64,000 nt of DNA from an uncultured Pseudomonadota bacterium. Lineage in GTDB: Bacteria > Pseudomonadota > Gammaproteobacteria > Methylococcales > Methylomonadaceae. The stretch's first letter is position 1, and each line of letters opens with the position of its first letter. The translations under genes and the position numbers were made by a program. Below are positions 1 to 64,000 of this stretch, piece by piece. The stretch is taken from the NCBI GenBank assembly GCA_903918375.1, contig CAIXED010000065.1:16262-80261 (forward strand), written 5' to 3'. The notes below the pieces were generated by a model. The model saw nothing but the letters and a program-made list of their open reading frames with translations. It ran no database searches and was not told the origin of the DNA.

Positions 1-1
1 A

Positions 2-370
2 AAGGACAATACAAAAGGTGCTAGTTCTATCGTTGGTAAGGATTGGTACGGTGTGCCGAAAAATTCAGGATCGATTTGGGCTAAGTATGATTTTACGCCA
101 GAGGCTTCTGATAGTTGGGCGGTTGGTGCTGGTGCTTACCTTAATGGTATGCGTCAGGGTAATAATACCAATACCTTCCAGCTTCCTGGATATGCTCGTA
201 TAGACGCTATGCTGTCTTACCGAACTAAGGCAGGTGGTCATCCAATCACTGCTCAACTGAATTTACAGAACTTGTTTGATAAATGGTACTTTGAGGCAAC
301 CGATGGTGGCTCGAATGCTTACTACGGTGCACCGAGAACAATATCGGGAACCGTTTCATTTAGGTTCTAA
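2..370 (+). CDS. TonB-dependent receptor, C-terminal end (partial)
   Basis: This reading frame is open from the first bases of the window and ends at 370, so only about the last 122 residues of the protein are visible. They look like the final beta strands of a TonB-dependent outer-membrane receptor: alternating polar and hydrophobic residues, a 'LNLQNLFDKWYFE' segment typical of the penultimate strands, and the ending 'GAPRTISGTVSFRF' with the terminal Phe used for outer-membrane insertion. The 'YGAPRT' pattern resembles the siderophore (ferrichrome/ferrioxamine-type) receptor class; that assignment is inference. The plug domain and start lie upstream of the window. The ORF-track start at 53 is only an internal GTG. 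A strong terminator follows at 395-447. Confidence 0.9.
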   Translation, partial: KDNTKGASSIVGKDWYGVPKNSGSIWAKYDFTPEASDSWAVGAGAYLNGMRQGNNTNTFQLPGYARIDAMLSYRTKAGGHPITAQLNLQNLFDKWYFEATDGGSNAYYGAPRTISGTVSFRF

Positions 371-394
371 GCTAATTTAATGGCCTGTTGATTA

Positions 395-447
395 GGTTGT
401 GTGTTCGACGAATTTGCTATTGGTTGAACGCACAGCCTTTCTTTTTT
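395..447 (+). terminator. Rho-independent terminator after the partial receptor
   Basis: A 15-bp stem (395-409 with 423-437, all positions paired if G-U is allowed) closes a 13-nt loop and is followed by TTTCTTTTTT. It separates the upstream receptor gene from the regulated region before the PepSY gene. Confidence 0.8.
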
Positions 448-537
448 GGTTCTTGATACATTAATAGCGTTTGAAATTGATTAACGCAGAAAGCCTAGCA
501 AGCATAACGATAAGAAACACAAACACGTCAACTGAGA

Positions 538-781
538 CTGTGTCATATCCCACACCTTGTGCGCCAAATAACACAGTTCAATTTGGCATTTGATCTTAAT
601 TCTGGATTTTGACCAGAAAAACGATCTAGTTAAGATAAAAAATAACGGTTTTATTCATTTTCGGCCTCGATAAGTGCAAAAAATTAACCCTTGTTTTGAT
701 CATCTGATCCCTGTTTTAGCCAAAAATAGGTTATATCCCACATTTTTTAGACTGATTAAGTCATATAACGCAGTTTAATTT
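538..781 (+). promoter_or_regulatory. Two related inverted/direct repeat blocks, possible activator-binding sites
   Basis: The 510-bp gap between the terminator and the PepSY gene holds two related blocks. Block 1 (538-584) has CTGTGT...ACACAG arms; block 2 (730-781) has GTTATAT...ATATAAC arms. Both contain ATATCCCACA (545-554 and 733-742) followed by ATAAC(A/G)CAGTT(C/T)AATTT (568-584 and 765-781). They lie about 105-150 bp and 300-350 bp upstream of the start predicted from the sigma-54-like promoter at 859, in the range where enhancer-binding activators usually sit. The binding role is inference. A bulged hairpin (about 898-920) lies in the predicted leader; otherwise I see no gene in this gap. 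Confidence 0.4.
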
Positions 782-858
782 TTTCTATAGGTACGTGATG
801 AAATTCAGATTTTTATAACTAATTGATATATAGATAAAAAATCTCTTAAAGATTTGTT

Positions 859-874
859 TGGCACGTTTCGTGCA
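859..874 (+). promoter_or_regulatory. Sigma-54 (RpoN) type promoter for the PepSY-TonB receptor genes
   Basis: TGGCACGTTTCGTGCA matches the -24/-12 consensus TGGCACG-N4-TTGCA at every position except one (G for T at the first base of the -12 box). The invariant GG and GC have the correct spacing. It lies 83 bp before the ATG at 958, and no convincing -35/-10 pair was seen in the gap. Confidence 0.6.
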
Positions 875-957
875 TTGAATAAGGGTTGGTTTCTGTTAAT
901 GGTCTTTTGTAAGAGCCATTAATCATGATTTTTCCCCATGACTTTTAGGAGATTTGT

Positions 958-2208
958 ATGTCGGTTATCGATCCTTTTTCTACTGAAACGGGCAGTTTAG
1001 GCTCAACTCGTTTGCAGGGCGCTAAAACTAAAAATGGCTTAAATAGTTTTTTATCCGCAGTGAAAAAAATCACTTTTCGCAAGGTGTTGTTAAAGCTTCA
1101 TTTATATATCTCGCTTTGGCTAGGTGCTTTTTTAGTGTTAGCCGGTTTAACAGGTAGCTTGTTGGTTTATGACCACGCTTTAGATAAGTGGTTGAACTCG
1201 GAGTTGATGGTTATAGAGCCAGCCGCTGAACAAAGCCGATCGTTTGCCGATTTAATCGCGGTGGCCAATCAAGCCTCACCAATTAAAACAGCTCCCGCCC
1301 ATTTACAAATGCCTTCGTCACCTGATGAAGCTTTGATCGTTAGATACCAAGTGCCAGCTGAAGCAGGGCATAAAGGTCATAACCATCATTTTCATGAAGT
1401 AATGGTTAATCAATACACGGGCCAAGTCATCGGTGATCGTGATCGCTTTGATTCTTTAATGTCGACTATTTTGAAGCTGCACTTTAATTTGTTATCCGGT
1501 GATACCGGCAAATTAATCATGGGCATTACTGCTTTGTTAACGGTAGTGTTAACCATTACCGGCATTTATTTGTGGTGGCCAAAACTCAGCAAAATTAAGC
1601 AAGCATTCGTGATTAAGCGTAATGCCAGTTTCACCCGTTTTAATTTCGACTTACATAAAACGGTTGGTATTTATACCGCTGTGGTGATGTTTGCAGTCAG
1701 TTTGTCCGGTGTGTATTTCAACTTGCCGCAAATTTTTAGACCAGCGGTTAATTACTTTTCGCCTTTAGACGGTATGGCGCCACCGGTTAAGTCTGAAACC
1801 AATAATGGTGTCGCCATTACCCCAGAAATAGTGATCAACGTCGCTCAACTAGCGATGCCTAATCTTCAAGTACAGCGAGTGTTTTTCCCTAGCAATTCAG
1901 AAGCTGCTTATCAAATCTCTGGACGCCAATCGGATGAATTGCGTTCCAAAGGTTCAACCATGATCTGGATTGATCAGTACAGCGGCAAGGTTCTTAAAGT
2001 CCGCGATCCGCATCAATTTAATGCGGGTAATGCGTTCATTAATCTACAACTGCCATTACACAACGGTGAAATCTTAGGCCAAACCGGTCGGATTTTGGTG
2101 TTAGTCGTTGGTTTTGCACCGTTGTTATTAATGATCACTGGTGTGATTCATTGGTTGAAAAAGCGTCATTCAAATCGTGTTCATAAAGCGCGGTTAAAAA
2201 CTCAATAA
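958..2208 (+). CDS. PepSY-associated transmembrane domain protein
   Basis: This is a 416-residue inner-membrane protein of the PepSY_TM family, often found beside siderophore receptors and implicated in ferric-siderophore reduction or iron release in the periplasm. A cytoplasmic N-terminus of about 45 residues precedes a first membrane helix ('LYISLWLGAFLVLAGLTGSLLVY', about 49-71). A periplasmic PepSY-like region follows, then helices near 187-206 and 240-258 and a last one near 380-400. A histidine-rich stretch ('GHKGHNHHFHE', about 139-149) sits in the first periplasmic loop and could bind metal. The ATG at 958 has a good AGGAG site. It is 20 bp upstream of a TonB receptor and clearly in the same operon, under the sigma-54-like promoter at 859. 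The exact ligand is unknown. Confidence 0.85.
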   Translation: MSVIDPFSTETGSLGSTRLQGAKTKNGLNSFLSAVKKITFRKVLLKLHLYISLWLGAFLVLAGLTGSLLVYDHALDKWLNSELMVIEPAAEQSRSFADLIAVANQASPIKTAPAHLQMPSSPDEALIVRYQVPAEAGHKGHNHHFHEVMVNQYTGQVIGDRDRFDSLMSTILKLHFNLLSGDTGKLIMGITALLTVVLTITGIYLWWPKLSKIKQAFVIKRNASFTRFNFDLHKTVGIYTAVVMFAVSLSGVYFNLPQIFRPAVNYFSPLDGMAPPVKSETNNGVAITPEIVINVAQLAMPNLQVQRVFFPSNSEAAYQISGRQSDELRSKGSTMIWIDQYSGKVLKVRDPHQFNAGNAFINLQLPLHNGEILGQTGRILVLVVGFAPLLLMITGVIHWLKKRHSNRVHKARLKTQ

Positions 2209-2228
2209 TAAAAATAAGGATGTTTTAA

Positions 2229-4499
2229 ATGGTTGTTCATAAACCGACATTAAAAAAATTAACGTTAGCGATTTCATTAACTTTGCCGTTTGGTGTTTAT
2301 GCTGATGAGCAAACGACCGAAAAGAAATCCGATGCTACGGAATTAAGCCCAATGGTTGTTTCCGCGACTTTATCCGAAGTCGAGCTAGAAAAAGCACCAG
2401 GTACTGTGCATTACGTCGATGATAAAAAAATTGAAATGCGAGATGTGCGTCGAGTTGGTGATGTTTTGCGTGAAATGCCTGGTGTTTATATGGCTATTGG
2501 TGCAACAAGTGCATTACCAGCTTCTGCCAATCGTGCGGTTAGACAGTCGATACGTGGTATTAGTGGCGGCTCTAGGACATTGGTAATGATGGATGACCAA
2601 AAAATGAACGATCCCATTTTTGGAACCTTGAATTGGGGAACAATTTTTCCAGAAGATATTGATCATGTTGAGGTGGTGCCAGGTTCTGGATCAGCACTTT
2701 ATGGCGGTAATGCGTTTGCTGGCACTATGCGGATATTCACCAAAAAACCAACCAAAAGAGAAGTATTGTTAAAAGGTTCATACTTATTCGATGCCGCTGA
2801 GGGTACTAGTGATAGTGCTATTTATCGAGATGTTTTTGATAATGGCTTGTCGATTAGTATGGGGCATCATCATGAATTGAATGATGGGATTAAGGATATT
2901 TTGGGTTATGCGACAGCGGCTCGTGGTGGTGTTGCGACTCCTGGTGTTACGGGAGCAATTCCCGATGTTACTGCCCGTGGTGCCCCGACAATGTTTGTCG
3001 GTGATCATGGCCGAGCGCCTTGGGAATCCCATGTTAGTCATCTGAAGGCATTTTATGATTTTAATGACTACACTCGGGTTTCGGCCGGCTTGCATTATGC
3101 GTTTTCGGAAGTCGGCTATAACTCAAGCACTAGCAATAGTTTTTTACGCAATGCAAACGGTAGTCCTTTTACTAATGGTAACTTCAGTCAAAACGGCAGC
3201 TTATGGAATGTTGCACCGAGTACATTTCTTAATTCACCATCGCATGAAGATGATTTACGTAGTTTTGTAAAATTGGAACATAACTTTACTAAAGACACTG
3301 TTTTAACACTGAACTTTAACCATACCTTACGAGATTACTGGTTTACTACTGTTGGGCCTGCATCAACGTTTACCGGCGGTCCAGGTACTTCAACCCAAGC
3401 GCCTAGTTCGATGATTAATGGTAAAGCTCAGCTGGTTTTCCCTTTAATGAAAGATCACATAATGACCGCTGGTTTTGAAATCGATCAAGGGGAAATGAAT
3501 CGTAAGGATTTCAACGTATCAAACTGGGTTGATTGGACATCGCGAAGTTTTTTAAATCTGAAAGCTGATGCGGTGACTTCGACAAAGTCGATTTTTGGTC
3601 AAGATGAAATGCATTTGACTGATAAGTTGACCGCCTATTTAGGAACCCGAATTGATTTTTGGGATGTTTCAGGAACCAGTAATGATTATGCAAATAATGT
3701 ATTTAATCCAAAGCGTGAGCAAAGTACTGTCGAGGTTAATCCAAAATTAGCACTTGTCTATGATGCGCCTTGGCAAGGTGCAATATTGCGAGCATCAGCT
3801 GGTAAGTCGTTCAGACCGCCAACATTGAGCGATCTTTATGTTGATGGTCGTCGAGGAATGGTTTTGTCATATGCAAATCAATCCTTAACCCCTGAAAGTA
3901 ATTTATCTTGGGAAGTTGGTATTGAACAAAAGTTTGTCGATACGGGCTCCCATGTTAAAGCCACATTCTTTGAAAATAATTTGACTGACATGATTACCAC
4001 CCAAGCTCTACCAGCTCAGGGTATTTACACAAGTGTTTCTAAGCGGATTAACACTGCTTCAGCGATCACGCGAGGGGTTGAGTTATCTTTTGATCAGAAA
4101 ATTACTGATTGGTTGAGTTATTACAATAATTACACTTGGACGCCTACCGCAAAAACCATAGAAAATAAATATATTCCAATTCAAAATGGTAAACGATTGA
4201 CTAATGCGCCAGAGCATTTATTTACAGCTGGTTTAGAGGCTAATTGGGAAAAATGGTCAGGTACTTTCATTGGACGCTATGTTTCAGAATCGTTTGATAC
4301 TGCAGAAAATCTTGATTATGTTCATGATGTTTATGGGGGCTTTCAATCTTTTTGGTTGTTTGATACTAAGTTGAGATATAGCCCAATTAAAAGCACCAGT
4401 GTCAGTTTTGCAGTCAATAACTTGTTGAATCAAGAGTATTTCCAGTTTGCGCCTAATCCAGGTAGAAACTTTATTGCTGAAGTTAGCTTCAAATTCTAA
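2229..4499 (+). CDS. TonB-dependent receptor (complete)
   Basis: This is a 756-residue outer-membrane receptor for TonB-energised uptake of a large or scarce ligand such as a siderophore or metal complex. It starts with a signal peptide ('LTLAISLTLPFGVYA', cleavage near residue 25). A TonB-box-like 'SPMVVSATLSEVE' (about 40-52) and a plug domain follow (to about 170, with 'RQSIRGISGGSRTLVMMDD' and 'GSGSALYGGNAFAG'), then a 22-strand-type barrel. It ends 'NPGRNFIAEVSFKF' with the terminal Phe. Its length fits the family. It lies 20 bp after the PepSY gene, so the two are probably co-transcribed. Nothing in the sequence fixes the substrate. Repeated TonB receptors on both sides of the regulatory gap suggest an uptake cluster extending out of the window. 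Confidence 0.92.
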   Translation: MVVHKPTLKKLTLAISLTLPFGVYADEQTTEKKSDATELSPMVVSATLSEVELEKAPGTVHYVDDKKIEMRDVRRVGDVLREMPGVYMAIGATSALPASANRAVRQSIRGISGGSRTLVMMDDQKMNDPIFGTLNWGTIFPEDIDHVEVVPGSGSALYGGNAFAGTMRIFTKKPTKREVLLKGSYLFDAAEGTSDSAIYRDVFDNGLSISMGHHHELNDGIKDILGYATAARGGVATPGVTGAIPDVTARGAPTMFVGDHGRAPWESHVSHLKAFYDFNDYTRVSAGLHYAFSEVGYNSSTSNSFLRNANGSPFTNGNFSQNGSLWNVAPSTFLNSPSHEDDLRSFVKLEHNFTKDTVLTLNFNHTLRDYWFTTVGPASTFTGGPGTSTQAPSSMINGKAQLVFPLMKDHIMTAGFEIDQGEMNRKDFNVSNWVDWTSRSFLNLKADAVTSTKSIFGQDEMHLTDKLTAYLGTRIDFWDVSGTSNDYANNVFNPKREQSTVEVNPKLALVYDAPWQGAILRASAGKSFRPPTLSDLYVDGRRGMVLSYANQSLTPESNLSWEVGIEQKFVDTGSHVKATFFENNLTDMITTQALPAQGIYTSVSKRINTASAITRGVELSFDQKITDWLSYYNNYTWTPTAKTIENKYIPIQNGKRLTNAPEHLFTAGLEANWEKWSGTFIGRYVSESFDTAENLDYVHDVYGGFQSFWLFDTKLRYSPIKSTSVSFAVNNLLNQEYFQFAPNPGRNFIAEVSFKF

Positions 4500-4503
4500 G
4501 TTT

Positions 4504-4559
4504 TTTAGTAACCGGTAGTTGATTACTATCAAACGTATTTAATTACCGGATTTACTAAA
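4504..4559 (+). terminator. Imperfect inverted repeat after the TonB receptor
   Basis: TTTAGTAACCGGTA (4504-4517) pairs with TACCGGATTTACTAAA (4544-4559) apart from two bulged bases. No clear T tract follows, so terminator function is uncertain. Confidence 0.35.
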
Positions 4560-4573
4560 TTCAGTAAAATTTG

Positions 4574-4855
4574 ATGAAAATAGTTGAATATGGTTTAGAT
4601 GTGAAAATTTTTTATAAATTAAGTATGGTTTTTTTAATGCTAAGCAATGATGTTAATGCATTATCTTTGAATACTGAAACTATATTAACAAGCAGTTTTC
4701 TAGGTATTCCTGTTGTTTTGATCATTGCGAATATCTTTCTTATGTTATTGTTTATTGCTGTTTCAAAAGGTTTTCAATACTTAAGTTCAAAAAAGTCAAA
4801 ATCTGTAAAAGGAGGTTTTATTAAATCGGTGTTTATGCATCGCAATGTTAAATAG
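4574..4855 (+). CDS. Small hypothetical membrane protein
   Basis: This ORF of about 93 residues is not recognised. A hydrophobic N-terminal stretch ('FYKLSMVFLMLSNDVNA', about 14-30) could be a signal peptide. It is followed by one strong membrane helix ('FLGIPVVLIIANIFLMLLFIAVS', about 44-66) and a basic cytoplasmic tail rich in Lys and Ser ('YLSSKKSKSVKGG'). The track starts it at TTG 4571; the adjacent ATG at 4574 is preferred. It sits 57 bp before the HU gene on the same strand. The AT-rich sequence and weak ribosome site lower confidence that it is expressed. No function is proposed. Confidence 0.5.
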   Translation: MKIVEYGLDVKIFYKLSMVFLMLSNDVNALSLNTETILTSSFLGIPVVLIIANIFLMLLFIAVSKGFQYLSSKKSKSVKGGFIKSVFMHRNVK

Positions 4856-4912
4856 AGCATGTTTTTAAAATTTTCATATAAATTTAAGGTTTTTAATTTA
4901 AAAGGATTTGCA

Positions 4913-5185
4913 ATGAATAAAACTCAAATAATCGATGCTGTTTCATCTTATGCTAACTTGAATGGCGCACAATCCAGCCGGACAGTAAACGCTATTATCA
5001 AAGCAATTCAAGATAAATTAGCCGAAGGTGAGTCTGTTAATTTGATTGGTTTCGGTAGTTTTGAGGTTAAGCCTCGTGCCGAAAGGGTTGGACGTAATCC
5101 CAAAACCGGCGAGCCAATAACTTTACCAGCAGGTAAAAAAGTATCTTTTAAAGCAAGCAAGTTTTTTCGGGATCAATTGGGTTAA
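4913..5185 (+). CDS. HU-family histone-like DNA-binding protein
   Basis: This is a 90-residue nucleoid protein of the HU/IHF family, which binds and bends double-stranded DNA as a dimer. The sequence has the helical dimerisation half ('MNKTQIIDAVSSYANLNG'), the 'GFGSFEVKPRAERVGRNP' start of the DNA-binding arm, and the 'NPKTGEPITLPAGKKVSFKASKFF' arm tip and return. The ORF track begins 18 residues earlier at 4859, but ATG 4913 has an AAAGGA site and gives exactly the family length. It resembles HU beta more than IHF, but the subtype is not certain. It is monocistronic, with a terminator at 5195-5227. Confidence 0.93.
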   Translation: MNKTQIIDAVSSYANLNGAQSSRTVNAIIKAIQDKLAEGESVNLIGFGSFEVKPRAERVGRNPKTGEPITLPAGKKVSFKASKFFRDQLG

Positions 5186-5194
5186 ACTTTATGG

Positions 5195-5227
5195 TGTTGT
5201 ATTTTCCCTCTATGCAACAACTTTTTT
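5195..5227 (+). terminator. Terminator after the HU gene
   Basis: GTTGT (5196-5200) pairs with ACAAC (5217-5221), directly followed by six T. An alternative GTTGTAT/ATGCAAC pairing also exists. Confidence 0.55.
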
Positions 5228-5253
5228 CAATTTAGAGGTTATTTAGGTGATTT

Positions 5254-5775
5254 ATGGATAAATTAACAGCGCTATCAATCAGTATTAGTGGCTTATCTGG
5301 TGTTGCTACTTTCTTAGCAGTAGGGCCAGCAAGTGGAATATTTTTTATTTGGGCGGCAACTATCGCTTGGGCGGCTTATTTCTTTTTGGGAGCGACAAAA
5401 GAAGCTTTGAAAAGTACGATTATCTGTGGGATTTTCGGGGTGTTTATGGCTTGGGTAACTGCGGTTATATTAACTGAAACATCGACTGAAGCGGCACCGG
5501 GTTTTTCTGTGATGGCAGCAATTACAGTTTCAGTTGCGGTTTTAGTTTTATGTTTGGCAGCTAAAATTCCTCAATTAGCGACAATTCCAGCGAGTGTTTT
5601 GGGTTATTCTTCTACTTTTGCCTATTTACTGCAGACGCCTGATAAATTGACTCAAGATGTATTATTAGGTGTTTCTTTGGATAATCCTTTATTGGTTATT
5701 TCAATTTCGATTGTAGTCGGTACATTCTTTGGACAGTTTTCTGCTCAATTGGCCGCGAAACTGGAAAAACCTTAA
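5254..5775 (+). CDS. DUF1097 family membrane protein
   Basis: This is a 173-residue integral membrane protein with about five hydrophobic helices and short loops ('VATFLAVGPASGIFFIWAAT', 'TIICGIFGVFMAWVTAVIL', 'VAVLVLCLAAKIPQL', 'LVISISIVVGTFFGQFS'). The segment 'IPASVLGYSSTFAYLL' matches the 'PGTFIGACATFA' type signature of DUF1097 proteins such as E. coli YcdZ, whose function is not known. The ATG at 5254 has an AGGTGA ribosome site. The gene stands alone between two terminators. Transport or stress roles would be speculation. Confidence 0.75.
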   Translation: MDKLTALSISISGLSGVATFLAVGPASGIFFIWAATIAWAAYFFLGATKEALKSTIICGIFGVFMAWVTAVILTETSTEAAPGFSVMAAITVSVAVLVLCLAAKIPQLATIPASVLGYSSTFAYLLQTPDKLTQDVLLGVSLDNPLLVISISIVVGTFFGQFSAQLAAKLEKP

Positions 5776-5834
5776 TTTATTAGCTGCGACAATTGGTCAC
5801 ATTTTAAATTAATACTGTTTTATGTATGATATTG

Positions 5835-5897
5835 TTAATGCTTTAATCTAAAGCATTAATTTCCTCTCTCCTTTTCGGGCTTAGGCCCGATTTTTTT
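5835..5897 (+). terminator. Tandem hairpins ending in a strong terminator
   Basis: A perfect 10-bp hairpin (TTAATGCTTT-AATCT-AAAGCATTAA, 5835-5859) is followed by TCGGGC-TTAG-GCCCGA (5875-5890) and seven T. It ends 15 bp before the next ORF, so that gene is read from a very late promoter or by readthrough. Confidence 0.8.
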
Positions 5898-5912
5898 GAT
5901 GAATAAGTATTT

Positions 5913-6251
5913 ATGAGATTAAGTTTTCTATTTTTATTTTGTTTTATAGCCAATTCTGCGGTTGCTGGAACTATTGCTAATGGTACTTGGGTACCAACAA
6001 ATTGTGGCGAACAACCAAGCCCACCTATTATTGCTGATCAAGATGTTAAATCATTTAATAAAAGCATGGATGCTATTGGTGATTGGCAAAATAAAACGAA
6101 AAACTTTTTTGAATGTTTAGTTAAAGAGGCCAATGCTGATAATGCGATTATTGCTGAGTCGGCTAATCGCGCACAGGCAAATAATCAAAAAGTGGTTGAG
6201 ACTTTAAATGCAACAATTGATGAAACTGAGAAAAAATTAACTAAGAAATAA
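5913..6251 (+). CDS. Small secreted hypothetical protein
   Basis: This is a 112-residue protein with a clear Sec signal peptide ('MRLSFLFLFCFIANSAVAG', cleavage near residue 18). The mature part starts 'TIANGTWVPTNCGEQPSPP', contains two Cys (NCGE near 31 and FECL near 69) that could form a disulfide, and ends in a Lys/Glu/Ala-rich helix with coiled-coil character. I recognise no domain, though the layout fits a small periplasmic or secreted protein. No good ribosome site is visible, and the upstream terminator ends only 15 bp away. It may therefore be weakly expressed or read from a promoter overlapping the hairpins. Confidence 0.65.
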   Translation: MRLSFLFLFCFIANSAVAGTIANGTWVPTNCGEQPSPPIIADQDVKSFNKSMDAIGDWQNKTKNFFECLVKEANADNAIIAESANRAQANNQKVVETLNATIDETEKKLTKK

Positions 6252-6390
6252 GATTTTAGGGAATGGGTATGCCTCCGATATACCTTACACGGATGTGATT
6301 TAGTTAGTTAGGAATGGTTTTCTCCCCCGAGAACCGACAGGGATGTAATCTTTATAGTTGGCGAGGCAATCTCGCCAACTTTCTAGTTTT
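6252..6390 (+). terminator. Intergenic stretch ending in a terminator hairpin
   Basis: AGTTGGCGAG-GCAAT-CTCGCCAACT (6356-6380) followed by TTCTAGTTTT forms a terminator for the plus strand. The preceding 100 bp carries two similar segments (ACGGATGTGAT and ACAGGGATGTAAT), which look like a dispersed intergenic repeat. Confidence 0.6.
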
Positions 6391-7759
6391 ATTCTAAGTC
6401 AGCTAATGCAGTTAATGCTTCTTGAATATTACTGACGGCATGAATTTGTAGGTTTTTAATCGCTTCTTTAGGTTTATTGCTTTTCGGAATAATCGCCCGT
6501 TTAAAGCCGTGTTTGGCAGCTTCATTTAACCGTGCATGACCATTAGCGACAGGGCGTATCTCGCCATTCAAACCGACCTCACCAAAAAATACCGTGTCAT
6601 AAGGAATAATTCGATCACGCAAACTCGACACTACGCCAACCATAATCGCTAAATCGCTACTGGTTTCGGTGACTTTGATACCGCCAACCACATTGGCATA
6701 AATTTCATCACTGGCGGTAAAAATCCCGCCATGACGCGACAACACAGCTAATAACATGGCTAAGCGGTTTTGATCTAAACCCACCGCTAATCGACGCGGA
6801 TTACCGTATTGGCTTTCGGTAACCAAGGCTTGAATTTCCACCAGTAAGGGGCGAGTGCCTTCCCATAATACGGTAACGACGCTACCGGGGGAGGGCTTTT
6901 CAGAACGTGATAAAAACATCGCCGATGGATTTTTGACTTCTTTTAAGCCATTGCTTTCCATGGCAAAAAAGCCTAATTCACCCACGCTGCCAAAGCGGTT
7001 TTTATCGGCGCGTAACACTCTAAAACGCGAGTCATCCGTGGAGGACAAAACCACTTGAGCATCAACAATATGACTCAAAGTCATCGGCCCAGCCAATGAT
7101 TGATCTTTGGTGACGTGACCGACCATAAAAATTGAAATGCCGGTGCGTTTGGCGTATTGGGTTAGATAGCTGGCGGTTTCGCGAACTTGCGAAACCGAAC
7201 CGGGTGCAGAGTCAGAATCGGCGGTGTACATCACTTGAATCGAGTCAATAATCACCACTTGTGGTTGTTCTTCGTCCAAGATTTGGCAAATTTGCTGTAC
7301 TGAGGTTTCAGCCAGCATTTTGATTCCTGCGGTCGGCAAGCCTAAACGATGGGCGCGTTCGGCAATTTGTTGTAACGATTCTTCACCAGATACATATAAA
7401 ACCGGACGTTGTTGTGCAATGTGGGCAATGGCTTGTAGCAAAATAGTACTTTTGCCGGCGCCCGGTGCACCGCCGATTAACACCACACTACCTTTGACGA
7501 TGCCGCCGCCTAAAACGCGGTCAAACTCGCTTAAACCGGAGGATAGTCGTTCGGCTTGCGCCAAATTCACATCAGACAATAATTGCACTTGGCTACGCGA
7601 GCCAGCATAACCGCTGTTATCACGGCTGGGTTTGCTGCTGCCAAGTTTGAGTTCTTTGATGGTGTTCCATTCCCCGCATTGATTACATTGCCCAGCCCAA
7701 CCTGGGTAATCGGTGCCACATTCGGTACAGACGTAAGCAGTTTTGGATTTTTTAGCCAT
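6389..7759 (-). CDS. radA: DNA repair protein RadA
   Basis: This 456-residue RecA-like ATPase promotes branch migration of recombination intermediates. In order it has: an N-terminal four-cysteine zinc finger ('CTECG...CNQCG', residues 11-31); an ATPase core with Walker A 'GGAPGAGKST' (about 96-105) and Walker B 'VVIIDSIQ'; the RadA signature 'KNRFGSVGE' (about 253-261); and a C-terminal Lon-protease-like domain ('GVVSSLRDRIIPYDTVFFGEVGLNGEIRPV'). Length and motifs are normal. It is the last gene of dnaB-alr-radA, 6 bp after alr, an arrangement common in gammaproteobacteria. Confidence 0.97.
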   Translation of the reverse strand: MAKKSKTAYVCTECGTDYPGWAGQCNQCGEWNTIKELKLGSSKPSRDNSGYAGSRSQVQLLSDVNLAQAERLSSGLSEFDRVLGGGIVKGSVVLIGGAPGAGKSTILLQAIAHIAQQRPVLYVSGEESLQQIAERAHRLGLPTAGIKMLAETSVQQICQILDEEQPQVVIIDSIQVMYTADSDSAPGSVSQVRETASYLTQYAKRTGISIFMVGHVTKDQSLAGPMTLSHIVDAQVVLSSTDDSRFRVLRADKNRFGSVGELGFFAMESNGLKEVKNPSAMFLSRSEKPSPGSVVTVLWEGTRPLLVEIQALVTESQYGNPRRLAVGLDQNRLAMLLAVLSRHGGIFTASDEIYANVVGGIKVTETSSDLAIMVGVVSSLRDRIIPYDTVFFGEVGLNGEIRPVANGHARLNEAAKHGFKRAIIPKSNKPKEAIKNLQIHAVSNIQEALTALADLE

Positions 7760-7765
7760 CGTTAT

Positions 7766-8854
7766 TTAGGTGTAGGGATGTTCAACAATTTGTACCCGCT
7801 GGGTGATGCCGCACAGCAGGGTGTAGGGGATGGTGTCAGCAAAGTGCGCGACTTCTTCAATCGCTAAACCGCCACCCCACAATGTCACAGGGTCGCCAAT
7901 TTTGGCGTTGGCTTGGCTAGTTAAATCGACGGTAATCATATCCATTGAAACGCGGCCGATTAAAGGCACCCGTTGACCATTGACTAACACTGGTGCACCG
8001 CTTCTAGTGTGGCGGTGATAACCATCGCCATAGCCAATCGATACCACCCCTAGCCGGGTGTCACTTGCTGCTTGCCATGTGCCGCTATAGCCAACGGTTT
8101 CGCCAGCTGCGACATTTTTGACCGCGATTAAGCGTGAATGTAAGTTCATCACCGGCTTCAAACCAAAATCGGCACCGGTTTTGCCAGCAAAGGGGGAGCA
8201 GCCGTAGAGCATCAAGCCCGGACGCACCCAGTCGCTATTGACATTAGGCCAGCCGATAATCCCCGCTGAATTGGCGATGCTGCGTTGCCCAGGGTAATCG
8301 GCGGTGGCTTGATTAAATAATTCAACCTGTTGCCGAGTTTTGTCATCCAATAAATCATCGGCATTGGCAAAGTGGCTGATTAAGTTAATCGGTTGCTGAA
8401 TCAAAGCGCTGTGACTTAATTGCTGGTAAGCGGCATTAAAATCAGCGCCTTTAAACCCCAAGCGGTTCATGCCAGTGTCCATTTTTAACCAGACACGGAG
8501 TTGGCGTTTATCGTTGGTGTGTTGCTGCAAAATTGCAATTTGTTGCGGATTGTGAATCACGCTATCGAGCTGATTTTGCAAAATCAATTCCAGCTCATCA
8601 TGGCAAACAAAACCTTGCAGTACCGTAATCGGTTGTTGAAATCCGGCTTGTCTTAATCGAACCCCTTCATCAACCCGCGCTACAGCGAAACCGTCCGCAT
8701 CAGTCAGCGCTTCGGCGATGCGGCTAATGCCGTGACCGTAAGCATTGGCTTTAATCACCGCCATGATTTTGTTATCCGGCGCGTAGCGTTTGACTTGCTG
8801 TAAGTTATGTCTGGCAGCTTGTAAATCCAGATGCACATAAGCGGCTGGCGTCAT
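7766..8854 (-). CDS. alr: Alanine racemase
   Basis: This 362-residue PLP enzyme converts L-alanine to D-alanine for peptidoglycan. The PLP lysine lies in 'AVIKANAYGHG' (about residue 34). The catalytic tyrosine motif 'VGYSGTW' and the 'VSIGYGDGYHR' and 'RVSMDMITVDLT' motifs of the C-terminal domain are present. Its ATG overlaps the dnaB stop by 4 bp (ATGA), so translation is likely coupled to dnaB. Nothing marks it as the catabolic (DadX) form; the context fits the biosynthetic one. Confidence 0.96.
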   Translation of the reverse strand: MTPAAYVHLDLQAARHNLQQVKRYAPDNKIMAVIKANAYGHGISRIAEALTDADGFAVARVDEGVRLRQAGFQQPITVLQGFVCHDELELILQNQLDSVIHNPQQIAILQQHTNDKRQLRVWLKMDTGMNRLGFKGADFNAAYQQLSHSALIQQPINLISHFANADDLLDDKTRQQVELFNQATADYPGQRSIANSAGIIGWPNVNSDWVRPGLMLYGCSPFAGKTGADFGLKPVMNLHSRLIAVKNVAAGETVGYSGTWQAASDTRLGVVSIGYGDGYHRHTRSGAPVLVNGQRVPLIGRVSMDMITVDLTSQANAKIGDPVTLWGGGLAIEEVAHFADTIPYTLLCGITQRVQIVEHPYT

Positions 8855-11286
8855 TCGTAATCCTCGCTGCCTGTGTATTGGCCAGCAAAGTTTTCAAAAC
8901 GGGTGTATTGGCCTAAGAAAGTTAAGCGCACTGTGCCGAGTGGGCCGTTCCGTTGCTTACCGATAATGACTTCAGCGATGCCTTTGTCGGGGCTATCTTC
9001 GTTATAGACTTCGTCGCGGTAGACGAAAATAATCAAGTCGGCGTCCTGCTCAATCGCCCCTGATTCGCGTAAGTCGGACATCACGGGGCGTTTATTGGGG
9101 CGTTGTTCCAAGTTACGGTTAAGCTGAGACAGTGCAATTACCGGTACATTGAGTTCTTTGGCTAAGGCTTTTAAGCCACGGGAAATATCGGAAATTTGTT
9201 GCACACGGTTATCGCCGCTGGAGGGTGATTGCATTAACTGCAAATAATCCAGCACGATTAAACCCAATTGGCCGTGTTCACGAGTCAAACGCCGCGCTCT
9301 GGAGCGGACTTCGGTTGGCGTTAGGGCAGGGGTGTCGTCGATGAATAATTTGGTTTCGGCTAATAAATTAATCGCCGAGGTTAAGCGCGGCCAATCGTCG
9401 TCATCTAATTTACCGGTACGGACTTTGTGCTGGTCGATGCGACCTAATGACGACATCATCCGCATCGCCAATGCTTCACCCGGCATCTCCATACTGAACA
9501 CAGCGACCGGCATTCCGCTTTTTAAGGCGACGTTTTCGGCCATGTTCATGGCGATAGTGGTGTTATGAACCACAGTCATGTCTTCTAGTAAAAATAGGCG
9601 GTTACCATCGCAGACAAAGCCGTAGTAGTCGTCCACTTTGTCGTATTCGAGTTGAATGCCTGTTTGCTGCCAACTGCGATGAGATGTCCATGCAGCGGCT
9701 TGTTTGCGGGCCACTTTTACCGGTATTTCGTTAATATCACCGCTGAATCTAATTCGGTAAACCGTTGTGCTGTAATTGATTTTTTTGATGCTGGCGGTTT
9801 TTTCTATCAGCGAGGTTCTAAAACCCAAGCTATCGCACAAAAACTTAATTTGTTGCGCTAATGCAAAATTTTTCTGGGTTATTTCATACATTTTGTACTT
9901 AGCGGCGTAATGGCCATCGCTATCAATTAAGCCTGCCAATAATTGCAAACGATTGATGCGGGAGTTATGTAGAAACAGAGCCGGAATGTGCTTGTTGTTT
10001 AGCAAATTCAGTGAACGCAGCAGTTTTTGTAGCGAAAATGTATTTTGGTGATTGCCGCTTTGTTGCGAGCTGATGCTATATAAGGGGCATTTATCATTGC
10101 CTTCTGCATCTTTTGCCGATTTTTCGGTTAGGTGTAAGTTGAGTTGCTTCGCATAGTCACTTAGATAATCAATCACTTCGCAGTCTGTGGTAGCAATATC
10201 AACAGCCGCGCTAACGCCATCACCTAACCATAAACCTAAAAAGTACGGATCAATCGGTAAGGCTTGTTCTGCAAATTCAACAGCGACCTTATAACCTTTG
10301 TAATTCGAGCGAAATTTGCTTGAAGCGGCTAAGTAATCGGTTAATGGCAAATTGAGTACATCGCCATTACGATGTTTGCCTTCATTACGGCTACGTTTTA
10401 GCGACAAAATATGTGATGCGTTGACGCGATAATCAATGGCTTTATTTTGGCGTACCCAATACATGGCTTCTTGGCCTCTGGCCAGCGATAACACGCGTCT
10501 GGGTGTCGAGTCGTCACCCATTAGCAAGTCGCCAACCTGTATGTCTTCTACGGCTTTTAATTCACCGGAGTACATTAAAATTTGGGTGCCTTTACCAAAA
10601 CATTTACCCATCGAAGGCCTACCCGCAACGATAATCAAATCCGAGGGTTGTAAGCCGGAGGTTTTTTCGTCTAAATCGGTAAAACCGGTGCTGGCGCCGG
10701 TGATGTCGCCATCTTGTTCGTAGAGGGTTTCGATTTTATCGACTGCTTTGGCGAGTAAACTTTTGATCGAATTAAAGCCACCTTGACCACGTTGGCGTTG
10801 CTCGGCAATTTTGAAAACGTTGCGTTCGGCGTTTTCTAATAATTCAGCAGTTTCTCGACCTTCGGTGCTGAACGCCGAATCTGAAATCTCGGTGCCGACA
10901 TGAATTAATTGCCGTAATACCGAGCGGTCGCGGACGATGTTGGCATAAGCGACAATGTTGGCAGCCGATGGCGTGTCTTTGACCAAAGTGCCTAAATACG
11001 CTAAGCCGCCGACGTTTTGTAGTTCGTCGTTGGCCTCCAGTGCTTCAGATAGGGTGACGACATCGAAAGGGTCTTGTTTTTCGGCTAATTGGGCGATGGC
11101 GCTGAAAATCAAGCGGTGATCGCGGCGATAAAAATCGGCTTCGGTAATTTTGTCAGCTACCGAGTCCCAGGTTTGATTGTCTAACATCAATCCACCCAAC
11201 ACCGATTGTTCGGCTTGAATTGAGTGCGGTGGGACTTTTAGGGATTCGACAGCGTGGTCGGGAGCGTAATAATAGTCTTCAGACAT
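8851..11286 (-). CDS. dnaB: Replicative DNA helicase DnaB, interrupted by an intein
   Basis: This is the replication-fork helicase, precursor of 811 residues. The exteins are 228 and 236 residues and join to a 464-residue DnaB of normal size. The N-extein holds the N-terminal domain ('PPHSIQAEQSVLGGLMLDN') and the start of the ATPase core up to 'GRPSMGK'; the C-extein resumes with 'TTIAMNMAENVAL', so the intein splits the Walker A motif. Later motifs include 'GLIVLDYLQLM' (Walker B) and 'SDLRESGAIEQDAD'. The track ORF starts at 11367, but ATG 11286 gives the family start 'MSEDYYYAPDHAVESLKVPPHS'. A TATAAT at 11320-11325 lies between the two, which rules out the longer form. It heads dnaB-alr-radA. 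Confidence 0.96.
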   Translation of the reverse strand: MSEDYYYAPDHAVESLKVPPHSIQAEQSVLGGLMLDNQTWDSVADKITEADFYRRDHRLIFSAIAQLAEKQDPFDVVTLSEALEANDELQNVGGLAYLGTLVKDTPSAANIVAYANIVRDRSVLRQLIHVGTEISDSAFSTEGRETAELLENAERNVFKIAEQRQRGQGGFNSIKSLLAKAVDKIETLYEQDGDITGASTGFTDLDEKTSGLQPSDLIIVAGRPSMGKCFGKGTQILMYSGELKAVEDIQVGDLLMGDDSTPRRVLSLARGQEAMYWVRQNKAIDYRVNASHILSLKRSRNEGKHRNGDVLNLPLTDYLAASSKFRSNYKGYKVAVEFAEQALPIDPYFLGLWLGDGVSAAVDIATTDCEVIDYLSDYAKQLNLHLTEKSAKDAEGNDKCPLYSISSQQSGNHQNTFSLQKLLRSLNLLNNKHIPALFLHNSRINRLQLLAGLIDSDGHYAAKYKMYEITQKNFALAQQIKFLCDSLGFRTSLIEKTASIKKINYSTTVYRIRFSGDINEIPVKVARKQAAAWTSHRSWQQTGIQLEYDKVDDYYGFVCDGNRLFLLEDMTVVHNTTIAMNMAENVALKSGMPVAVFSMEMPGEALAMRMMSSLGRIDQHKVRTGKLDDDDWPRLTSAINLLAETKLFIDDTPALTPTEVRSRARRLTREHGQLGLIVLDYLQLMQSPSSGDNRVQQISDISRGLKALAKELNVPVIALSQLNRNLEQRPNKRPVMSDLRESGAIEQDADLIIFVYRDEVYNEDSPDKGIAEVIIGKQRNGPLGTVRLTFLGQYTRFENFAGQYTGSEDYE
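9562..10602 (-). mobile_element. DnaB intein with LAGLIDADG homing endonuclease
   Basis: A 347-residue in-frame intein occupies precursor residues 229-575. It begins at Cys1 ('CFGKGTQILMYSGELKAVEDIQVGD', block A). Block B ('VNASHILSL') follows, then two LAGLIDADG-type motifs ('FLGLWLGDG' and 'LLAGLIDSDG') that form the endonuclease. It ends in block F/G ('YYGFVCDGNRLFLLEDMTVVHN') before the +1 Thr of the C-extein. Insertion is after GK of the P-loop, the established DnaB intein site. All splicing residues (Cys1, block B His, C-terminal His-Asn, Thr+1) are present and the frame is open, so it should splice and may still home. Confidence 0.96.
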
Positions 11287-11319
11287 GAATGGCAAACTGC
11301 GGCAGTGGCTTAAGGGCTT

Positions 11320-11325
11320 ATTATA
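11320..11325 (-). promoter_or_regulatory. -10 element of the dnaB promoter
   Basis: A perfect TATAAT on the minus strand lies 33 bp before the dnaB ATG. The -35 match is weak. It decides the dnaB start against the longer ORF. Confidence 0.5.
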
Positions 11326-11357
11326 CTGGGCAAAGGCAGATTTTGATGCTTGTATGA

Positions 11358-11765
11358 CTATTGCCAAAGCTTTAGGGTTGGAAATACTTTGGCAATGTAT
11401 TCAAAGTCTTTGTCATTGTGAAGTAGGACTAAGTTATTTTCGATGGCTATTTGAGCAATCATGCAGTCAATCGTACTGCGAATAGTGATGCCTTGACGGC
11501 GGCAGGAAAAATAGATGTTGGCGGCTTGTTTATATGATTGTGGGCCGTTCTTAGGATAAAAAAATGTTTGTGAAATTAGATAATCTGCAAGCTTATCAAA
11601 ATCGGCTTGGTTGAAAGCACCTTGTATTACTTCTTGATAAATCAGCTCGGTAATTCCGTAATATTGATAATTATCTAAGATTTGGTAGAGATGATTAACA
11701 GCGGCTGTTTTGCGCTGTCTGAAAAGATCAATCCATACCGATGTATCAACCAGATAGGTTGGCAT
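11358..11765 (-). CDS. vapC: PIN-domain ribonuclease toxin, VapC family
   Basis: This 135-residue toxin belongs to a type II toxin-antitoxin pair, a PIN-fold RNase that cuts specific RNAs such as tRNA or rRNA. The conserved acidic residues are visible: 'YLVDTSVWIDLF' (Asp7), 'ELIYQEVIQG' (Glu near 43), and 'STIDCMIAQIAIENNLVLLHNDKDFEYIA' (Asp near 99 and Asp near 118). Its ATG directly abuts the stop of the antitoxin gene (TAGATG), so the two are translationally coupled. It ends 71 bp before the dnaB start. All catalytic residues are kept, so it appears active. Confidence 0.9.
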   Translation of the reverse strand: MPTYLVDTSVWIDLFRQRKTAAVNHLYQILDNYQYYGITELIYQEVIQGAFNQADFDKLADYLISQTFFYPKNGPQSYKQAANIYFSCRRQGITIRSTIDCMIAQIAIENNLVLLHNDKDFEYIAKVFPTLKLWQ

Positions 11766-11975
11766 CTATTCACCGATACGCAGTTTTTTGTAATCATAAT
11801 CAGGATCGATTTCTACTTTCCCGACTAATTCTCGTATATCGCGTTTTTGTTGGGGTTGATGATTTTTGATGAATTCTTTTAATACGATTTCGATTAATAA
11901 ATTCGGATTTTTAATCGAAACAATATTGGCAGCGTCTTCAAATAATTGGTCATTGATAGTTAGAATTGTTTGCAT
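11766..11975 (-). CDS. vapB: VapB-type antitoxin
   Basis: This 69-residue protein is the cognate antitoxin of the adjacent VapC. An N-terminal ribbon-helix-helix-like segment ('MQTILTINDQLFEDAANIVSIKNPNLLIEIVLKEFI') should dimerise and bind the operator. A C-terminal charged tail ('RDIRELVGKVEIDPDYDYKKLRIGE') is of the kind that wraps around the PIN toxin. The ATG has a GAGGAAGA site. By analogy with other VapBC pairs the operon is likely autorepressed; the operator was not identified. Confidence 0.88.
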   Translation of the reverse strand: MQTILTINDQLFEDAANIVSIKNPNLLIEIVLKEFIKNHQPQQKRDIRELVGKVEIDPDYDYKKLRIGE

Positions 11976-12019
11976 AATTCTTCCTCGATAAAATAAATTG
12001 ACTAATTAATTTTAAACGT

Positions 12020-12057
12020 AAAACAAAATAGGCAGGGTAGTGTTTTACCCTGCCTAT
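12020..12057 (-). terminator. Terminator of the rimP-pnp operon
   Basis: A perfect 12-bp stem (ATAGGCAGGGTA / TACCCTGCCTAT) with a 6-nt loop is followed on the minus strand by TTTGTTTT, just after pnp. Confidence 0.9.
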
Positions 12058-12070
12058 AGCGTCAATTGCT

Positions 12071-14152
12071 TTATTCGCTATCGACTTCTTTCATGCTTAA
12101 ACGAACACGGCCTTGACGGTCGATTTCCAACACTTTAACGCGGACGACATCGCCTTCAGACAGCTTGTCGCTGACATTTTCAACACGCTCGTCAGAGATT
12201 TGCGAAATGTGAACCAAGCCGTCTTTGCCAGGCAAAATGGTGACGAATGCGCCGAAGTCCATCAAACGAACGACTTTACCTTCGTAAACTTTACCGACTT
12301 CAACTTCCGCAGTGATTTCTTCAATCATGCGACGAGCTTCTTCACCAGCAGCTCTGTCAACAGAGGCAACGTTAACCACGCCGTCATCAGTCAAATCAAT
12401 GCTTGCGCCAGTTTGTTCGGTAATCGCACGAATGGTGACGCCACCTTTGCCGATGACTTCACGGATTTTGCTTGGATCGATTTTGAACGATATGATGCGA
12501 GGTGCAAAATCAGACATTTCTTCGCGAGTGCTAGACAAGGCTTTGTTCATTTCGCCCAAGATGTGCAGACGACCTTGTTTCGCTTGTTCTAATGCAACTT
12601 TCATAATTTCGGCGGTGATACCGTCGATTTTGATGTCCATTTGCAAAGCGGTGACGCCGTTTTCTGAACCAGCCACTTTGAAGTCCATGTCGCCAAGGTG
12701 ATCTTCGTCACCCAAGATGTCAGACAAGACTGCGAATTTATCGCCTTCTTTAATCAAGCCCATCGCAATACCAGCAACAGGGGCTTTGATTGGCACGCCA
12801 GCATCCATCAATGCCAAGCTGCTACCGCAAACTGACGCCATTGAGCTTGAGCCGTTTGATTCGGTAATTTCTGAAACCACACGAATCACATAAGGGAATT
12901 CAGACATGTTTGGCAATACTGCAGCAACGCCACGTTTTGCTAAACGACCGTGACCGATTTCGCGGCGTTTTGGTGAGCCAACAAAACCTGTTTCACCGAC
13001 GCTGAACGGAGGGAAGTTGTAATGCAACATGAATGGCTCTTTGTATTCGCCAGACAACGCATCAATGATTTGTGCATCGCGCTCGGTACCTAAAGTAGCG
13101 ACTACCAAAGCTTGCGTTTCACCGCGGGTGAACAAGGCTGAACCGTGAGTTCTTGGTAATACGCCAGTTCTGACAGTTATAGGTCTAACGGTGCTTAAAT
13201 CACGGCCGTCGATACGAGTGCGGTCATTTAAAATCGCGCCACGAACTACGTCGTATTCTAAGTTTTCAATCACGTTGCGAATTTCTTTTTCGCTGTATTG
13301 TTCGTCAGCAGTCAATTTCTCAACCACAGCGCTTCTGATCGCGCTTAATTGATCTTGTCTGACTAATTTTTCTGCTACTTGATAAGCGGCTTTGATGCTT
13401 TGTTCTGCTTCTGCGGCAACCGCTGCTTTTAATGCAGTGTTGGTTTCAGCCGGTGTCCAAGCAATCGCAGGGGTTGCGACTTCAGCAGCGAATTCGTTGA
13501 TAGCGTTGATAGCGACTTGCATTTGTTCGTGACCGAACAATACCGCGCCTAGCATCACTTCTTCTGATAATAAATCAGCTTCTGATTCAACCATCAATAC
13601 CGCATGTTGAGTACCTGCAACCACTAATTGCAATCTTGATTCTTTCAAGACTGGCAATGATGGGTTCAAGATGTATTCGCCTTCGTTGCTATAACCAACA
13701 CAAGCTGCACCTAATGGGCCGTTGAATGGCAAGCCAGAAACCGCTAATGCAGCTGAAGCGCCAAGCAGAGCAGGGATTTCGGTATCAACTTCTGGATTTA
13801 AGGAAACGACAGTCGCAATAATTTGTACTTCGTTAGTAAAGCCTTCGGGAAACAATGGGCGAATCGGACGGTCGATTAAGCGAGAAATTAAAGTTTCGTT
13901 TTCGCTTGGACGGCCTTCGCGTTTAAAAAAGCCACCTGGGATTTTACCGGCAGCAAAGGCTTTTTCTTGGTAGTTAACGGTTAGTGGGAAAAAGTCACCA
14001 CCGCTCGCTTCTTTTTTACCAACAACGGTCACCAATAATGAGGTGCCTTCAACATTAATCATTACCGCGCCATTTGCTTGGCGGGCAATTTCACCGGTTT
14101 CTAATGTGACGAGACGATCGCCGTACTGAAATTGTTTCCTGATAGGATTCAC
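12071..14152 (-). CDS. pnp: Polyribonucleotide nucleotidyltransferase (PNPase)
   Basis: This 693-residue enzyme is a phosphorolytic 3'-5' exoribonuclease, a trimer that forms the core of the RNA degradosome. It has a first RNase PH domain ('[30 protein letters not shown]'), a helical linker, and a catalytic second RNase PH domain ('[15 protein letters not shown]', '[23 protein letters not shown]'). A KH domain ('[25 protein letters not shown]') and a C-terminal S1 domain ('[33 protein letters not shown]') follow. Length is typical. It is the last gene of the operon, 86 bp after rpsO across a long hairpin that in relatives is an RNase III processing site. Confidence 0.98.
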
Positions 14153-14202
14153 TATAAGGTTCCTTTGCGTTTAAAGGTTGTATAAAAATGAGGCTATAAA
14201 GC

Positions 14203-14230
14203 AGAAACGGCACAGATGTGTGCCGTTTCT
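14203..14230 (-). terminator. Hairpin between rpsO and pnp
   Basis: A perfect 12-bp stem (AGAAACGGCACA / TGTGCCGTTTCT) with a 4-nt loop is followed on the minus strand by GCTTTAT. It could be the rpsO attenuator or an RNase III target that controls pnp, as in E. coli; the T tract is weak. Confidence 0.7.
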
Positions 14231-14238
14231 TAATGGTA

Positions 14239-14508
14239 TTACTTACGGATACCTAAGCGTTCAATCAATGAACGGTAACGCGCTACATCATTGTCTTTCA
14301 AGTAATCCAACAATTTACGACGTTGGTTAACCATGCGCAACAAACCACGACGTGAGTGATTGTCTTTTTTGTGTGCAGCAAAGTGTGGGGTCAATTGATT
14401 GATGTTAGCAGTCAATAAAGCCACTTGAACTTCAGTGGAACCAGTGTCAGTGTCTGACAAACGGTATTCTTCAACGATTGCTTTTTTTTGTTCTGCGGTT
14501 AACGACAT
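14239..14508 (-). CDS. rpsO: 30S ribosomal protein S15
   Basis: This 89-residue protein binds 16S rRNA in the platform of the small subunit early in assembly and touches 23S rRNA at a bridge. Family motifs are intact: '[22 protein letters not shown]' and '[26 protein letters not shown]'. The length is exactly that of E. coli S15. The 114-bp gap from truB contains a small GGTCG-CGACC hairpin in the leader, which could serve S15 autoregulation as known in E. coli; this is inference. Confidence 0.98.
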
Positions 14509-14622
14509 TTTAATCCCTATCGATTAATGGTTTTTAAAATAACGGTCGCCTGATGACGACCAAGGTAATCAGCGATTCCACAATAGGGTGTAGAAAAGCA
14601 TGATGTTTTTTTATTTGAATTA

Positions 14623-15534
14623 TCAATGTGCTTGATTATCCAAGTGAAATAGTTTTTTCGGGGCAAGTTTACCATTTATTAGCATTTCGCCCAAGCCTAA
14701 AAAGCATTGTTGGCTGTAGATTCGAACCGTGCCTAATTCGGTGCTGTTTAGCTTAATTTGTTGACCTTGTTTAATGCTGGTTACTTGGTCGTCATTCACT
14801 GAAACAGCCGGAATATGACTCAGAGGTAAATCAACAGCTAATCGACTGGCATACAAAGTCGCCAAGTCCATTTCGCGCAGCTGTTCGATAGTAAACGCAT
14901 CGGCTAAATTAAATTGCCCAGAAGCAGTGCGGCGCAAGGCAGTAACGGTGCCGCAGCTACCTAAATAATGGCCAATGTCTTCGGCCAACGAGCGTATATA
15001 AGTGCCTTTTGAGCAACGCACATCCAAGCTAATTTGCTGCGAGTCAAAAGCCAGTAATTCGATTGCATAAATCGTGATGCGTCGTGCTGGCCTATCAACG
15101 GTTTTGCCTTCACGTGCCAATTCATAAAGCTTTTTGCCTTGATGTTTCAAGGCAGAATACATCGGCGGTACTTGATCGATTTCACCGGTGAAGTGCTGTA
15201 AACAGTCCAATAATTGCGCTTCAGAAAAATCCGGCACTGGCATTTCAGCGACGATTTGACCTTCGCTGTCGCCAGTGTCGGTCATCACGCCTAATTTAAT
15301 CGTGACTTGATAGCGCTTATCGTCATCCAACATTAAGGCAGACACTTTAGTCGCCTCGCCAAAACACAGTGGCAATAAGCCGGTAGCTAAGGGATCAAGG
15401 CTTCCCGTGTGACCGGCTTTATTGGCATTAAACAGACGTCTGACTTCTTGTAAGGCTTGATTCGATGAAACACCTAAGCGTTTATCGAGCAAAATAATCC
15501 CGCTAACATCCAATCCAGACTTACGTTTTGACAT
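14623..15534 (-). CDS. truB: tRNA pseudouridine(55) synthase TruB
   Basis: This 303-residue enzyme makes pseudouridine 55 in the T loop of nearly all tRNAs. The catalytic aspartate lies in 'HTGSLDPLATGLLPLCFG' (about residue 48), and the 'GVMTDTGDSEGQ' and 'RCSKGTYIRSLAEDIG' motifs are present, with a short PUA-like C-terminus. Its ATG overlaps the rbfA stop by one base (TAATG), showing tight coupling in the operon. Confidence 0.97.
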   Translation of the reverse strand: MSKRKSGLDVSGIILLDKRLGVSSNQALQEVRRLFNANKAGHTGSLDPLATGLLPLCFGEATKVSALMLDDDKRYQVTIKLGVMTDTGDSEGQIVAEMPVPDFSEAQLLDCLQHFTGEIDQVPPMYSALKHQGKKLYELAREGKTVDRPARRITIYAIELLAFDSQQISLDVRCSKGTYIRSLAEDIGHYLGSCGTVTALRRTASGQFNLADAFTIEQLREMDLATLYASRLAVDLPLSHIPAVSVNDDQVTSIKQGQQIKLNSTELGTVRIYSQQCFLGLGEMLINGKLAPKKLFHLDNQAH

Positions 15535-15902
15535 TAATCGTCCTGCGGTTTGATGTCCAAATCGTTGAGCAATTCTGAAACCCGCATACCGGTATCAAAT
15601 GAATGATCGTAGTAAAAATGCAGCTCAGAAATATGACGTAAACGCATCCGTTTCGCCAATTCATGACGAATAAACGGTGCGATTTCGTTCAAAGCTTTGA
15701 CGTTATCGTGTTTAGTTTTATCGTCAGCTGCATTCAGTACCGTGATATAGATTTTCGCAACCGCCAAATCTTTGGTTAACACCACTTCATTGACCGTGAC
15801 AAAGCCTATTCTTGGATTATGAACATCTCTTTGCAGAATCGCCGCCAGCTCTTTTTGCATTTGCGAGGCAACGCGCTGGCTGCGACCGTACTCTTTTGGC
15901 AT
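15534..15902 (-). CDS. rbfA: 30S ribosome-binding factor A
   Basis: This 122-residue KH-like cold-shock factor helps mature the 5' end of 16S rRNA and the 30S subunit. The start 'MPKEYGRSQRVASQMQKELAAILQRD' and 'RIGFVTVNEVVLTKDLAVAKIYITVL' are diagnostic, and the 'RMRLRHISELHFYYDHSFD' C-terminal motif is present. It starts 3 bp after infB and shares a base with truB. Confidence 0.97.
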   Translation of the reverse strand: MPKEYGRSQRVASQMQKELAAILQRDVHNPRIGFVTVNEVVLTKDLAVAKIYITVLNAADDKTKHDNVKALNEIAPFIRHELAKRMRLRHISELHFYYDHSFDTGMRVSELLNDLDIKPQDD

Positions 15903-15905
15903 AGC

Positions 15906-18521
15906 TTATAGTTCCCGTTTTACTTCGATGCGTTCAAATACTTCGATTTGATCGCCTTCTTTAACATCGTTGTAGTTTTTCACGCCGATGCCGCATTCCA
16001 TACCCATTTTGACTTCGTTGACGTCGTCTTTGAAACGGCGTAACGACTCAAGCTGTCCTTCGTAAATAACCACGTTGTTACGCAAGACACGAATCGGTAA
16101 GTTACGTTTAACAAAGCCATCAACCACCATACAGCCAGCAACTGCGCCGAATTTTGGTGAACGGAATACGTCACGAACTTCAGCCAGACCGACAATTTTT
16201 TCTTGAATGTCGGGTGCCAACATACCGCTAATTGCGCGTTTCACTTCGTCGATTGCTTCGTAAATGATGCTGTAATAATGCAAATCGATTTCTTTTTCTT
16301 CAATCAATTTACGCGCTACTGCATCAGCACGGACGTTGAAACCAATCAAAATCGCGCTAGAAGCTAAGGCCAAGTTAGCATCACCTTCGTTGATACCACC
16401 GACACCACCGTAAATGCATTTAACTTGTACTTCATCGTTAGACAGGCCAACTAATGATTCGCGTAAGGCTTCCAAACTACCTTGTACGTCGGTTTTAATC
16501 ACCACGTTAAGGGTTGATGTTTCACCCGCCGCCATTCTGGAGAATACGTCATCCAGTTTAGAGGCAGCCATTGCCGCATGACGGTTTGAACGTTTACGGT
16601 CTTCACGGTGAGAAGCCAAGTCACGAGCAATACGTTCGTTTTGAACCACCAAGAATTCATCGCCAGCGGCTGGTGTGCCGGACAAGCCAAGAATTTCAAC
16701 CGGTGCGCTTGGGCCAGCTGATTTAATGCTATGAGCATTTTCATCAAACATAGCACGAATCCGACCGTATTCATGGCCGCATAAAACAAACTCGCCTTTG
16801 CTCAAAGTACCTTTTTGAATCAGGATAGTCGCCACCGCACCGCGGCCTTTGTCTAAACGTGATTCGATACAAATACCCGAAGCAATACCTTCTGCAGGGG
16901 CTTTTAATTCCAAAACTTCGGCTTGAACAATCAAAGCTTCAATTAAGTCATCAATGCCAGCACCGGTTTTAGCCGAAACTTTTAAGAACTGTACATCACC
17001 GCCCCATTCTTCAGGTACCACATTCAGCGTTGCCATTTCTTGCATAACGCGATCAGGGTTTGAGTCAGGTTTGTCGATTTTGTTTAAGGCAACAATGATA
17101 GGCACGTTCGCTGCACGAGCATGATCAATCGCTTCTTTGGTTTGTGGCATTACGCCGTCATCAGCCGCGACAACGATAATAACGATGTCAGTTACTTCGG
17201 CACCGCGAGCACGCATAGCCGTAAACGCCGCGTGACCTGGGGTATCTAAGAATGTCACCGCACCGTGATCGGTTTTCACCTGATAGGCACCAATGTGCTG
17301 GGTAATACCACCAGCTTCGCCAGCGGCAACGCGGGTTTTACGGATGTAATCCAGTAATGAGGTTTTACCGTGGTCAACGTGGCCCATGATGGTCACAATC
17401 GGTGCGCGAGGCATTTGTTTGCGCTCATCACTTTCGCCTTTAACTTCGGCCAACATTTCTTGCTCGAAGTCGTCTTCGCTTTGTGCGATGGCTTTATGAC
17501 CCATTTCTTCAACCAAAATTACCGCGGTGTCTTGGTCGATGGTTTGGTTAATGGTGGTCATGATGCCAAGCTTCATCAAATGTTTGATGATTTCAGCGGC
17601 TTTGATATTCATTTTGGCCGCTAAATCAGAAACGATAATGCTTTCTGGGATAGTGACTTCGTAAATAGTCGGTGCTACCGGTTTTTCAAACTTGTGTTTA
17701 GCTTGTAAATCCGGTTCAAAGTCGTTTTTGTCGCGACGTGAGCCGGCTTTGCCTTTTTTGCTTTTACCACGACGTGCGTTATCACCACCGCTACGATCGG
17801 CTTCAACTTCTTGTGCTGGGCCGCGAGTTGGTTTGAACTCTTGTTTTTTCTTGTGTAGCGTTTGTTGTTGCTTGGCTTCCGCTTGTTTTTTAACTTTTTC
17901 AGCGGTGCGTTGTACAGCGGCTTCTAAACGCTGTTTCTTTTCATATTCCAAGCGTTCTTCTTCGCTCATCGCTGGTTTAGCAGGCGCTTCTTTAACCGGT
18001 TCAGCAACAGCAACAGTAACAGCTTCAACGACAGGTGTTGTTTCAGCTTCAATATTGGTTGTTGGTTCGGCTGCTTGCTGCGCGGTTACTGGTTCTTGTG
18101 TTTGTTCAACCGCTTCAACGACTGGCGCAACCGCCGGTATTTCTTGCTCTGTTTTTACCTCTGCAACAACCGGTGCGTGTGTCGCTACTTCAGTTGCTTC
18201 AGGCTCATTGCGTTTGATGTAAGTTTTTTGTTTACGAACTTCAATGCTGACCGTTTTCGCAGCGCCACCGGGTGATGAAGACTGTTTTAGTTCAGTTTTA
18301 GTGCTGCGTTTTAAGGTAATACGTTTTGGCGATGTGGATTCATCGCTATCTTCTTTACCGTGGCGCTTACGTAAATGGGCTAATAATTTAACCTTTTCAT
18401 CTTCGGTAATGGTGTCATCAGCCGCCGAAGCTGATAAACCGGCTTCTTTTAATTGCTCTAAAAAACGGTCGAGTGGAATACCGACAACTTCTGCTAATTC
18501 TTGTACTGTTTTATCGCTCAT
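15906..18521 (-). CDS. infB: Translation initiation factor IF-2
   Basis: This 871-residue GTPase brings initiator fMet-tRNA to the 30S subunit and promotes subunit joining. It has an IF2N domain ('[26 protein letters not shown]') and a long low-complexity linker rich in Ala, Val, Glu and Thr (about 90-200), then basic repeats. A second IF2N-like region ('[27 protein letters not shown]') precedes the G domain with 'GHVDHGKTS' (near 380), 'DTPGHAAF' and 'NKID'. Domains II-IV follow and end in '[14 protein letters not shown]'. The V/A/E-rich linker is normal for the family. It lies 14 bp after nusA. Confidence 0.98.
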
Positions 18522-18535
18522 AGTTTACTCCTGCC

Positions 18536-20047
18536 TTAGCCTTGGTCGTCTGCGAACCACGACTCGCGTGCTTTCATGATAAGTTTGCCCGCGCGATCTT
18601 CGGTCATGCCGGTAAATTCGATGATGTCGTCAATCGCTTGTTCAGCTAAATCGTCGACGGTAATAATGCCTTTAGCGGCCATTTCGTGAGCTAATTTTTC
18701 GTCAACGCCTTCTAGTGCTAATAAATCGGCGCTAGGCTCAGAAGTTTCAATTTTTTCTTCTGAGGCAATCGCTTTGATTAATAGCGCGTCTTTGGCGCGA
18801 CTGCGTAAAGCATCAACTAACTCTTGGTCGAAGCCTTCGATTTCCATCATTTCTTCAGCAGGAATGTAGGCAATTTCTTCGATATTGCTTAAACCTACTT
18901 CAACCAAGATAGAGGCAATTTCTTCATCGACATCTAATAAATCGATAAATTCTTGTTTAGCTTTAGCAATGGTTTCATCTTGGTTTTTATCGACTTGAGC
19001 GGCATCGTGAATGTTTAATTCCCAACCCGTCAATTCGGTTGCCAACCTTACGTTTTGGCCGCCACGACCAATCGCTTGCGATAAGCTGTCAGTGGCTACT
19101 GCAACTTCCATGCTGTGTTTGTCTTCGTCAATCACAATCGACTGGATTTCAGCCGGTGCCATTGCATTGATAACAAATTGCGCGTCGTTTGGATTCCATA
19201 AAATGATGTCAACCCGTTCGCCAGCTAATTCATTAGAAATTGCTTGAACCCGTGAGCCGCGCATACCAACGCAAGCGCCGATAGGGTCGAGTCTTGGGTC
19301 GTTAGCTTTGACAGCGATTTTGGCTCTGGAACCTGGATCGCGAGCGGCGCCCATAATTTCGATTAAGCCTTCACCCACTTCTGGCACTTCAAGGCGGAAT
19401 AGGGCGGTTAATAATTCTGGTGCGGTACGACTAACAAACAGTTGTGGGCCGCGTGGTTCTAAGCGAGCTGCTTTCAGGTAACCACGGATTCTGTCGCCCA
19501 TACGCACAGGTTCTTTAGGAATCATGTCTTCGCGAGCAATATAGGCTTCGATGTGACCACCCAAATCTAAGTAAACACTGCCTTTTTCGATACGTTTGAC
19601 AACGCCAGTGACTAAGTCGCCAACGCGGTCTTGATAAGCTTCGACGATTTTACGGCGCTCTGCTTCACGTACTTTTTGGATAATGACTTGTTTAGCGGTT
19701 TGTGCAGCAATCCGGCAGAAAGCAACTGATTCAACTTCTTCTTCAATGAAGTCGCCAATTTCAATGTTGGGGTTTTCGAATTGTGCTGCTTCTAGCAAAA
19801 TCTGCCAGCCTGGAAATTCAACATCGCCGTTAATGTCATGATTGACATCAACGACTTGCCAGCGACGGAAAGTGGTGTAGTCACCGGTGTTGCGATTGAT
19901 GGAAACCCGTGCTTTAACTGGGTTTTCATAACGTTTAACGGTCGCAGCCTCCAGCGCAGATTCAATTGCCTGAAAGATAATTTCTTTGTCGATTTCTTTT
20001 TCGTTAGCAAAAACGTCTGCTACCAAAAGAATTTCTTTATTTGCCAC
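18536..20047 (-). CDS. nusA: Transcription termination/antitermination protein NusA
   Basis: This 503-residue RNA polymerase-binding factor acts in pausing, termination and antitermination. It has an N-terminal RNAP-binding domain and an S1 domain ('GDLVTGVVKRIEKGSVYLDLG', about 134-155). Two KH domains ('DPIGACVGMRGSRVQAISNELAGERVD' and 'QAIGRGGQNVRLATELTG') and two C-terminal acidic repeats follow, the latter shared with the E. coli type. The start codon is GTG behind a near-perfect AAGGAGGT site that lies inside the end of rimP; the genes overlap by 11 bp. In E. coli NusA controls its own operon, and the terminators before rimP here fit such a loop. Confidence 0.98.
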   Translation of the reverse strand: MANKEILLVADVFANEKEIDKEIIFQAIESALEAATVKRYENPVKARVSINRNTGDYTTFRRWQVVDVNHDINGDVEFPGWQILLEAAQFENPNIEIGDFIEEEVESVAFCRIAAQTAKQVIIQKVREAERRKIVEAYQDRVGDLVTGVVKRIEKGSVYLDLGGHIEAYIAREDMIPKEPVRMGDRIRGYLKAARLEPRGPQLFVSRTAPELLTALFRLEVPEVGEGLIEIMGAARDPGSRAKIAVKANDPRLDPIGACVGMRGSRVQAISNELAGERVDIILWNPNDAQFVINAMAPAEIQSIVIDEDKHSMEVAVATDSLSQAIGRGGQNVRLATELTGWELNIHDAAQVDKNQDETIAKAKQEFIDLLDVDEEIASILVEVGLSNIEEIAYIPAEEMMEIEGFDQELVDALRSRAKDALLIKAIASEEKIETSEPSADLLALEGVDEKLAHEMAAKGIITVDDLAEQAIDDIIEFTGMTEDRAGKLIMKARESWFADDQG

Positions 20048-20522
20048 TGCGACCTCCTTTATTTAATAAGTATTCCGGCACCAAACGCGCCTTGCTCATT
20101 GCCTGAAATGGAATTTTGTAAATCTGTTCGCCTTCTTTGATTAAGACGTCTTCATCTTCAACACCGGTGATTTCACCAGTGATTTTGCGGCGATTGTCGA
20201 TAGCTTTGAACAAGTTAATTGTTACTGTGCTGCCGGTATATCGTTGAAATTGACTGAGTTTAAAAAACGGTCTGTCTTCGCCAGGTGAGGAAATTTCTAA
20301 ATGGTAATTGCCTTGAATAGGATCTTCTACATCCAAAACGCCACTAATTTGGTGGCTGACTTTGCTACAGTCTTCGAGCAAAATGCCGTTTTCACCATCA
20401 ATGAAGATCCGCAACATGCCGTGAACGGGGTGAGGGTTGTACTCGATACCCACGCACTCATAGCCAAGACCTTCAACAATTGGCTCAATCAAATCTACCA
20501 AGTGTTCAGGAGCTTGTTTCAT
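20037..20522 (-). CDS. rimP: Ribosome maturation factor RimP
   Basis: This 161-residue factor is needed for 30S subunit maturation. It has the N-terminal alpha/beta domain ('LVDLIEPIVEGLGYECVGIEY', 'LRIFIDGENGILLEDCSKVSHQISGVLD') with the typical 'LEISSPGEDRPFFKLSQFQRYTG' junction, then an Sm-like C-terminal domain. The track starts at TTG 20546, but ATG 20522 has a GAGG ribosome site and gives the usual start. It is the first protein gene of the operon, only 22 bp after a terminator. Confidence 0.96.
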   Translation of the reverse strand: MKQAPEHLVDLIEPIVEGLGYECVGIEYNPHPVHGMLRIFIDGENGILLEDCSKVSHQISGVLDVEDPIQGNYHLEISSPGEDRPFFKLSQFQRYTGSTVTINLFKAIDNRRKITGEITGVEDEDVLIKEGEQIYKIPFQAMSKARLVPEYLLNKGGRSGK

Positions 20523-20544
20523 TATCGCCTCGTTTTTTAAACCC

Positions 20545-20568
20545 AAAAAAAAAGAGCCTCTGGCTCTT
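20545..20568 (-). terminator. Terminator/attenuator just before rimP
   Basis: AAGAGCC-AGA-GGCTCTT followed on the minus strand by a run of T. It ends 22 bp before the rimP ATG, leaving no room for a separate rimP promoter after it, so it probably acts as an attenuator. Confidence 0.85.
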
Positions 20569-20605
20569 CCGTGTAAATAACCAATAATCCAAAAGCTAAA
20601 GCCCA

Positions 20606-20630
20606 GAAAATAAAAAACCCCATAAAGGGG
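20606..20630 (-). terminator. First terminator after the tRNA-Phe pair
   Basis: CCCC-TTTAT-GGGG followed on the minus strand by TTTTTTATTTT, just after the second tRNA gene. It is the first of two tandem terminators. Confidence 0.8.
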
Positions 20631-20643
20631 TCATTTAAAAACA

Positions 20644-20719
<76 letters not shown>

Positions 20720-20742
20720 AATATGTTATGGCTTTAAACTGA

Positions 20743-20818
<76 letters not shown>

Positions 20819-20832
20819 ATCAAGAGCCGCTA

Positions 20833-20861
20833 ATTAAACTAAGGAATGGCCTTTTAGTCAA
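20833..20861 (-). promoter_or_regulatory. Sigma-70 promoter of the tRNA-Phe genes
   Basis: TTGACT, a 17-bp spacer and TTTAAT on the minus strand, ending 15 bp before the first tRNA. It may also supply the rimP operon by readthrough of the tandem terminators. Confidence 0.7.
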
Positions 20862-20987
20862 GATAAATCGCTAATATTTTTGGCGGCTAGACATTGGTGT
20901 TTATTTTATGCAATTCTTAAATCCATATTGAGTGGGGTTTGTAGGCTAATTGCAAACACTGTTAGTGATTAAATATTTGTGAGTTTT

Positions 20988-21800
20988 ATGCAGTCTTTTG
21001 TTGATGTTCGAGCCTTAATTATTGATATGGATGGTGTGCTTTGGCACGGTGATCGTCCTCAAGCCGGTTTGCAGGAATTTTTTCAGACTTTGCGTGATTT
21101 AGAGTTGCCGTTTGTGTTGGCGACCAATAATGCCAGTTTAACCGCTGATCAATATATTGATAAATTGGCGGCTATGGGGGTTGAAATTGCTTTAACTGAA
21201 ATTTTGACTTCAGGGATGGCGACGGCTTTTCACTTGGCGCAAAACTATGATTCAACTTCAACGCGGATTTTTGTGATTGGCGGTGTCGGTGCTCGACAGC
21301 CTTTAATTGATCATGGCTTTGAGTTGATTGATCTTTATGAGCAGCAAGCCGATTTAGTCGTCTGTGGATTAGATAAGCAATTGAGTTGGGATAAATTGGC
21401 GACCGCAAGTTTTAATATTCAGGCAGGTGCTGAATTCATTGCTACCAATGGTGATACCTCGTTACCGACCGAGAAGGGGTTAGTTCCTGGTAATGGCGCG
21501 ACTTTAGCCGCATTACAAGCGGTGACTGGGGTTGCGCCTAAAGTGATTGGCAAACCTGAACCGATTATTTACCAACAAGCCTTAGCGGTTTTGGGGGTTG
21601 ATCCCGCTCATACGATTGCGATTGGTGATCGTTTGGATACCGATATTTTGGGTGCAGTCAGAACCGGCATTCGCAGTGCTTTGGTGTTAACTGGTATATC
21701 TAGTCAGCAAGAGGTAGATGTTTCAGATTACCAACCTACTTGGATTTTTGCCGACATCATTGCAGTAGCAGCAGCTTTGAGAAATCAATCATTGGCTTGA
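20988..21800 (+). CDS. HAD-superfamily phosphatase, NagD-like (subclass IIA)
   Basis: This is a phosphatase of about 270 residues, HAD subclass IIA (NagD / p-nitrophenylphosphatase / phosphoglycolate phosphatase group). Motif I is 'ALIIDMDGVLWHG', motif II 'FVLATNNAS', then a IIA cap. The C-terminal 'VIGKPEPIIYQQALAVLGVD' and 'IAIGDRLDTDILGAVRTGIRSALVLTG' are motifs III and IV. The track starts at GTG 20979; ATG 20988 is slightly preferred for a weak GAG site. It lies 35 bp before dhaK on the same strand, so a small phosphorylated metabolite such as a triose or glycolate phosphate is a reasonable but unproven substrate. Confidence 0.85.
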   Translation: MQSFVDVRALIIDMDGVLWHGDRPQAGLQEFFQTLRDLELPFVLATNNASLTADQYIDKLAAMGVEIALTEILTSGMATAFHLAQNYDSTSTRIFVIGGVGARQPLIDHGFELIDLYEQQADLVVCGLDKQLSWDKLATASFNIQAGAEFIATNGDTSLPTEKGLVPGNGATLAALQAVTGVAPKVIGKPEPIIYQQALAVLGVDPAHTIAIGDRLDTDILGAVRTGIRSALVLTGISSQQEVDVSDYQPTWIFADIIAVAAALRNQSLA

Positions 21801-21835
21801 ACGCTAGTTTTTAACAATTGAATGGATGAATCACG

Positions 21836-22822
21836 ATGAAAAAATTGATTGATAGTGTTGATACTTTGCTGGAAACCAGTTTGCAAGGTTTTACTAAAGC
21901 GCATGCCGATATTGTGCAACTCAACCAACAGCCGCATTTTATTTATCGCAAGCAAGCCAAGGCTGGCAAAGTGGCGATTATTTCGGGTGGTGGTTCTGGG
22001 CATGAGCCGTTGCACAGCGGCTTTGTCGGTTATGGCATGTTGGATGCCGCTTGTCCTGGGCAAATTTTTACTTCGCCAACACCGGATCAAATGATGGCAG
22101 CCGCTGAAGCGGTTGATGGTGGGGCGGGCGTTTTGTTTATTGTCAAAAATTATGCTGGTGATGTGATGAATTTTGAAATGGCCGCTGAGTTTTTGGCTAT
22201 GCCAACCGCGTCAGTGTTAATTAATGATGATGTGTCTTTGCCGAAAGATCATAGTATCGGCCGGCGAGGCGTGGCTGGTACCACGATTGTTGAAAAAATG
22301 GTCGGTGCAGCAGCAGAGCAGGGTGCTGATTTGGCAGCTTGTAAAGCTTTGGCAGAACGTGTCAATGCAGCGACCGCTTCAATGGGCGCTGCCTTAACTA
22401 GCTGTACCGTGCCCGCTTTGGGTCATCCAACTTTTTCGATTGCTGATGATGAGGTGGAAATGGGGGTTGGGATTCATGGCGAGCGAGGCCGTGAAACGGT
22501 TAAATTGACCTCAGCGACTGATGTTGTTGAGCAATTAGCCGGACATATTCAGCAAGAGCTTAATTTACAAGCTGGTCAGCGAGTTTTGTTACACGTCAAT
22601 GGCTTTGGGGCGACGCCATTGTTGGAATTGCATTTGGTTTATGAAGTGGCTTGGCAGTATTTGCAGAAATTGGGGGTAGTGGTTGAGCGCAGTTTGGTTG
22701 GGAATTACACAACCTCTTTGGATATGGCCGGTTGTTCTTTGACAGTGACTGTTTTGGATGATGCGTTAATCAGTTTGTGGGATGCGCCAGTTAATACCGC
22801 GGCTTTGCGTTGGGGGTGTTAG
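21836..22822 (+). CDS. dhaK: Dihydroxyacetone kinase, DhaK substrate-binding subunit
   Basis: This 328-residue protein binds dihydroxyacetone through a covalent hemiaminal to a histidine and presents it for phosphorylation to DHAP. The family motifs 'IISGGGSGHEPLHSGFVG', 'GQIFTSPTPDQMMAA', 'NYAGDVMNFEMA' and the substrate-histidine motif 'MGVGIHGERG' (near 217) are all present. It has the DhaK domain only; the kinase domain is on a separate gene (dhaL) that faces it from 46 bp away. No DhaM or other PTS donor is in the window. In a one-carbon metabolising organism it could feed DHA into glycolysis, but that is inference. Confidence 0.94.
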   Translation: MKKLIDSVDTLLETSLQGFTKAHADIVQLNQQPHFIYRKQAKAGKVAIISGGGSGHEPLHSGFVGYGMLDAACPGQIFTSPTPDQMMAAAEAVDGGAGVLFIVKNYAGDVMNFEMAAEFLAMPTASVLINDDVSLPKDHSIGRRGVAGTTIVEKMVGAAAEQGADLAACKALAERVNAATASMGAALTSCTVPALGHPTFSIADDEVEMGVGIHGERGRETVKLTSATDVVEQLAGHIQQELNLQAGQRVLLHVNGFGATPLLELHLVYEVAWQYLQKLGVVVERSLVGNYTTSLDMAGCSLTVTVLDDALISLWDAPVNTAALRWGC

Positions 22823-22825
22823 ATT

Positions 22826-22856
22826 TGACGCTGCTGGTTTTTTGGCTGCAGCGTCA
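22826..22856. terminator. Hairpin between convergent dhaK and dhaL
   Basis: TGACGCTGC / GCAGCGTCA, a perfect 9-bp stem with a 13-nt loop, sits between the two convergent stops. The T tracts are poor on both strands. Confidence 0.45.
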
Positions 22857-22867
22857 GTCAATTAAAG

Positions 22868-23497
22868 CTATTTGCTTAATACGCTAGCCATCGCTGCAAT
22901 CATCAACTGAGCGGTTTTAGCGCCTGCATCAATGTGGTCAAGGCTGCGTTCACCCAGAAACGATGCGCGGCCTTTCGTAGCTAATAAATTACGGGTGTTT
23001 TCGACGCCATCTTCTGCCGCTTGGCAGATTTGAGTTAAAGACGTGGCTAAATCTTGATTGGCTTGTGCGGCTGTTTTTAGGCTTTCGGCAACCGGTACTA
23101 AAACGTCGAGCATGGTTTTTTCGCCAACATCGGATTTGCCGCGTTGTTTCACCGCTTCGATAGCTAAAGCAAAGCTGTCGGCAAAAGTTTGGAAATCGAT
23201 GTTTTTGTTAAGGCTGTTTTTGCTCAGGCTGATAAATAGCGTGGCATACAGTGAGCCTGATGCACCACCAACGCTAGCCATTAAAACCATGCCAATTTTT
23301 TGCCAAGCGGCTGGCCAATCTAATTGGCTGATTTCGATGCTGGTGGTTTGTAGTGCTTGCAGGCCGCGTTGCAAGTTAAAAACATGATCGCCATCGCCAA
23401 TGGCTTGGTCTAATTCGGTAACAGCATCGGCATTTTGTTTAATGCTGTCGTCGATAGCGGTGATTAATTCAGGAAAAATCGCTGGTGTGATAGACAT
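22868..23497 (-). CDS. dhaL: Dihydroxyacetone kinase, DhaL nucleotide-binding subunit
   Basis: This 209-residue all-helical protein carries the nucleotide and transfers phosphate to DHA bound by DhaK. The metal-binding motif 'LDQAIGDGDHVFNLQRG' (about 24-40), the glycine-rich 'GMVLMASVGGASGSLYATLF' and the 'GRASFLGERSLDHIDAGA' C-terminal motif are intact. It is convergent with dhaK rather than downstream of it, which is uncommon. Whether it uses an ADP cofactor recharged by DhaM (PTS type) or ATP directly cannot be read from the sequence. A Nudix gene lies 21 bp upstream and may share its promoter. Confidence 0.93.
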   Translation of the reverse strand: MSITPAIFPELITAIDDSIKQNADAVTELDQAIGDGDHVFNLQRGLQALQTTSIEISQLDWPAAWQKIGMVLMASVGGASGSLYATLFISLSKNSLNKNIDFQTFADSFALAIEAVKQRGKSDVGEKTMLDVLVPVAESLKTAAQANQDLATSLTQICQAAEDGVENTRNLLATKGRASFLGERSLDHIDAGAKTAQLMIAAMASVLSK

Positions 23498-23518
23498 GGT
23501 GTTTCCTCGATAGCAAAT

Positions 23519-23956
23519 TTAGACTCTTAATGGCGTGACTTGGCCGGTTTCTCGGAATTGTTTGTAATCGTTCAGCACTTGGGCATGATCAAAGGCTAGT
23601 TGTTCTGGCAGGTTGTCGAAGCTGAATAAGCCGTAAGTTTTAGCGTCATCGGCGGCGATGGGTGTGCCGTGGGCTTGGGCAATGTAAACAGCGGTGACGG
23701 TATGATTGCGTGGGTCGCGTTGTGGGTTGGAGTAGATACCTAATAAGCAAGTTAACGCCACATCAAGACTGGTTTCTTCTTTCGCTTCCCGAATTGCTGC
23801 CTGTTCTAAAGTTTCACCGACATCGACAAAGCCACCGGGAACAGCCCAGCCATAAGGCGGATAAACGCGTTCAATCAATACAAAAGGTCGGCCTGGATAA
23901 TCCAGTAATTCGATGATTGCGTCGGCGGCTAATAAAGGTGTAATCGGTTTAGTCAT
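23519..23956 (-). CDS. Nudix hydrolase
   Basis: This 145-residue enzyme belongs to the Nudix superfamily, which cleaves nucleoside diphosphates linked to other groups. The Nudix box is complete enough to be active: '[22 protein letters not shown]' fits G-x5-E-x7-REx2EE, with Ser in place of the final Gly. The N-terminal '[20 protein letters not shown]' resembles ADP-ribose pyrophosphatase-like members, but substrate cannot be assigned. It lies just upstream of dhaL on the minus strand and is divergent from carA. Confidence 0.88.
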
Positions 23957-24092
23957 GGTGATTTTTAGCGGTTTTAGTGATGGCTAATAGTAACCTGTGA
24001 TGCTGGGCGAAGGGTAGTGAATCAGCGATTTTGAAAATTGTTAATGACCAATCAGTCAGAATTTCGTAAAATTAGGCAGTTTTTATCTATTT

Positions 24093-24127
24093 GGAACGGG
24101 ATCGGTCGTCAGGGCCTATCCCGTTTT
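24093..24127 (+). promoter_or_regulatory. Hairpin in the carA leader, possible attenuator
   Basis: AACGGGAT (24095-24102) pairs perfectly with ATCCCGTT (24118-24125), with further G-U pairs outside and a GG/CC inside, followed by TTC. It lies 22 bp before the TTG start of carA and 8 bp before its ribosome site. It could attenuate transcription in response to pyrimidine or arginine; function is inferred. Confidence 0.45.
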
Positions 24128-24148
24128 CTACATCTAAGGTGGCCAATC

Positions 24149-25276
24149 TTGAATAAACCTGCATTACTGGTATTAGAAGACGGGACAGTGTTTCACGGCG
24201 TATCAATCGGTGCCGACGGCTGTTCCGTAGGGGAAGTGGTTTTTAACACAGCGTTAACAGGCTATCAGGAAATTCTCAGCGATCCCTCCTATGCTCAGCA
24301 AATCGTTACCTTGACTTATCCGCATATCGGAAACGTCGGTACTAATGATGAGGATGATGAAGCTGGTCATGTGTATGCCAGTGGCTTGGTGATTCGTGAT
24401 TTGCCTTTGTTGGCAAGTAGCTGGCGTCTTGAGAAAACCCTGCCTGAGTATTTGCGCGACAACAATGTGGTTGCAATCGCTGACATCGATACTCGTCAAT
24501 TGACCCGTTTGTTGCGTGATAAAGGTGCGCAACGTGGTTGCATTATGGCCGGTGAATCGGTTGATGTTGATGCCGCTCGTCGTGCTATCGATGGCTTTCC
24601 AGGTTTGCAAGGTATGGATTTAGCCAAAGAAGTGACTACCGCTGAGAGCTATGTTTGGACTGAAAATGTCTGGAAGCTTGGCCAAGGTCATACTGAAGCG
24701 ACTAATCCGACTAAACATGTTGTAGCTTACGATTTTGGTGTTAAACGTAATATCTTACGTTTGTTAGCGAATCGTGGTTGCCGCGTGACGGTTGTTCCTG
24801 CCACTACCCCAGCCGCTGATGTCTTGGCGCTTAATCCAGATGGTGTATTCCTGTCGAATGGCCCTGGCGATCCAGAGCCATGTACTTATGCCATCGAAGC
24901 AATTAAAACCATTTTGGCGGAAAAAGTGCCGGTATTTGGTATTTGCTTAGGTCACCAATTATTAGCGTTGGCCAGTGGTGCTAAAACCGAAAAAATGAAA
25001 TTCGGTCATCACGGTGCTAACCATCCTGTGCAACACAAAGCCTCAGGCCGAGTGATGATTAGCAGTCAAAACCACGGTTTTGCGGTCAGTGCTGATTCTT
25101 TACCTAGTCATTTGCAAGCGACTTACCATTCCTTGTTTGATGGTAGTTTGCAGGGTATTGAGCGCACTGATTGTCCGGCGTTCAGCTTTCAGGGTCACCC
25201 TGAAGCTAGCCCAGGTCCGCATGATGTTGAATCCTTGTTTGATGATTTCATCGATTTGATGAATCAATCGCGTTAA
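24149..25276 (+). CDS. carA: Carbamoyl-phosphate synthase small (glutaminase) subunit
   Basis: This subunit of about 375 residues hydrolyses glutamine and passes ammonia to CarB to make carbamoyl phosphate for arginine and pyrimidine synthesis. The N-terminal domain starts '[17 protein letters not shown]'. The class I glutaminase domain has '[14 protein letters not shown]', the catalytic cysteine in '[14 protein letters not shown]' and the His-Glu pair in '[11 protein letters not shown]'. The track ORF starts at 24038, but the extra 37 residues are not CarA-like. TTG 24149 has an AAGGTGG ribosome site at good spacing and gives the family start. A 23-bp gap leads to carB. Confidence 0.96.
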
Positions 25277-25299
25277 GCCTAGTTTTTCTAAAGAGTCCT

Positions 25300-28200
25300 A
25301 TGCCAAAAAGAACTGACATAAAATCGATTTTATTACTGGGCGCTGGGCCGATTGTTATCGGCCAAGCCTGCGAGTTTGATTATTCAGGCACCCAAGCCTG
25401 TAAAGCTTTGCGTGAAGAGGGTTACCGAGTCATTCTGGTTAACTCCAATCCAGCGACTATCATGACCGATCCAGACATGGCCGATGCGATTTACATCGAG
25501 CCGATTGACTGGCAAACCGTCGAAAAAATTATTGAAAAAGAGCGTCCCGATGCTGTTTTGCCAACTATGGGCGGTCAAACTGCGTTGAACTGTGCTTTAG
25601 CTTTAGATAAACACGGTGTCTTGGAAAAATACGGCGTTGAGATGATCGGCGCGAGTAAAGAGGCGATTAATAAAGCCGAAGACCGTGATTTGTTTAATAA
25701 AGCGATGCGTAAAATTGGCTTAGAAGTAGCTAAGTCAAAAGTCGCGCATAGCATGGAAGAAGCCTTTGCTGCTCAAGAAGACGTCGGTTATCCAACGATT
25801 ATTCGCCCTTCATTTACCATGGGTGGTAGCGGTGGCGGTATTGCTTACAATCGTGAAGAATTTATCGAAATTTGCGAACGCGGCTTGTATTTATCGCCAA
25901 CCAACGAATTACTGATTGAAGAATCAGTATTGGGTTGGAAAGAATTTGAAATGGAAGTGGTGCGCGATTCTAAAGATAACTGCATCATCATCTGTTCGAT
26001 TGAAAACTTTGATCCAATGGGCGTTCATACCGGTGACTCTATCACCGTGGCCCCGGCACAAACTTTAACCGACAAAGAATATCAAATCCTGCGCAATGCC
26101 TCTTTGGCGGTATTGCGTGAAATTGGTGTTGATACCGGTGGATCGAATGTGCAGTTTGCGATTAATCCTGAAGACGGTCGCTTGATTGTGATCGAGATGA
26201 ATCCACGGGTATCTCGCTCGTCAGCCTTGGCCTCTAAAGCAACCGGTTTCCCGATTGCCAAAGTAGCAGCGAAATTGGCGGTGGGATATTCATTGGATGA
26301 ATTGCGTAATGAAATTACTGGCGGCAAAACTCCTGCCTCGTTTGAGCCATCAATCGATTACGTTGTCACTAAAGTGCCTCGTTTTGCCTTTGAAAAATTC
26401 CCACAAGCTAATGATCGCTTAACTACCCAAATGAAGTCAGTGGGTGAGGTGATGGCGATTGGTCGTACTTTCCAAGAGTCATTGCAAAAAGCTTTGCGTG
26501 GTTTGGAAGTGGGAGTTGATGGTTTAGATGAAATTATTGATTTAAGCGATGCTAACAGCCAAGACAGCATTCTCAGAGAATTACGTTATCCAGGTCCACA
26601 ACGCTTGTGGTATTTGGCCGATGCTTTCCGTTCTGGTTTGAGCTTTGCTGAAATTCACGATGCATCAAAAATTGATCCTTGGTTTTTAGCGCAAGTTGAA
26701 GACCTGATTTTGACTGAAAAAACCCTATCAACCAAAACCTTAGCGACTTTGGAGCAAGGTGAGTTGTTGCGTTTGAAACGTAAAGGTTTTTCCGATGCGC
26801 GTTTAGCAAAATTGCTGGAAGCCAAAGAATCAGAAGTGCGGAATGTGCGTCACAAACAAGGCATCCGTCCTGTTTACAAACGTATTGATTCTTGCGCGGC
26901 TGAATTTTCATCAGATACCGCCTATTTGTATTCGACTTACGAGCAAGAGTGTGAAGCGAATCCATCTGACAGAGAAAAAATCATTATTTTAGGTGGTGGT
27001 CCAAACCGTATCGGCCAAGGTATTGAGTTTGACTACTGCTGTGTTCATGCAGCGTTGGCTTTGCGTGAAGATGGCTATGAAACCATTATGGTTAACTGTA
27101 ATCCAGAAACCGTTTCTACCGATTTTGATACCTCTGATCGTTTGTATTTCGAGTCATTAACACTTGAAGATGTTTTAGAAATCATTGAGTTAGAAAAACC
27201 GAAAGGCGTGATTGTTCAATACGGTGGTCAAACGCCATTGAAATTAGCCAGAGCTTTAGAAGCAGCTGGTGCGCCGATTATTGGTACATCACCTGACTCA
27301 ATTGACTTGGCGGAAGATCGCGAGCGTTTCCAAAAATTATTGGAACGCTTGAATTTACTACAGCCACCTAACGCCACAGCGCGTTCGGTTGAGCAAGCGG
27401 TTGATTCGGCTAAAAAACTCGGTTATCCATTGGTTGTACGTCCTTCCTATGTATTAGGTGGCCGGGCGATGGAAATTGTCTTCAATGAAGACGGTTTACG
27501 TCGTTACATGAAAGAAGCGGTTAGCGTTTCTAACGATTCACCTGTTTTATTAGATCGCTTCCTTGATGATGCGGTTGAAATGGACGTTGATGCGATTTAT
27601 GACGGTGAAACTGTCTTGATCGGTGGTTTGATGGAACACATTGAACAAGCCGGTGTGCATTCCGGTGACTCGGCTTGCTCAATTCCGCCTTACGACTTGC
27701 CTGTGCATTTACAAGATGAATTGCGTGCTCAAGTAGCAAAAATGGCAGAAGCATTGGGTGTGCGTGGTTTGATGAATACCCAGTTTGCGATTCAAGGTGA
27801 AACGGTTTATGTGTTGGAAGTTAATCCACGCGCATCAAGAACCGCGCCATTTGTGTCAAAAGCCACTGGCTATCCATTAGCAAAAATCGCGGCTCGTTGT
27901 ATGGTTGGCAAATCGCTGAAAGAGCAGGGTGTGACTGAAGAGCGTATTCCAGAATATTTCTCGGTCAAAGAAGCGGTATTCCCATTTATTAAATTCCCAG
28001 GTGTTGACCCATTATTGGGGCCAGAAATGAAATCAACTGGCGAAGTGATGGGTGTTGGTAAAACCTTTGGTGAAGCGTTTGCTAAATCACAACGTGCATC
28101 CGGTGTCGATTTAAGTCACAGCGGTAAGGTATTGATTAGTATTCGTGATGCTGATAAGCCGAAATTGCCAGAATTGGCAAAAATGCTGATCGACAAAAAC

Positions 28201-28518
28201 TATGAAATCGTTGCGACTCGTGGAACGGCTAAGGTCTTAAAAGATGCAGGTATTGCTTGCCAAGAAATTTACAAAGTGAATGAAGGCAGACCAAACACTG
28301 TTGATATGATTAAAAATGGTGAAATCCAGTTAATCGTTAATACGACCGAAGGTATTAAAGCGGTCGCTGATTCATTTACTATGCGTCGTGAAGCATTGCA
28401 GCGCAAAGTGACCTATTACACCACGATGGCAGGCGCTAAAGCGGCTTGTTATGCTTTAGGTGAATTGGATGCTGGCGATGTGAATTGTCTGCAAGATTTG
28501 CATAAAACCTTTAAATAA
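25300..28518 (+). CDS. carB: Carbamoyl-phosphate synthase large subunit
   Basis: This 1072-residue subunit makes carbamoyl phosphate from bicarbonate, ammonia and two ATP. It has two homologous ATP-grasp halves: '[21 protein letters not shown]' begins the first and '[21 protein letters not shown]' (near 567) begins the second, each with '[20 protein letters not shown]' or '[20 protein letters not shown]'. The C-terminal allosteric MGS-like domain ('[14 protein letters not shown]...VNTTEG') binds effectors such as UMP. Length matches E. coli CarB. It forms an operon with carA and greA (13 bp gap). Confidence 0.98.
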
Positions 28519-28531
28519 AGGGTAGTGATTG

Positions 28532-29008
28532 ATGAATAAAGTACCGTTGACCGTTACAGGTGCGAATAAATTACGCGCTGAATTGGAAGAATTGAAAACT
28601 GTAGTTCGACCAAGAATTATTCAGGCTATTTCTGATGCCCGTGAACATGGCGATTTAAAAGAAAATGCTGAATATCATGCCGCGCGTGAGCAACAAAGCT
28701 TTGCTGAAGGACGGATTGCTGAAATTGAAGGCAAATTGTCGAATGCTAATATCATTGATGTCACCAAAACCGATGCCAATGGCAAAGTAGTGTTTGGCGC
28801 GACTGTCGAAATTGAAGATATTAATTCAGGCAAAGTCGTGACTTATCAAATTGTTGGCGAAGATGAAGCCAATATTAAAGAAGGTCGTATTTCGGTTGGT
28901 TCGCCAATTGCAAGAGCGTTAATTGGCAAAGAAGTAGAAGATGTCGTGGTGGTAAAAGCGCCGAGCGGCAATATTGAATACGAGATTCTTGAAATTCAAT
29001 ATATTTAA
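28532..29008 (+). CDS. greA: Transcription elongation factor GreA
   Basis: This 158-residue factor rescues backtracked RNA polymerase by stimulating transcript cleavage. It has the N-terminal coiled coil with the acidic tip '[22 protein letters not shown]' (Asp and Glu that coordinate the catalytic metal) and the C-terminal FKBP-like domain ('[29 protein letters not shown]'). The track starts at TTG 28529; ATG 28532 gives exactly the E. coli length. It ends the carAB-greA operon with a strong terminator. Confidence 0.97.
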
Positions 29009-29015
29009 AAAAATA

Positions 29016-29037
29016 GGGAGGCTAAAGCCTCCCTTTT
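29016..29037. terminator. Bidirectional terminator between greA and yhbY
   Basis: GGGAGGC-TAAA-GCCTCCC followed by TTTT on the plus strand and by TATTTTTTT on the minus strand; it serves both convergent genes. Confidence 0.9.
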
Positions 29038-29038
29038 G

Positions 29039-29305
29039 TTATTTCTTCGGGTTTTTTCGGTATAAAACCGCAATTTGACCGATAGATTGAATTTGTTCAG
29101 AAAGGGTTTGAGAGCAGATTTGTTCGCTGATAATTTTACGATCATCACGTTCTGCACGAATTTTAACTTTGATTAATTCGTGGGTATCCAAAGCAAGGTT
29201 GATTTCTTTGATAACCGCTTCTGTTAAGCCCGCTTGTCCAATCATGACAACAGGATTTAGTGAATGCGCTTGCGCTTTCAGTTTTTTCTTTTGGATAGGA
29301 TTCAC
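29039..29305 (-). CDS. yhbY: Ribosome assembly RNA-binding protein YhbY
   Basis: This 88-residue protein is of the CRS1/YhbY domain family, which binds RNA and associates with pre-50S ribosomes. The 'KKKLKAQAHSLNPVVMIGQAGLTEAVIKEINLALDTHELIKVKI' core with the GxxG-like loop ('MIGQAG') and the 'IGQIAVLYRKNPKK' end are typical. It is divergent from rlmE with a 50-bp gap, as in E. coli and Pseudomonas. Confidence 0.95.
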   Translation of the reverse strand: MNPIQKKKLKAQAHSLNPVVMIGQAGLTEAVIKEINLALDTHELIKVKIRAERDDRKIISEQICSQTLSEQIQSIGQIAVLYRKNPKK

Positions 29306-29355
29306 TCTGTTTCCTTTAACTTTAAAATCCCAACAATTTTACACCAATAGAGCAA

Positions 29356-29973
29356 ATGGCACGCAGCAAAAGTAGCCAGCAATGGATGCAGGAACATTTT
29401 CACGACGAGTACGTCAAAAAGGCTCAGGCACTTGGTTATCGCTCAAGAGCGGTTTTTAAGTTGCAAGAAATCCAAGAAAAAGATCATCTGATTCGCCCTG
29501 GCATGAATATTGTCGATTTGGGCGCAGCGCCTGGTGGTTGGTCTGAATATGTACGGACGATTGTTAGTAAAAAAGACAAAGTGATCGCTTTAGATTTATT
29601 AGAAATTGACCCGATTGATGGGGTCGATTTTATCCAAGGTGATTTTCGAGAAGATGATGTACTCGAACAGTTGTATAAAGTGCTTGATAATCAGCCTGTG
29701 CACTTGTTATTGTCGGATATGGCGCCCAATATGAGTGGTAATAAAGAAGTCGATCAACCTCGCTCAATCTATTTAGGCGAGTTAGCGTTAGATGCCGCCA
29801 ATACAATGTTGGTAAAGGGTGGTACATTCTTGATTAAAATGTTCCAAGGTGCTGGATTCGACGAATTTTGCAATCAGGTGCGGGGTAGTTTTACATCGGT
29901 TGTAATTCGTAAACCGAAAGCTTCTCGTCCTCGAAGCAATGAAGTTTATATTTTGGCAAAAGGTTTTAAATAA
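29356..29973 (+). CDS. rlmE: 23S rRNA (uridine2552-2'-O)-methyltransferase RlmE
   Basis: This 205-residue heat-shock methyltransferase (FtsJ/RrmJ) methylates U2552 in the A loop of 23S rRNA. The SAM-binding 'VDLGAAPGGWSEYV', the 'LLSDMAPNMSGNKEVDQPR' motif and the catalytic K-D-K-E tetrad positions (including 'FLIKMFQGAG') are present. It is divergent from yhbY and 86 bp upstream of ftsH. A 7-bp hairpin (ATAAGCT/AGCTTAT) follows it without a T tract. Confidence 0.97.
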   Translation: MARSKSSQQWMQEHFHDEYVKKAQALGYRSRAVFKLQEIQEKDHLIRPGMNIVDLGAAPGGWSEYVRTIVSKKDKVIALDLLEIDPIDGVDFIQGDFREDDVLEQLYKVLDNQPVHLLLSDMAPNMSGNKEVDQPRSIYLGELALDAANTMLVKGGTFLIKMFQGAGFDEFCNQVRGSFTSVVIRKPKASRPRSNEVYILAKGFK

Positions 29974-30059
29974 GCTGGGTCAAGCTTATCTAGCGAGTAT
30001 TCCTGATACAATTACTCGGTTTTCTAATACTAGGGCTGTTCTAGGCCGGAGCGCGTAAC

Positions 30060-31988
30060 TTGAGCGATATGATAAAAAATTTAGTTTTGTGGGTCGTCAT
30101 CGCAGTGGTATTGATGGCGGTATTCAATAATTTTGGTTCCAAATCGATTCGTAACGACTCGACGCTGTCTTATTCGCAATTGATTGATGCGGTAAAAGCC
30201 GGTCAAGTTCAGCAAGTTGCTATCTCAGACAACATGATCAAAGGCAAAATGCAGGCGGGCGATAAGTTTAAAACTTATATGCCGAATGACCCGCATTTGA
30301 TTGATGATCTGTTAGCCAATGGCGTTGAAATTAGCGTTCAACCGCCGGAAGAGCCTTCTTTGTTAATGCAGATTTTTGTTTCCTTTGGGCCGATTTTGTT
30401 GCTGATTGCGGTTTGGGTGTTTTTCATGCGCCAAATGCAAGGTGGCGGCATGGGGGGGCGCGGTGGCGCGATGGGCTTTGGCAAAAGCAAAGCCAGAATG
30501 CTTGAACAAGACCAAAATAAAGTCACGTTTGCTGATGTTGCAGGTTGTGACGAAGCTAAAGAAGAAGTCGAAGAAATGGTCGATTTCTTAAGAGACCCTG
30601 CTAAATATCAAAAATTAGGCGGCAAAGTGCCTCGCGGTGCTTTGATGGTTGGTCCTCCAGGTACCGGTAAAACGTTATTAGCAAGAGCGATTGCTGGCGA
30701 AGCCAAAGTGCCTTTCTTCACTATTTCAGGTTCTGATTTCGTTGAAATGTTTGTCGGTGTCGGTGCATCTCGAGTGCGCGATATGTTTGAACAAGCTAAG
30801 AAACATGCGCCTTGCATTATCTTTATTGACGAAATCGACGCGGTTGGTCGTTCGCGTGGTGCTGGTTTAGGTGGTGGTAATGACGAACGTGAACAAACCT
30901 TAAACCAATTATTGGTTGAAATGGATGGTTTTGAAGGTCATGAAGGGATTATCGTTATTGCTGCGACTAACCGTGCAGACGTATTAGATAAAGCCTTATT
31001 AAGACCGGGTCGTTTTGATCGTCAAGTAGTGGTTGGCGTGCCTGATGTTCGAGGCCGCGAACAAATTCTCAATGTCCATCTTAAAAAAGTACCCGCCGCT
31101 GATGACGTAAAAGTTAAATACATCGCTCAAGGTACCCCGGGTTTTTCAGGTGCTGATTTAGCCAACTTAGTGAATGAAGCGGCTTTATTTGCTGCCCGCC
31201 TTAACAAGCGCGTGGTTAGTATGGCTGATTTAGAAAAAGCCAAGGACAAGCTAATCATGGGCGCGGAAAGACGCTCTATGGTGATGGACGAGAAAGAAAA
31301 GAAAATGACTGCTTATCATGAAGCTGGTCATGCCATCGTTGGTCGCTTGGTTCCAGATCATGATCCGGTTTACAAAGTCAGTATCATGCCGCGTGGTCGT
31401 GCTTTGGGTGTCACCATGTTTTTACCAGAGCGTGATCAATACAGTGCCAGCAAACGTAAATTAGACAGCATGATTTCAAGTTTGTACGGTGGACGAATTG
31501 CCGAAGAATTGATTTTCGGCTGGGAAGAAGTGTCTACTGGCGCATCAAACGATATTGAAAGGGCGACAGAATTAGCCAGAAATATGGTGACTAAATGGGG
31601 CTTATCGCAGCGTTTAGGGCCTTTGGCTTATAGCGAAGAAGAAGGTGAAGTATTCTTGGGACGCTCTGTGACCCAACATAAATCAGTCGCGGAAGAAACT
31701 TCTCACACCATTGATGAAGAAATTCGCTCTATCATTGATAGAAACTATGAAAGAGCTGAAAAAATTCTCAAAGAAAATTCAGATATTCTGCACGCTATGT
31801 CAGATGCTTTGATGAAATACGAAACCATCGATAAATACCAAATCGATGATTTAATGAATAGAAAACCAGTCAGAGAGCCTAAAGGATGGGATGAAACCCC
31901 CCCACCGCCATCAACACCGGTTGAAGCTGAGCCTTGGGGTCAAGATACACATAGCGCATCTGTTGATGGTACGGCTGAACAGAGTTAA
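30060..31988 (+). CDS. ftsH: ATP-dependent zinc metalloprotease FtsH
   Basis: This 642-residue membrane-anchored AAA+ protease forms a hexamer and degrades damaged membrane proteins and regulators such as LpxC and sigma-32. Two membrane helices ('[16 protein letters not shown]', about 6-21; '[15 protein letters not shown]', about 105-120) flank a periplasmic domain. The AAA module has 'GPPGTGKT' (near 198), '[12 protein letters not shown]' and the 'RPGRFDRQV' SRH, and the protease has 'HEAGH' (near 422). The start is TTG 30060 with GGAG at correct spacing; an in-frame ATG at 30069 is too far from it. A terminator follows. Confidence 0.97.
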
Positions 31989-32005
31989 TTTAGACACAAA
32001 AACCA

Positions 32006-32032
32006 AGAGAGGCTAACGCCTCTCTTTTTTTT
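32006..32032 (+). terminator. Terminator after ftsH
   Basis: AGAGAGGC-TAAC-GCCTCTCT followed by a T run; it separates ftsH from glmM. The folP gene often found here is absent. Confidence 0.9.
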
Positions 32033-32056
32033 GGTAATTAGAAACAAGAGAGAAAT

Positions 32057-33388
32057 ATGGCAAAAAAATATTTTGGTACAGACGGTATTCGCGGCAAAGT
32101 AGGGGATTACCCCATTACGGCAGATTTCATGCTCAAGCTCGGTTGGGCGACTGGTCGAGTTTTTGCAAAAGAAGGTGGTTTTGTTTTAGTCGGTAAAGAC
32201 ACCCGAATTTCTGGATATATGTTTGAATCAGCCCTGGAAGCGGGGCTTTCTGCCGCAGGCGTTGATACCAAAATGCTAGGCCCGATGCCAACCCCAGGGG
32301 TTGCTTATTTAACCCGCACCTTGCGCGCTAAAGCGGGTATCGTCATTAGTGCTTCTCATAATCCTTATTACGATAACGGGATTAAATTTTTCTCGGTCAG
32401 CGGTGCTAAGTTGCCGGATGATTTAGAACATCAAATTGAACATTATATTGACGCGCCGATGACTACCGTTGAATCATCCAAGCTCGGTAAAGTCAAGCGG
32501 GTCAGCGATGCTGCCGGACGTTATATCGAATTTTGTAAAGCGACTGTCCCTCCGCAACTCGATTTCAGAGGTATGCGGATTGTGATTGATTGTGCCAATG
32601 GCGCGACTTACCACATTGCTCCTCATGTCTTTGCGGAAGTCGGTGCGGAAGTAGTGGCGATCGCCGCTGAACCAGATGGTCTTAATATTAATGACGAATG
32701 TGGTGCAACTAAGCCTGAGAATTTGGCTGCTAAAGTTTTAGAATTTCGCGCTGATCTTGGTATCGCTTTAGATGGCGATGGCGACAGAATTATCATGGTT
32801 GATCACAAAGGCGAAATTGTTGATGGGGATGAGCTGATTTACGTGATTGCTAAATCGCGCTTAGACGAAGGTAAGCTGACAGGCCCGGTCGTTGGTACTT
32901 TGATGTCTAACTTAGGCATGGAGCACGCGCTAAATGCTTTAGGGGTGCCGTTATTTAGAGCGAATGTTGGTGATCGCTATGTGATGGAATTATTAGCCGA
33001 AAAACAAGGCATGTTGGGCGGCGAAGGGTCTGGTCATATTATCTGTTTGGATAAAACTACAACGGGTGACGGCATCGTTTCCGCTTTGCAAGTGTTGGCC
33101 GAAATGCAACGTACCGGCAAAAGCCTCAACGAATTGAAATCAGGGATGAAAAAATATCCGCAAGTCCTGATAAATGTCAAAGTTGAGAAAAGAGTCAATA
33201 TCAACGAAAACGAAGCGATTAAAAAAGCGGTTGCGGCTGTTGAGAAGAAATTAGGCGACAAGGGTAGGGTGTTGCTAAGAGCTTCCGGTACCGAACCATT
33301 AGTAAGAGTAATGGTAGAAGGTGTTGATGAGGATGATGTCAACAAATACGCCCAACAATTGGCGAATGACGTCAAAAAGGCAATCTAA
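32057..33388 (+). CDS. glmM: Phosphoglucosamine mutase
   Basis: This 443-residue enzyme converts glucosamine-6-phosphate to glucosamine-1-phosphate for UDP-GlcNAc. The start '[15 protein letters not shown]', the phosphoserine loop '[18 protein letters not shown]' (Ser near 102), the metal loop '[15 protein letters not shown]', the sugar loop 'GGEGSGHI' and the '[15 protein letters not shown]' phosphate site are all intact. It lies directly upstream of tpiA and secG, as in Pseudomonas. Confidence 0.97.
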
Positions 33389-33447
33389 CTTGAACTTAAA
33401 CTAGCCAGCGTTTATCATAGCTGGCTTTAATTGGCTCGGAGAAAGTG

Positions 33448-34194
33448 ATGCGGCAGTCTTTGATTATGGGAAACTGGAAAATGAACGGCAATCTTCAAGA
33501 TGGTCAACAGCTTGCAAAAGCGTTGGCAGAAGGTCTTGGTGAAGTTCAACAAGAAGTTGCAGTTTGTGTTCCATTTGTCTATTTATCAGGTATTCGCGAT
33601 GTTTTAGCATCTTCACCTATTGCATTAGGTGCGCAAAATGTTGCTGATCAAGCGTCTGGTGCATACACCGGTGAAGTATCGGCAACCATGTTAGCTGACA
33701 TTGGTGCGAAATACGCTTTAGTAGGTCACTCAGAAAGACGTAGCTACTACGGTGACACCAACCAAACCGTTGCAAATCGTTTTTGCCAAGCTCAAAAACA
33801 AAACGTCATCCCTGTTCTTTGTGTAGGTGAAACCTTAGAAGAACGTGAACAAGATAGAACTTTCCAAGTCGTTGATGAGCAATTGGATGCTGTCATTGAT
33901 GCCGCTGGCATTGAAGCATTCGCCAATGCTGTTATCGCTTACGAACCTGTTTGGGCAATCGGCACTGGTAAAACAGCATCTGATGATCAAGCACAAGAAG
34001 TTCACAAATACATCCGTGAACGCATTGCTGCTAGAAGCCAAGCAATTGCAGACAAAGTACAAATTTTATACGGCGGTAGTGTCAAAGCTGACAATGCCAA
34101 AGCGTTATTTGCAATGCCAGACATCGATGGCGGTTTAGTAGGCGGTGCATCTTTAGATGCTAAAGGCTTCCTGCAAATCTGTCATTCAGTCTAG
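33448..34194 (+). CDS. tpiA: Triosephosphate isomerase
   Basis: This 248-residue TIM-barrel enzyme interconverts DHAP and glyceraldehyde-3-phosphate. The substrate lysine in 'GNWKMNG', the catalytic His in 'VGHSERR', the catalytic Glu in 'AYEPVWAIGTGK' and the phosphate loop 'YGGSVKADNA' are present. The track starts at GTG 33445; ATG 33448 has GGAG 6 bp upstream and is used here. Codon choice is more polished than in neighbouring genes, as expected for high expression. Confidence 0.98.
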   Translation: MRQSLIMGNWKMNGNLQDGQQLAKALAEGLGEVQQEVAVCVPFVYLSGIRDVLASSPIALGAQNVADQASGAYTGEVSATMLADIGAKYALVGHSERRSYYGDTNQTVANRFCQAQKQNVIPVLCVGETLEEREQDRTFQVVDEQLDAVIDAAGIEAFANAVIAYEPVWAIGTGKTASDDQAQEVHKYIRERIAARSQAIADKVQILYGGSVKADNAKALFAMPDIDGGLVGGASLDAKGFLQICHSV

Positions 34195-34215
34195 TATTCT
34201 AGTTTTAGGATCAAT

Positions 34216-34572
34216 ATGTTGTATCAAGTAATTATTGTTATACACATCCTGTTAGGGGTGGGTATTGTCGGCCTAGTATTAATGCAACAAGGCAAAGGTG
34301 CAGATGCAGGTGCGGCTTTCGGTAGTGGCGCATCTGGATCAGTATTTGGTGCTCAAGGTGCAGCATCGTTCTTATCAAGAACCACTGCTATTTTTGCTAC
34401 CTTGTTTTTTATTACAAGCCTAGGCTTGGCAGCGTTAAGCGGCTATCACGGAAAAAAAACAGACTTGATGGACCAACCGGTTGTTGAGAATGTTAAAGCT
34501 GATGATGTTCCTGAAGCGCCAATGCCAGAAGCGCCAGTGATCAAAGAAGTAGAAGCACCAGCTGCAAAATAA
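34216..34572 (+). CDS. secG: Preprotein translocase subunit SecG
   Basis: This 118-residue inner-membrane protein assists SecYE-mediated protein export. Two membrane helices ('[19 protein letters not shown]' and '[19 protein letters not shown]') flank the conserved '[35 protein letters not shown]' loop. The C-terminus is Pro, Glu and Ala rich, as often seen. It sits between tpiA and tRNA-Leu, the order known from many gammaproteobacteria. Confidence 0.96.
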
Positions 34573-34581
34573 ACTGATAAA

Positions 34582-34666
34582 GCCGATGTGGTGAAATTGG
34601 TAGACACGCCATCTTGAGGGGGTGGTGACGCAAGTCGTGGCGGTTCAAGTCCGCCCATCGGTACCA
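34582..34666 (+). tRNA. tRNA-Leu (GAG)
   Basis: An 85-nt class II tRNA with CCA encoded. The acceptor stem is GCCGATG/CATCGGT (one G-U). The anticodon stem CCATC/GGTGG (one U-G) carries the loop TTGAGGG, anticodon GAG. A variable arm and a T arm (GGTTCAAGTCC) follow. It lies 9 bp after secG and shares its transcript. The 3' end faces an integrase remnant, so it likely served as an attachment site. Confidence 0.96.
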
Positions 34667-34709
34667 GACGCTAGTTTTAATTAATTCGCAAAAGTTCAAA
34701 AAAACCTCA

Positions 34710-34744
34710 AAACCCGCAAGTCGTAAGTCTTGGCGGGTTTTTTA
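34710..34744 (+). terminator. Terminator after tRNA-Leu
   Basis: AACCCG(CAAG)...(CTTG)GCGGGTT with one bulge, followed by TTTTTT; it ends the glmM-tpiA-secG-tRNA transcript. Confidence 0.85.
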
Positions 34745-34790
34745 TTGTCCAAAGGGAATCAACGAAAACCAGCGGCAATCAATCAAAAGT

Positions 34791-34848
34791 GTTCCCTGAA
34801 TCGTTCCCTAGGATACAATCCCTAAAAAATAGGGAACAGTTGGGGAAC
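34791..34848 (+). repeat. GTTCCCT inverted/direct repeats before the integrase
   Basis: Two direct GTTCCCT copies (34791-34797 and 34803-34809) face two inverted copies (AGGGAAC 34831-34837, GGGGAAC 34842-34848), just before the integrase start. They look like integrase arm sites or an integrase operator; this is inference. Confidence 0.5.
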
Positions 34849-34852
34849 ATTT

Positions 34853-35807
34853 ATGGCTATCAACATCAATAAAGACATCACCTACAAAACGGCGCAACCC
34901 AAAGAAAAAGAGTATTTAATTTCCGATGGTGGGAGCCTGTATTTACTGGTTAAGCCAGAAGGTACTAAGTTTTGGCGGTAAGTGTGTCCGAAAATTACTT
35001 TAGGTGCTTATCCTGACTTGTCGCTGGCTGATGCTAGGGGTAAGGCGGCAAAGTACCGTGAATATATTGTTAATGGTATTGATCCAGTAATTGAGCATAA
35101 CGATAAAAAACAATCCAATAAAACCAATCAACAGAACGCCGACCGAATAAAAGCAGGTTTACCCGTGTTAGGCAGTTTTACCGACGTTGCCCAGCAGTGG
35201 CTAAAATCGCTTGAACATCTAACCAAGCCCCAGACCCATATCAAAAAAACTAGCCGAATCGAGCGCCTTGTATTTCCTTCAATCGGGGATATTTTGATCA
35301 ATGAGGTTAAATCGTCTGAAATCTTGGCGCTATTAAAACCATTGATTGATAAATCCCAGCTAGAAACAGCGCATCGAGTACATAGTGAAATCAGTTCCAT
35401 ATTTGATTATGGCATTGTGCATAACCTTTGTGTTTACAACCCCGCGCAACCTGTAGCAAAGCAGATTCCCGCGCAAAAGGTAAAGCATAGAGCGGCAATC
35501 ATAGACCCTAAGTTGGTCGGTCAATTACTGCGAGATATTCAAAACTATCAAGGCACCTTTGTAGTTCAAATGGCTTTCAGAAATCGCTGGGTTACGATTA
35601 CCGACGTAATGACCGCGCACGGATTCCGGACAACAGCTAGCACCCAAGGATGATGAGATCGAACGCCAACTAGCCCACGCGCTACGGGATGCCGTTAGAG
35701 CCGCTTATAACAGGGCGCAATATCTTGATGAGCCGAGAAAAATGATGCAAAGCTGGGTGGATTATCTGGATAGCCTGAAAGCTGGTGCTACAGTTGGTGG
35801 TATTTAG
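34853..35807 (+). pseudogene. Tyrosine integrase (P4 type), decayed
   Basis: These are the remains of a site-specific recombinase that integrates genomic islands at tRNA genes. The start is normal ('KEKEYLISDGGSLYLLVKPEGTKFWR') and then meets a stop at 34981. The frame reopens with 'CPKITLGAYPDLSLADARGKAAKYREYIVNGIDP' and the core-binding domain to about 35580. Most of the catalytic domain, including the R-H-R region, is then missing: the sequence jumps to 'MTAHGFRTTAS', a frameshift follows at about 35645, and the tail 'EIERQLAHALRDAVRAAYNRAQY' is in another frame. The remaining C-terminus ends at 35807. It cannot be active. The partner att repeat was not found. Confidence 0.9.
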
Positions 35808-36081
35808 GAAAGTGATGGTAGAGATACACGCGAAAATTTTCACACGTCAAAAGGTGGCAACAAGTCTGTAGCGATTGTATATGGATACAGCTTGTTATTT
35901 AGTGAGCTGTCAGTGAAATAGGGATAAGATAAATTTTTGAACAGGCAGAGAATTTTAAGAAGTATCAAACTGCTTAGTTTTTAAAAACGTTGTAGGTATG
36001 GCAATTTGTAATTTCAGTTAGTAAATTTAAAAATTAAAAGGGTAGGTAGGGTTGTGGTTCCTATCTACCCTTTTGTTTGAT
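35808..36081 (-). terminator. Gap after the integrase remnant, ending in the dapB terminator
   Basis: No gene is seen in this 274-bp gap. At 36036-36074 a 15-bp stem (AAAAGGGTAGGTAGG / CCTATCTACCCTTTT, one G-U) with a 9-nt loop is followed on the minus strand by an AT-rich tail; it terminates dnaJ-dapB. Confidence 0.8.
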
Positions 36082-36891
<810 letters not shown>

Positions 36892-38037
36892 TTATCCTTT
36901 TAATTTGTCAAAAAAGCTCTTAACACCGTCGATAAAGCCGTGTTCTTGTGGGCTGTGTTTTTTACCGCCACCGCTTAAAGATGCTGCCAATTGTTCAATC
37001 AAGGCACGTTGCTCTTTGGTTAAATGCACAGGGGTTTCTAATTGCACACGGCATAATAAATCGCCAATTGCACCGCCGCGCACCGGTTTTACCCCTTTGC
37101 CGCGTAAACGGAACAATTTGCCAGTTTGGGTTTCGGCTGGGATTTTTAACATCACTTTGCCGTCCAGCGTTGGTACTTCGATTTCGCCGCCTAAGCAAGC
37201 AGTCGGATAGCTGATCGGTACTTCGCAGTACAAATTGGCACCATCGCGGGTGAAAATCGGATGATCTTTAACTTTGACTTGAACATACAAATCACCGCTT
37301 GGTCCGCCGTTAACACCGGCTTCGCCTTCACCGGCCAAACGAATTCTGTCACCGGTATCGACACCTGATGGCACTTTAACTGACAGGGTTTTAGTTTCTT
37401 TGATTCGGCCTTGGCCGTAGCATTTAGGGCAGGGGTCTTTGATTTGTTTGCCTGTGCCGCGACAAGTTGGGCAAGCTTGTTGCACCGAGAAAAAGCCTTG
37501 TTGCATCCGCACTTGGCCGTGACCGTGACAGGTCGAGCAAGTGATTGGCGAACTGCCTTTTTTCGCGCCGCTGCCGCTACATTCGCCGCAAGTGGTTAAC
37601 ACAGGCACTTTCAGCGTGGTTTCAGTGCCGCCGACGGCTTCTTCTAAGGTTAATTCCAAGTTGTACAACACATCAGAGCCGCGTTGGATGTTGCTGCGCT
37701 GTTGTTGGCGGCCGCCGCCAAAAATATCACCAAACACATCACCGAAAATATCACTGAAATTTTCAGCGCCGCCACCGAAACCACCACGACCGCCACCCAT
37801 AGAAGGGTCAACGCCAGCATGACCAAACTGGTCATAAGCAGCGCGTTTTTTCGAGTCGGATAAAATCTCGTAAGCTTCCTTGATTTGCTTGAACTTAATC
37901 TCAGCTTGTTCAGGATTGTCTTTGTTTCTGTCGGGATGATACTTCATCGCCATTTTGCGATAGCTTTGTTTAATTTCAGCTTCGCTGGCGTTTTTACTGA
38001 CGCCCAACAGTTTGTAAAAATCTTCTTTTGCGGCCAT
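36892..38037 (-). CDS. dnaJ: Chaperone protein DnaJ
   Basis: This 381-residue Hsp40 co-chaperone stimulates DnaK ATPase and delivers substrates. It has the J domain with 'HPD' ('[13 protein letters not shown]'), a Gly/Phe-rich region ('[14 protein letters not shown]'), and four zinc-binding repeats ('CGECSGSG', 'CSTCHGHG', 'CPTCRGTG', 'CPKCYGQG'). The C-terminal substrate-binding domains follow. Full length and intact. It is separated from dnaK by about 1.6 kb containing a toxin-antitoxin remnant and a Kdo hydroxylase gene on the other strand, so it must have its own promoter; none was convincing. Confidence 0.97.
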
Positions 38038-38108
38038 TTTTTGCTATGGAGTTGTTTTTATAAGTGGATCATTTTAACAATGCCTAGAGGTTTGGCGTTG
38101 TTTAGTTT

Positions 38109-38327
38109 TTAAATGCGGACTAACCAATAATCGGGTCTGCGTCTTTTGTGGGCTACCGCCAAAATTTGAATCTCGTCGATTGCGACACGAAATAAAACTT
38201 TATAGGGGAATTTATCCAATGAAACCGAACGAATATCAGGTGAACGTAGAACACGAAAACGTAGCGGTGAGCTAATAATCGAGTTCAGTGTTTGTTCAAA
38301 ATCATTTACTCGCTTTGTCGATATCAT
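38109..38327 (-). pseudogene. RelE/ParE-type toxin, N-terminally truncated
   Basis: This ORF of 72 residues matches only the last two thirds of a RelE/ParE-superfamily toxin. The end 'SLDKFPYKVLFRVAIDEIQILAVAHKRRRPDYWLVRI' is typical (consensus FPY.I.YR...I.ILAV.H..R.P.YW). The usual N-terminal helices are missing; only 'RVNDFEQTLNSIISSPLRFRVL' precedes the core. A frame-damaged antitoxin-like segment lies upstream. The pair is probably a dead remnant. Confidence 0.7.
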
Positions 38328-38641
38328 CAGTGGTACGTCTGCGGATGTTTTTTTACATAAAGCAGGCAGCTTGCTGTTCAGCTAATTGCGCTTCAAGCTC
38401 AGTAATGTGTGCTTCCACCGATTGGTTTTCTGTTTTTGGTTTTCTTGCTGCATAAAAAAATCCTTATTTTTAGTGATTTGTTTTTACGATAGATTCTTAA
38501 ATGGGGATGATGCTGATGATTACAAGAGCAAAATTAAATTTTTCTGATATTTTTTATTGCCGGATTGATTTAGCACAATGGCTATCCTTGGTCTTGTTTG
38601 CGATAATTATCAACAACAGCAAAATTTAGTGGGAAAACGAT
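38328..38641 (+). other. Gap before the Kdo hydroxylase gene
   Basis: Besides the antitoxin-like fragment on the minus strand, the 314-bp gap holds only AT-rich sequence; the promoter of the plus-strand gene is expected at 38540-38630, but no strong match was found. Confidence 0.4.
38353..38453 (-). pseudogene. Frame-damaged antitoxin-like fragment
   Basis: Starting at the ATG at 38453, a one-base deletion would explain the switch from 'MQQEN...' to the longer frame 'ARKPKTENQSVEAHITELEAQLAEQQAACFM', which ends at 38353. A short coiled-coil like this is typical of a RelB/ParD-like antitoxin. The reading is tentative. Confidence 0.3.
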
Positions 38642-39526
38642 ATGAACCTGATTCGTGAGTTTGATTTTACCGAGTGGAATCCAAAGATTTCTGCAGCAAC
38701 GAGCCAGCAGGCAATCGCTGCACTAGAAGGTGGTTTTGTGATTTGCTTACCGCATTTGCCATTTGTGCTCACTGAAGATGAAAAGAGGTTTCTGTCTGAA
38801 ACTTGGTCGGATAAAAAATCTAAAAACATCTCTTTACGTCCACAAGGTGGGCTAAAAGGAGCGGTAGGGTCAGAGGCTGATTTGAAAGATTTGCGTGCGA
38901 TGATTCAACGATATTCCGACCAAGCGACGCAACTCGTCAGCTCGTTATTTCCTGATTACGTGTCGAATCTAGTTGCTGCAAATACAAGTTTGCGCCCGTT
39001 TGAGGTGGAATGGCGAGTGAGCTCTTATCGTAAGGATGACAAGCGCTTACATACCGATGCGTTCCCATCCAATCCAACGCAGGGTACACGCTTGTTGCGT
39101 GTTTTTAATAATGTAAATTTATATGGTAAGCCAAGGGTTTGGCGTGTAGGGGAGCCTTTTGATGCAATGGTGGCTAAGTATCTGCCGCGTGCAAAAAATA
39201 TGTTTCCAGGTCAGGCATGGCTCATGCAAAAACTGGGTATTACCAAGCGTCAACGTACGCCTTATGACCAATTGATGTTGCAGTTACATGATTTAGTGAA
39301 GGCTGATATCAATTATCAGCGAAACTCACCACAGCAAAGCGTAGATTTTATGCCGGGCACAACTTGGATTGTTTATTCTGATCAGGTGTTACATGCTGCG
39401 ATGTCTGGTCAATATATGATGGAGCAAACTTTTCACTTGCCTCCAGAGGCCCTTTATCAGCCTGAAACGTCGCCGATTAAAATCTTGGAGTCGATAAAAG
39501 GTAGGTCATTAGGGTTGGCTAGCTAA
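38642..39526 (+). CDS. kdoO: Kdo hydroxylase family protein (Fe(II)/2-oxoglutarate oxygenase)
   Basis: This 294-residue protein is of the Kdo 3-hydroxylase family, which converts the Kdo sugar of lipopolysaccharide to Ko (D-glycero-D-talo-octulosonic acid) using Fe(II), 2-oxoglutarate and oxygen. The facial triad is visible: 'DDKRLHTDAFPSNPTQGTRLLRVFNN' gives His-x-Asp, and the distal His lies in 'YSDQVLHAAMSGQYMMEQTFHLP'. The ATG has a GGGAAAA site. It lies on the strand opposite the dnaK and dnaJ genes around it, so it was probably inserted there. If active, it would modify the outer-membrane inner core. The family assignment is from recognition, not a search. Confidence 0.8.
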   Translation: MNLIREFDFTEWNPKISAATSQQAIAALEGGFVICLPHLPFVLTEDEKRFLSETWSDKKSKNISLRPQGGLKGAVGSEADLKDLRAMIQRYSDQATQLVSSLFPDYVSNLVAANTSLRPFEVEWRVSSYRKDDKRLHTDAFPSNPTQGTRLLRVFNNVNLYGKPRVWRVGEPFDAMVAKYLPRAKNMFPGQAWLMQKLGITKRQRTPYDQLMLQLHDLVKADINYQRNSPQQSVDFMPGTTWIVYSDQVLHAAMSGQYMMEQTFHLPPEALYQPETSPIKILESIKGRSLGLAS

Positions 39527-39540
39527 TGCGCATTTTGTAG

Positions 39541-39622
39541 TAGGTCGGATTCGCTCGAATAGAGCGAACCCAACAATCGAAGGCCAACAAGCTTGGGTTA
39601 CTGCTATCGCCTAACCCAAGCT
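39541..39622. repeat. Dispersed intergenic repeat with hairpin
   Basis: The segment 'GTAGGTCGGATTCGCTC' with 'AGCTTGGGTTA...TAACCCAAGCT' (perfect 11-bp arms, 39590-39600 and 39612-39622) resembles the GGTTGGGTTAGGCG...TAACCCAACC family of dispersed repeats. A related copy lies near 60300-60340. Confidence 0.55.
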
Positions 39623-39630
39623 ACAGAGAC

Positions 39631-41559
39631 TTACTTCTTATCATCCTTCACTTCTTCAAACTCAGCATCAACCACGTTGTGATCGTGCTCAGCGGCTTGC
39701 TCGCCATGGGCTTCGGCGTGTCCAGCATCACCGCCAGCATTGTTTTGAGCATAAACGCGCTCTGCTAATTTGCCAGCCACTTCAGTCAAAGCATTGGTTT
39801 TCGCTTCAATTGCGTCTTTATCATCGCCTTTAACAACCGCTTGCAAGTCGCTGATCGCCGCTTCAATCGCTGCTTTTTCATCGCTGTGAACTTGGTCGCC
39901 CAGTTCTTTTAATGATTTTTCAGTGGCGTGGATCATGCCTTCGGCTTGGTTACGCGCAGAAACCAAAGCTGCTACTTTACGGTCTTCGTCAGCGTGAGCT
40001 TCGGCGTCTTTTACCATGCGTTCAACTTCGTCATCCGACAAACCGCTAGAGGCTTTGATGATAATTGACTGTTTTTTGCCAGTCGCTTTGTCTTTAGCCG
40101 ATACGTTCAAAATACCGTTAGCGTCGATGTCGAAAGAGACTTCGATTTGTGGCACACCGCGTGGTGCTGGTGGAATGTCTTGTAAATCGAAACGACCTAA
40201 TGATTTGTTACCAGAAGCGACTTCGCGCTCACCTTGTAAAACGTGAACCGTTACCGCAGTTTGGTTGTCATCAGCGGTTGAGAATACTTGTGAAGCATTG
40301 GTTGGGATGGTGGTGTTTTTCTCAATCAATTTAGTCATCACGCCGCCCATGGTTTCGATACCCAATGACAATGGGGTAACGTCCAATAGCAATACGTCCT
40401 TAACATCGCCGCCTAAAACGCCCGCTTGAATCGCCGCACCTAAAGCAACCGCTTCATCTGGGTTAACGTCTTTGCGTGGTTCTTTGTCGAACAAGCTTTT
40501 AACGAAGGCTTGAACTTTTGGCATCCGTGATTGACCGCCGACCAAGATAACGTCGTTGATTTTTGAGGTTGAAATGCCAGCATCTTTAATCGCTTGCAAG
40601 CAAGGGCCTTTGGTTCTTTCGATTAAATCGTCAACTAAAGACTCTAATTTAGCGCGAGTCAATTTGACGTTTAAGTGTTTTGGGCCGGTTGCATCAGCAG
40701 TGATGTAAGGCAAGTTGATGTCGGTTTGTTCAGATGAAGACAACTCGATTTTGGCTTTTTCTGCTGCTTCTTTTAAACGTTGCAACGCTAATGGGTCATT
40801 GTGCAAATCAATGCCGCTGTCGCGTTTAAATTCGTTGGCCAAAAAGTCGATGATGCGTAAGTCGAAATCTTCACCACCCAAGAAAGTGTCGCCGTTAGTG
40901 GCTAATACTTCAAATTGGTGTTCGCCTTCGATTTCTGCGATTTCGATGATAGAAACGTCGAATGTACCACCGCCCAAGTCATAAACCGCGATGGTGGTGT
41001 CGCCTTTTGGTTTGTCCATACCAAACGCTAATGCCGCAGCAGTGGGCTCGTTGATGATACGTTTAACGTCTAAACCAGCGATACGGCCAGCGTCTTTAGT
41101 GGCTTGACGTTGTGAGTCGTTGAAATAAGCTGGAACGGTGATAACCGCTTCGGTGACTTCTTCACCCAAAAAGGCTTCAGCGTCTTTTTTCAGTTTCATT
41201 AATACGCGTGATGAAACTTCTGGTGGCGCCATTTTTTTACCGTGGCATTCAACCCATGCGTCGCCGTTGTTGGCTTCCATGATTTTGTAAGGCACCATTT
41301 TGATGTCTTTTTGTACTGCGTCTTCTTTAAAACGACGACCGATCAAACGTTTAATCGCGAATAAAGTATTTTCTGGGTTGGTGACTGCTTGACGTTTAGC
41401 CGATTGACCAACCAATACTTCGTTATCCGCAGTGAAAGCGATGATAGAAGGGGTGGTACGTGCGCCTTCGCTGTTTTCGATAACTCGTGCCGTGCCGTTT
41501 TCTAATACAGCCACGCAAGAGTTGGTGGTGCCTAAATCGATACCGATCATTTTAGCCAT
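39631..41559 (-). CDS. dnaK: Chaperone protein DnaK (Hsp70)
   Basis: This 642-residue Hsp70 folds and protects proteins in cycles of ATP hydrolysis with DnaJ and GrpE. The N-terminal ATPase has '[16 protein letters not shown]', '[22 protein letters not shown]' and '[15 protein letters not shown]', and the substrate-binding domain starts near residue 390 ('[17 protein letters not shown]'). It is 99 bp after grpE and forms hrcA-grpE-dnaK. dnaJ, normally next, is displaced by about 1.6 kb. Confidence 0.98.
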
Positions 41560-41658
41560 TGAGATTCTCCAAACTTAAAAAAGGAATAAATTAAAACTTG
41601 TTAGCGATATGTGGTTACTGACGGATTTTTCAAGCCTGATGCTTGAGTTTTTTCCGTT

Positions 41659-42258
41659 TTATTCAGCTTTTGCTACCACAACCATCGCAGGGCGTAGTAA
41701 GCGACCGTTCAACACATAGCCTTTTTGGAAAGTGTTGATAACGCTGCCAGGTTCAACTGTGCTGCTGGGTTGCATGACCATCGCTTGATGTAATTCGGGG
41801 TTGAACGGTTGACCAGTTGGGTCTATGGCTTCGATGTTGAATTTGCCAAATACCGCTTCAAATTGTTTGACGGTTAATTCGCTGCCTTCGCGTAATTTCA
41901 CCACTTCCGGTAAATCGCTAGTCGCGGCTTGAATGCCTAGTTCCAAACTATCTACGACGCTCAATAATTCTTTAGCGATTTTGGTCAAACCGTATTTGCG
42001 TTCGTCGTCTAAATCTTTTTGAACCCGTCTTTTTAGATTTTCCATCTCAGCTTGCACCCGCAAGGCTTTATCGAGATTGGCGGCAGCTTGTTGTTGCGCG
42101 GCTTCTAATTGTTGTTGTAATGATTCGATGCTGATTTCGCCGGTTTCTGCTTCGGCTTCGCTTGCAACGTCTTCTACTGCTTCGTTAATTGGCTCAAGCA
42201 CTTCGGCATCTAACTCGATGTCGGGTTGTTGTTCGTGGCTTGATTGTTGATGACTCAT
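41659..42258 (-). CDS. grpE: Heat-shock protein GrpE
   Basis: This 199-residue nucleotide-exchange factor acts on DnaK. A disordered acidic N-terminus is followed by a long helix ('LQQQLEAAQQQAAANLDKALRVQAEMENLKRRVQKDLDD') and the C-terminal beta domain ('GQPFNPELHQAMVMQPSSTVEPGSVINTFQKGYVLNGRLLRPAMV'), which carries the family signature. It lies between hrcA and dnaK in the CIRCE-controlled operon. Confidence 0.97.
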   Translation of the reverse strand: MSHQQSSHEQQPDIELDAEVLEPINEAVEDVASEAEAETGEISIESLQQQLEAAQQQAAANLDKALRVQAEMENLKRRVQKDLDDERKYGLTKIAKELLSVVDSLELGIQAATSDLPEVVKLREGSELTVKQFEAVFGKFNIEAIDPTGQPFNPELHQAMVMQPSSTVEPGSVINTFQKGYVLNGRLLRPAMVVVAKAE

Positions 42259-42307
42259 TGTGACTCCAAGGTTTTATAAACAAGGTTGCCCTAAACCATA
42301 AGGGCAA

Positions 42308-43348
42308 TTATTTAGGATTCAAGGCTGCGCCTAATAATTTTGCGGTGACATCGACAAAGGGGATGACTTTTTCATAAGCCATGCGGGTCGGGCCGATCAC
42401 GCCCAGTACCCCAACCACTTCGTTGTTGACCGAATAAGGGGCGGTGACCAAGCTACAACGATCAAAAGCGCTATAGCCGGATTCTTCACCAATAAAAATC
42501 TGTACACCGTCCGCTTGCAAACATTGATCCAATAAATGAATCACGCCGCGCTTTTGGCTAAAGGCTTCAAATAATTGTTTCAAACGGTCCATATCCGACA
42601 ATTCAGAAAAGCCCATTAAATTGGTTTCGCCGCTCAGCACATAATCATCTTTCGGCTGTTGGGCAAAGGTCAGTTGCGCCATGCTTACTGCATCCAACAT
42701 GCCTTGATTAACTTCGCTGTGATCGCGTTCCATTTCTTTCAAGACTAAATTACGAATACTCGCCAGACTGCGGCCACTGTAAACCGAGTTCAAATAATTC
42801 GCTGCTTGTTGCAATTCAGCGGGGCTAAAGCGTTTGTCGGTGTTGATGATTTTGTTATGCACTTCATCACCGTTGGTGACAAAAATCACCAACACCCGAT
42901 TATTCGACATCGGCAAAAATTCGATATGTTGCAAACTCACCGATTCGCGGCGGGGCAGGGTGACCACACCGGCCATTTGCGTCATTTCAGAGAGTAGGTG
43001 TGAGGCTTTGGTTAAAACATCGCTGGTTTTTTCGTTATCAGACAGCAAGCTGGTTTGCATTTGATTGAGTTCGCTGGAAACCAAGGGCTTAACCGTCAAC
43101 AAACTATCAACAAACAAACGATAACCGCTAACAGTCGGCACTCGACCAGCGGAAGTATGCGGTGAATGAATCAGCCCCATGTCTTCTAAATCGGCCATCA
43201 CATTGCGAATGCTGGCTGGGCTTAAATTCAGTTGTGGATCTTTAGACAGCGCCCGAGAACCCACCGGTTGGCCGTCGTGTATATAGCGTTCGACTAACGA
43301 TTTAAGTAGATAAAGCGAACGTTCGTTTAAATCCTGATTTTTAATCAC
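42308..43348 (-). CDS. hrcA: Heat-inducible transcription repressor HrcA
   Basis: This repressor of about 346 residues binds the CIRCE operator and represses its own operon. The N-terminal winged helix ('NERSLYLLKSLVERYIHDGQPVGSRALSKDPQLNLSPASIRNVMADLEDMG') and the C-terminal domains ('GVLGVIGPTRMAYEKVIPFVD') are typical. The track ORF starts at 43489, but the GTG at 43348 has an AGGT site, gives the family start, and lies after the CIRCE element and promoter. That is conclusive, because the longer ORF would start upstream of its own operator. It heads hrcA-grpE-dnaK. Confidence 0.96.
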   Translation of the reverse strand: MIKNQDLNERSLYLLKSLVERYIHDGQPVGSRALSKDPQLNLSPASIRNVMADLEDMGLIHSPHTSAGRVPTVSGYRLFVDSLLTVKPLVSSELNQMQTSLLSDNEKTSDVLTKASHLLSEMTQMAGVVTLPRRESVSLQHIEFLPMSNNRVLVIFVTNGDEVHNKIINTDKRFSPAELQQAANYLNSVYSGRSLASIRNLVLKEMERDHSEVNQGMLDAVSMAQLTFAQQPKDDYVLSGETNLMGFSELSDMDRLKQLFEAFSQKRGVIHLLDQCLQADGVQIFIGEESGYSAFDRCSLVTAPYSVNNEVVGVLGVIGPTRMAYEKVIPFVDVTAKLLGAALNPK

Positions 43349-43370
43349 AACCGATACCTGATGAAAGCAA

Positions 43371-43397
43371 TTAGCACTCTGAATGGGTGAGTGCCAG
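43371..43397 (-). promoter_or_regulatory. CIRCE operator
   Basis: TTAGCACTC-N9-GAGTGCCAG, two mismatches from the consensus TTAGCACTC-N9-GAGTGCTAA. It lies 23 bp before the hrcA start and 3 bp after the -10 box, so HrcA would block transcription initiation. Confidence 0.93.
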
Positions 43398-43400
43398 CAA

Positions 43401-43429
43401 AAACTATCAGCTGAAATCAGCCTTGTCAA
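43401..43429 (-). promoter_or_regulatory. Sigma-70 promoter of hrcA-grpE-dnaK
   Basis: TTGACA, a 17-bp spacer and TAGTTT on the minus strand, immediately followed by the CIRCE operator. Confidence 0.85.
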
Positions 43430-43509
43430 TAAAACCAGTTTTGTGACTTGGCTTTCAGGATGGGCAATTATTTGTATAATCGAAGTCAATCCACTTAATT
43501 AACTTCATT

Positions 43510-44394
43510 ATGTCCACATTATTTCAACGGATCGGCATTATCGGCAAAATTGGTGATCCCAGCATCGCCGGTACACTGAACCAGCTTTATGCGTATTTAC
43601 AAAACCGTGGGCATACGGTGATGGTTGATGCCGAATCGGTCAAATTTTTAAACCCAATCAATGTGCAAAGTGCCGCGATTGAAGACTTGGCGCGACACAG
43701 TGATTTAATTATTGCCGTAGGTGGTGATGGCACCTTTCTCAGCGCTTCGCGTGCGGCGGCTGATTATGAAGTACCAATATTGGGCGTCAACTTGGGGCGA
43801 TTGGGGTTTCTGGTGGATATTTCACCCGAACAACTATTAAGCCAGTTAGATGCGATTTTGGCGGGTCATTACAAAACCGAACAACGACATTTATTGATCA
43901 CCCAGATTATTCGTGATGATCAAGTCATTCATCAGCAAACTGCAGTCAATGAAGTGGTAGTGCATCGCTGGGTGACGCCAAGCATGATCGAAATTGTCAC
44001 CAGTATTGATGGCGTTTATCTCAATACCCAGCGTTCGGACGGTTTAATCGTTGCCACGCCGACTGGTTCAACTGCTTATTCCTTGTCGGCTGGTGGGCCG
44101 ATTTTGCATCCCGGTTTACACGCCTTGGTGTTAGTGCCGCTCAATCCGCATACCTTATCGAATCGACCGATAGTGATTGATGACAACGTTGAAATCGAAA
44201 TTCGCTTTAGCCACACCAAGCAAATCAACGCCCAAGTCACTTGCGATCATTTAGAAATTCCCGATGTGCGCTGTAGCGACCAGATTGTGATTAAAAAAGC
44301 CGATAAAGCTATCACCATCTTGCATCCTGAAGACCACGATTTTTTCCATATTCTTAGAAGCAAACTCAACTGGAGCGGCGGTAATCCCGCCTGA
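43510..44394 (+). CDS. nadK: NAD kinase
   Basis: This 294-residue enzyme phosphorylates NAD to NADP. It has the 'IAVGGDGTFLSASR' GGDGT motif and the 'NEVVVHRW' and 'DGLIVATPTGSTAYSLSAGGPILHP' motifs of the NAD kinase fold. It is divergent from hrcA with a 161-bp gap and is 4 bp upstream of recN, an order also found in other gammaproteobacteria. Confidence 0.97.
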   Translation: MSTLFQRIGIIGKIGDPSIAGTLNQLYAYLQNRGHTVMVDAESVKFLNPINVQSAAIEDLARHSDLIIAVGGDGTFLSASRAAADYEVPILGVNLGRLGFLVDISPEQLLSQLDAILAGHYKTEQRHLLITQIIRDDQVIHQQTAVNEVVVHRWVTPSMIEIVTSIDGVYLNTQRSDGLIVATPTGSTAYSLSAGGPILHPGLHALVLVPLNPHTLSNRPIVIDDNVEIEIRFSHTKQINAQVTCDHLEIPDVRCSDQIVIKKADKAITILHPEDHDFFHILRSKLNWSGGNPA

Positions 44395-44398
44395 TGAC

Positions 44399-46069
44399 AT
44401 GCTGATTAACTTAAATATTATCGATTTAGCGGTTGTAGACTCATTGGATTTAGAGCTGGAACCGGGGATGACGGTTTTGACTGGCGAAACAGGTGCTGGT
44501 AAGTCTATTTTATTAACCGCGCTGGGTTTGGCACTGGGTGATCGCGCTGATTCAGGCTATGTTCGTCCCAACTGCAAACGGGCGGAAATTATTGTCGAAT
44601 TTGATTTAGCCGATGAGCCGTTAGCCAAACAATGGCTGCTCGATCATGAATTAGATGATGAAAATCAATGCTTAATTCGCCGCACCGTCAGCGATGATGG
44701 CCGCTCCAAAGCCTACATCAATAATCGTCCAGTTAACCTGCAAACCCTGCAAAGTTTCAGCCGCTTATTAGTCGAAATCCACGGTCAACATGCCCATTTA
44801 ACTTTGCTGGATGCCGACGAACAACGCAATTTGCTCGACGATTTTGCTGCCCACAAAGCCTTATTAGATGAAGTAAACCAAAGTTTCAATGACTGGAAAC
44901 TGGCCAATAAAACCCTGAAACAACTATTAAAAGACGGTAACGATCAAGTCGAGCGTGAAGATTTGTTACGTTATCAGCTCGATGAATTGCAACAGCTGGA
45001 TTTAGAAAATTTTGATTATCCGGCCTTGGCTAATGAGCACAACAAACTCGCTAATCTCGGTAAAATCCTCAGCGTTGGTCAGCAACAACTCGACATTCTT
45101 TATGATAACGACCAGCAATCAGTTGCTGAGATGCTGGGGCATTGCAGTCACGCGATTAGCGAATTAGCCAGCTTCGCGCCAGAGTTGAATGGCATAGTTG
45201 AATTATTGGCCGATGCCGATATTCAAATCAGCGAAGCGGCTCAGCAATTACGGCGCTTTTTGGACAGCCAAGAAGCCGATCCCCAGCAAATGCAATGGCT
45301 GGAAACCCAAATCGGTGTGATTCAAAACCTCAGTCGCAAGCACAAAGTCAATGCTGAACAGCTGCCAGAACTCGCGACCCAATTAGCGCAGCAATTAGAC
45401 AATATCACCCACAGCAGTGAACGTATCGAAAGCTTGAATGCCGATTGCCAGCGTTTGTTGAAACAATACCAAAGTCGCGCTGAGCAATTAACCGCCAGTC
45501 GTCAACGTGCCGGAGCCGAGTTACAACAGCGAATTTCCGACACCATTAAAGAATTGGGCATGCCGCATGGTGAATTTATTGTGGTCATCAAACACCATCA
45601 AGCCACCGAGCCGCAACGTAATGGCAATGACAGTATTGAGTTTTTAGTTAGCACTAACCCAGGTTTGCCAGCAAAACCGTTATCAAAAGTGGCGTCGGGT
45701 GGTGAGTTGTCGCGGATTAGCTTAGCGATTCAAGTGACCACCAGTTGCGATAAAACCACGCCCACCATGATTTTCGATGAAGTGGATTCGGGAATTGGCG
45801 GTGGAATTGCCGAAATTGTTGGGCAAAAGTTACGGCGTTTAAGCGAAAGTCGGCAAGTTTTGTGCGTGACTCATTTACCGCAAGTGGCGTCACAAGCCCA
45901 TCAACATTTATTTGTCGCTAAAAACCAGCAAGCGGCAGTGACTTCATCAACTGTGACTCGCTTAAGTGATGAACAGCGGATTAATGAAGTCGCGCGTATG
46001 TTGGGCGGGGTGACGATTACCGAAAACACCTTGGCACACGCTAAAGAAATGCTCGGTCTTGGAGATTGA
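44399..46069 (+). CDS. recN: DNA repair protein RecN
   Basis: This 556-residue SMC-like ATPase acts in double-strand-break repair. The N-terminal Walker A 'TGETGAGKSILLTALGLALGD' (near 31) and the C-terminal ABC signature 'ASGGELSRISLAIQV' plus Walker B 'TMIFDEVDSGIGG' flank a long helical region with coiled coil. It follows nadK by 4 bp and is convergent with yfbR, with 2 bp between the stops. No LexA site was checked. Confidence 0.97.
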   Translation: MLINLNIIDLAVVDSLDLELEPGMTVLTGETGAGKSILLTALGLALGDRADSGYVRPNCKRAEIIVEFDLADEPLAKQWLLDHELDDENQCLIRRTVSDDGRSKAYINNRPVNLQTLQSFSRLLVEIHGQHAHLTLLDADEQRNLLDDFAAHKALLDEVNQSFNDWKLANKTLKQLLKDGNDQVEREDLLRYQLDELQQLDLENFDYPALANEHNKLANLGKILSVGQQQLDILYDNDQQSVAEMLGHCSHAISELASFAPELNGIVELLADADIQISEAAQQLRRFLDSQEADPQQMQWLETQIGVIQNLSRKHKVNAEQLPELATQLAQQLDNITHSSERIESLNADCQRLLKQYQSRAEQLTASRQRAGAELQQRISDTIKELGMPHGEFIVVIKHHQATEPQRNGNDSIEFLVSTNPGLPAKPLSKVASGGELSRISLAIQVTTSCDKTTPTMIFDEVDSGIGGGIAEIVGQKLRRLSESRQVLCVTHLPQVASQAHQHLFVAKNQQAAVTSSTVTRLSDEQRINEVARMLGGVTITENTLAHAKEMLGLGD

Positions 46070-46071
46070 TT

Positions 46072-46674
46072 TTAGCGACGAGGAATTAAATCATCCAAGG
46101 CTAGTCCACAACTAGGCACAAAGGTTTGCATAAAAAACCGCACTTCCGGTTGTTCAGTGTTTCGGATTTGTTCAGCAATCCGCTGTTCGGCGATTTCAAA
46201 TTCACCATTACCGGCTTTTAATTCGGCTTGGCATTTTAAATAAGCGGCGATACGGTCGGCGGCTTTGATGATGTTGCTGTGTTGTTCTGGTAATTCGCTG
46301 TGGATTAGCAAGGCTTGGTAGTCGGCTTGTAAGGCATCGGGCAACAAATTGAGTAATTCCAGCTCGGCTTGTTGTTCGATTTGTTTGTAGGCTTTCAGGA
46401 TAGAGGGCGAGTGATATTTAATTGGGGTTGGTAAATCGCCGGTAATCACTTCGCTGGCATCGTGGTACAGCGCAGCGGTGGCAATCGCGTTGGCATCGAG
46501 ATTGCCGTCGAAATAACGGTTTTTGATCAACGCCAAAGCATGAGCAATCACCGCCACTTCCCAGCTGTGCTCCATCACATTTTCATCATGGGCATTGCGC
46601 TTTAAACCCCAGCGTTTAATCCAGCGAAGTTTGGATAAATAGGCGTAGAAGCTGCTGCTAAAGGAAGTGGTCAT
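46072..46674 (-). CDS. yfbR: 5'-deoxynucleotidase YfbR-like (HD domain)
   Basis: This 200-residue HD-domain phosphohydrolase is of the YfbR family, which dephosphorylates deoxynucleoside 5'-monophosphates. The metal site is seen in 'ENVMEHSWEVAVIAHAL' (His near 32) and 'ATAALYHDASEVITGDL' (His-Asp near 69), with a distal Asp near 'IIKAADRIAAYLKC'. It lies 11 bp after cysZ and ends convergently with recN. Confidence 0.88.
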   Translation of the reverse strand: MTTSFSSSFYAYLSKLRWIKRWGLKRNAHDENVMEHSWEVAVIAHALALIKNRYFDGNLDANAIATAALYHDASEVITGDLPTPIKYHSPSILKAYKQIEQQAELELLNLLPDALQADYQALLIHSELPEQHSNIIKAADRIAAYLKCQAELKAGNGEFEIAEQRIAEQIRNTEQPEVRFFMQTFVPSCGLALDDLIPRR

Positions 46675-46685
46675 GGTGAGTAGTC

Positions 46686-47420
46686 TTAGTCGTCAACGTT
46701 CAAAAGTAAGTCAGATTGCTGTACAAAAATCGTCGCAGCAATCACCGCGACCTGACAAATCAATAAATTTACCACCGGCAGCGCCATACCAACCGCAATT
46801 ACACCGCCAAAAGTTAAGGTGCTAATCCGGCTTTGTTGCAGGAATTGTTTTTGCTCGGCAAACAGCAGGCCGCGTTCTTCTAAGGGATAGGCCATGAATT
46901 CCATCGCCATGCCCCATGCGGCAAACATGGTCCACAAGATTGGCGCGATTAAATTCACCACAGGAATTAAAAACAGCACCGCCAAAGGCAGCATCCGCAA
47001 CACGATGTAGCCCATCCGTTTTAGCTCAGCGAGAAACACTTTGCTGAAAGGTTGTTCGATGCTGGTTAGCGCTTCGCCGTTGAGAATTTCTAGAGTTCTG
47101 GCCGATAGTCGGCTGTAGCTGGGGGCGGCGATTAAATTGGCTAATAGCGTGAAGCTGAAAAAACCGGCAATTAGAAAGCTGATAAAAAACAACGGCCATA
47201 AAATCCAGTTCAGCCACGATAACCAGTCGGGAATGAATTCATGAATGATTGCGGAAACTGAGTGATAGCCAATTACAAAAGCCGTGGTGTAGAGCACGGC
47301 GTTGATCAGCAAAGGAATCAGCAGAAACTTTCGCAAGTCTGGATGCCCCAATAATTTGAAGCCTTGCAGTAAGCAGCTTAGGGCGAAAAAAGGATTGTTG
47401 CTGGCTTTTAGATTGATCAT
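46686..47420 (-). CDS. cysZ: Sulfate transporter CysZ family protein
   Basis: This 244-residue inner-membrane protein is of the CysZ/EI24 family, linked to sulfate uptake. It opens with 'NPFFALSCLLQGFKLLGHPDLRKFLLIPLLINAVLY', and has four or more membrane helices ('WILWPLFFISFLIAGFFSFTLLANLI', 'LPLAVLFLIPVVNLIAPILWTMFAAWGMAMEF', 'VIAVGMALPVVNLLICQVAVIAATIF'). The start overlaps the mtnA stop by 4 bp (ATGA), so it is co-translated with mtnA. The link of a sulfur transporter to methionine salvage is plausible. Confidence 0.9.
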   Translation of the reverse strand: MINLKASNNPFFALSCLLQGFKLLGHPDLRKFLLIPLLINAVLYTTAFVIGYHSVSAIIHEFIPDWLSWLNWILWPLFFISFLIAGFFSFTLLANLIAAPSYSRLSARTLEILNGEALTSIEQPFSKVFLAELKRMGYIVLRMLPLAVLFLIPVVNLIAPILWTMFAAWGMAMEFMAYPLEERGLLFAEQKQFLQQSRISTLTFGGVIAVGMALPVVNLLICQVAVIAATIFVQQSDLLLNVDD

Positions 47421-48451
47421 GGCATTAAGCTCCTAACACCGTGTTGGCCTGGGTTGAGCACTACGCCGCGTTCGGTGACGATGGCGGTGATTAACTCGGC
47501 TGGGGTAACGTCAAACACTGGATTCCAAGCGTTGACTAGGGAATCGGCTTGTAAATAGCATTCTGGCAATAGCTCTTTGGGATTGCGTTGTTCAATTTCG
47601 ATGGCGTCGCCGTTTTCCATGCTGAAATCAAACGTCGAGGAGGGTGCGGCAACCATGACTTTGACACCGTGTTGTTTGGCTAAAACCGCTAACGAGTAGG
47701 TGCCGATTTTGTTGGCGACGTCGCCATTAGCGGCGATGCGGTCGGCACCGACGATAATCCAATCGACTTTGCCAGATTTCATTAACCAAGCGGCTGCGGA
47801 GTCGGCGATTAAAGTGGCTGGAATGCCATCTTGGGCTAATTCCCAAACCGTTAAGCGTGCGCCTTGCAACCAAGGGCGGGTTTCGTCGGCGTAGACATTC
47901 TCCAGTTTGCCGCGTTTATGTAAGCTGCGAATGACGCCTAAAGCGGTGCCATAACCGCCAGTAGCTAAGGCGCCGGCGTTGCAATGGGTTAACACCGCTT
48001 TGGCGTCGCCAATTACATCAGCGCCACGTTCGCCCATCGCATGGTTAGCGGCGGTGTCGTCAGCGTGGATTTGAATCGCTAATTGTTCTAATACCGTCAG
48101 TGGCTCGGCTGGGTTGCTGGCTAAAGCAGCGCGCATTTTATCCAGCGCCCAGAATAAATTCACCGCGGTAGGGCGGGAAGCAGCGAGTTGTTCGATGTCT
48201 TGATTGACTGCGGTTTGCCAATCGCTATTGGGATAATGTTGTTGAACTGACAGCACCACGCCATAAGCGGCGGCAATGCCAATTGCTGGTGCGCCGCGCA
48301 CTCGCATTGAGGCGATGGCTTCGGTGACGCCAGCGGCATCTTGGTATTCGTCGTAACGAATTTGCTCGGGCAACAGGCGTTGATCCAGTACTTTTAGGCT
48401 GTGGCCACTCCATTGCAGCGCTTGCACGGATAATTGCTTAGGGTTGCTCAT
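47417..48451 (-). CDS. mtnA: Methylthioribose-1-phosphate isomerase
   Basis: This 344-residue enzyme isomerises 5-methylthioribose-1-phosphate to methylthioribulose-1-phosphate in the methionine salvage pathway. The family motifs 'MRVRGAPAIGIAAAYG' (near 49), 'VLTHCNAGALATGGYGTALGV' with the catalytic Cys, and 'WIIVGADRIAANGDVANKIGTY' with the catalytic Asp are intact. It heads mtnA-cysZ-yfbR and is divergent from the deaminase gene with a 74-bp gap, as in P. aeruginosa. Confidence 0.96.
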   Translation of the reverse strand: MSNPKQLSVQALQWSGHSLKVLDQRLLPEQIRYDEYQDAAGVTEAIASMRVRGAPAIGIAAAYGVVLSVQQHYPNSDWQTAVNQDIEQLAASRPTAVNLFWALDKMRAALASNPAEPLTVLEQLAIQIHADDTAANHAMGERGADVIGDAKAVLTHCNAGALATGGYGTALGVIRSLHKRGKLENVYADETRPWLQGARLTVWELAQDGIPATLIADSAAAWLMKSGKVDWIIVGADRIAANGDVANKIGTYSLAVLAKQHGVKVMVAAPSSTFDFSMENGDAIEIEQRNPKELLPECYLQADSLVNAWNPVFDVTPAELITAIVTERGVVLNPGQHGVRSLMP

Positions 48452-48494
48452 AGGTTAAAACACCTCGATTAGGGATGATTGATGGGTGAAAAGG

Positions 48495-48500
48495 TATAAT
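48495..48500 (+). promoter_or_regulatory. -10 element of the MTA deaminase promoter
   Basis: TATAAT at 48495-48500 lies 26 bp before ATG 48526. The track start at 48502 would fall at the transcription start and is rejected. The -35 match is weak. Confidence 0.5.
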
Positions 48501-48525
48501 TGTGATTTTTTGGTTGGGGAAAACC

Positions 48526-49836
48526 ATGCAGGTCGATCTAATTATTCAAGCACGCTGGATTATACCCGTTGAGCCAGCATCCGTAATCCACGAAAACTAC
48601 AGTCTGGTGATTGATGAAGGCAAAATCGTCGATTTGCTGGATAGTCAGGAAGCGTTATTGAAATATCAGCCGCGTAGTTTAGAAAAGCTTGAAAATCACG
48701 CCTTAATTCCCGGTTTGATTAATTGCCATACCCATGCGGCAATGTCGTTGTTGTCTGGGATTGCTGATGATTTGCCGTTGATGGATTGGTTGCAAAATCA
48801 TATTTGGCCGGCGGAACAGAAATGGGTGAGCGAGGCATTTGTTCGCGATGGTACTGATTTGGCGATTGCGCAAATGTTACGCGGCGGCACCACTTGTTTT
48901 AATGATATGTATTTCTTCCCCGAAGTCGTCGCCCAGCAAGCGGTTCAGCACGGTATTCGTGCCAATATTGGTTTGATTGTGTTCGATTTCCCAACCGCGT
49001 GGGCTGAAAATGCCGATGCTTATTTAACTAAAGGCTTGGCTTTGCATGAACAACTGCGTCACCAAGCTTTAATCAGTATGTCGTTTGCGCCACATGCGCC
49101 TTATACGGTTTCTGATGAGCCGTTGCAGAAGTTGCGGACTTTTGCCGATGAAATGGATTTAACCGTGCATATGCATGTTCATGAAACCGCTTTTGAAGTG
49201 GCAGAACAGCAGCAGAAAACCCAGCAAACCCCGTTGCAACGCTTAAATGATTTAGGCTTGTTAACGCCATCATTTATGGCAGTGCATATGACCCAGTTAG
49301 ATGCTGAACAAATCGCTTTTTTTGCAGAAACTGGCGCGCATATTGTTCATTGTCCTGAGTCGAATCTGAAATTGGCGAGTGGTTTTTGTCCGTTGGCGCA
49401 ATGTCTGGAGGCGGGAATTAACGTGGCTTTGGGGACTGATGGTTCGGCCAGTAATAATGATTTAGACATGCTCGGTGAAATGCGTACCGCAGCATTGTTG
49501 GCGAAAGGTGTGGCGGGCAATGCAGCGGCAGTTTCGGCGATGCAGGCTTTGCAAATGGCGACTTTGAATGGCGCGAAAGCCTTGGGCTTGGATGCGGAAA
49601 TTGGTTCATTGAGTATCGGCAAAGCGGCGGATGTGGTGGCGATTGATTTAAGCGAGATTGAAACTCAGCCAATTTTTAATCCAGTGGCACAGATTGTTTA
49701 TGCCGCCAGTCGCCAGCAAGTTAGCGATGTTTGGGTGGCGGGTAAGCAATTGCTGAAAAAACGCCAGTTAACCAGTTTGGATTTGGCCGATTTAAAACAA
49801 CGCGCGGCAGTTTGGCAGCAAAAGCTGGCTGGCTAA
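48526..49836 (+). CDS. mtaD: 5-methylthioadenosine/S-adenosylhomocysteine deaminase (TRZ/ATZ family)
   Basis: This amidohydrolase of about 436 residues deaminates 5'-methylthioadenosine (to methylthioinosine) or S-adenosylhomocysteine. Metal and active-site motifs are present: 'ALIPGLINCHTHAAMSLLSGIADDLPLMDWL', 'MSFAPHAPYTVSDE', 'DLTVHMHVHETAFEV' and 'NVALGTDGSASNNDLDM'. The context supports the MTA role, as the gene is divergent from mtnA and followed by ubiG, like the characterised P. aeruginosa enzyme. ATG 48526 with a GGGGA site is chosen over GTG 48502, which lies too near the -10. Confidence 0.9.
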   Translation: MQVDLIIQARWIIPVEPASVIHENYSLVIDEGKIVDLLDSQEALLKYQPRSLEKLENHALIPGLINCHTHAAMSLLSGIADDLPLMDWLQNHIWPAEQKWVSEAFVRDGTDLAIAQMLRGGTTCFNDMYFFPEVVAQQAVQHGIRANIGLIVFDFPTAWAENADAYLTKGLALHEQLRHQALISMSFAPHAPYTVSDEPLQKLRTFADEMDLTVHMHVHETAFEVAEQQQKTQQTPLQRLNDLGLLTPSFMAVHMTQLDAEQIAFFAETGAHIVHCPESNLKLASGFCPLAQCLEAGINVALGTDGSASNNDLDMLGEMRTAALLAKGVAGNAAAVSAMQALQMATLNGAKALGLDAEIGSLSIGKAADVVAIDLSEIETQPIFNPVAQIVYAASRQQVSDVWVAGKQLLKKRQLTSLDLADLKQRAAVWQQKLAG

Positions 49837-49900
49837 AGTCGTGTATGACGAATAACCTAGTAATATAGTAAACTATAGATCACTTTTAAGGCTTGGCACT

Positions 49901-50608
49901 ATGACAGTAAGCGACAACGTACATTTGCACGAAATCCACAAATTTGGCTCGCAAGCCGAACGCTGGTGGGATCCGAACGGGGAGTTTAAAACTCTGCATC
50001 AAGTGAATCCTTTACGCTTGGAGTTTATCCAACGCTATGCGGATTTACAGGGCAAACGCTTGGTCGATGTCGGCTGTGGTGGCGGGATTTTAACCGAAGG
50101 TTTGGCTAAGGCCGGTGCGGATGCTTTGGGTGTCGATTTAAGCGAAGACTTGATTGATATTGCTGATTTACATGGCTTGGAAACTGGCGTCACAGCGCAT
50201 TATCAAAAAATCAGCGCTGAAACTTTGGCGGCAGAACAGCCAGCGAGTTTCGATCATGTCACTTGCATGGAAATGTTGGAGCATGTGCCTGATCCCGCTT
50301 CGATTATCCAAGCTTGCGCGACTTTAGTTAAGCCTGGCGGGATGGTGTTTTTCTCAACCTTAAATCGGGTGCCAAAAGCTTATTTATTAGCGATTGTTGC
50401 CGCTGAGCACGTGTTGAAAATGGTGCCTAAAGGTACTCATGAATACAAAACCTTTATCCAGCCTGCCGAATTAAGCCAAATGGCGCGTAATGTCGGTTTG
50501 GAATTACAAGGCATGATTGGCATTGAATACAGCCCGTTTACTAAAGAATTTCGTTTGGGCAAAGATATTGACGTTAATTACATCGCTGCGTTTCAGCGTC
50601 CTGAGTAA
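49901..50608 (+). CDS. ubiG: Ubiquinone biosynthesis O-methyltransferase UbiG
   Basis: This 235-residue SAM-dependent enzyme carries out both O-methylations of ubiquinone synthesis. It has the SAM motif 'LVDVGCGGGILTEGLAKAGAD', the acidic 'GVDLSEDLIDIA' and the substrate-binding 'HVTCMEMLEHVPDP' and 'KGTHEYKTFIQPAEL' motifs. Upstream, TATAGT-AA-ACTATA (near 49865-49880) is a small palindrome covering a likely -10. It starts a ubiG-mupP-yciK-sufT run. Confidence 0.97.
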   Translation: MTVSDNVHLHEIHKFGSQAERWWDPNGEFKTLHQVNPLRLEFIQRYADLQGKRLVDVGCGGGILTEGLAKAGADALGVDLSEDLIDIADLHGLETGVTAHYQKISAETLAAEQPASFDHVTCMEMLEHVPDPASIIQACATLVKPGGMVFFSTLNRVPKAYLLAIVAAEHVLKMVPKGTHEYKTFIQPAELSQMARNVGLELQGMIGIEYSPFTKEFRLGKDIDVNYIAAFQRPE

Positions 50609-50611
50609 ACC

Positions 50612-51286
50612 ATGACTGAGTTTGTGCTGGATTGTGTGTTGTTTGATTTGGACGGGACTTTAGTCGATACCGCACCGGATTTAATCGCTTGTTTGAATAA
50701 AACCTTGCTAGTGCATGGCTTTGAAGCGGTATCAGAAGCGGCGGTTAAACCGTTTATTTCTTACGGCGCCTTGGCGATGATTTCTAATAGCATTGATAGC
50801 GATGATGAGCAGTTAAAAGCGCGGATGCTGGAGTTCATGCTCGATAGTTATCAAAACAATATCGCCGAATTCAGTGGTTTTTTTGCCGGTATCGAACAGG
50901 TTTTAAGCGGGATTGAAAACTTGGGCTTGAAGTGGGGCGTGGTGACTAATAAGCGTGAGCGGTTTACCTTGCCGTTAATGGCGGCGCTGGGTTTGGATCA
51001 ACGCGCGGCTTGTATTATTAGTGGTGATACCACTGCTTTTAGCAAACCACATCCTGAGCCAATGTTCGAAGCTTGTCGGCAAGCGGCGGTCGAGCCAGAA
51101 AACTGTGTTTATATCGGCGATGCGAAACACGATATTACCGCTGGTAATCAAGCCAATATGAAAACCTTGGCGGCTTTGTACGGTTATCTGAAACAAGGTG
51201 ACCAGCCAGAAACCTGGGGCGCTGATGGTTTAATTCGTCAGCCACAGCATTTATTGCAATGGATAGAATCTTCCCTATGTCATTAA
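50612..51286 (+). CDS. mupP: N-acetylmuramic acid-6-phosphate phosphatase MupP (HAD family)
   Basis: This 224-residue HAD phosphatase has motif I 'VLFDLDGTLVDTAPDL', motif II 'GVVTNKRERFT', motif III 'SKPHPEPMF' and motif IV 'VYIGDAKHDITAGNQA'. Its position after ubiG and before yciK is that of mupP in Pseudomonas, which removes phosphate from MurNAc-6-P in the AmgK/MurU peptidoglycan recycling pathway. Without context it would be called a phosphoglycolate phosphatase, so the assignment is partly by synteny. amgK and murU are not in this window. It overlaps yciK by 10 bp. Confidence 0.8.
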   Translation: MTEFVLDCVLFDLDGTLVDTAPDLIACLNKTLLVHGFEAVSEAAVKPFISYGALAMISNSIDSDDEQLKARMLEFMLDSYQNNIAEFSGFFAGIEQVLSGIENLGLKWGVVTNKRERFTLPLMAALGLDQRAACIISGDTTAFSKPHPEPMFEACRQAAVEPENCVYIGDAKHDITAGNQANMKTLAALYGYLKQGDQPETWGADGLIRQPQHLLQWIESSLCH

Positions 51287-52005
51287 AAAATCAAGTCATT
51301 CTCGTCACCGGAGCCGGTGGTGGATTGGGCGGTACCGCGGCAGTGGCTTTGGCTAAACTGGGCGCACATATTATTTTGCTGGATAAAAGCATTCCCAAAT
51401 TGGAAAAAACTTACGATGCAATTGTCGCGGCTGGTGGTTGCGAGCCGATGCTGTATCCGTTTGATTTGGCCGGTGCTAACGAGCTGCAATATCAAGAATT
51501 AGCCGATGCCATTGAACAGCATTACGGCAGTTTGCAGGGTTTGTTGCATTCTGCGGTTGAATTTGCGGCGTTTACCCCGCTGGCAGTGCATAAAACTCAA
51601 GATTGGGGGCACACTTTAAACGTCAATCTCAATGCGCCATTTTTGCTGACTCGAGTGTTATTGCCGGTGCTGCAAAAAAGTGACAAGGCTTCGATTGTGT
51701 TTACCTCTGATTCCAGTGCGCGTCATGGCATGGCTTATAGCGGTGCTTATGGGGTGTCGAAAATGGCATTAGAAGGCTTGGCCAAGATTTTGGCGGAAGA
51801 ATTAGAGTCTGGGCAAAAAATCCGAGTCAATACTTTAGTCCCCGGTGTCGTGGATTCGCCGTTGCGGAAAAAAGCCTATCCAGCGGAAGACAAGACTTTG
51901 ATACCGACCATGGATAGCTTGGATGGTGTTTATGGTTATTTATTCGGTGAAGCCAGTGTTGGTGTCACCGGTCAGATTATTGATGCAACTCATTTCAAAC
52001 TTTAA
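51277..52005 (+). CDS. yciK: YciK-family short-chain dehydrogenase
   Basis: This SDR-fold oxidoreductase of about 242 residues has the Rossmann start 'QVILVTGAGGGLGGTAAVALAKLGA', the 'LHSAVEFAAFTPLA' region and the catalytic 'YSGAYGVSKMALEGL' (Tyr-x3-Lys). The substrate is unknown. ATG 51277 with the overlap into mupP is used rather than the track's 51259. The same three genes are neighbours in Pseudomonas. Confidence 0.88.
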   Translation: MSLKNQVILVTGAGGGLGGTAAVALAKLGAHIILLDKSIPKLEKTYDAIVAAGGCEPMLYPFDLAGANELQYQELADAIEQHYGSLQGLLHSAVEFAAFTPLAVHKTQDWGHTLNVNLNAPFLLTRVLLPVLQKSDKASIVFTSDSSARHGMAYSGAYGVSKMALEGLAKILAEELESGQKIRVNTLVPGVVDSPLRKKAYPAEDKTLIPTMDSLDGVYGYLFGEASVGVTGQIIDATHFKL

Positions 52006-52011
52006 AGCGCT

Positions 52012-52560
52012 ATGGCAGAAAGAGAAGTTATTTTTTTAACCCGTGATGTCAACATCGTCACTATTCCAGACGGTCATCATGGCGTCCTAAATATGGGCCA
52101 AGAGGTGACTATCCATCAGGCTTTGGGCAATAACTACACGGTGGTGACTGATTACGGTCATATGGTGCGGATTGCTGGGATTGATGCTGATGCTTTGGGT
52201 AAAGAAGTTAAGCAAGTGCAGACTTTGGTTGATGAAACCGATAGTCAGGCGGTGGAAAAAAACTGCTGGGAAGTGATGAAAACCGTCTATGACCCCGAAA
52301 TTCCGGTCAATATCGTTGAATTGGGTTTGGTTTATCTCTGTAGCGCAACCCCCAATTCTGAAGGCGGTAATGATGTGCACATTCAAATGACCTTGACTGC
52401 ACCGGGTTGCGGCATGGGGCCGGTGATTCAAAGTGATGTCGAAAAATGTGTACGCGCTTTGCCTGGCGTGGCTTCGGTCAATGTTGAAGTGGTGTTAGAT
52501 CCACCTTGGTCGCGGGAAATGATGTCGGAAGTGGCGCAGGTGCAATTGGGTTTGTTCTAA
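52012..52560 (+). CDS. sufT: Iron-sulfur cluster assembly protein SufT (DUF59)
   Basis: This 182-residue protein has an N-terminal region typical of SufT ('MAEREVIFLTRDVNIVTIPDGHHGVLNMGQEVTIHQALG') and a C-terminal DUF59/MIP18 domain ('CWEVMKTVYDPEIPVNIVELGLVYLC', 'TLTAPGCGMGPVIQSDVEKCVRALPGVASVNVEVVLDPPW'). It assists Fe-S cluster maturation, and the Cys in 'TAPGCGMG' is conserved in the family. It lies 6 bp after yciK and may be co-transcribed. The suf operon itself is not in view. Confidence 0.93.
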   Translation: MAEREVIFLTRDVNIVTIPDGHHGVLNMGQEVTIHQALGNNYTVVTDYGHMVRIAGIDADALGKEVKQVQTLVDETDSQAVEKNCWEVMKTVYDPEIPVNIVELGLVYLCSATPNSEGGNDVHIQMTLTAPGCGMGPVIQSDVEKCVRALPGVASVNVEVVLDPPWSREMMSEVAQVQLGLF

Positions 52561-52596
52561 TAGCTTAAACATTCATCGCAACCTCGGTGCCATCAC

Positions 52597-53538
52597 ATGA
52601 AAGACCAAATTTTCATTTTTGATCAAATCCATATCGAGGTTGCCCGCAATGCCTCGGATGATTTCAATCTGTTTCACGATAAGCATAAGTGGCTACAGAT
52701 TACTCACAATCCGTTTAAAGGCCCGATTGTTCTGGGTTTTCAGCTCAATACCTTAATCGAATATCAAATGCGCTTGTATCGTGAAGCGCAGCATGAAGAC
52801 CAAATCATTGCCGAAAATCAGCTGCGCTATAGCAATTATCAAATTACTTTTGTTAATGCGCTTAGACCCAAGCAAGAGTTGACCCTAGATATTCGCAAAA
52901 CTTTAATCAACACCATTCCTGAGCTAACCCTAACCAATCGGGTGGCGATGAAGGCCAATGGCAAAACTATTTTGCTGGGCTATAAAAAAGAAACTCAAGT
53001 GCCGTTGTTTTTAGCTGATGAGGATTTAAGTCAGTTGCCCGATTTGAGTAAGTTGCCTGATAAAACCATGGTGCCGGGAACTGATTTTTTCCTGAAACGG
53101 AAATGGATGTTGAATGGTAACGTCAAAAACTTTTTATCCGGCTCATTAGCTGAGCAGTCTGACTATTTTGATGAGCTGGCGCATATTGCCAATTACCCAG
53201 AAATCTTTCCTTGTAGCTTAACCTCTGGGGCTTTATTGGAAAAAGCCCAGTTGGAAAATCACGATTTTAAGCGTAATCCTATGGTTTACACCTCGCATGA
53301 AATTTCAGTTGATCGCTTGAGCTTGGGGCAGATAAAAAACGCCGACAAACTGCATATTTTGGTTAGGCAATTACCCGAATCAACCGACAATACGCTTAAT
53401 AACACCAGTATTATGTTGCGAACTTATGAATGCTTTGGTGTGTTGGAAAATCAGGCGGTTTTGTTTCGTATCAAGCTGAATTTAGTGCCTTTACAAGAGA
53501 TTATTAAAAATCTCAGTGCTAAGACTTCGGTAAGCTAA
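52597..53538 (+). CDS. Double hot-dog (MaoC-like) protein of unknown function
   Basis: This 313-residue protein has no name that I can assign. The N-terminal part 'VARNASDDFNLFHDKHKW...NPFKGPIVLGFQLNTLIE' resembles the MaoC/hydratase signature (A.SGDFNPIH..........G.I.HG), with Asp and His at the expected places, and the length would fit two hot-dog units. A second unit ('NYPEIFPCSLTSGALLEKAQ', about 200-220) has no clear catalytic pair. It sits 153 bp before acpP-fabF. A fatty-acid or polyketide link is therefore plausible but unproven. Lysophospholipid or thioester roles are also possible. Confidence 0.6.
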   Translation: MKDQIFIFDQIHIEVARNASDDFNLFHDKHKWLQITHNPFKGPIVLGFQLNTLIEYQMRLYREAQHEDQIIAENQLRYSNYQITFVNALRPKQELTLDIRKTLINTIPELTLTNRVAMKANGKTILLGYKKETQVPLFLADEDLSQLPDLSKLPDKTMVPGTDFFLKRKWMLNGNVKNFLSGSLAEQSDYFDELAHIANYPEIFPCSLTSGALLEKAQLENHDFKRNPMVYTSHEISVDRLSLGQIKNADKLHILVRQLPESTDNTLNNTSIMLRTYECFGVLENQAVLFRIKLNLVPLQEIIKNLSAKTSVS

Positions 53539-53550
53539 TTGTGTGTGAGG

Positions 53551-53580
53551 TTGTGAAAGTTTTAGAACATCAAGTATAAT
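53551..53580 (+). promoter_or_regulatory. Sigma-70 promoter of acpP
   Basis: TTGTGA, an 18-bp spacer and TATAAT, ending 111 bp before acpP; it suggests that acpP is transcribed separately from the preceding gene. Confidence 0.65.
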
Positions 53581-53691
53581 CAACCTTGTCGGAAGGCAGT
53601 TCGCCTATGACGAGATTCCAATTAATCAAAACAACACTAAAGATAAGGCGGCAGTTTTTATAAAGCGGTCGCATTGTTCGAGGAAAAAAAT

Positions 53692-53925
53692 ATGAGTAAT
53701 ATCGAAGAACGAGTTAAAAAGATTGTCGGTGAACAATTAGGCGTAAAAGAAGAAATCGCAAACGATGCGTCTTTTGTTGACGATCTTGGTGCGGATTCTT
53801 TAGACACAGTTGAACTCGTCATGGCTCTGGAAGAAGAATTTGAATGCGAAATTCCAGACGAAGAAGCTGAAAAAATCACCACAGTTCAATTAGCCATTGA
53901 TTACATCAACGCTAATTTGCAATAA
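53692..53925 (+). CDS. acpP: Acyl carrier protein
   Basis: This protein of about 77 residues carries growing acyl chains on a phosphopantetheine arm attached to the Ser of '[18 protein letters not shown]'. The sequence is strongly acidic, as expected. ATG 53692 with a GAGG site is used rather than the earlier in-frame start at 53674. It is followed by fabF at 87 bp. Confidence 0.97.
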
Positions 53926-54012
53926 GTTGTTCCAAGCGGCTAGTGGATATTCCGCTAGCCTGCTACTCCTCTTATCCCCCCTGTTTGTCTCTAAATTTAA
54001 CGGTCGTTTACT

Positions 54013-55257
54013 GTGAGCACACGTCGAGTTGTTATAACGGGCTTAGGCGCCGTTACTCCTTTAGCCAATAATGTTGCCGATACCTGGAACGGAATTATCA
54101 ACGGTAAAAGCGGAATTGGCCCTATCGATTCATTCGATATTTCTAGTTTTGCAACCACCTTTGGCGGTGTGATTAGAAACTTTAATATCGGCGAATATAT
54201 TTCTGAAAAAGATGCCAAGCGTATGGACGGTTTCGTTCATTACGGGATAGCTGCAGGCTGTCAGGCTATCGAAGATTCAGGCTTAATTGTCACCGAAGAA
54301 AACGCTGAACGGATTGGCGTTGCTATTGGTGCCGGTATTGGCGGTATCACAGGCATTGAAGAATGCTACGCCACTTATGTTGCAGGCGGTGCGCGAAAAA
54401 TTTCGCCATTCTTTGTTCCTGGCAACATTATCAATATGATTTCTGGCAATCTTTCCATCAAATATGGAATGAAAGGCCCTAATTTCGCCATCGTTACTGC
54501 CTGTTCAACCGGTACTCATAACATTGGCGATGCAGCGAGATTAATTAAATACGGCGATGTTGATGTGATGGTTGCGGGTGGCGCTGAGCGTTGCACCACG
54601 TCACCAACCGCAATGGGTGGCTTTGCTTCTGCAAAAGCTCTGTCACGTCGTAACGATGACCCGCAAGCGGCCAGTCGTCCTTGGGATCGTGATCGCGACG
54701 GTTTCGTATTAAGTGACGGTGCTGGTGTAGTGGTTTTGGAAGAATTGGAACACGCTAAAGCTCGTGGCGCGAAAATCTACGCTGAATTAGTTGGTTATGG
54801 CATGAGCGGTGACGCTTACCACATTACATCACCGTCTGTAGGTGGTGAAGGTGCGGCACGTTGCATGAGAAATGCTTTACGCGATGCCAAATTAAACCCA
54901 ACCGATGTTGATTACATCAACGCACATGGCACCTCAACACCAGCCGGTGACTTAGGTGAAACCATGGCAATGAAAGCCGCATTAGGCGATCACGCTTACA
55001 AAGTGGCGGTTAGCTCAACCAAATCGATGATTGGTCACTTATTAGGCGCGGCTGGTGGTATCGAAGCGGTATTGTCAGCGTTATCGGTTAAACACCAAAT
55101 TGCGCCACCTACCATTAACTTGGAAAATCCTGATCCAGAATGTGATTTGGATTACGTGCCAAATACCGCTAGAGAAATGAAAATTGATGTCGCGATTTCC
55201 AACTCGTTTGGTTTTGGTGGCACTAACGGTACTTTGGTATTCAAACGTTATCAATAA
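54013..55257 (+). CDS. fabF: 3-oxoacyl-[acyl-carrier-protein] synthase II
   Basis: This 414-residue condensing enzyme extends fatty acids. The catalytic Cys is in 'IVTACSTGTHNIGDAARL', and the two His are in 'INAHGTSTPAGDL' and 'STKSMIGHLLGAAGGIEAV'. It starts at GTG 54013 ('STRRVVITGLGAVTPLANN'). The sequence matches KAS II rather than KAS I. It follows acpP and precedes pabC by 28 bp. Confidence 0.97.
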   Translation: MSTRRVVITGLGAVTPLANNVADTWNGIINGKSGIGPIDSFDISSFATTFGGVIRNFNIGEYISEKDAKRMDGFVHYGIAAGCQAIEDSGLIVTEENAERIGVAIGAGIGGITGIEECYATYVAGGARKISPFFVPGNIINMISGNLSIKYGMKGPNFAIVTACSTGTHNIGDAARLIKYGDVDVMVAGGAERCTTSPTAMGGFASAKALSRRNDDPQAASRPWDRDRDGFVLSDGAGVVVLEELEHAKARGAKIYAELVGYGMSGDAYHITSPSVGGEGAARCMRNALRDAKLNPTDVDYINAHGTSTPAGDLGETMAMKAALGDHAYKVAVSSTKSMIGHLLGAAGGIEAVLSALSVKHQIAPPTINLENPDPECDLDYVPNTAREMKIDVAISNSFGFGGTNGTLVFKRYQ

Positions 55258-55285
55258 ACCTCATTAATCAACCCAGTGCCTGCCG

Positions 55286-56119
55286 ATGTTTTTGTTAAAT
55301 GGCGAAAGCAGGCACTTGGTTGATGTCAGCGACCGAGGTTTCCAATACGGTGATGGCCTGTTTGAAACCTTGGAAGTGCTGCAAGGCAAAGCTTTATTCC
55401 TCGATAGACATCTTCAACGCCTGACCGATGGCTGTCAGCGTTTATTATTGCCTCCACCGGATTGGCAATTACTCCAGCAAGAAGCCCAGCAATTAATCAG
55501 TAATACTGAGCATGGCGTCTTAAAAATCATCATCACCCGCGGTGTCGGTGGTCGTGGTTATCGTCAGCCAGACGCTATTGTGCCAACTCGCTTACTCAGC
55601 TTGCATCCTTATCCTCAATACCCGAGCGCATTACAAAGCCAAGGGATTGTCACAAGGTTTTGCGATCAACTGTTATCGATCAATCCTAGCTTAGCGGGGA
55701 TTAAACATCTCAATCGCCTCGAACAAGTCTTAGCTCGCGCCGAATGGCGAGATGAGGCGATTCAAGAAGGTTTAATGCGGGATAGCAATGGCCATCTGAT
55801 TGAAGGCACTATGAGCAATCTGTTTATGGTCAAAAATGCCGTACTCTATACCCCCGCATTAACTCAATCAGGGATTGCTGGCATTGTTCGGCAATTGGTT
55901 TTGGAGTTTGCAGAACAAATCTCGCTACCGGTTTCGATTCAATCGCTAAACAAAGATCAGTTACTACAAGCTGATGAAGTATTTGTTACCAATTCGGTGA
56001 TTGGTATCTGGCCGGTTAAACAAATAGCCGAGCAATTTTTTCAAGTTGGAGCGTGGACTCAGCGTCTACAAACCCTGCTGAATCAAGCTAGGCTAAGCGA
56101 GGTAGAAAACCATGATTAG
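55286..56119 (+). CDS. pabC: Aminodeoxychorismate lyase
   Basis: This 277-residue PLP enzyme of the class IV aminotransferase fold releases p-aminobenzoate for folate. 'DRGFQYGDGLFETLEVLQGKALFLDRHLQRL' starts the domain, and the PLP Lys lies in 'LAGIKHLNRLEQVLAR' (near 151). 'EGTMSNLFMVK' and 'TNSVIGIWPV' are conserved. It overlaps mltG by 8 bp in an operon of the E. coli pabC-yceG-tmk-holB order. Confidence 0.94.
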   Translation: MFLLNGESRHLVDVSDRGFQYGDGLFETLEVLQGKALFLDRHLQRLTDGCQRLLLPPPDWQLLQQEAQQLISNTEHGVLKIIITRGVGGRGYRQPDAIVPTRLLSLHPYPQYPSALQSQGIVTRFCDQLLSINPSLAGIKHLNRLEQVLARAEWRDEAIQEGLMRDSNGHLIEGTMSNLFMVKNAVLYTPALTQSGIAGIVRQLVLEFAEQISLPVSIQSLNKDQLLQADEVFVTNSVIGIWPVKQIAEQFFQVGAWTQRLQTLLNQARLSEVENHD

Positions 56120-57101
56120 AAGCATCATCGCCTTTACCTTGTTAATGGTCATCGCTTTGTTATCGATTTGGGGTGGCATGAACTATCAGTTGTTGGTTAA
56201 AAAACCGGTAGTTCACGAAGAAACCGTGTTCGAGGTTAAAAAAGGCCAAGGCTTGGATAGCGTGATTGCCAATCTGCAAGCCCAACAAATCCCTATCAAC
56301 CGCTTTTGGTTCAAATTATTTGCTTACAAACGCAAAATTGACCGTCATTTAAAAGCCGGTGAATATGTGTTTGCCAAAGGCGCTAGCAGTACCGATATTC
56401 TTAATTTGTTTGCCAAAGGCAAAACTCGCCAATACAGCATTACTTTTCCAGAAGGCTGGTCGTTCAAGCAGATTTTTAATGCGATTAAAGACAATCCCAA
56501 TCTGCAACATACGCTGACCGATGTTGAGCTAAAAGATGTGATGGCTCACGTTGGCTCTGATAAAACCCATCCCGAAGGTTTGTTTTTTCCAGACACCTAT
56601 TTCTTTGAAAAAAACACCACCGATTTGGAATTATTAAAAATCGCCCATGACAAAATGCAGCGAGTGTTAGCTGAAGAATGGCAAAACCGCGATCAACAAA
56701 TCCCGCTGCAAAGCCCGTATCAAGCCTTGATTTTGGCCTCGATAGTCGAAAAAGAAACCGCCGCAGTTGAAGAACGCAAACAAATTGCAGGCGTGTTTAC
56801 TCGACGCTTAATCAAAGGCATGTTGCTACAAACTGACCCAACCGTGATTTACGGCATGGGCGATGATTATCACGGCGACATTAAACACAAAGATTTGCGC
56901 GAACCAACGCCTTACAACACTTATGTCATCGAAGGCTTACCGCCAACACCGATTGCCATGCCAGGTAAAGAGGCGATTAACGCCGCCTTACATCCCGAAG
57001 ACGGTGAAGCCTTGTTTTTTGTTTCGCGTGGCAATGGTCATCATGCGTTTTCCGCAACTTTGGCCGAACACGAAAAATACGTCGATAAATATCAAAAATG
57101 A
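56112..57101 (+). CDS. mltG: Endolytic murein transglycosylase MltG
   Basis: This 329-residue membrane-anchored enzyme cleaves nascent glycan strands. One N-terminal helix ('SIIAFTLLMVIALLSIWGGM') is followed by a LysM-like region. The YceG domain has the catalytic Glu in 'LASIVEKETAAVEERKQIAGVF', 'LQTDPTVIYGMGDDYHG' and the ending 'ALFFVSRGNGHHAFSATLAEH'. It overlaps both neighbours. Confidence 0.95.
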   Translation: MIRSIIAFTLLMVIALLSIWGGMNYQLLVKKPVVHEETVFEVKKGQGLDSVIANLQAQQIPINRFWFKLFAYKRKIDRHLKAGEYVFAKGASSTDILNLFAKGKTRQYSITFPEGWSFKQIFNAIKDNPNLQHTLTDVELKDVMAHVGSDKTHPEGLFFPDTYFFEKNTTDLELLKIAHDKMQRVLAEEWQNRDQQIPLQSPYQALILASIVEKETAAVEERKQIAGVFTRRLIKGMLLQTDPTVIYGMGDDYHGDIKHKDLREPTPYNTYVIEGLPPTPIAMPGKEAINAALHPEDGEALFFVSRGNGHHAFSATLAEHEKYVDKYQK

Positions 57102-57724
57102 AATCTGGATTATTTATAAGCTTGGAAGGTGGCGAAGGCGTTGGCAAATCCACCAATCTGCAATTCATCCAACAATGGCTGACCCAGCATCAAATTCCAG
57201 TCACCGTCACCCGTGAACCTGGCGGCACTGCGGTGGCAGAAAAAATCCGCTCGGTATTATTAGAACGCCAAGACGAAGCAATTTCCGAACAAGCCGAATT
57301 ATTATTAATGTTCGCCGCTCGCGCCCAGCATTTACAAAATTTGATTAAACCGGCTTTGCAACAAGGCCAATGGGTGTTGTGCGACCGTTTCACCGATGCT
57401 ACCTACGCCTATCAAGGCGGTGGTCGCCATATGGATATGCAAACCATCGCTTGGCTAGAACAGATGGTGCAAGGCGATTTAAGACCTGATTTAACCTTGT
57501 TACTGGACGCACCGATTGAGCTAGGCATGCAACGAGCGCAAAAGCGTGGCGCTTTGGATCGCTTTGAAGTCGAACAAATCGACTTTTTTAAACGCGTCCA
57601 GCAAACCTATTTACAACGTGCCGCCGAACATCCACAGCGCTACCAAATCATTGATGCCAGCTTGCCTTTAGATCAAGTCCAAGCCCAAATCAGCGCGGTT
57701 TTAGAGCGATTAATTGCCCAATGA
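57098..57724 (+). CDS. tmk: Thymidylate kinase
   Basis: This 208-residue enzyme phosphorylates dTMP to dTDP. It has P-loop 'LEGGEGVGKSTNLQFI', the 'DRFTDATYAYQGGGR' motif and the lid 'KRGALDRFEVEQIDFFKRV'. It overlaps mltG and holB by 4 bp each (ATGA). Confidence 0.97.
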   Translation: MKSGLFISLEGGEGVGKSTNLQFIQQWLTQHQIPVTVTREPGGTAVAEKIRSVLLERQDEAISEQAELLLMFAARAQHLQNLIKPALQQGQWVLCDRFTDATYAYQGGGRHMDMQTIAWLEQMVQGDLRPDLTLLLDAPIELGMQRAQKRGALDRFEVEQIDFFKRVQQTYLQRAAEHPQRYQIIDASLPLDQVQAQISAVLERLIAQ

Positions 57725-58710
57725 GCGGACTTTATCCTTGGCAACAAAGCCTTTGGCATCAGCTACAAGGCTACATCCAGCAACAGCGGATTCCGCAAGG
57801 CTTGTTATTAACGGGCTACGCAGGGCAGGGTAAGCGCCAACTCGCCGAACACTATGCGGCGGCTTTGATTTGTGAACAACCGGATGCGAATAGCTTTGCC
57901 TGTGGACATTGTTCAGCCTGTCATTTGTTCCAAGCGAAAACCCATCCTGATTTTTTATTGGTAGAACCCGATGAAGCCGGTAAAGCAATCGGCATTGATA
58001 AAATCCGTCAATTGACGGTGAAACTGGCCTTAAAACCCCAATTTGAGCAATATCGAGTGGTGATTTTTGATCCAGCCGATGCCTTAAACAATGCTTCTGC
58101 CAATGGTTTTTTAAAATGTCTGGAAGAACCAACCGAACGCACTTGTTTTATCTTAATTGCCGAACAAGCTAACAAACTGCCCGCTACCATCCGCAGTCGC
58201 TGCCAAAAAATTCACTGCGCGGTGCCTGATAAACAACAAGCTTTAGCTTGGTTAGCGACGCAAGGGGTTAAACAAAACGCCGAGACTTTATTGCAAATGG
58301 CGCAAGGTTCACCGTTGTTAGCCCTGCAATATCAGCAACAAGGCGCAATTGAGTTGCGGCAACGCTATTTTCAGCAGTGGCTACACATCGCCGAAGGCAA
58401 AGCGCATTGGTTAGAAGTGGCCGAACAATGGCAAAAAACCGAACCGCTGGAAACCACGGTTTTGTTGACTTGGCTCAGTAGTTGGCTGGTCGATTTAATC
58501 AAACTAGCGCAAGCGGCAGCGGTGAATGAGTTACTAAATCCAGATTTAGCGAGTGATTTGCAAGGCTTGTTGGCTAAACTGAATTTAAAAGCCCTGTATG
58601 CTTATTACGATAAAGTCTTAATCAGCCGCGCCCAGTTAAGCACTCAATTAAACAAACAATTATTGATTGAAAGTTTATTAATCGACTGGTCACAACTCAG
58701 CCAGTCTTAA
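57721..58710 (+). CDS. holB: DNA polymerase III subunit delta'
   Basis: This 329-residue clamp-loader subunit has an AAA+-like N-terminal half with 'LLLTGYAGQGKRQLAEHYAAAL', a zinc module ('CEQPDANSFACGHCSACHLF') and 'ILIAEQANKLPATIRSRCQKIHC' (SRC motif). The P-loop is degenerate, as in other delta' proteins, which do not bind ATP. It overlaps tmk by 4 bp. The usual pilZ gene between holB and tatD is absent. Confidence 0.93.
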   Translation: MSGLYPWQQSLWHQLQGYIQQQRIPQGLLLTGYAGQGKRQLAEHYAAALICEQPDANSFACGHCSACHLFQAKTHPDFLLVEPDEAGKAIGIDKIRQLTVKLALKPQFEQYRVVIFDPADALNNASANGFLKCLEEPTERTCFILIAEQANKLPATIRSRCQKIHCAVPDKQQALAWLATQGVKQNAETLLQMAQGSPLLALQYQQQGAIELRQRYFQQWLHIAEGKAHWLEVAEQWQKTEPLETTVLLTWLSSWLVDLIKLAQAAAVNELLNPDLASDLQGLLAKLNLKALYAYYDKVLISRAQLSTQLNKQLLIESLLIDWSQLSQS

Positions 58711-58731
58711 ATTTTACCGCCTATAAAACCT

Positions 58732-59502
58732 ATGTTTATCGACTCACACTGCCATCTGGATCGTATCGACCTTGCACCGTATAACGGTGAATTTGCTAAA
58801 TTCGTCACTGCCGCAAACGCTCAGCAAATCGAGCATATGCTATGCATCGCGATTGATTTGGAATCTTATCCAGCGATGTTAGATTTAGTAACACCGTATG
58901 ACAACATTTCTATGTCGGTCGGCGTTCATCCCAATGTCACCGAAGGAAAAGAACCCAGTGTCGATGAATTACTGGCATTGGCTAACAATCCAAAAGTGAT
59001 TGCAATTGGTGAAACCGGCTTGGATTATTTCCACAGCAGTGGCGATTTGGAATGGCAAAAACAACGCTTTAGAAACCATATCAGCGTCGCCAAAACCCTG
59101 AATAAACCCTTGATTATTCACACCCGCGAAGCAGGCCATGATTCTTTGGATATTTTGGTAGAGCAGGGCGCTGATCAAGTCGGTGGCATCATCCATTGTT
59201 TTACCGAAGATTGGGCTTATGCTGAAAAAGCGCTGGATTTGAATTTTTATATCTCTTTTTCAGGGATTGTAACCTTTAAAAATGCCGCTGCGATTCAAGA
59301 AGTCGCCAAAAAAGTCCCTGCCGACCGTTTTTTAATCGAAACCGATTCGCCTTATCTAGCGCCGATTCCTTTTCGCGGTAAGCCGAACTATCCGCTGTAT
59401 GTGCGCCATGTTGCTGAGAAATTGGCGGAACTGCGTGAAACCAGTCTTGAACAGATTGCCCAGCAATCCACCGATAATTTTTATCGTTTATTTGCAAAAT
59501 GA
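58732..59502 (+). CDS. TatD-family metal-dependent hydrolase
   Basis: This 256-residue protein is of the TatD/YcfH family, nucleases or phosphodiesterases with a TIM-barrel metal site. Motifs are 'MFIDSHCHLDRIDLAPY', 'AIGETGLDYFHSSGDLEWQKQRF', 'PLIIHTREAGHDSLDIL', 'GGIIHCFTEDW' and 'FLIETDSPYLAPIPFRGKPNYP'. It resembles YcfH of the holB operon, with which it shares position. The physiological substrate is not known. Confidence 0.92.
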   Translation: MFIDSHCHLDRIDLAPYNGEFAKFVTAANAQQIEHMLCIAIDLESYPAMLDLVTPYDNISMSVGVHPNVTEGKEPSVDELLALANNPKVIAIGETGLDYFHSSGDLEWQKQRFRNHISVAKTLNKPLIIHTREAGHDSLDILVEQGADQVGGIIHCFTEDWAYAEKALDLNFYISFSGIVTFKNAAAIQEVAKKVPADRFLIETDSPYLAPIPFRGKPNYPLYVRHVAEKLAELRETSLEQIAQQSTDNFYRLFAK

Positions 59503-59600
59503 AGTTGGAGTGAAGGCCAGAGCTTTATCAGTGAATTAACTCAAGTGATTGGAATTTGATTTTGTGATATCTCATGGTTTGATTGGGTTTGATTATCTTG

Positions 59601-59673
59601 TTTCGACCCGTTGCTGTCTATTGCCTAACGTGCTTCAATGACAGCAATTTGGCCAATTACCGACGATTATTAC
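59601..59673 (+). repeat. Dispersed intergenic repeat, copy 1
   Basis: TTTCGACCCGTTGC...TTCAATGACAGCAATTTGGCC... resembles the copy at 62440-62509 over about 70 bp. The two lie on either side of the orphan gene and HipBA. Confidence 0.6.
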
Positions 59674-59675
59674 TT

Positions 59676-60299
59676 ATGAATACATTCTCACTGTCTTATC
59701 TTCATAAAGCGCTCATCGAAAGAAATGCTTTTATCTATCATGGAGCTGGTGTTGCTAAAGGTGTTGGAAACGTATCGACTAATGCTATTCCGTTTCTTGA
59801 TCGATTGCGAAACGTAATTACGCAGGATCTAGAAGTCTGTTGTTCAACGGTAAAATTTGGCGATAGCGAGTTAAATTTGGATTTCTGGGGGAGGATAGGG
59901 CTAATACTTTGGCCTAGGAGTCATAATTCAATTACCTTGGTTTCACCGATAGATGCGGGAACAATTCCTGACCCGAATAACTTTGGAAGACGCCAGATTA
60001 CACGACTACCAATTACTTCCGACGCACTTGTGAATAGCATAGACAGCCGCCCCCCGCAGACAGCAAACGAATGGTGTGTTCTTGACTATGACGTTATCGG
60101 GATATTTGTCGAACCTAAAATTCAGTATGTAGAAAATGGCGATCTTCACGATGTCGAATTGATGGATGTTTTTCAGAACTTCCCAAGTATGAGGGTCTTC
60201 GCGTTCAATAATGGTCTACTTCGAGAAGTCCTGCCACCTGGAAATTGGGGTAGTTTAGTCTCAATTTCGGATTTGTATCCATACGACGATAAGGCATAA
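59676..60299 (+). CDS. Hypothetical protein, accessory
   Basis: This protein of about 207 residues ('MNTFSLSYLHKALIERNAFIYHGAGVAKGVGNVSTNAIPFLDRL') is not recognised. It has no obvious signal peptide, membrane helix or catalytic motif. It is probably a soluble alpha/beta protein ('FGDSELNLDFWGRIGLILWP', 'YDVIGIFVEPKIQYVENGDLHDVELMDVFQ'). The track begins at 59583, but ATG 59676 is immediately after the repeat copy and gives a more natural start. It has no partner on either side and lies among dispersed repeats, which suggests acquisition. Confidence 0.55.
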   Translation: MNTFSLSYLHKALIERNAFIYHGAGVAKGVGNVSTNAIPFLDRLRNVITQDLEVCCSTVKFGDSELNLDFWGRIGLILWPRSHNSITLVSPIDAGTIPDPNNFGRRQITRLPITSDALVNSIDSRPPQTANEWCVLDYDVIGIFVEPKIQYVENGDLHDVELMDVFQNFPSMRVFAFNNGLLREVLPPGNWGSLVSISDLYPYDDKA

Positions 60300-60420
60300 C
60301 CCACGCTTAGCCCGACTTCGCTACGCTACAGGGTTTGTTCTAGGTTAAGTTAAACGGCTGCTTTCGGTTTTACTTCTGCTATACATTGAAATCTTTGAAT
60401 GTCGCAAACTGGCCGAAAGC
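60300..60420 (+). repeat. Dispersed intergenic repeats after the orphan gene
   Basis: The segment near 60300-60340 (CCACGCTTAGCCCGACTTCGCTACGCTACAGGG) belongs to a GTAGGGTGGG...type repeat like that at 39541. AAGTTAAACGGCT at 60347-60359 recurs exactly at 62323-62335. CTGCTTTCGG...GGCCGAAAGC (about 60358-60420) is another inverted unit. Confidence 0.5.
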
Positions 60421-60446
60421 TGAATACACCTACCAATACAGAAACT

Positions 60447-61691
60447 CTAAACCCTAAAATCTTTTTGCAACGACTGCCAATGAATCCTGAGTTTTTCCTT
60501 ATGAGATTCATCCATCGGTAATTCGGCTAGCGCGTTTGGCCAGAGATCGCGAGCTTTTAACATTGTATCTTCAAGGTGAGGTTTAATCGCTCGCCAAGGG
60601 ATGTCAGCTTTTCTGGCCCAAGTTTCAAAATGATCCAGTGTGACTTGATACCATTGTTTAGTTTTGCCGAGGTTTAAGGCATATTCCTTTTCGCCTTCAA
60701 TATAAACGTTAGTGGTGACAATATCGTAGGCGGGCGCCAATTCTGGGGTGAATTGGTCCGAATACAGCAAACTCCAGTTTTTCAAATGTGCGTCACCATT
60801 GGCCAATAAGATATTGACCAACAAGCGGCGGGCGAATTGCTGAGCGTTACCCAGTCCATTGCCGCTAAATTGGTAAAGGATTCTGCCGATTTGTTCATAG
60901 TTGGCGGCATTGTATTTTTCGTGAGGATATTTCACCAACACTTGAGCAAAATCTTCGCTATGAATGCGGCGCTGATTGTCGCGATCAAAGCGTTTGATGC
61001 CAAAGGCGTAGGGTTCTTTAGCTAGATTGATGGGCGGCAGATGATCGAGCTTGTCCATTTCAACCAGTTTAATTTCGGGAATCTCCACGCCAGCCAATGA
61101 CGCGAGTGTCATCGCCGTGTATTCATTAATAGGTACATTTTTGTGTTTGGTTGAAGGTGTTTTGATAATCCAATCACCGAGTGCGCCAGATTGGGCAAGC
61201 TGGTAACGTCCATCCTGTTCTTTCATGGAAAACTTGATTTGCACACCAGCCAAAGAAAATCGATTTTCAGTGATAGCTGGATTGGCACGCATAATCTCAA
61301 TATCCGAGGCGATGATTGAAGAGGGCACCTCTTCCGGTGTTAAAGGCTCAGCAATCAACGCCCCAGGCAAATCCAGTCCCAGATAGGAAAATAACTGAAA
61401 TTCGTTATCGGTATGGGTTTTCAAGCCTTGAGCGATCAATTCTCGTAATGCGCCTTCTGGTAATAAATTGGAAAGCAGCGGATGGAGTCGCTGATTGCTC
61501 AGCCAAGGCTTTGCTAATAATTTGTCAACCTGCGGGAAGTCGGGGCGGGTAATGAGGCTCAAGCTGGGGCGCGATGGATTGGCTTTAAACGCGTCATCAA
61601 AAACCAAACTATTGCGGCCATCCTGAGAGCCAATCAAATAGCCGACTAGCGTGTCATGGAGTGTTAAGCGAAGTACACTGATTTTTCGCAT
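60447..61691 (-). CDS. hipA: HipA family kinase toxin
   Basis: This 414-residue serine/threonine kinase toxin is of the HipBA type; E. coli HipA phosphorylates glutamyl-tRNA synthetase and causes persistence. It has an N-terminal HipA domain ('VLRLTLHDTLVGYLIG', 'LHPLLSNLLPEGALRELIAQGL') and the kinase part with 'SLAGVQIKFSM', 'DWIIKTPS', 'NEYTAMTLASLAGVEIPEI' and the catalytic loop 'LLANGDAHLKNWSLLY' followed by 'APAYDIVTT'. Motifs are intact, so it should be active. It starts 5 bp after hipB. Confidence 0.93.
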   Translation of the reverse strand: MRKISVLRLTLHDTLVGYLIGSQDGRNSLVFDDAFKANPSRPSLSLITRPDFPQVDKLLAKPWLSNQRLHPLLSNLLPEGALRELIAQGLKTHTDNEFQLFSYLGLDLPGALIAEPLTPEEVPSSIIASDIEIMRANPAITENRFSLAGVQIKFSMKEQDGRYQLAQSGALGDWIIKTPSTKHKNVPINEYTAMTLASLAGVEIPEIKLVEMDKLDHLPPINLAKEPYAFGIKRFDRDNQRRIHSEDFAQVLVKYPHEKYNAANYEQIGRILYQFSGNGLGNAQQFARRLLVNILLANGDAHLKNWSLLYSDQFTPELAPAYDIVTTNVYIEGEKEYALNLGKTKQWYQVTLDHFETWARKADIPWRAIKPHLEDTMLKARDLWPNALAELPMDESHKEKLRIHWQSLQKDFRV

Positions 61692-61696
61692 CGTGA

Positions 61697-62005
61697 TTAC
61701 TCGTCTTCACCTAATAGGTGTTGCCAAGGATTATCAGCCAAGGCGTTGGTATTGGTTGTTGCCGTAGCAGCATTGCTTCTGCCTTCGAGTATGGCTTTCA
61801 CAGCTAGTAGCTTTTCCTGTGGTATCAGCATTAACTCCAGTTGCAGCCCTTTAGCGACTAATTCCAAGTTGTTCAGGCTAGGATTGCCGGCAGCTTCGAG
61901 GCGTTGGTATTGTTGCCTCGCCATGCCGACACGCATTTGCATGTCTTCTTGTTTCAAGCCAAGCTGCTTGCGTCGCTGTTTAAGTTGCTGGTGAATATTG
62001 CTCAT
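61697..62005 (-). CDS. hipB: HipB-like XRE family antitoxin
   Basis: This 102-residue repressor has a helix-turn-helix ('QLKQRRKQLGLKQEDMQMRVGMARQQYQRLEAAGNPSLNNLELVAKGLQLEL') and a C-terminal tail ending in an unstructured 'ALADNPWQHLLGEDE'. In HipBA systems it binds HipA and represses the operon. It precedes hipA by 5 bp and has its own promoter (62037-62065). No ribosome site is visible and the leader is short, about 25-30 nt. Confidence 0.92.
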   Translation of the reverse strand: MSNIHQQLKQRRKQLGLKQEDMQMRVGMARQQYQRLEAAGNPSLNNLELVAKGLQLELMLIPQEKLLAVKAILEGRSNAATATTNTNALADNPWQHLLGEDE

Positions 62006-62036
62006 GTTTGGTTTAAAAGAAATTAATAGGTTGTAT

Positions 62037-62065
62037 TTTTTATGAATGCATCATATTAGTTTCAA
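62037..62065 (-). promoter_or_regulatory. Sigma-70 promoter of hipBA
   Basis: TTGAAA, 17-bp spacer, TAAAAA on the minus strand, 32 bp before the hipB ATG. AGGTTGTA/AGGTTGTTA-type repeats (62028 and 62065) flank it and could be HipB operators. Confidence 0.6.
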
Positions 62066-62322
62066 GGTTGTTATTTAGCAATAAGAAAGTTTCTTTTAGT
62101 TGGAAAACACAGGAATGATAAAAAAGAAATGAATAGGTTGATGCCCTGTCAATTTGGCCTATTGTGTTTCACTCCCCATGTTACTGTTCCAAGGCTGAGT
62201 CTGACAGTAACACCAAAAATGTCAGCTTGAGTTTGCTGAAAAATAACAGTTTGTAACTGTTTGGAATAGTTTCAAACTGTTTCAAAGTTGGCGAGATTTT
62301 TGGATTAGGTTAATGCGTGTTG
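62066..62322 (+). repeat. Intergenic stretch with nested inverted repeats
   Basis: The gap between hipB and the cassette holds GTTACTGT...ACAGTAAC (62180-62187 and 62204-62211), AACAGTT-TGT-AACTGTT (62245-62261) and AGTTT-C-AAACT (62268-62278), with AACTGTTT recurring. No ORF is convincing here. It may be a repeat-derived element. Confidence 0.5.
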
Positions 62323-62612
62323 AAGTTAAACGGCTAATTGTGGTTTTTGGGTTGATGCGGGGTGGGACTAGTGAATGATTTGTCTAGTGTCTTAAGTGGG
62401 TTGTGAATGTTTTTGGGGTTTGTTAAATTGTAGGTCTGGTTTCGACCCGTTGCGGCCTGTCGTCTAAACTGATTCAATGGCGGCGATGAGTCCATTATCG
62501 GTCATTATTTTAGATCACCGAATAATTACAGAAGGATAACTTATATGCAAATCAATAAATTACCTTGTATGCAAACTTTTCTGGTACATATATAGAACTT
62601 TCTAATTACTAG
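62323..62612 (+). repeat. Dispersed repeat copies and cassette-proximal gap
   Basis: AAGTTAAACGGCT (62323-62335) matches 60347-60359, and 62440-62509 is copy 2 of the TTTCGACCCGTTGC repeat. The rest (62510-62612) contains a direct repeat TATGCAAA (62544-62551 and 62568-62575) and a possible promoter TTGTAT-18-TATATA at 62565-62594, pointing into the cassette. Confidence 0.5.
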
Positions 62613-63825
62613 TTAGCGCTAAAATGAATTCATATGCCAAATAATCGCAAAGATAGACTAAGTAAACAGCTTGGTGGTGAATGCCAAGCATGCGGATCTA
62701 CTGGCGTTCCTCTCGAGATCCACCACATTGTCCCTTTGTCTTCTGGTGGCACGGATGATGAAAGTAATCTCACTTTGTTATGTCCTAACTGCAATCGAAC
62801 TATCGCAAACCGTCAATTTACTGAAATTGAGTTTAATAATTACCTTTCGAGAATACTGGACAGCTCTAATGCGTTTCACGATATTCGCATGGAAGAGAGG
62901 CTGTCGAGTGAAAAACCATTTCGGGCGGATATTACAGCAAAGTCTCAAGATGGAAAAAGTTGGCTGATTGAGTGCAAAAATGCATCAGCATTTACCCCGG
63001 CTAGACTTCATCAGGCCATAAATCAAATCAAGGCGTATAAGGAGGCAACATCCTTCGATTACTACGTTCTTGCCTTTCCTGGCCTTTTGTCTGAAGAACA
63101 AAAGGCCGCACTTAGCTCCGATCAAATTGTTTATTGGGATGCACATGAATTGGCAGTACGTTTCCAAAACGAAATCAGGAATACTAGGCATTCCATATTT
63201 CAAATGCTCCTGTCCTCAATGGCTCCGTCTCCCAAAAAGACTACAGAGGAAGAATTTATAGAAAAGCTAAAGAGATGTCAGCCAGGTAAAGATTACTGGT
63301 CAGACTATCAAAAGCTTGTTGGTCAAATTTTAGAGCATTTATTTTGCCCGCCACTTGAAGCTCCGATTTCAGAATCTGCAGACCAAGATAAAATTAATCG
63401 TCGCGACTGGATACTCCCCAACTACTCTGATAAAGGATTTTGGAGTTTTCTAAGAATTAAATACTTGGCTGATTATATTGTTGTAGATGCTAAGAACTAC
63501 AAAGGGGCAATCTCAAAGAATCAAGTATTACAGATTGCAAATTACCTTAAAACTCATGGTGCCGGCATGTTCGCCATTATTGTTACAAGAGCAGGCGCAA
63601 ATAAAAGTGCCGACCTAACCATAAGAGAACAATGGATGGCTAACAAAAAAATGATACTGGTTTTGAATGATGAAGATATCAAGGTAATGCTTTTGGCAAA
63701 GTCGGCCGGCGGTGAACCTGAGAAAGTAATCGGGCAGGCTATTGAGCGATTTAGGCTATCGATGTGAATACAAATACGCTAACAATTGGCTCAAAGGGGC
63801 GCAAAGCGCGCCCCTTTGCTAGGTG
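62613..63825 (+). mobile_element. Integron-type gene cassette
   Basis: The 1213-bp unit runs from TTAGCG at 62613 to the G of GTTAAAC at 63825 and holds one plus-strand gene followed by an attC-like site. The key evidence is that the R'' box (CGCTAAC, 63777-63783) is the exact complement of GTTAGCG at the left junction (62612-62618), as expected when a cassette circle is inserted between G and TT. The 5' untranslated part is only 21 bp and the gap from stop to attC is 9 bp, also typical. No integrase gene is in the window. Confidence 0.8.
62634..63767 (+). CDS. HNH endonuclease with two PD-(D/E)xK-like nuclease domains
   Basis: This 377-residue protein is carried by the integron-type cassette. 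Domain 1 (about 13-60) is an HNH finger: 'CQACGSTGVPLEIHHIVPL...NLTLLCPNCN' with C17, C20, H30/H31, N45, C50, C53. Domain 2 (about 94-190) has 'FRADITAKSQDGKSWLIECKN' with D99, E113 and K115, a Mrr-like restriction-endonuclease fold. Domain 3 (about 225-377) has 'RRDWILPN' and 'ADYIVVDAKNYKGAI' with D258, D285 and K287, a second PD-(D/E)xK core. No methylase or ATPase is alongside. Such a stack suggests a DNA-targeting defence or element-associated enzyme, but its function is not known. Confidence 0.8.
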   Translation: MPNNRKDRLSKQLGGECQACGSTGVPLEIHHIVPLSSGGTDDESNLTLLCPNCNRTIANRQFTEIEFNNYLSRILDSSNAFHDIRMEERLSSEKPFRADITAKSQDGKSWLIECKNASAFTPARLHQAINQIKAYKEATSFDYYVLAFPGLLSEEQKAALSSDQIVYWDAHELAVRFQNEIRNTRHSIFQMLLSSMAPSPKKTTEEEFIEKLKRCQPGKDYWSDYQKLVGQILEHLFCPPLEAPISESADQDKINRRDWILPNYSDKGFWSFLRIKYLADYIVVDAKNYKGAISKNQVLQIANYLKTHGAGMFAIIVTRAGANKSADLTIREQWMANKKMILVLNDEDIKVMLLAKSAGGEPEKVIGQAIERFRLSM

Positions 63826-63831
63826 TTAAAC
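63777..63831 (+). other. attC: attC recombination site (59-base element)
   Basis: R'' CGCTAAC (63777-63783), then AATTGGCTC, then a 10-bp stem AAAGGGGCGC/GCGCCCCTTT with a 5-nt loop, then GCTAGGT, and R' GTTAAAC (63825-63831; consensus GTTRRRY). The layout, length of 55 bp and TAACAA...GTTA framing match integron attC sites. An IS256-type end starts immediately after R'. Confidence 0.85.
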
Positions 63832-64000
63832 GAGGGTGTCCTAGATTTTGTGTAAACGGAATTTAAATTATCGGCTCACCATCCGATCCTCAAATTGAAT
63901 AGTAAACCGATTTAGAGCGGCTTTCCAGTCACGCAATGGCATAGTCCATTTCTTACTAATATTCATCAACGCCAGATAAAATAATTTCATAACAGCCTCA
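63832..64000. mobile_element. IS256-family insertion sequence, one end
   Basis: GAGGGTGTCCTAGATTTTGTGTAAACGG (63833-63860) looks like an IS256-family terminal inverted repeat, followed by a transposase read inward on the minus strand. The remainder lies beyond the window. Confidence 0.75.
63868..64000 (-). CDS. IS256-family transposase, C-terminal end (partial)
   Basis: This frame is absent from the ORF track. On the minus strand it reads 'AVMKLFYLALMNISKKWTMPLRDWKAALNRFTIQFEDRMVSR' before a TAA stop at 63868. The 'NISKKWTMP..DW..ALN.F.I.F' pattern is typical of the C-terminus of IS256-family mutator-type transposases. The N-terminal DDE catalytic part lies beyond the window. The terminal repeat and stop position are consistent with an intact end. 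Confidence 0.8.
   Translation of the reverse strand, partial: EAVMKLFYLALMNISKKWTMPLRDWKAALNRFTIQFEDRMVSR

Follow-up and report, generated by a model that had tools for sequence, protein, structure and literature searches.

The window, that is, the whole stretch of 64,000 nucleotides that was analysed, carries near its right end an inserted integron cassette of 1213 bp (62613-63825, plus strand), the extent of which follows from its core-to-core geometry. The left core, GTTAGCG (62612-62618, plus strand), is an attI x attC hybrid with its crossover at G/TT, between 62612 and 62613. The cassette gene (62634-63767, plus strand) is followed by an attC of 55 bp (63777-63831, plus strand), with the R'' box CGCTAAC (63777-63783), a stem formed by AAAGGGGCGC and GCGCCCCTTT, and the R' box GTTAAAC (63825-63831). 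A first-pass annotation, made from the letters alone, had proposed this geometry, and left core, R'', attC and R' were all found at the bases it gave. It had also predicted that R'' would be complementary to the left core. The two are complementary at 7/7 bases, and when the left core is put in the R' position, where a circular cassette would have it, pairing extends over the R boxes. The same rule was observed at related loci described below: the three variable bases after GTTA match the R'' of the first cassette perfectly at 19 of 29 loci, including that of the window (shuffle mean 2.3, p < 1e-4). The region 62613-63825 is an integron cassette.

The attC was assessed with a covariance model, R1, built from 21 attCs of other genomes (alignment A1) with the window excluded; in A1, compensatory changes occur in five of six L-box pairs. 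Over the 64-kb window, R1 gave a single match, on the plus strand at 63777-63831 (25.6 bits, E 6.7e-4), which is exactly the site proposed earlier. The bottom-strand fold has an energy of -15.1 kcal/mol (z = -4.0), and none of 200 shuffles was as stable. The site had been called a textbook attC; it is real and strongly folded, but the conserved L-box T-A pair beside the extrahelical base, present in 20 of the 21 training sites, is absent, and its R1 score is among the lower ones of the family. Because this T-A pair is missing, the window attC is a degenerate member of the family rather than a textbook one. An Rfam scan returned only tRNAs and no attC family at gathering score.

The cassette gene encodes a protein of 377 aa, and its call as a nuclease stands, with Pfam matches to HNH (3.5e-15), Mrr_cat (1e-5) and an HSDR_N-like domain (4e-5). 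The HNH region occupies residues 17-59, a PD-(D/E)XK-like region the middle (82-146), and an Mrr-like region the C-terminus (about 210-353); an HNH domain together with two regions that are apparently of PD-(D/E)XK type makes an unusual triple-nuclease arrangement. The domains suggest a restriction-type enzyme. PADLOC matched the protein to PDC-M36A (4e-17), and its plasmid relatives carry the annotation "restriction endonuclease". Together these matches point to a nuclease of restriction or defence type, for which an action in defence is moderately probable. Among 37 genomes of the genus, no other copy of the gene was found except a weak HNH-only match, and a search of plasmid DNA with the cassette region gave no match.

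Directly in front of the cassette, a stretch of 174 bp (62442-62615) is identified by its homology as an attI site. Positions 1-176 of an nhmmer model of the repeat's left portion (LEFT) match it with E 1e-37, and a search of relatives with the upstream region revealed a repeat dispersed through the genus, running from 62442 to about 62616 and stopping exactly at the cassette border. Part A of this repeat (62442-62516, plus strand), beginning TCGACCCGTTGC... and delimited with the LEFT model, is the left end of an element and is not found beside IntI-linked attIs; its left end TCGACCC is the exact terminus at two other loci, L094 and L170. Part B (62517-62615, plus strand) is the attI itself, ending in ...CTAATTACTAG/TTA, where the slash marks the crossover, and is homologous to a segment lying about 35 bp upstream of intI at five loci of relatives (L087, L176, L178, L182 and L184; E 1e-14 to 1e-22). 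Part A was considered as a 5' remnant of intI and rejected, since no match to the N-terminus of the cognate IntI was seen when the two were compared by eye. The attI side of the locus is undamaged and has no intI.

The window attI almost certainly belongs to a family of dispersed elements that lack intI. The repeat gave 157 matches in 30 of the 37 genus genomes, with a maximum of 13 per genome, and across the order it occurs in 57 of 301 genomes and 13 of 50 genera, all within one family; Methylobacter sp. YRD-M1, which falls in a sister genus, also has a plasmid-borne copy of part B. Over 176 bp, up to ...CTAATTACTAG/TTA, 18 full copies can be aligned; beyond that point they diverge completely, with different cassettes following from copy to copy. 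Many copies are closed at the right by a second conserved stretch, GTTAAACGAGCAATTTC...TTGGCCGA, and in dozens of them the left matches end and the right matches begin at the same GTTA. At full-repeat loci, 76 of 77 R1 attC matches lie downstream on the same strand. The cargo is diverse: 83 ORFs match 40 Pfam families, none of which occurs in more than three ORFs. No fully empty element copy was found in the genus, the nearest to empty being one of 286 bp (L118).

These observations bear on how the cassette came to lie where it does. Cassette insertion at non-classical genomic sites (attG) is reported (Loot et al. 2024, as cited in PMC11023631), and the window resembles that case in holding a single cassette outside an integron, with no intI at the locus. 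A stray insertion of this kind, to which the upstream repeat would be irrelevant, is nevertheless highly improbable here: the target shares homology with the attI found next to intI in one specific IntI lineage and is not a non-classical site, and the same 176-bp site bears different cassettes at dozens of loci. There is hardly any doubt that the cassette was inserted by an integrase at an attI. The first-pass annotation had offered either a single insertion or an integron interrupted by an insertion sequence (IS). The cassette is indeed alone, with an IS at its right; the target, however, is itself the attI of a dispersed family, and the locus therefore represents no accidental secondary insertion and no leftover of a broken array. 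An interrupted large array is rejected because the upstream neighbour of the cassette is an attI rather than another attC.

At the right, the IS end (63832-64000, minus strand) begins immediately after R', a boundary set from 12 further occurrences of the same end elsewhere in the genome, most of them at contig ends. A Pfam search with the 43-aa stub that it encodes gave no match; the C-terminus of the stub presumably resembles those of IS256-type transposases. The right end of the window coincides with the end of the contig. The bases GTTAAAC (63825-63831, plus strand) serve both as R' and, according to the consensus of the corresponding model (RIGHT; GTTAAACGAGCAATTTC...), as the beginning of the right part of the element, and with the IS directly behind them and the contig ending there, they are all that is present of the right part, the remainder being cut off by the IS. 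About a dozen near-identical IS ends break many contigs of the draft genome (C8, C12, C18, C19, C49, C65, C71, C79 and C82), and the IS on C49 also truncates the cargo of another element. A RIGHT fragment on contig C69 was considered as the missing half and rejected: the bases next to the IS are not duplicated, and C69 has no homology to the tatD locus of the relative G043.

A search beyond position 64,000 had been advised; over the whole draft genome, R1 gave five matches, including the window site. An attI element on contig C31 contains one of them, and the best two form an array where contig C27 ends. These two C27 sites (L134, 7033-7100 and 7875-7934) are strong attCs, and the assembled part of the contig contains neither attI nor integrase. 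Within the cassette region, a single R1 match precedes the IS and the contig end, fewer than the two that define a CALIN, a cluster of attC sites without an integrase, by the default of IntegronFinder (PMC9024848). Compared with a complete integron, the window locus appears from its homology to have the attI and has no adjacent intI.

The integrase cognate to this attI was found in related Methylococcales. The proteins of this lineage are 462 aa long, of which roughly 145 aa form an unusual extension at the N-terminus, before the usual SAM-like domain; the integrase is intact in genome G006, in Candidatus Methylobacter oryzae and in a Methylovulum MAG, and broken in others. Complete copies with IntI, attI and attCs are present at L087, L176 and L178; there, part B lies about 35 bp upstream of the IntI start codon, the attCs are on the far side, and part A is absent. 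The earlier statement that the window has no IntI was borne out, and none over the cut-off was found in the whole draft genome, which is 99.8% complete. It is thus highly probable that the window strain has no integrase now; its genome either lost one or never had one. Several complete genomes with many loaded sites were also found to have no IntI, and a resident integrase is therefore not general.

Could the locus be the remnant of a once-complete chromosomal integron, its intI deleted or its array broken by the IS, that is, a decayed CALIN? The locus has an attI but no intI, an IS truncates its right side, and remnants of the cognate intI do occur in relatives (G013, G024, L182 and L184). 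Such decay would not, however, give all dispersed copies the same non-intI part A and left terminus in place of varied intI remnants. Moreover, the dispersed attIs are a lineage apart from the intI-linked ones, which form their own clade (support 1.0), and up to 13 sites occur in one genome. The same element with sharp ends is found at unrelated sites, and a close relative of the window genome lacks the whole insert. Decay of a local integron is thus quite unlikely, and an attI carried on a dispersed element is the preferred reading.

Three pieces make up the element: part A with 75 bp, the attI with about 100 bp, and at the right a part of 69 bp (GTTAAAC...GGCCGA, also written GTTAAACGAG...GGCCGA). 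The copies at L094 and L170, from two species, show 99.1% identity over element positions 2-772 (771 bp) and have unrelated flanks; their shared sequence has sharp ends, starting with CGACCC and ending with GGCCG. G020 and G042, relatives with 97% identity, differ in their inserts at the L020/L186 locus, although these are bounded by the same CGACCC and TTGGCCGA ends. A MITE or other non-autonomous transposon is expected to occur at unrelated sites in multiple copies whose ends are fixed, as is seen here, and the attI element is very likely mobile as a unit. The two ends show inverted similarity at 21 of 38 positions in the consensus, which is weak and not significant pair by pair; strong terminal inverted repeats were rejected, as tests on single elements did not support them. 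No consistent target-site duplication was seen at the copies compared, and no transposase for the element was found. Three tandem tyrosine recombinases (a RIT-like trio; L091, 7542-10808) lie on C31, a short way upstream of the other attI element of the genome; that element is flanked by near-identical direct repeats of 30 bp. This trio was rejected as the mover, being absent beside the other copies read.

A second element of the same kind, now decayed, lies to the left in the window (59490-60416). It begins with a further dispersed repeat, the U module (59490-59600, plus strand), followed by a part A (59603-59677, plus strand; LEFT model 1-74, E 3e-13) from which the attI, part B, has been deleted. 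Its gene (59676-60299, plus strand) is related to the cassette gene of the C31 attI element at L091 (28% identity, E 1e-17), and its right part (GTTAAACGG...TGGCCGA; 60349-60416, plus strand) was recognised by the RIGHT model (E 3e-10). Then come hipB/hipA-like genes and the loaded attI element. In the relative G043, 93.5% identical over the flank, tatD is followed by another gene, the whole insert is absent, and homology stops at 59493. Between the two elements, positions 62308-62347 are similar to the beginning of the element's right part (GTTAAACGGCT..TTNNGGTTTT), and a related copy is present on contig C79. At L163, L164, L173 and L090, the U module (113 bp) is found with no attI and is followed by other inserts starting at TTACGACCC; the hotspot family is thus wider than the attI elements.

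Turnover of cassettes was observed at orthologous loci (L033/L093, L034/L100/L031, L096/L121 and L088/L103), where the repeat and both flanks are conserved and the interior differs. The breakpoints of exchange lie at or near core sites, for example GTTAG/ATAGC versus GTTAG/CCGTC. In G006, which has an intact cognate IntI, the same 474-bp cassette, with 1 mismatch, is present at two scattered attIs 2 Mb apart; it occupies the first position at the attI at 1.72 Mb and lies behind another cassette at 3.78 Mb, cut exactly at the cores both times. These patterns suggest that cassettes are loaded by IntI acting in trans, which we consider likely. The exchange could instead have come about by homologous recombination or whole-island transfer, with the attI homology a mere fossil. 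Several exchange genomes (G020, G042, G023 and G049) have no IntI, the flanking repeats could support such recombination, and at one locus (L020 versus L186) the whole element content was swapped. Breakpoints at or near G/TT cores, and a G006 cassette bounded exactly by the cores, in different array positions and in a genome with intact IntI, argue against this account, which is unlikely.

Taken as a whole, the window locus is very probably a cassette inserted by IntI into an attI on a small, non-autonomous, dispersed element, and loaded in trans. An integron integrase would have inserted the cassette by attI x attC recombination at G/TT, into an attI riding on a small non-autonomous element that would have been copied, without an integrase gene, to many chromosomal places in the genus and family. 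An IntI encoded elsewhere, of the 462-aa lineage found in a few relatives, would load, unload and exchange cassettes in trans at all of these sites. With the integrase missing from the window genome, the site would be a stranded, loaded dock; the right end of the element has also been removed by the IS.

Similar arrangements are known in part. The present loci share with sedentary chromosomal integrons an attI with attCs, insertion at G/TT and cassettes on the same strand, but here many attI copies lack intI and mostly carry one to few cassettes each. Like CALINs, they hold cassettes without a neighbouring integrase; unlike CALINs, they keep a complete attI, usually have one to few cassettes (a single attC in the window), and have been multiplied as a precise element. 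In integron mobilization units, two MITEs flank fragments of resistance integrons; there too, integron parts are mobilised by small non-autonomous repeats, whereas in the present case one small element contains the attI and has been copied many times. In class 1/2 integrons, the Delta-attI-type cassettes inside the integron have a truncated attI in place of their attC (PMC12901181). They likewise place attI fragments away from their usual position by intI, but the attI described here is full, lies upstream and is dispersed through the chromosome. No report of dispersed attIs or of such integrons in these methanotrophs was found in the open literature, subscription papers being mostly outside the search.

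What distinguishes these loci from the familiar integron? In the usual description, an integron has a single integrase, a single attI and a single array. At these loci, the attI seems to have escaped from its integrase and multiplied while still being loadable. Because such docks are scattered in methane-oxidising bacteria, a cell would have many cassette-loading places instead of one. With moderate confidence, we propose a decentralised integron, in which many members of the family have a mobile attI at about ten sites in each genome and one integrase, resident or visiting, would load them all in trans. If so, each cassette would gain its own chromosomal neighbourhood instead of a slot in one array, and lone cassettes that annotation tools miss or call degraded integrons would be accounted for. 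The view of how cassettes reach chromosomes and are expressed there would then be changed.
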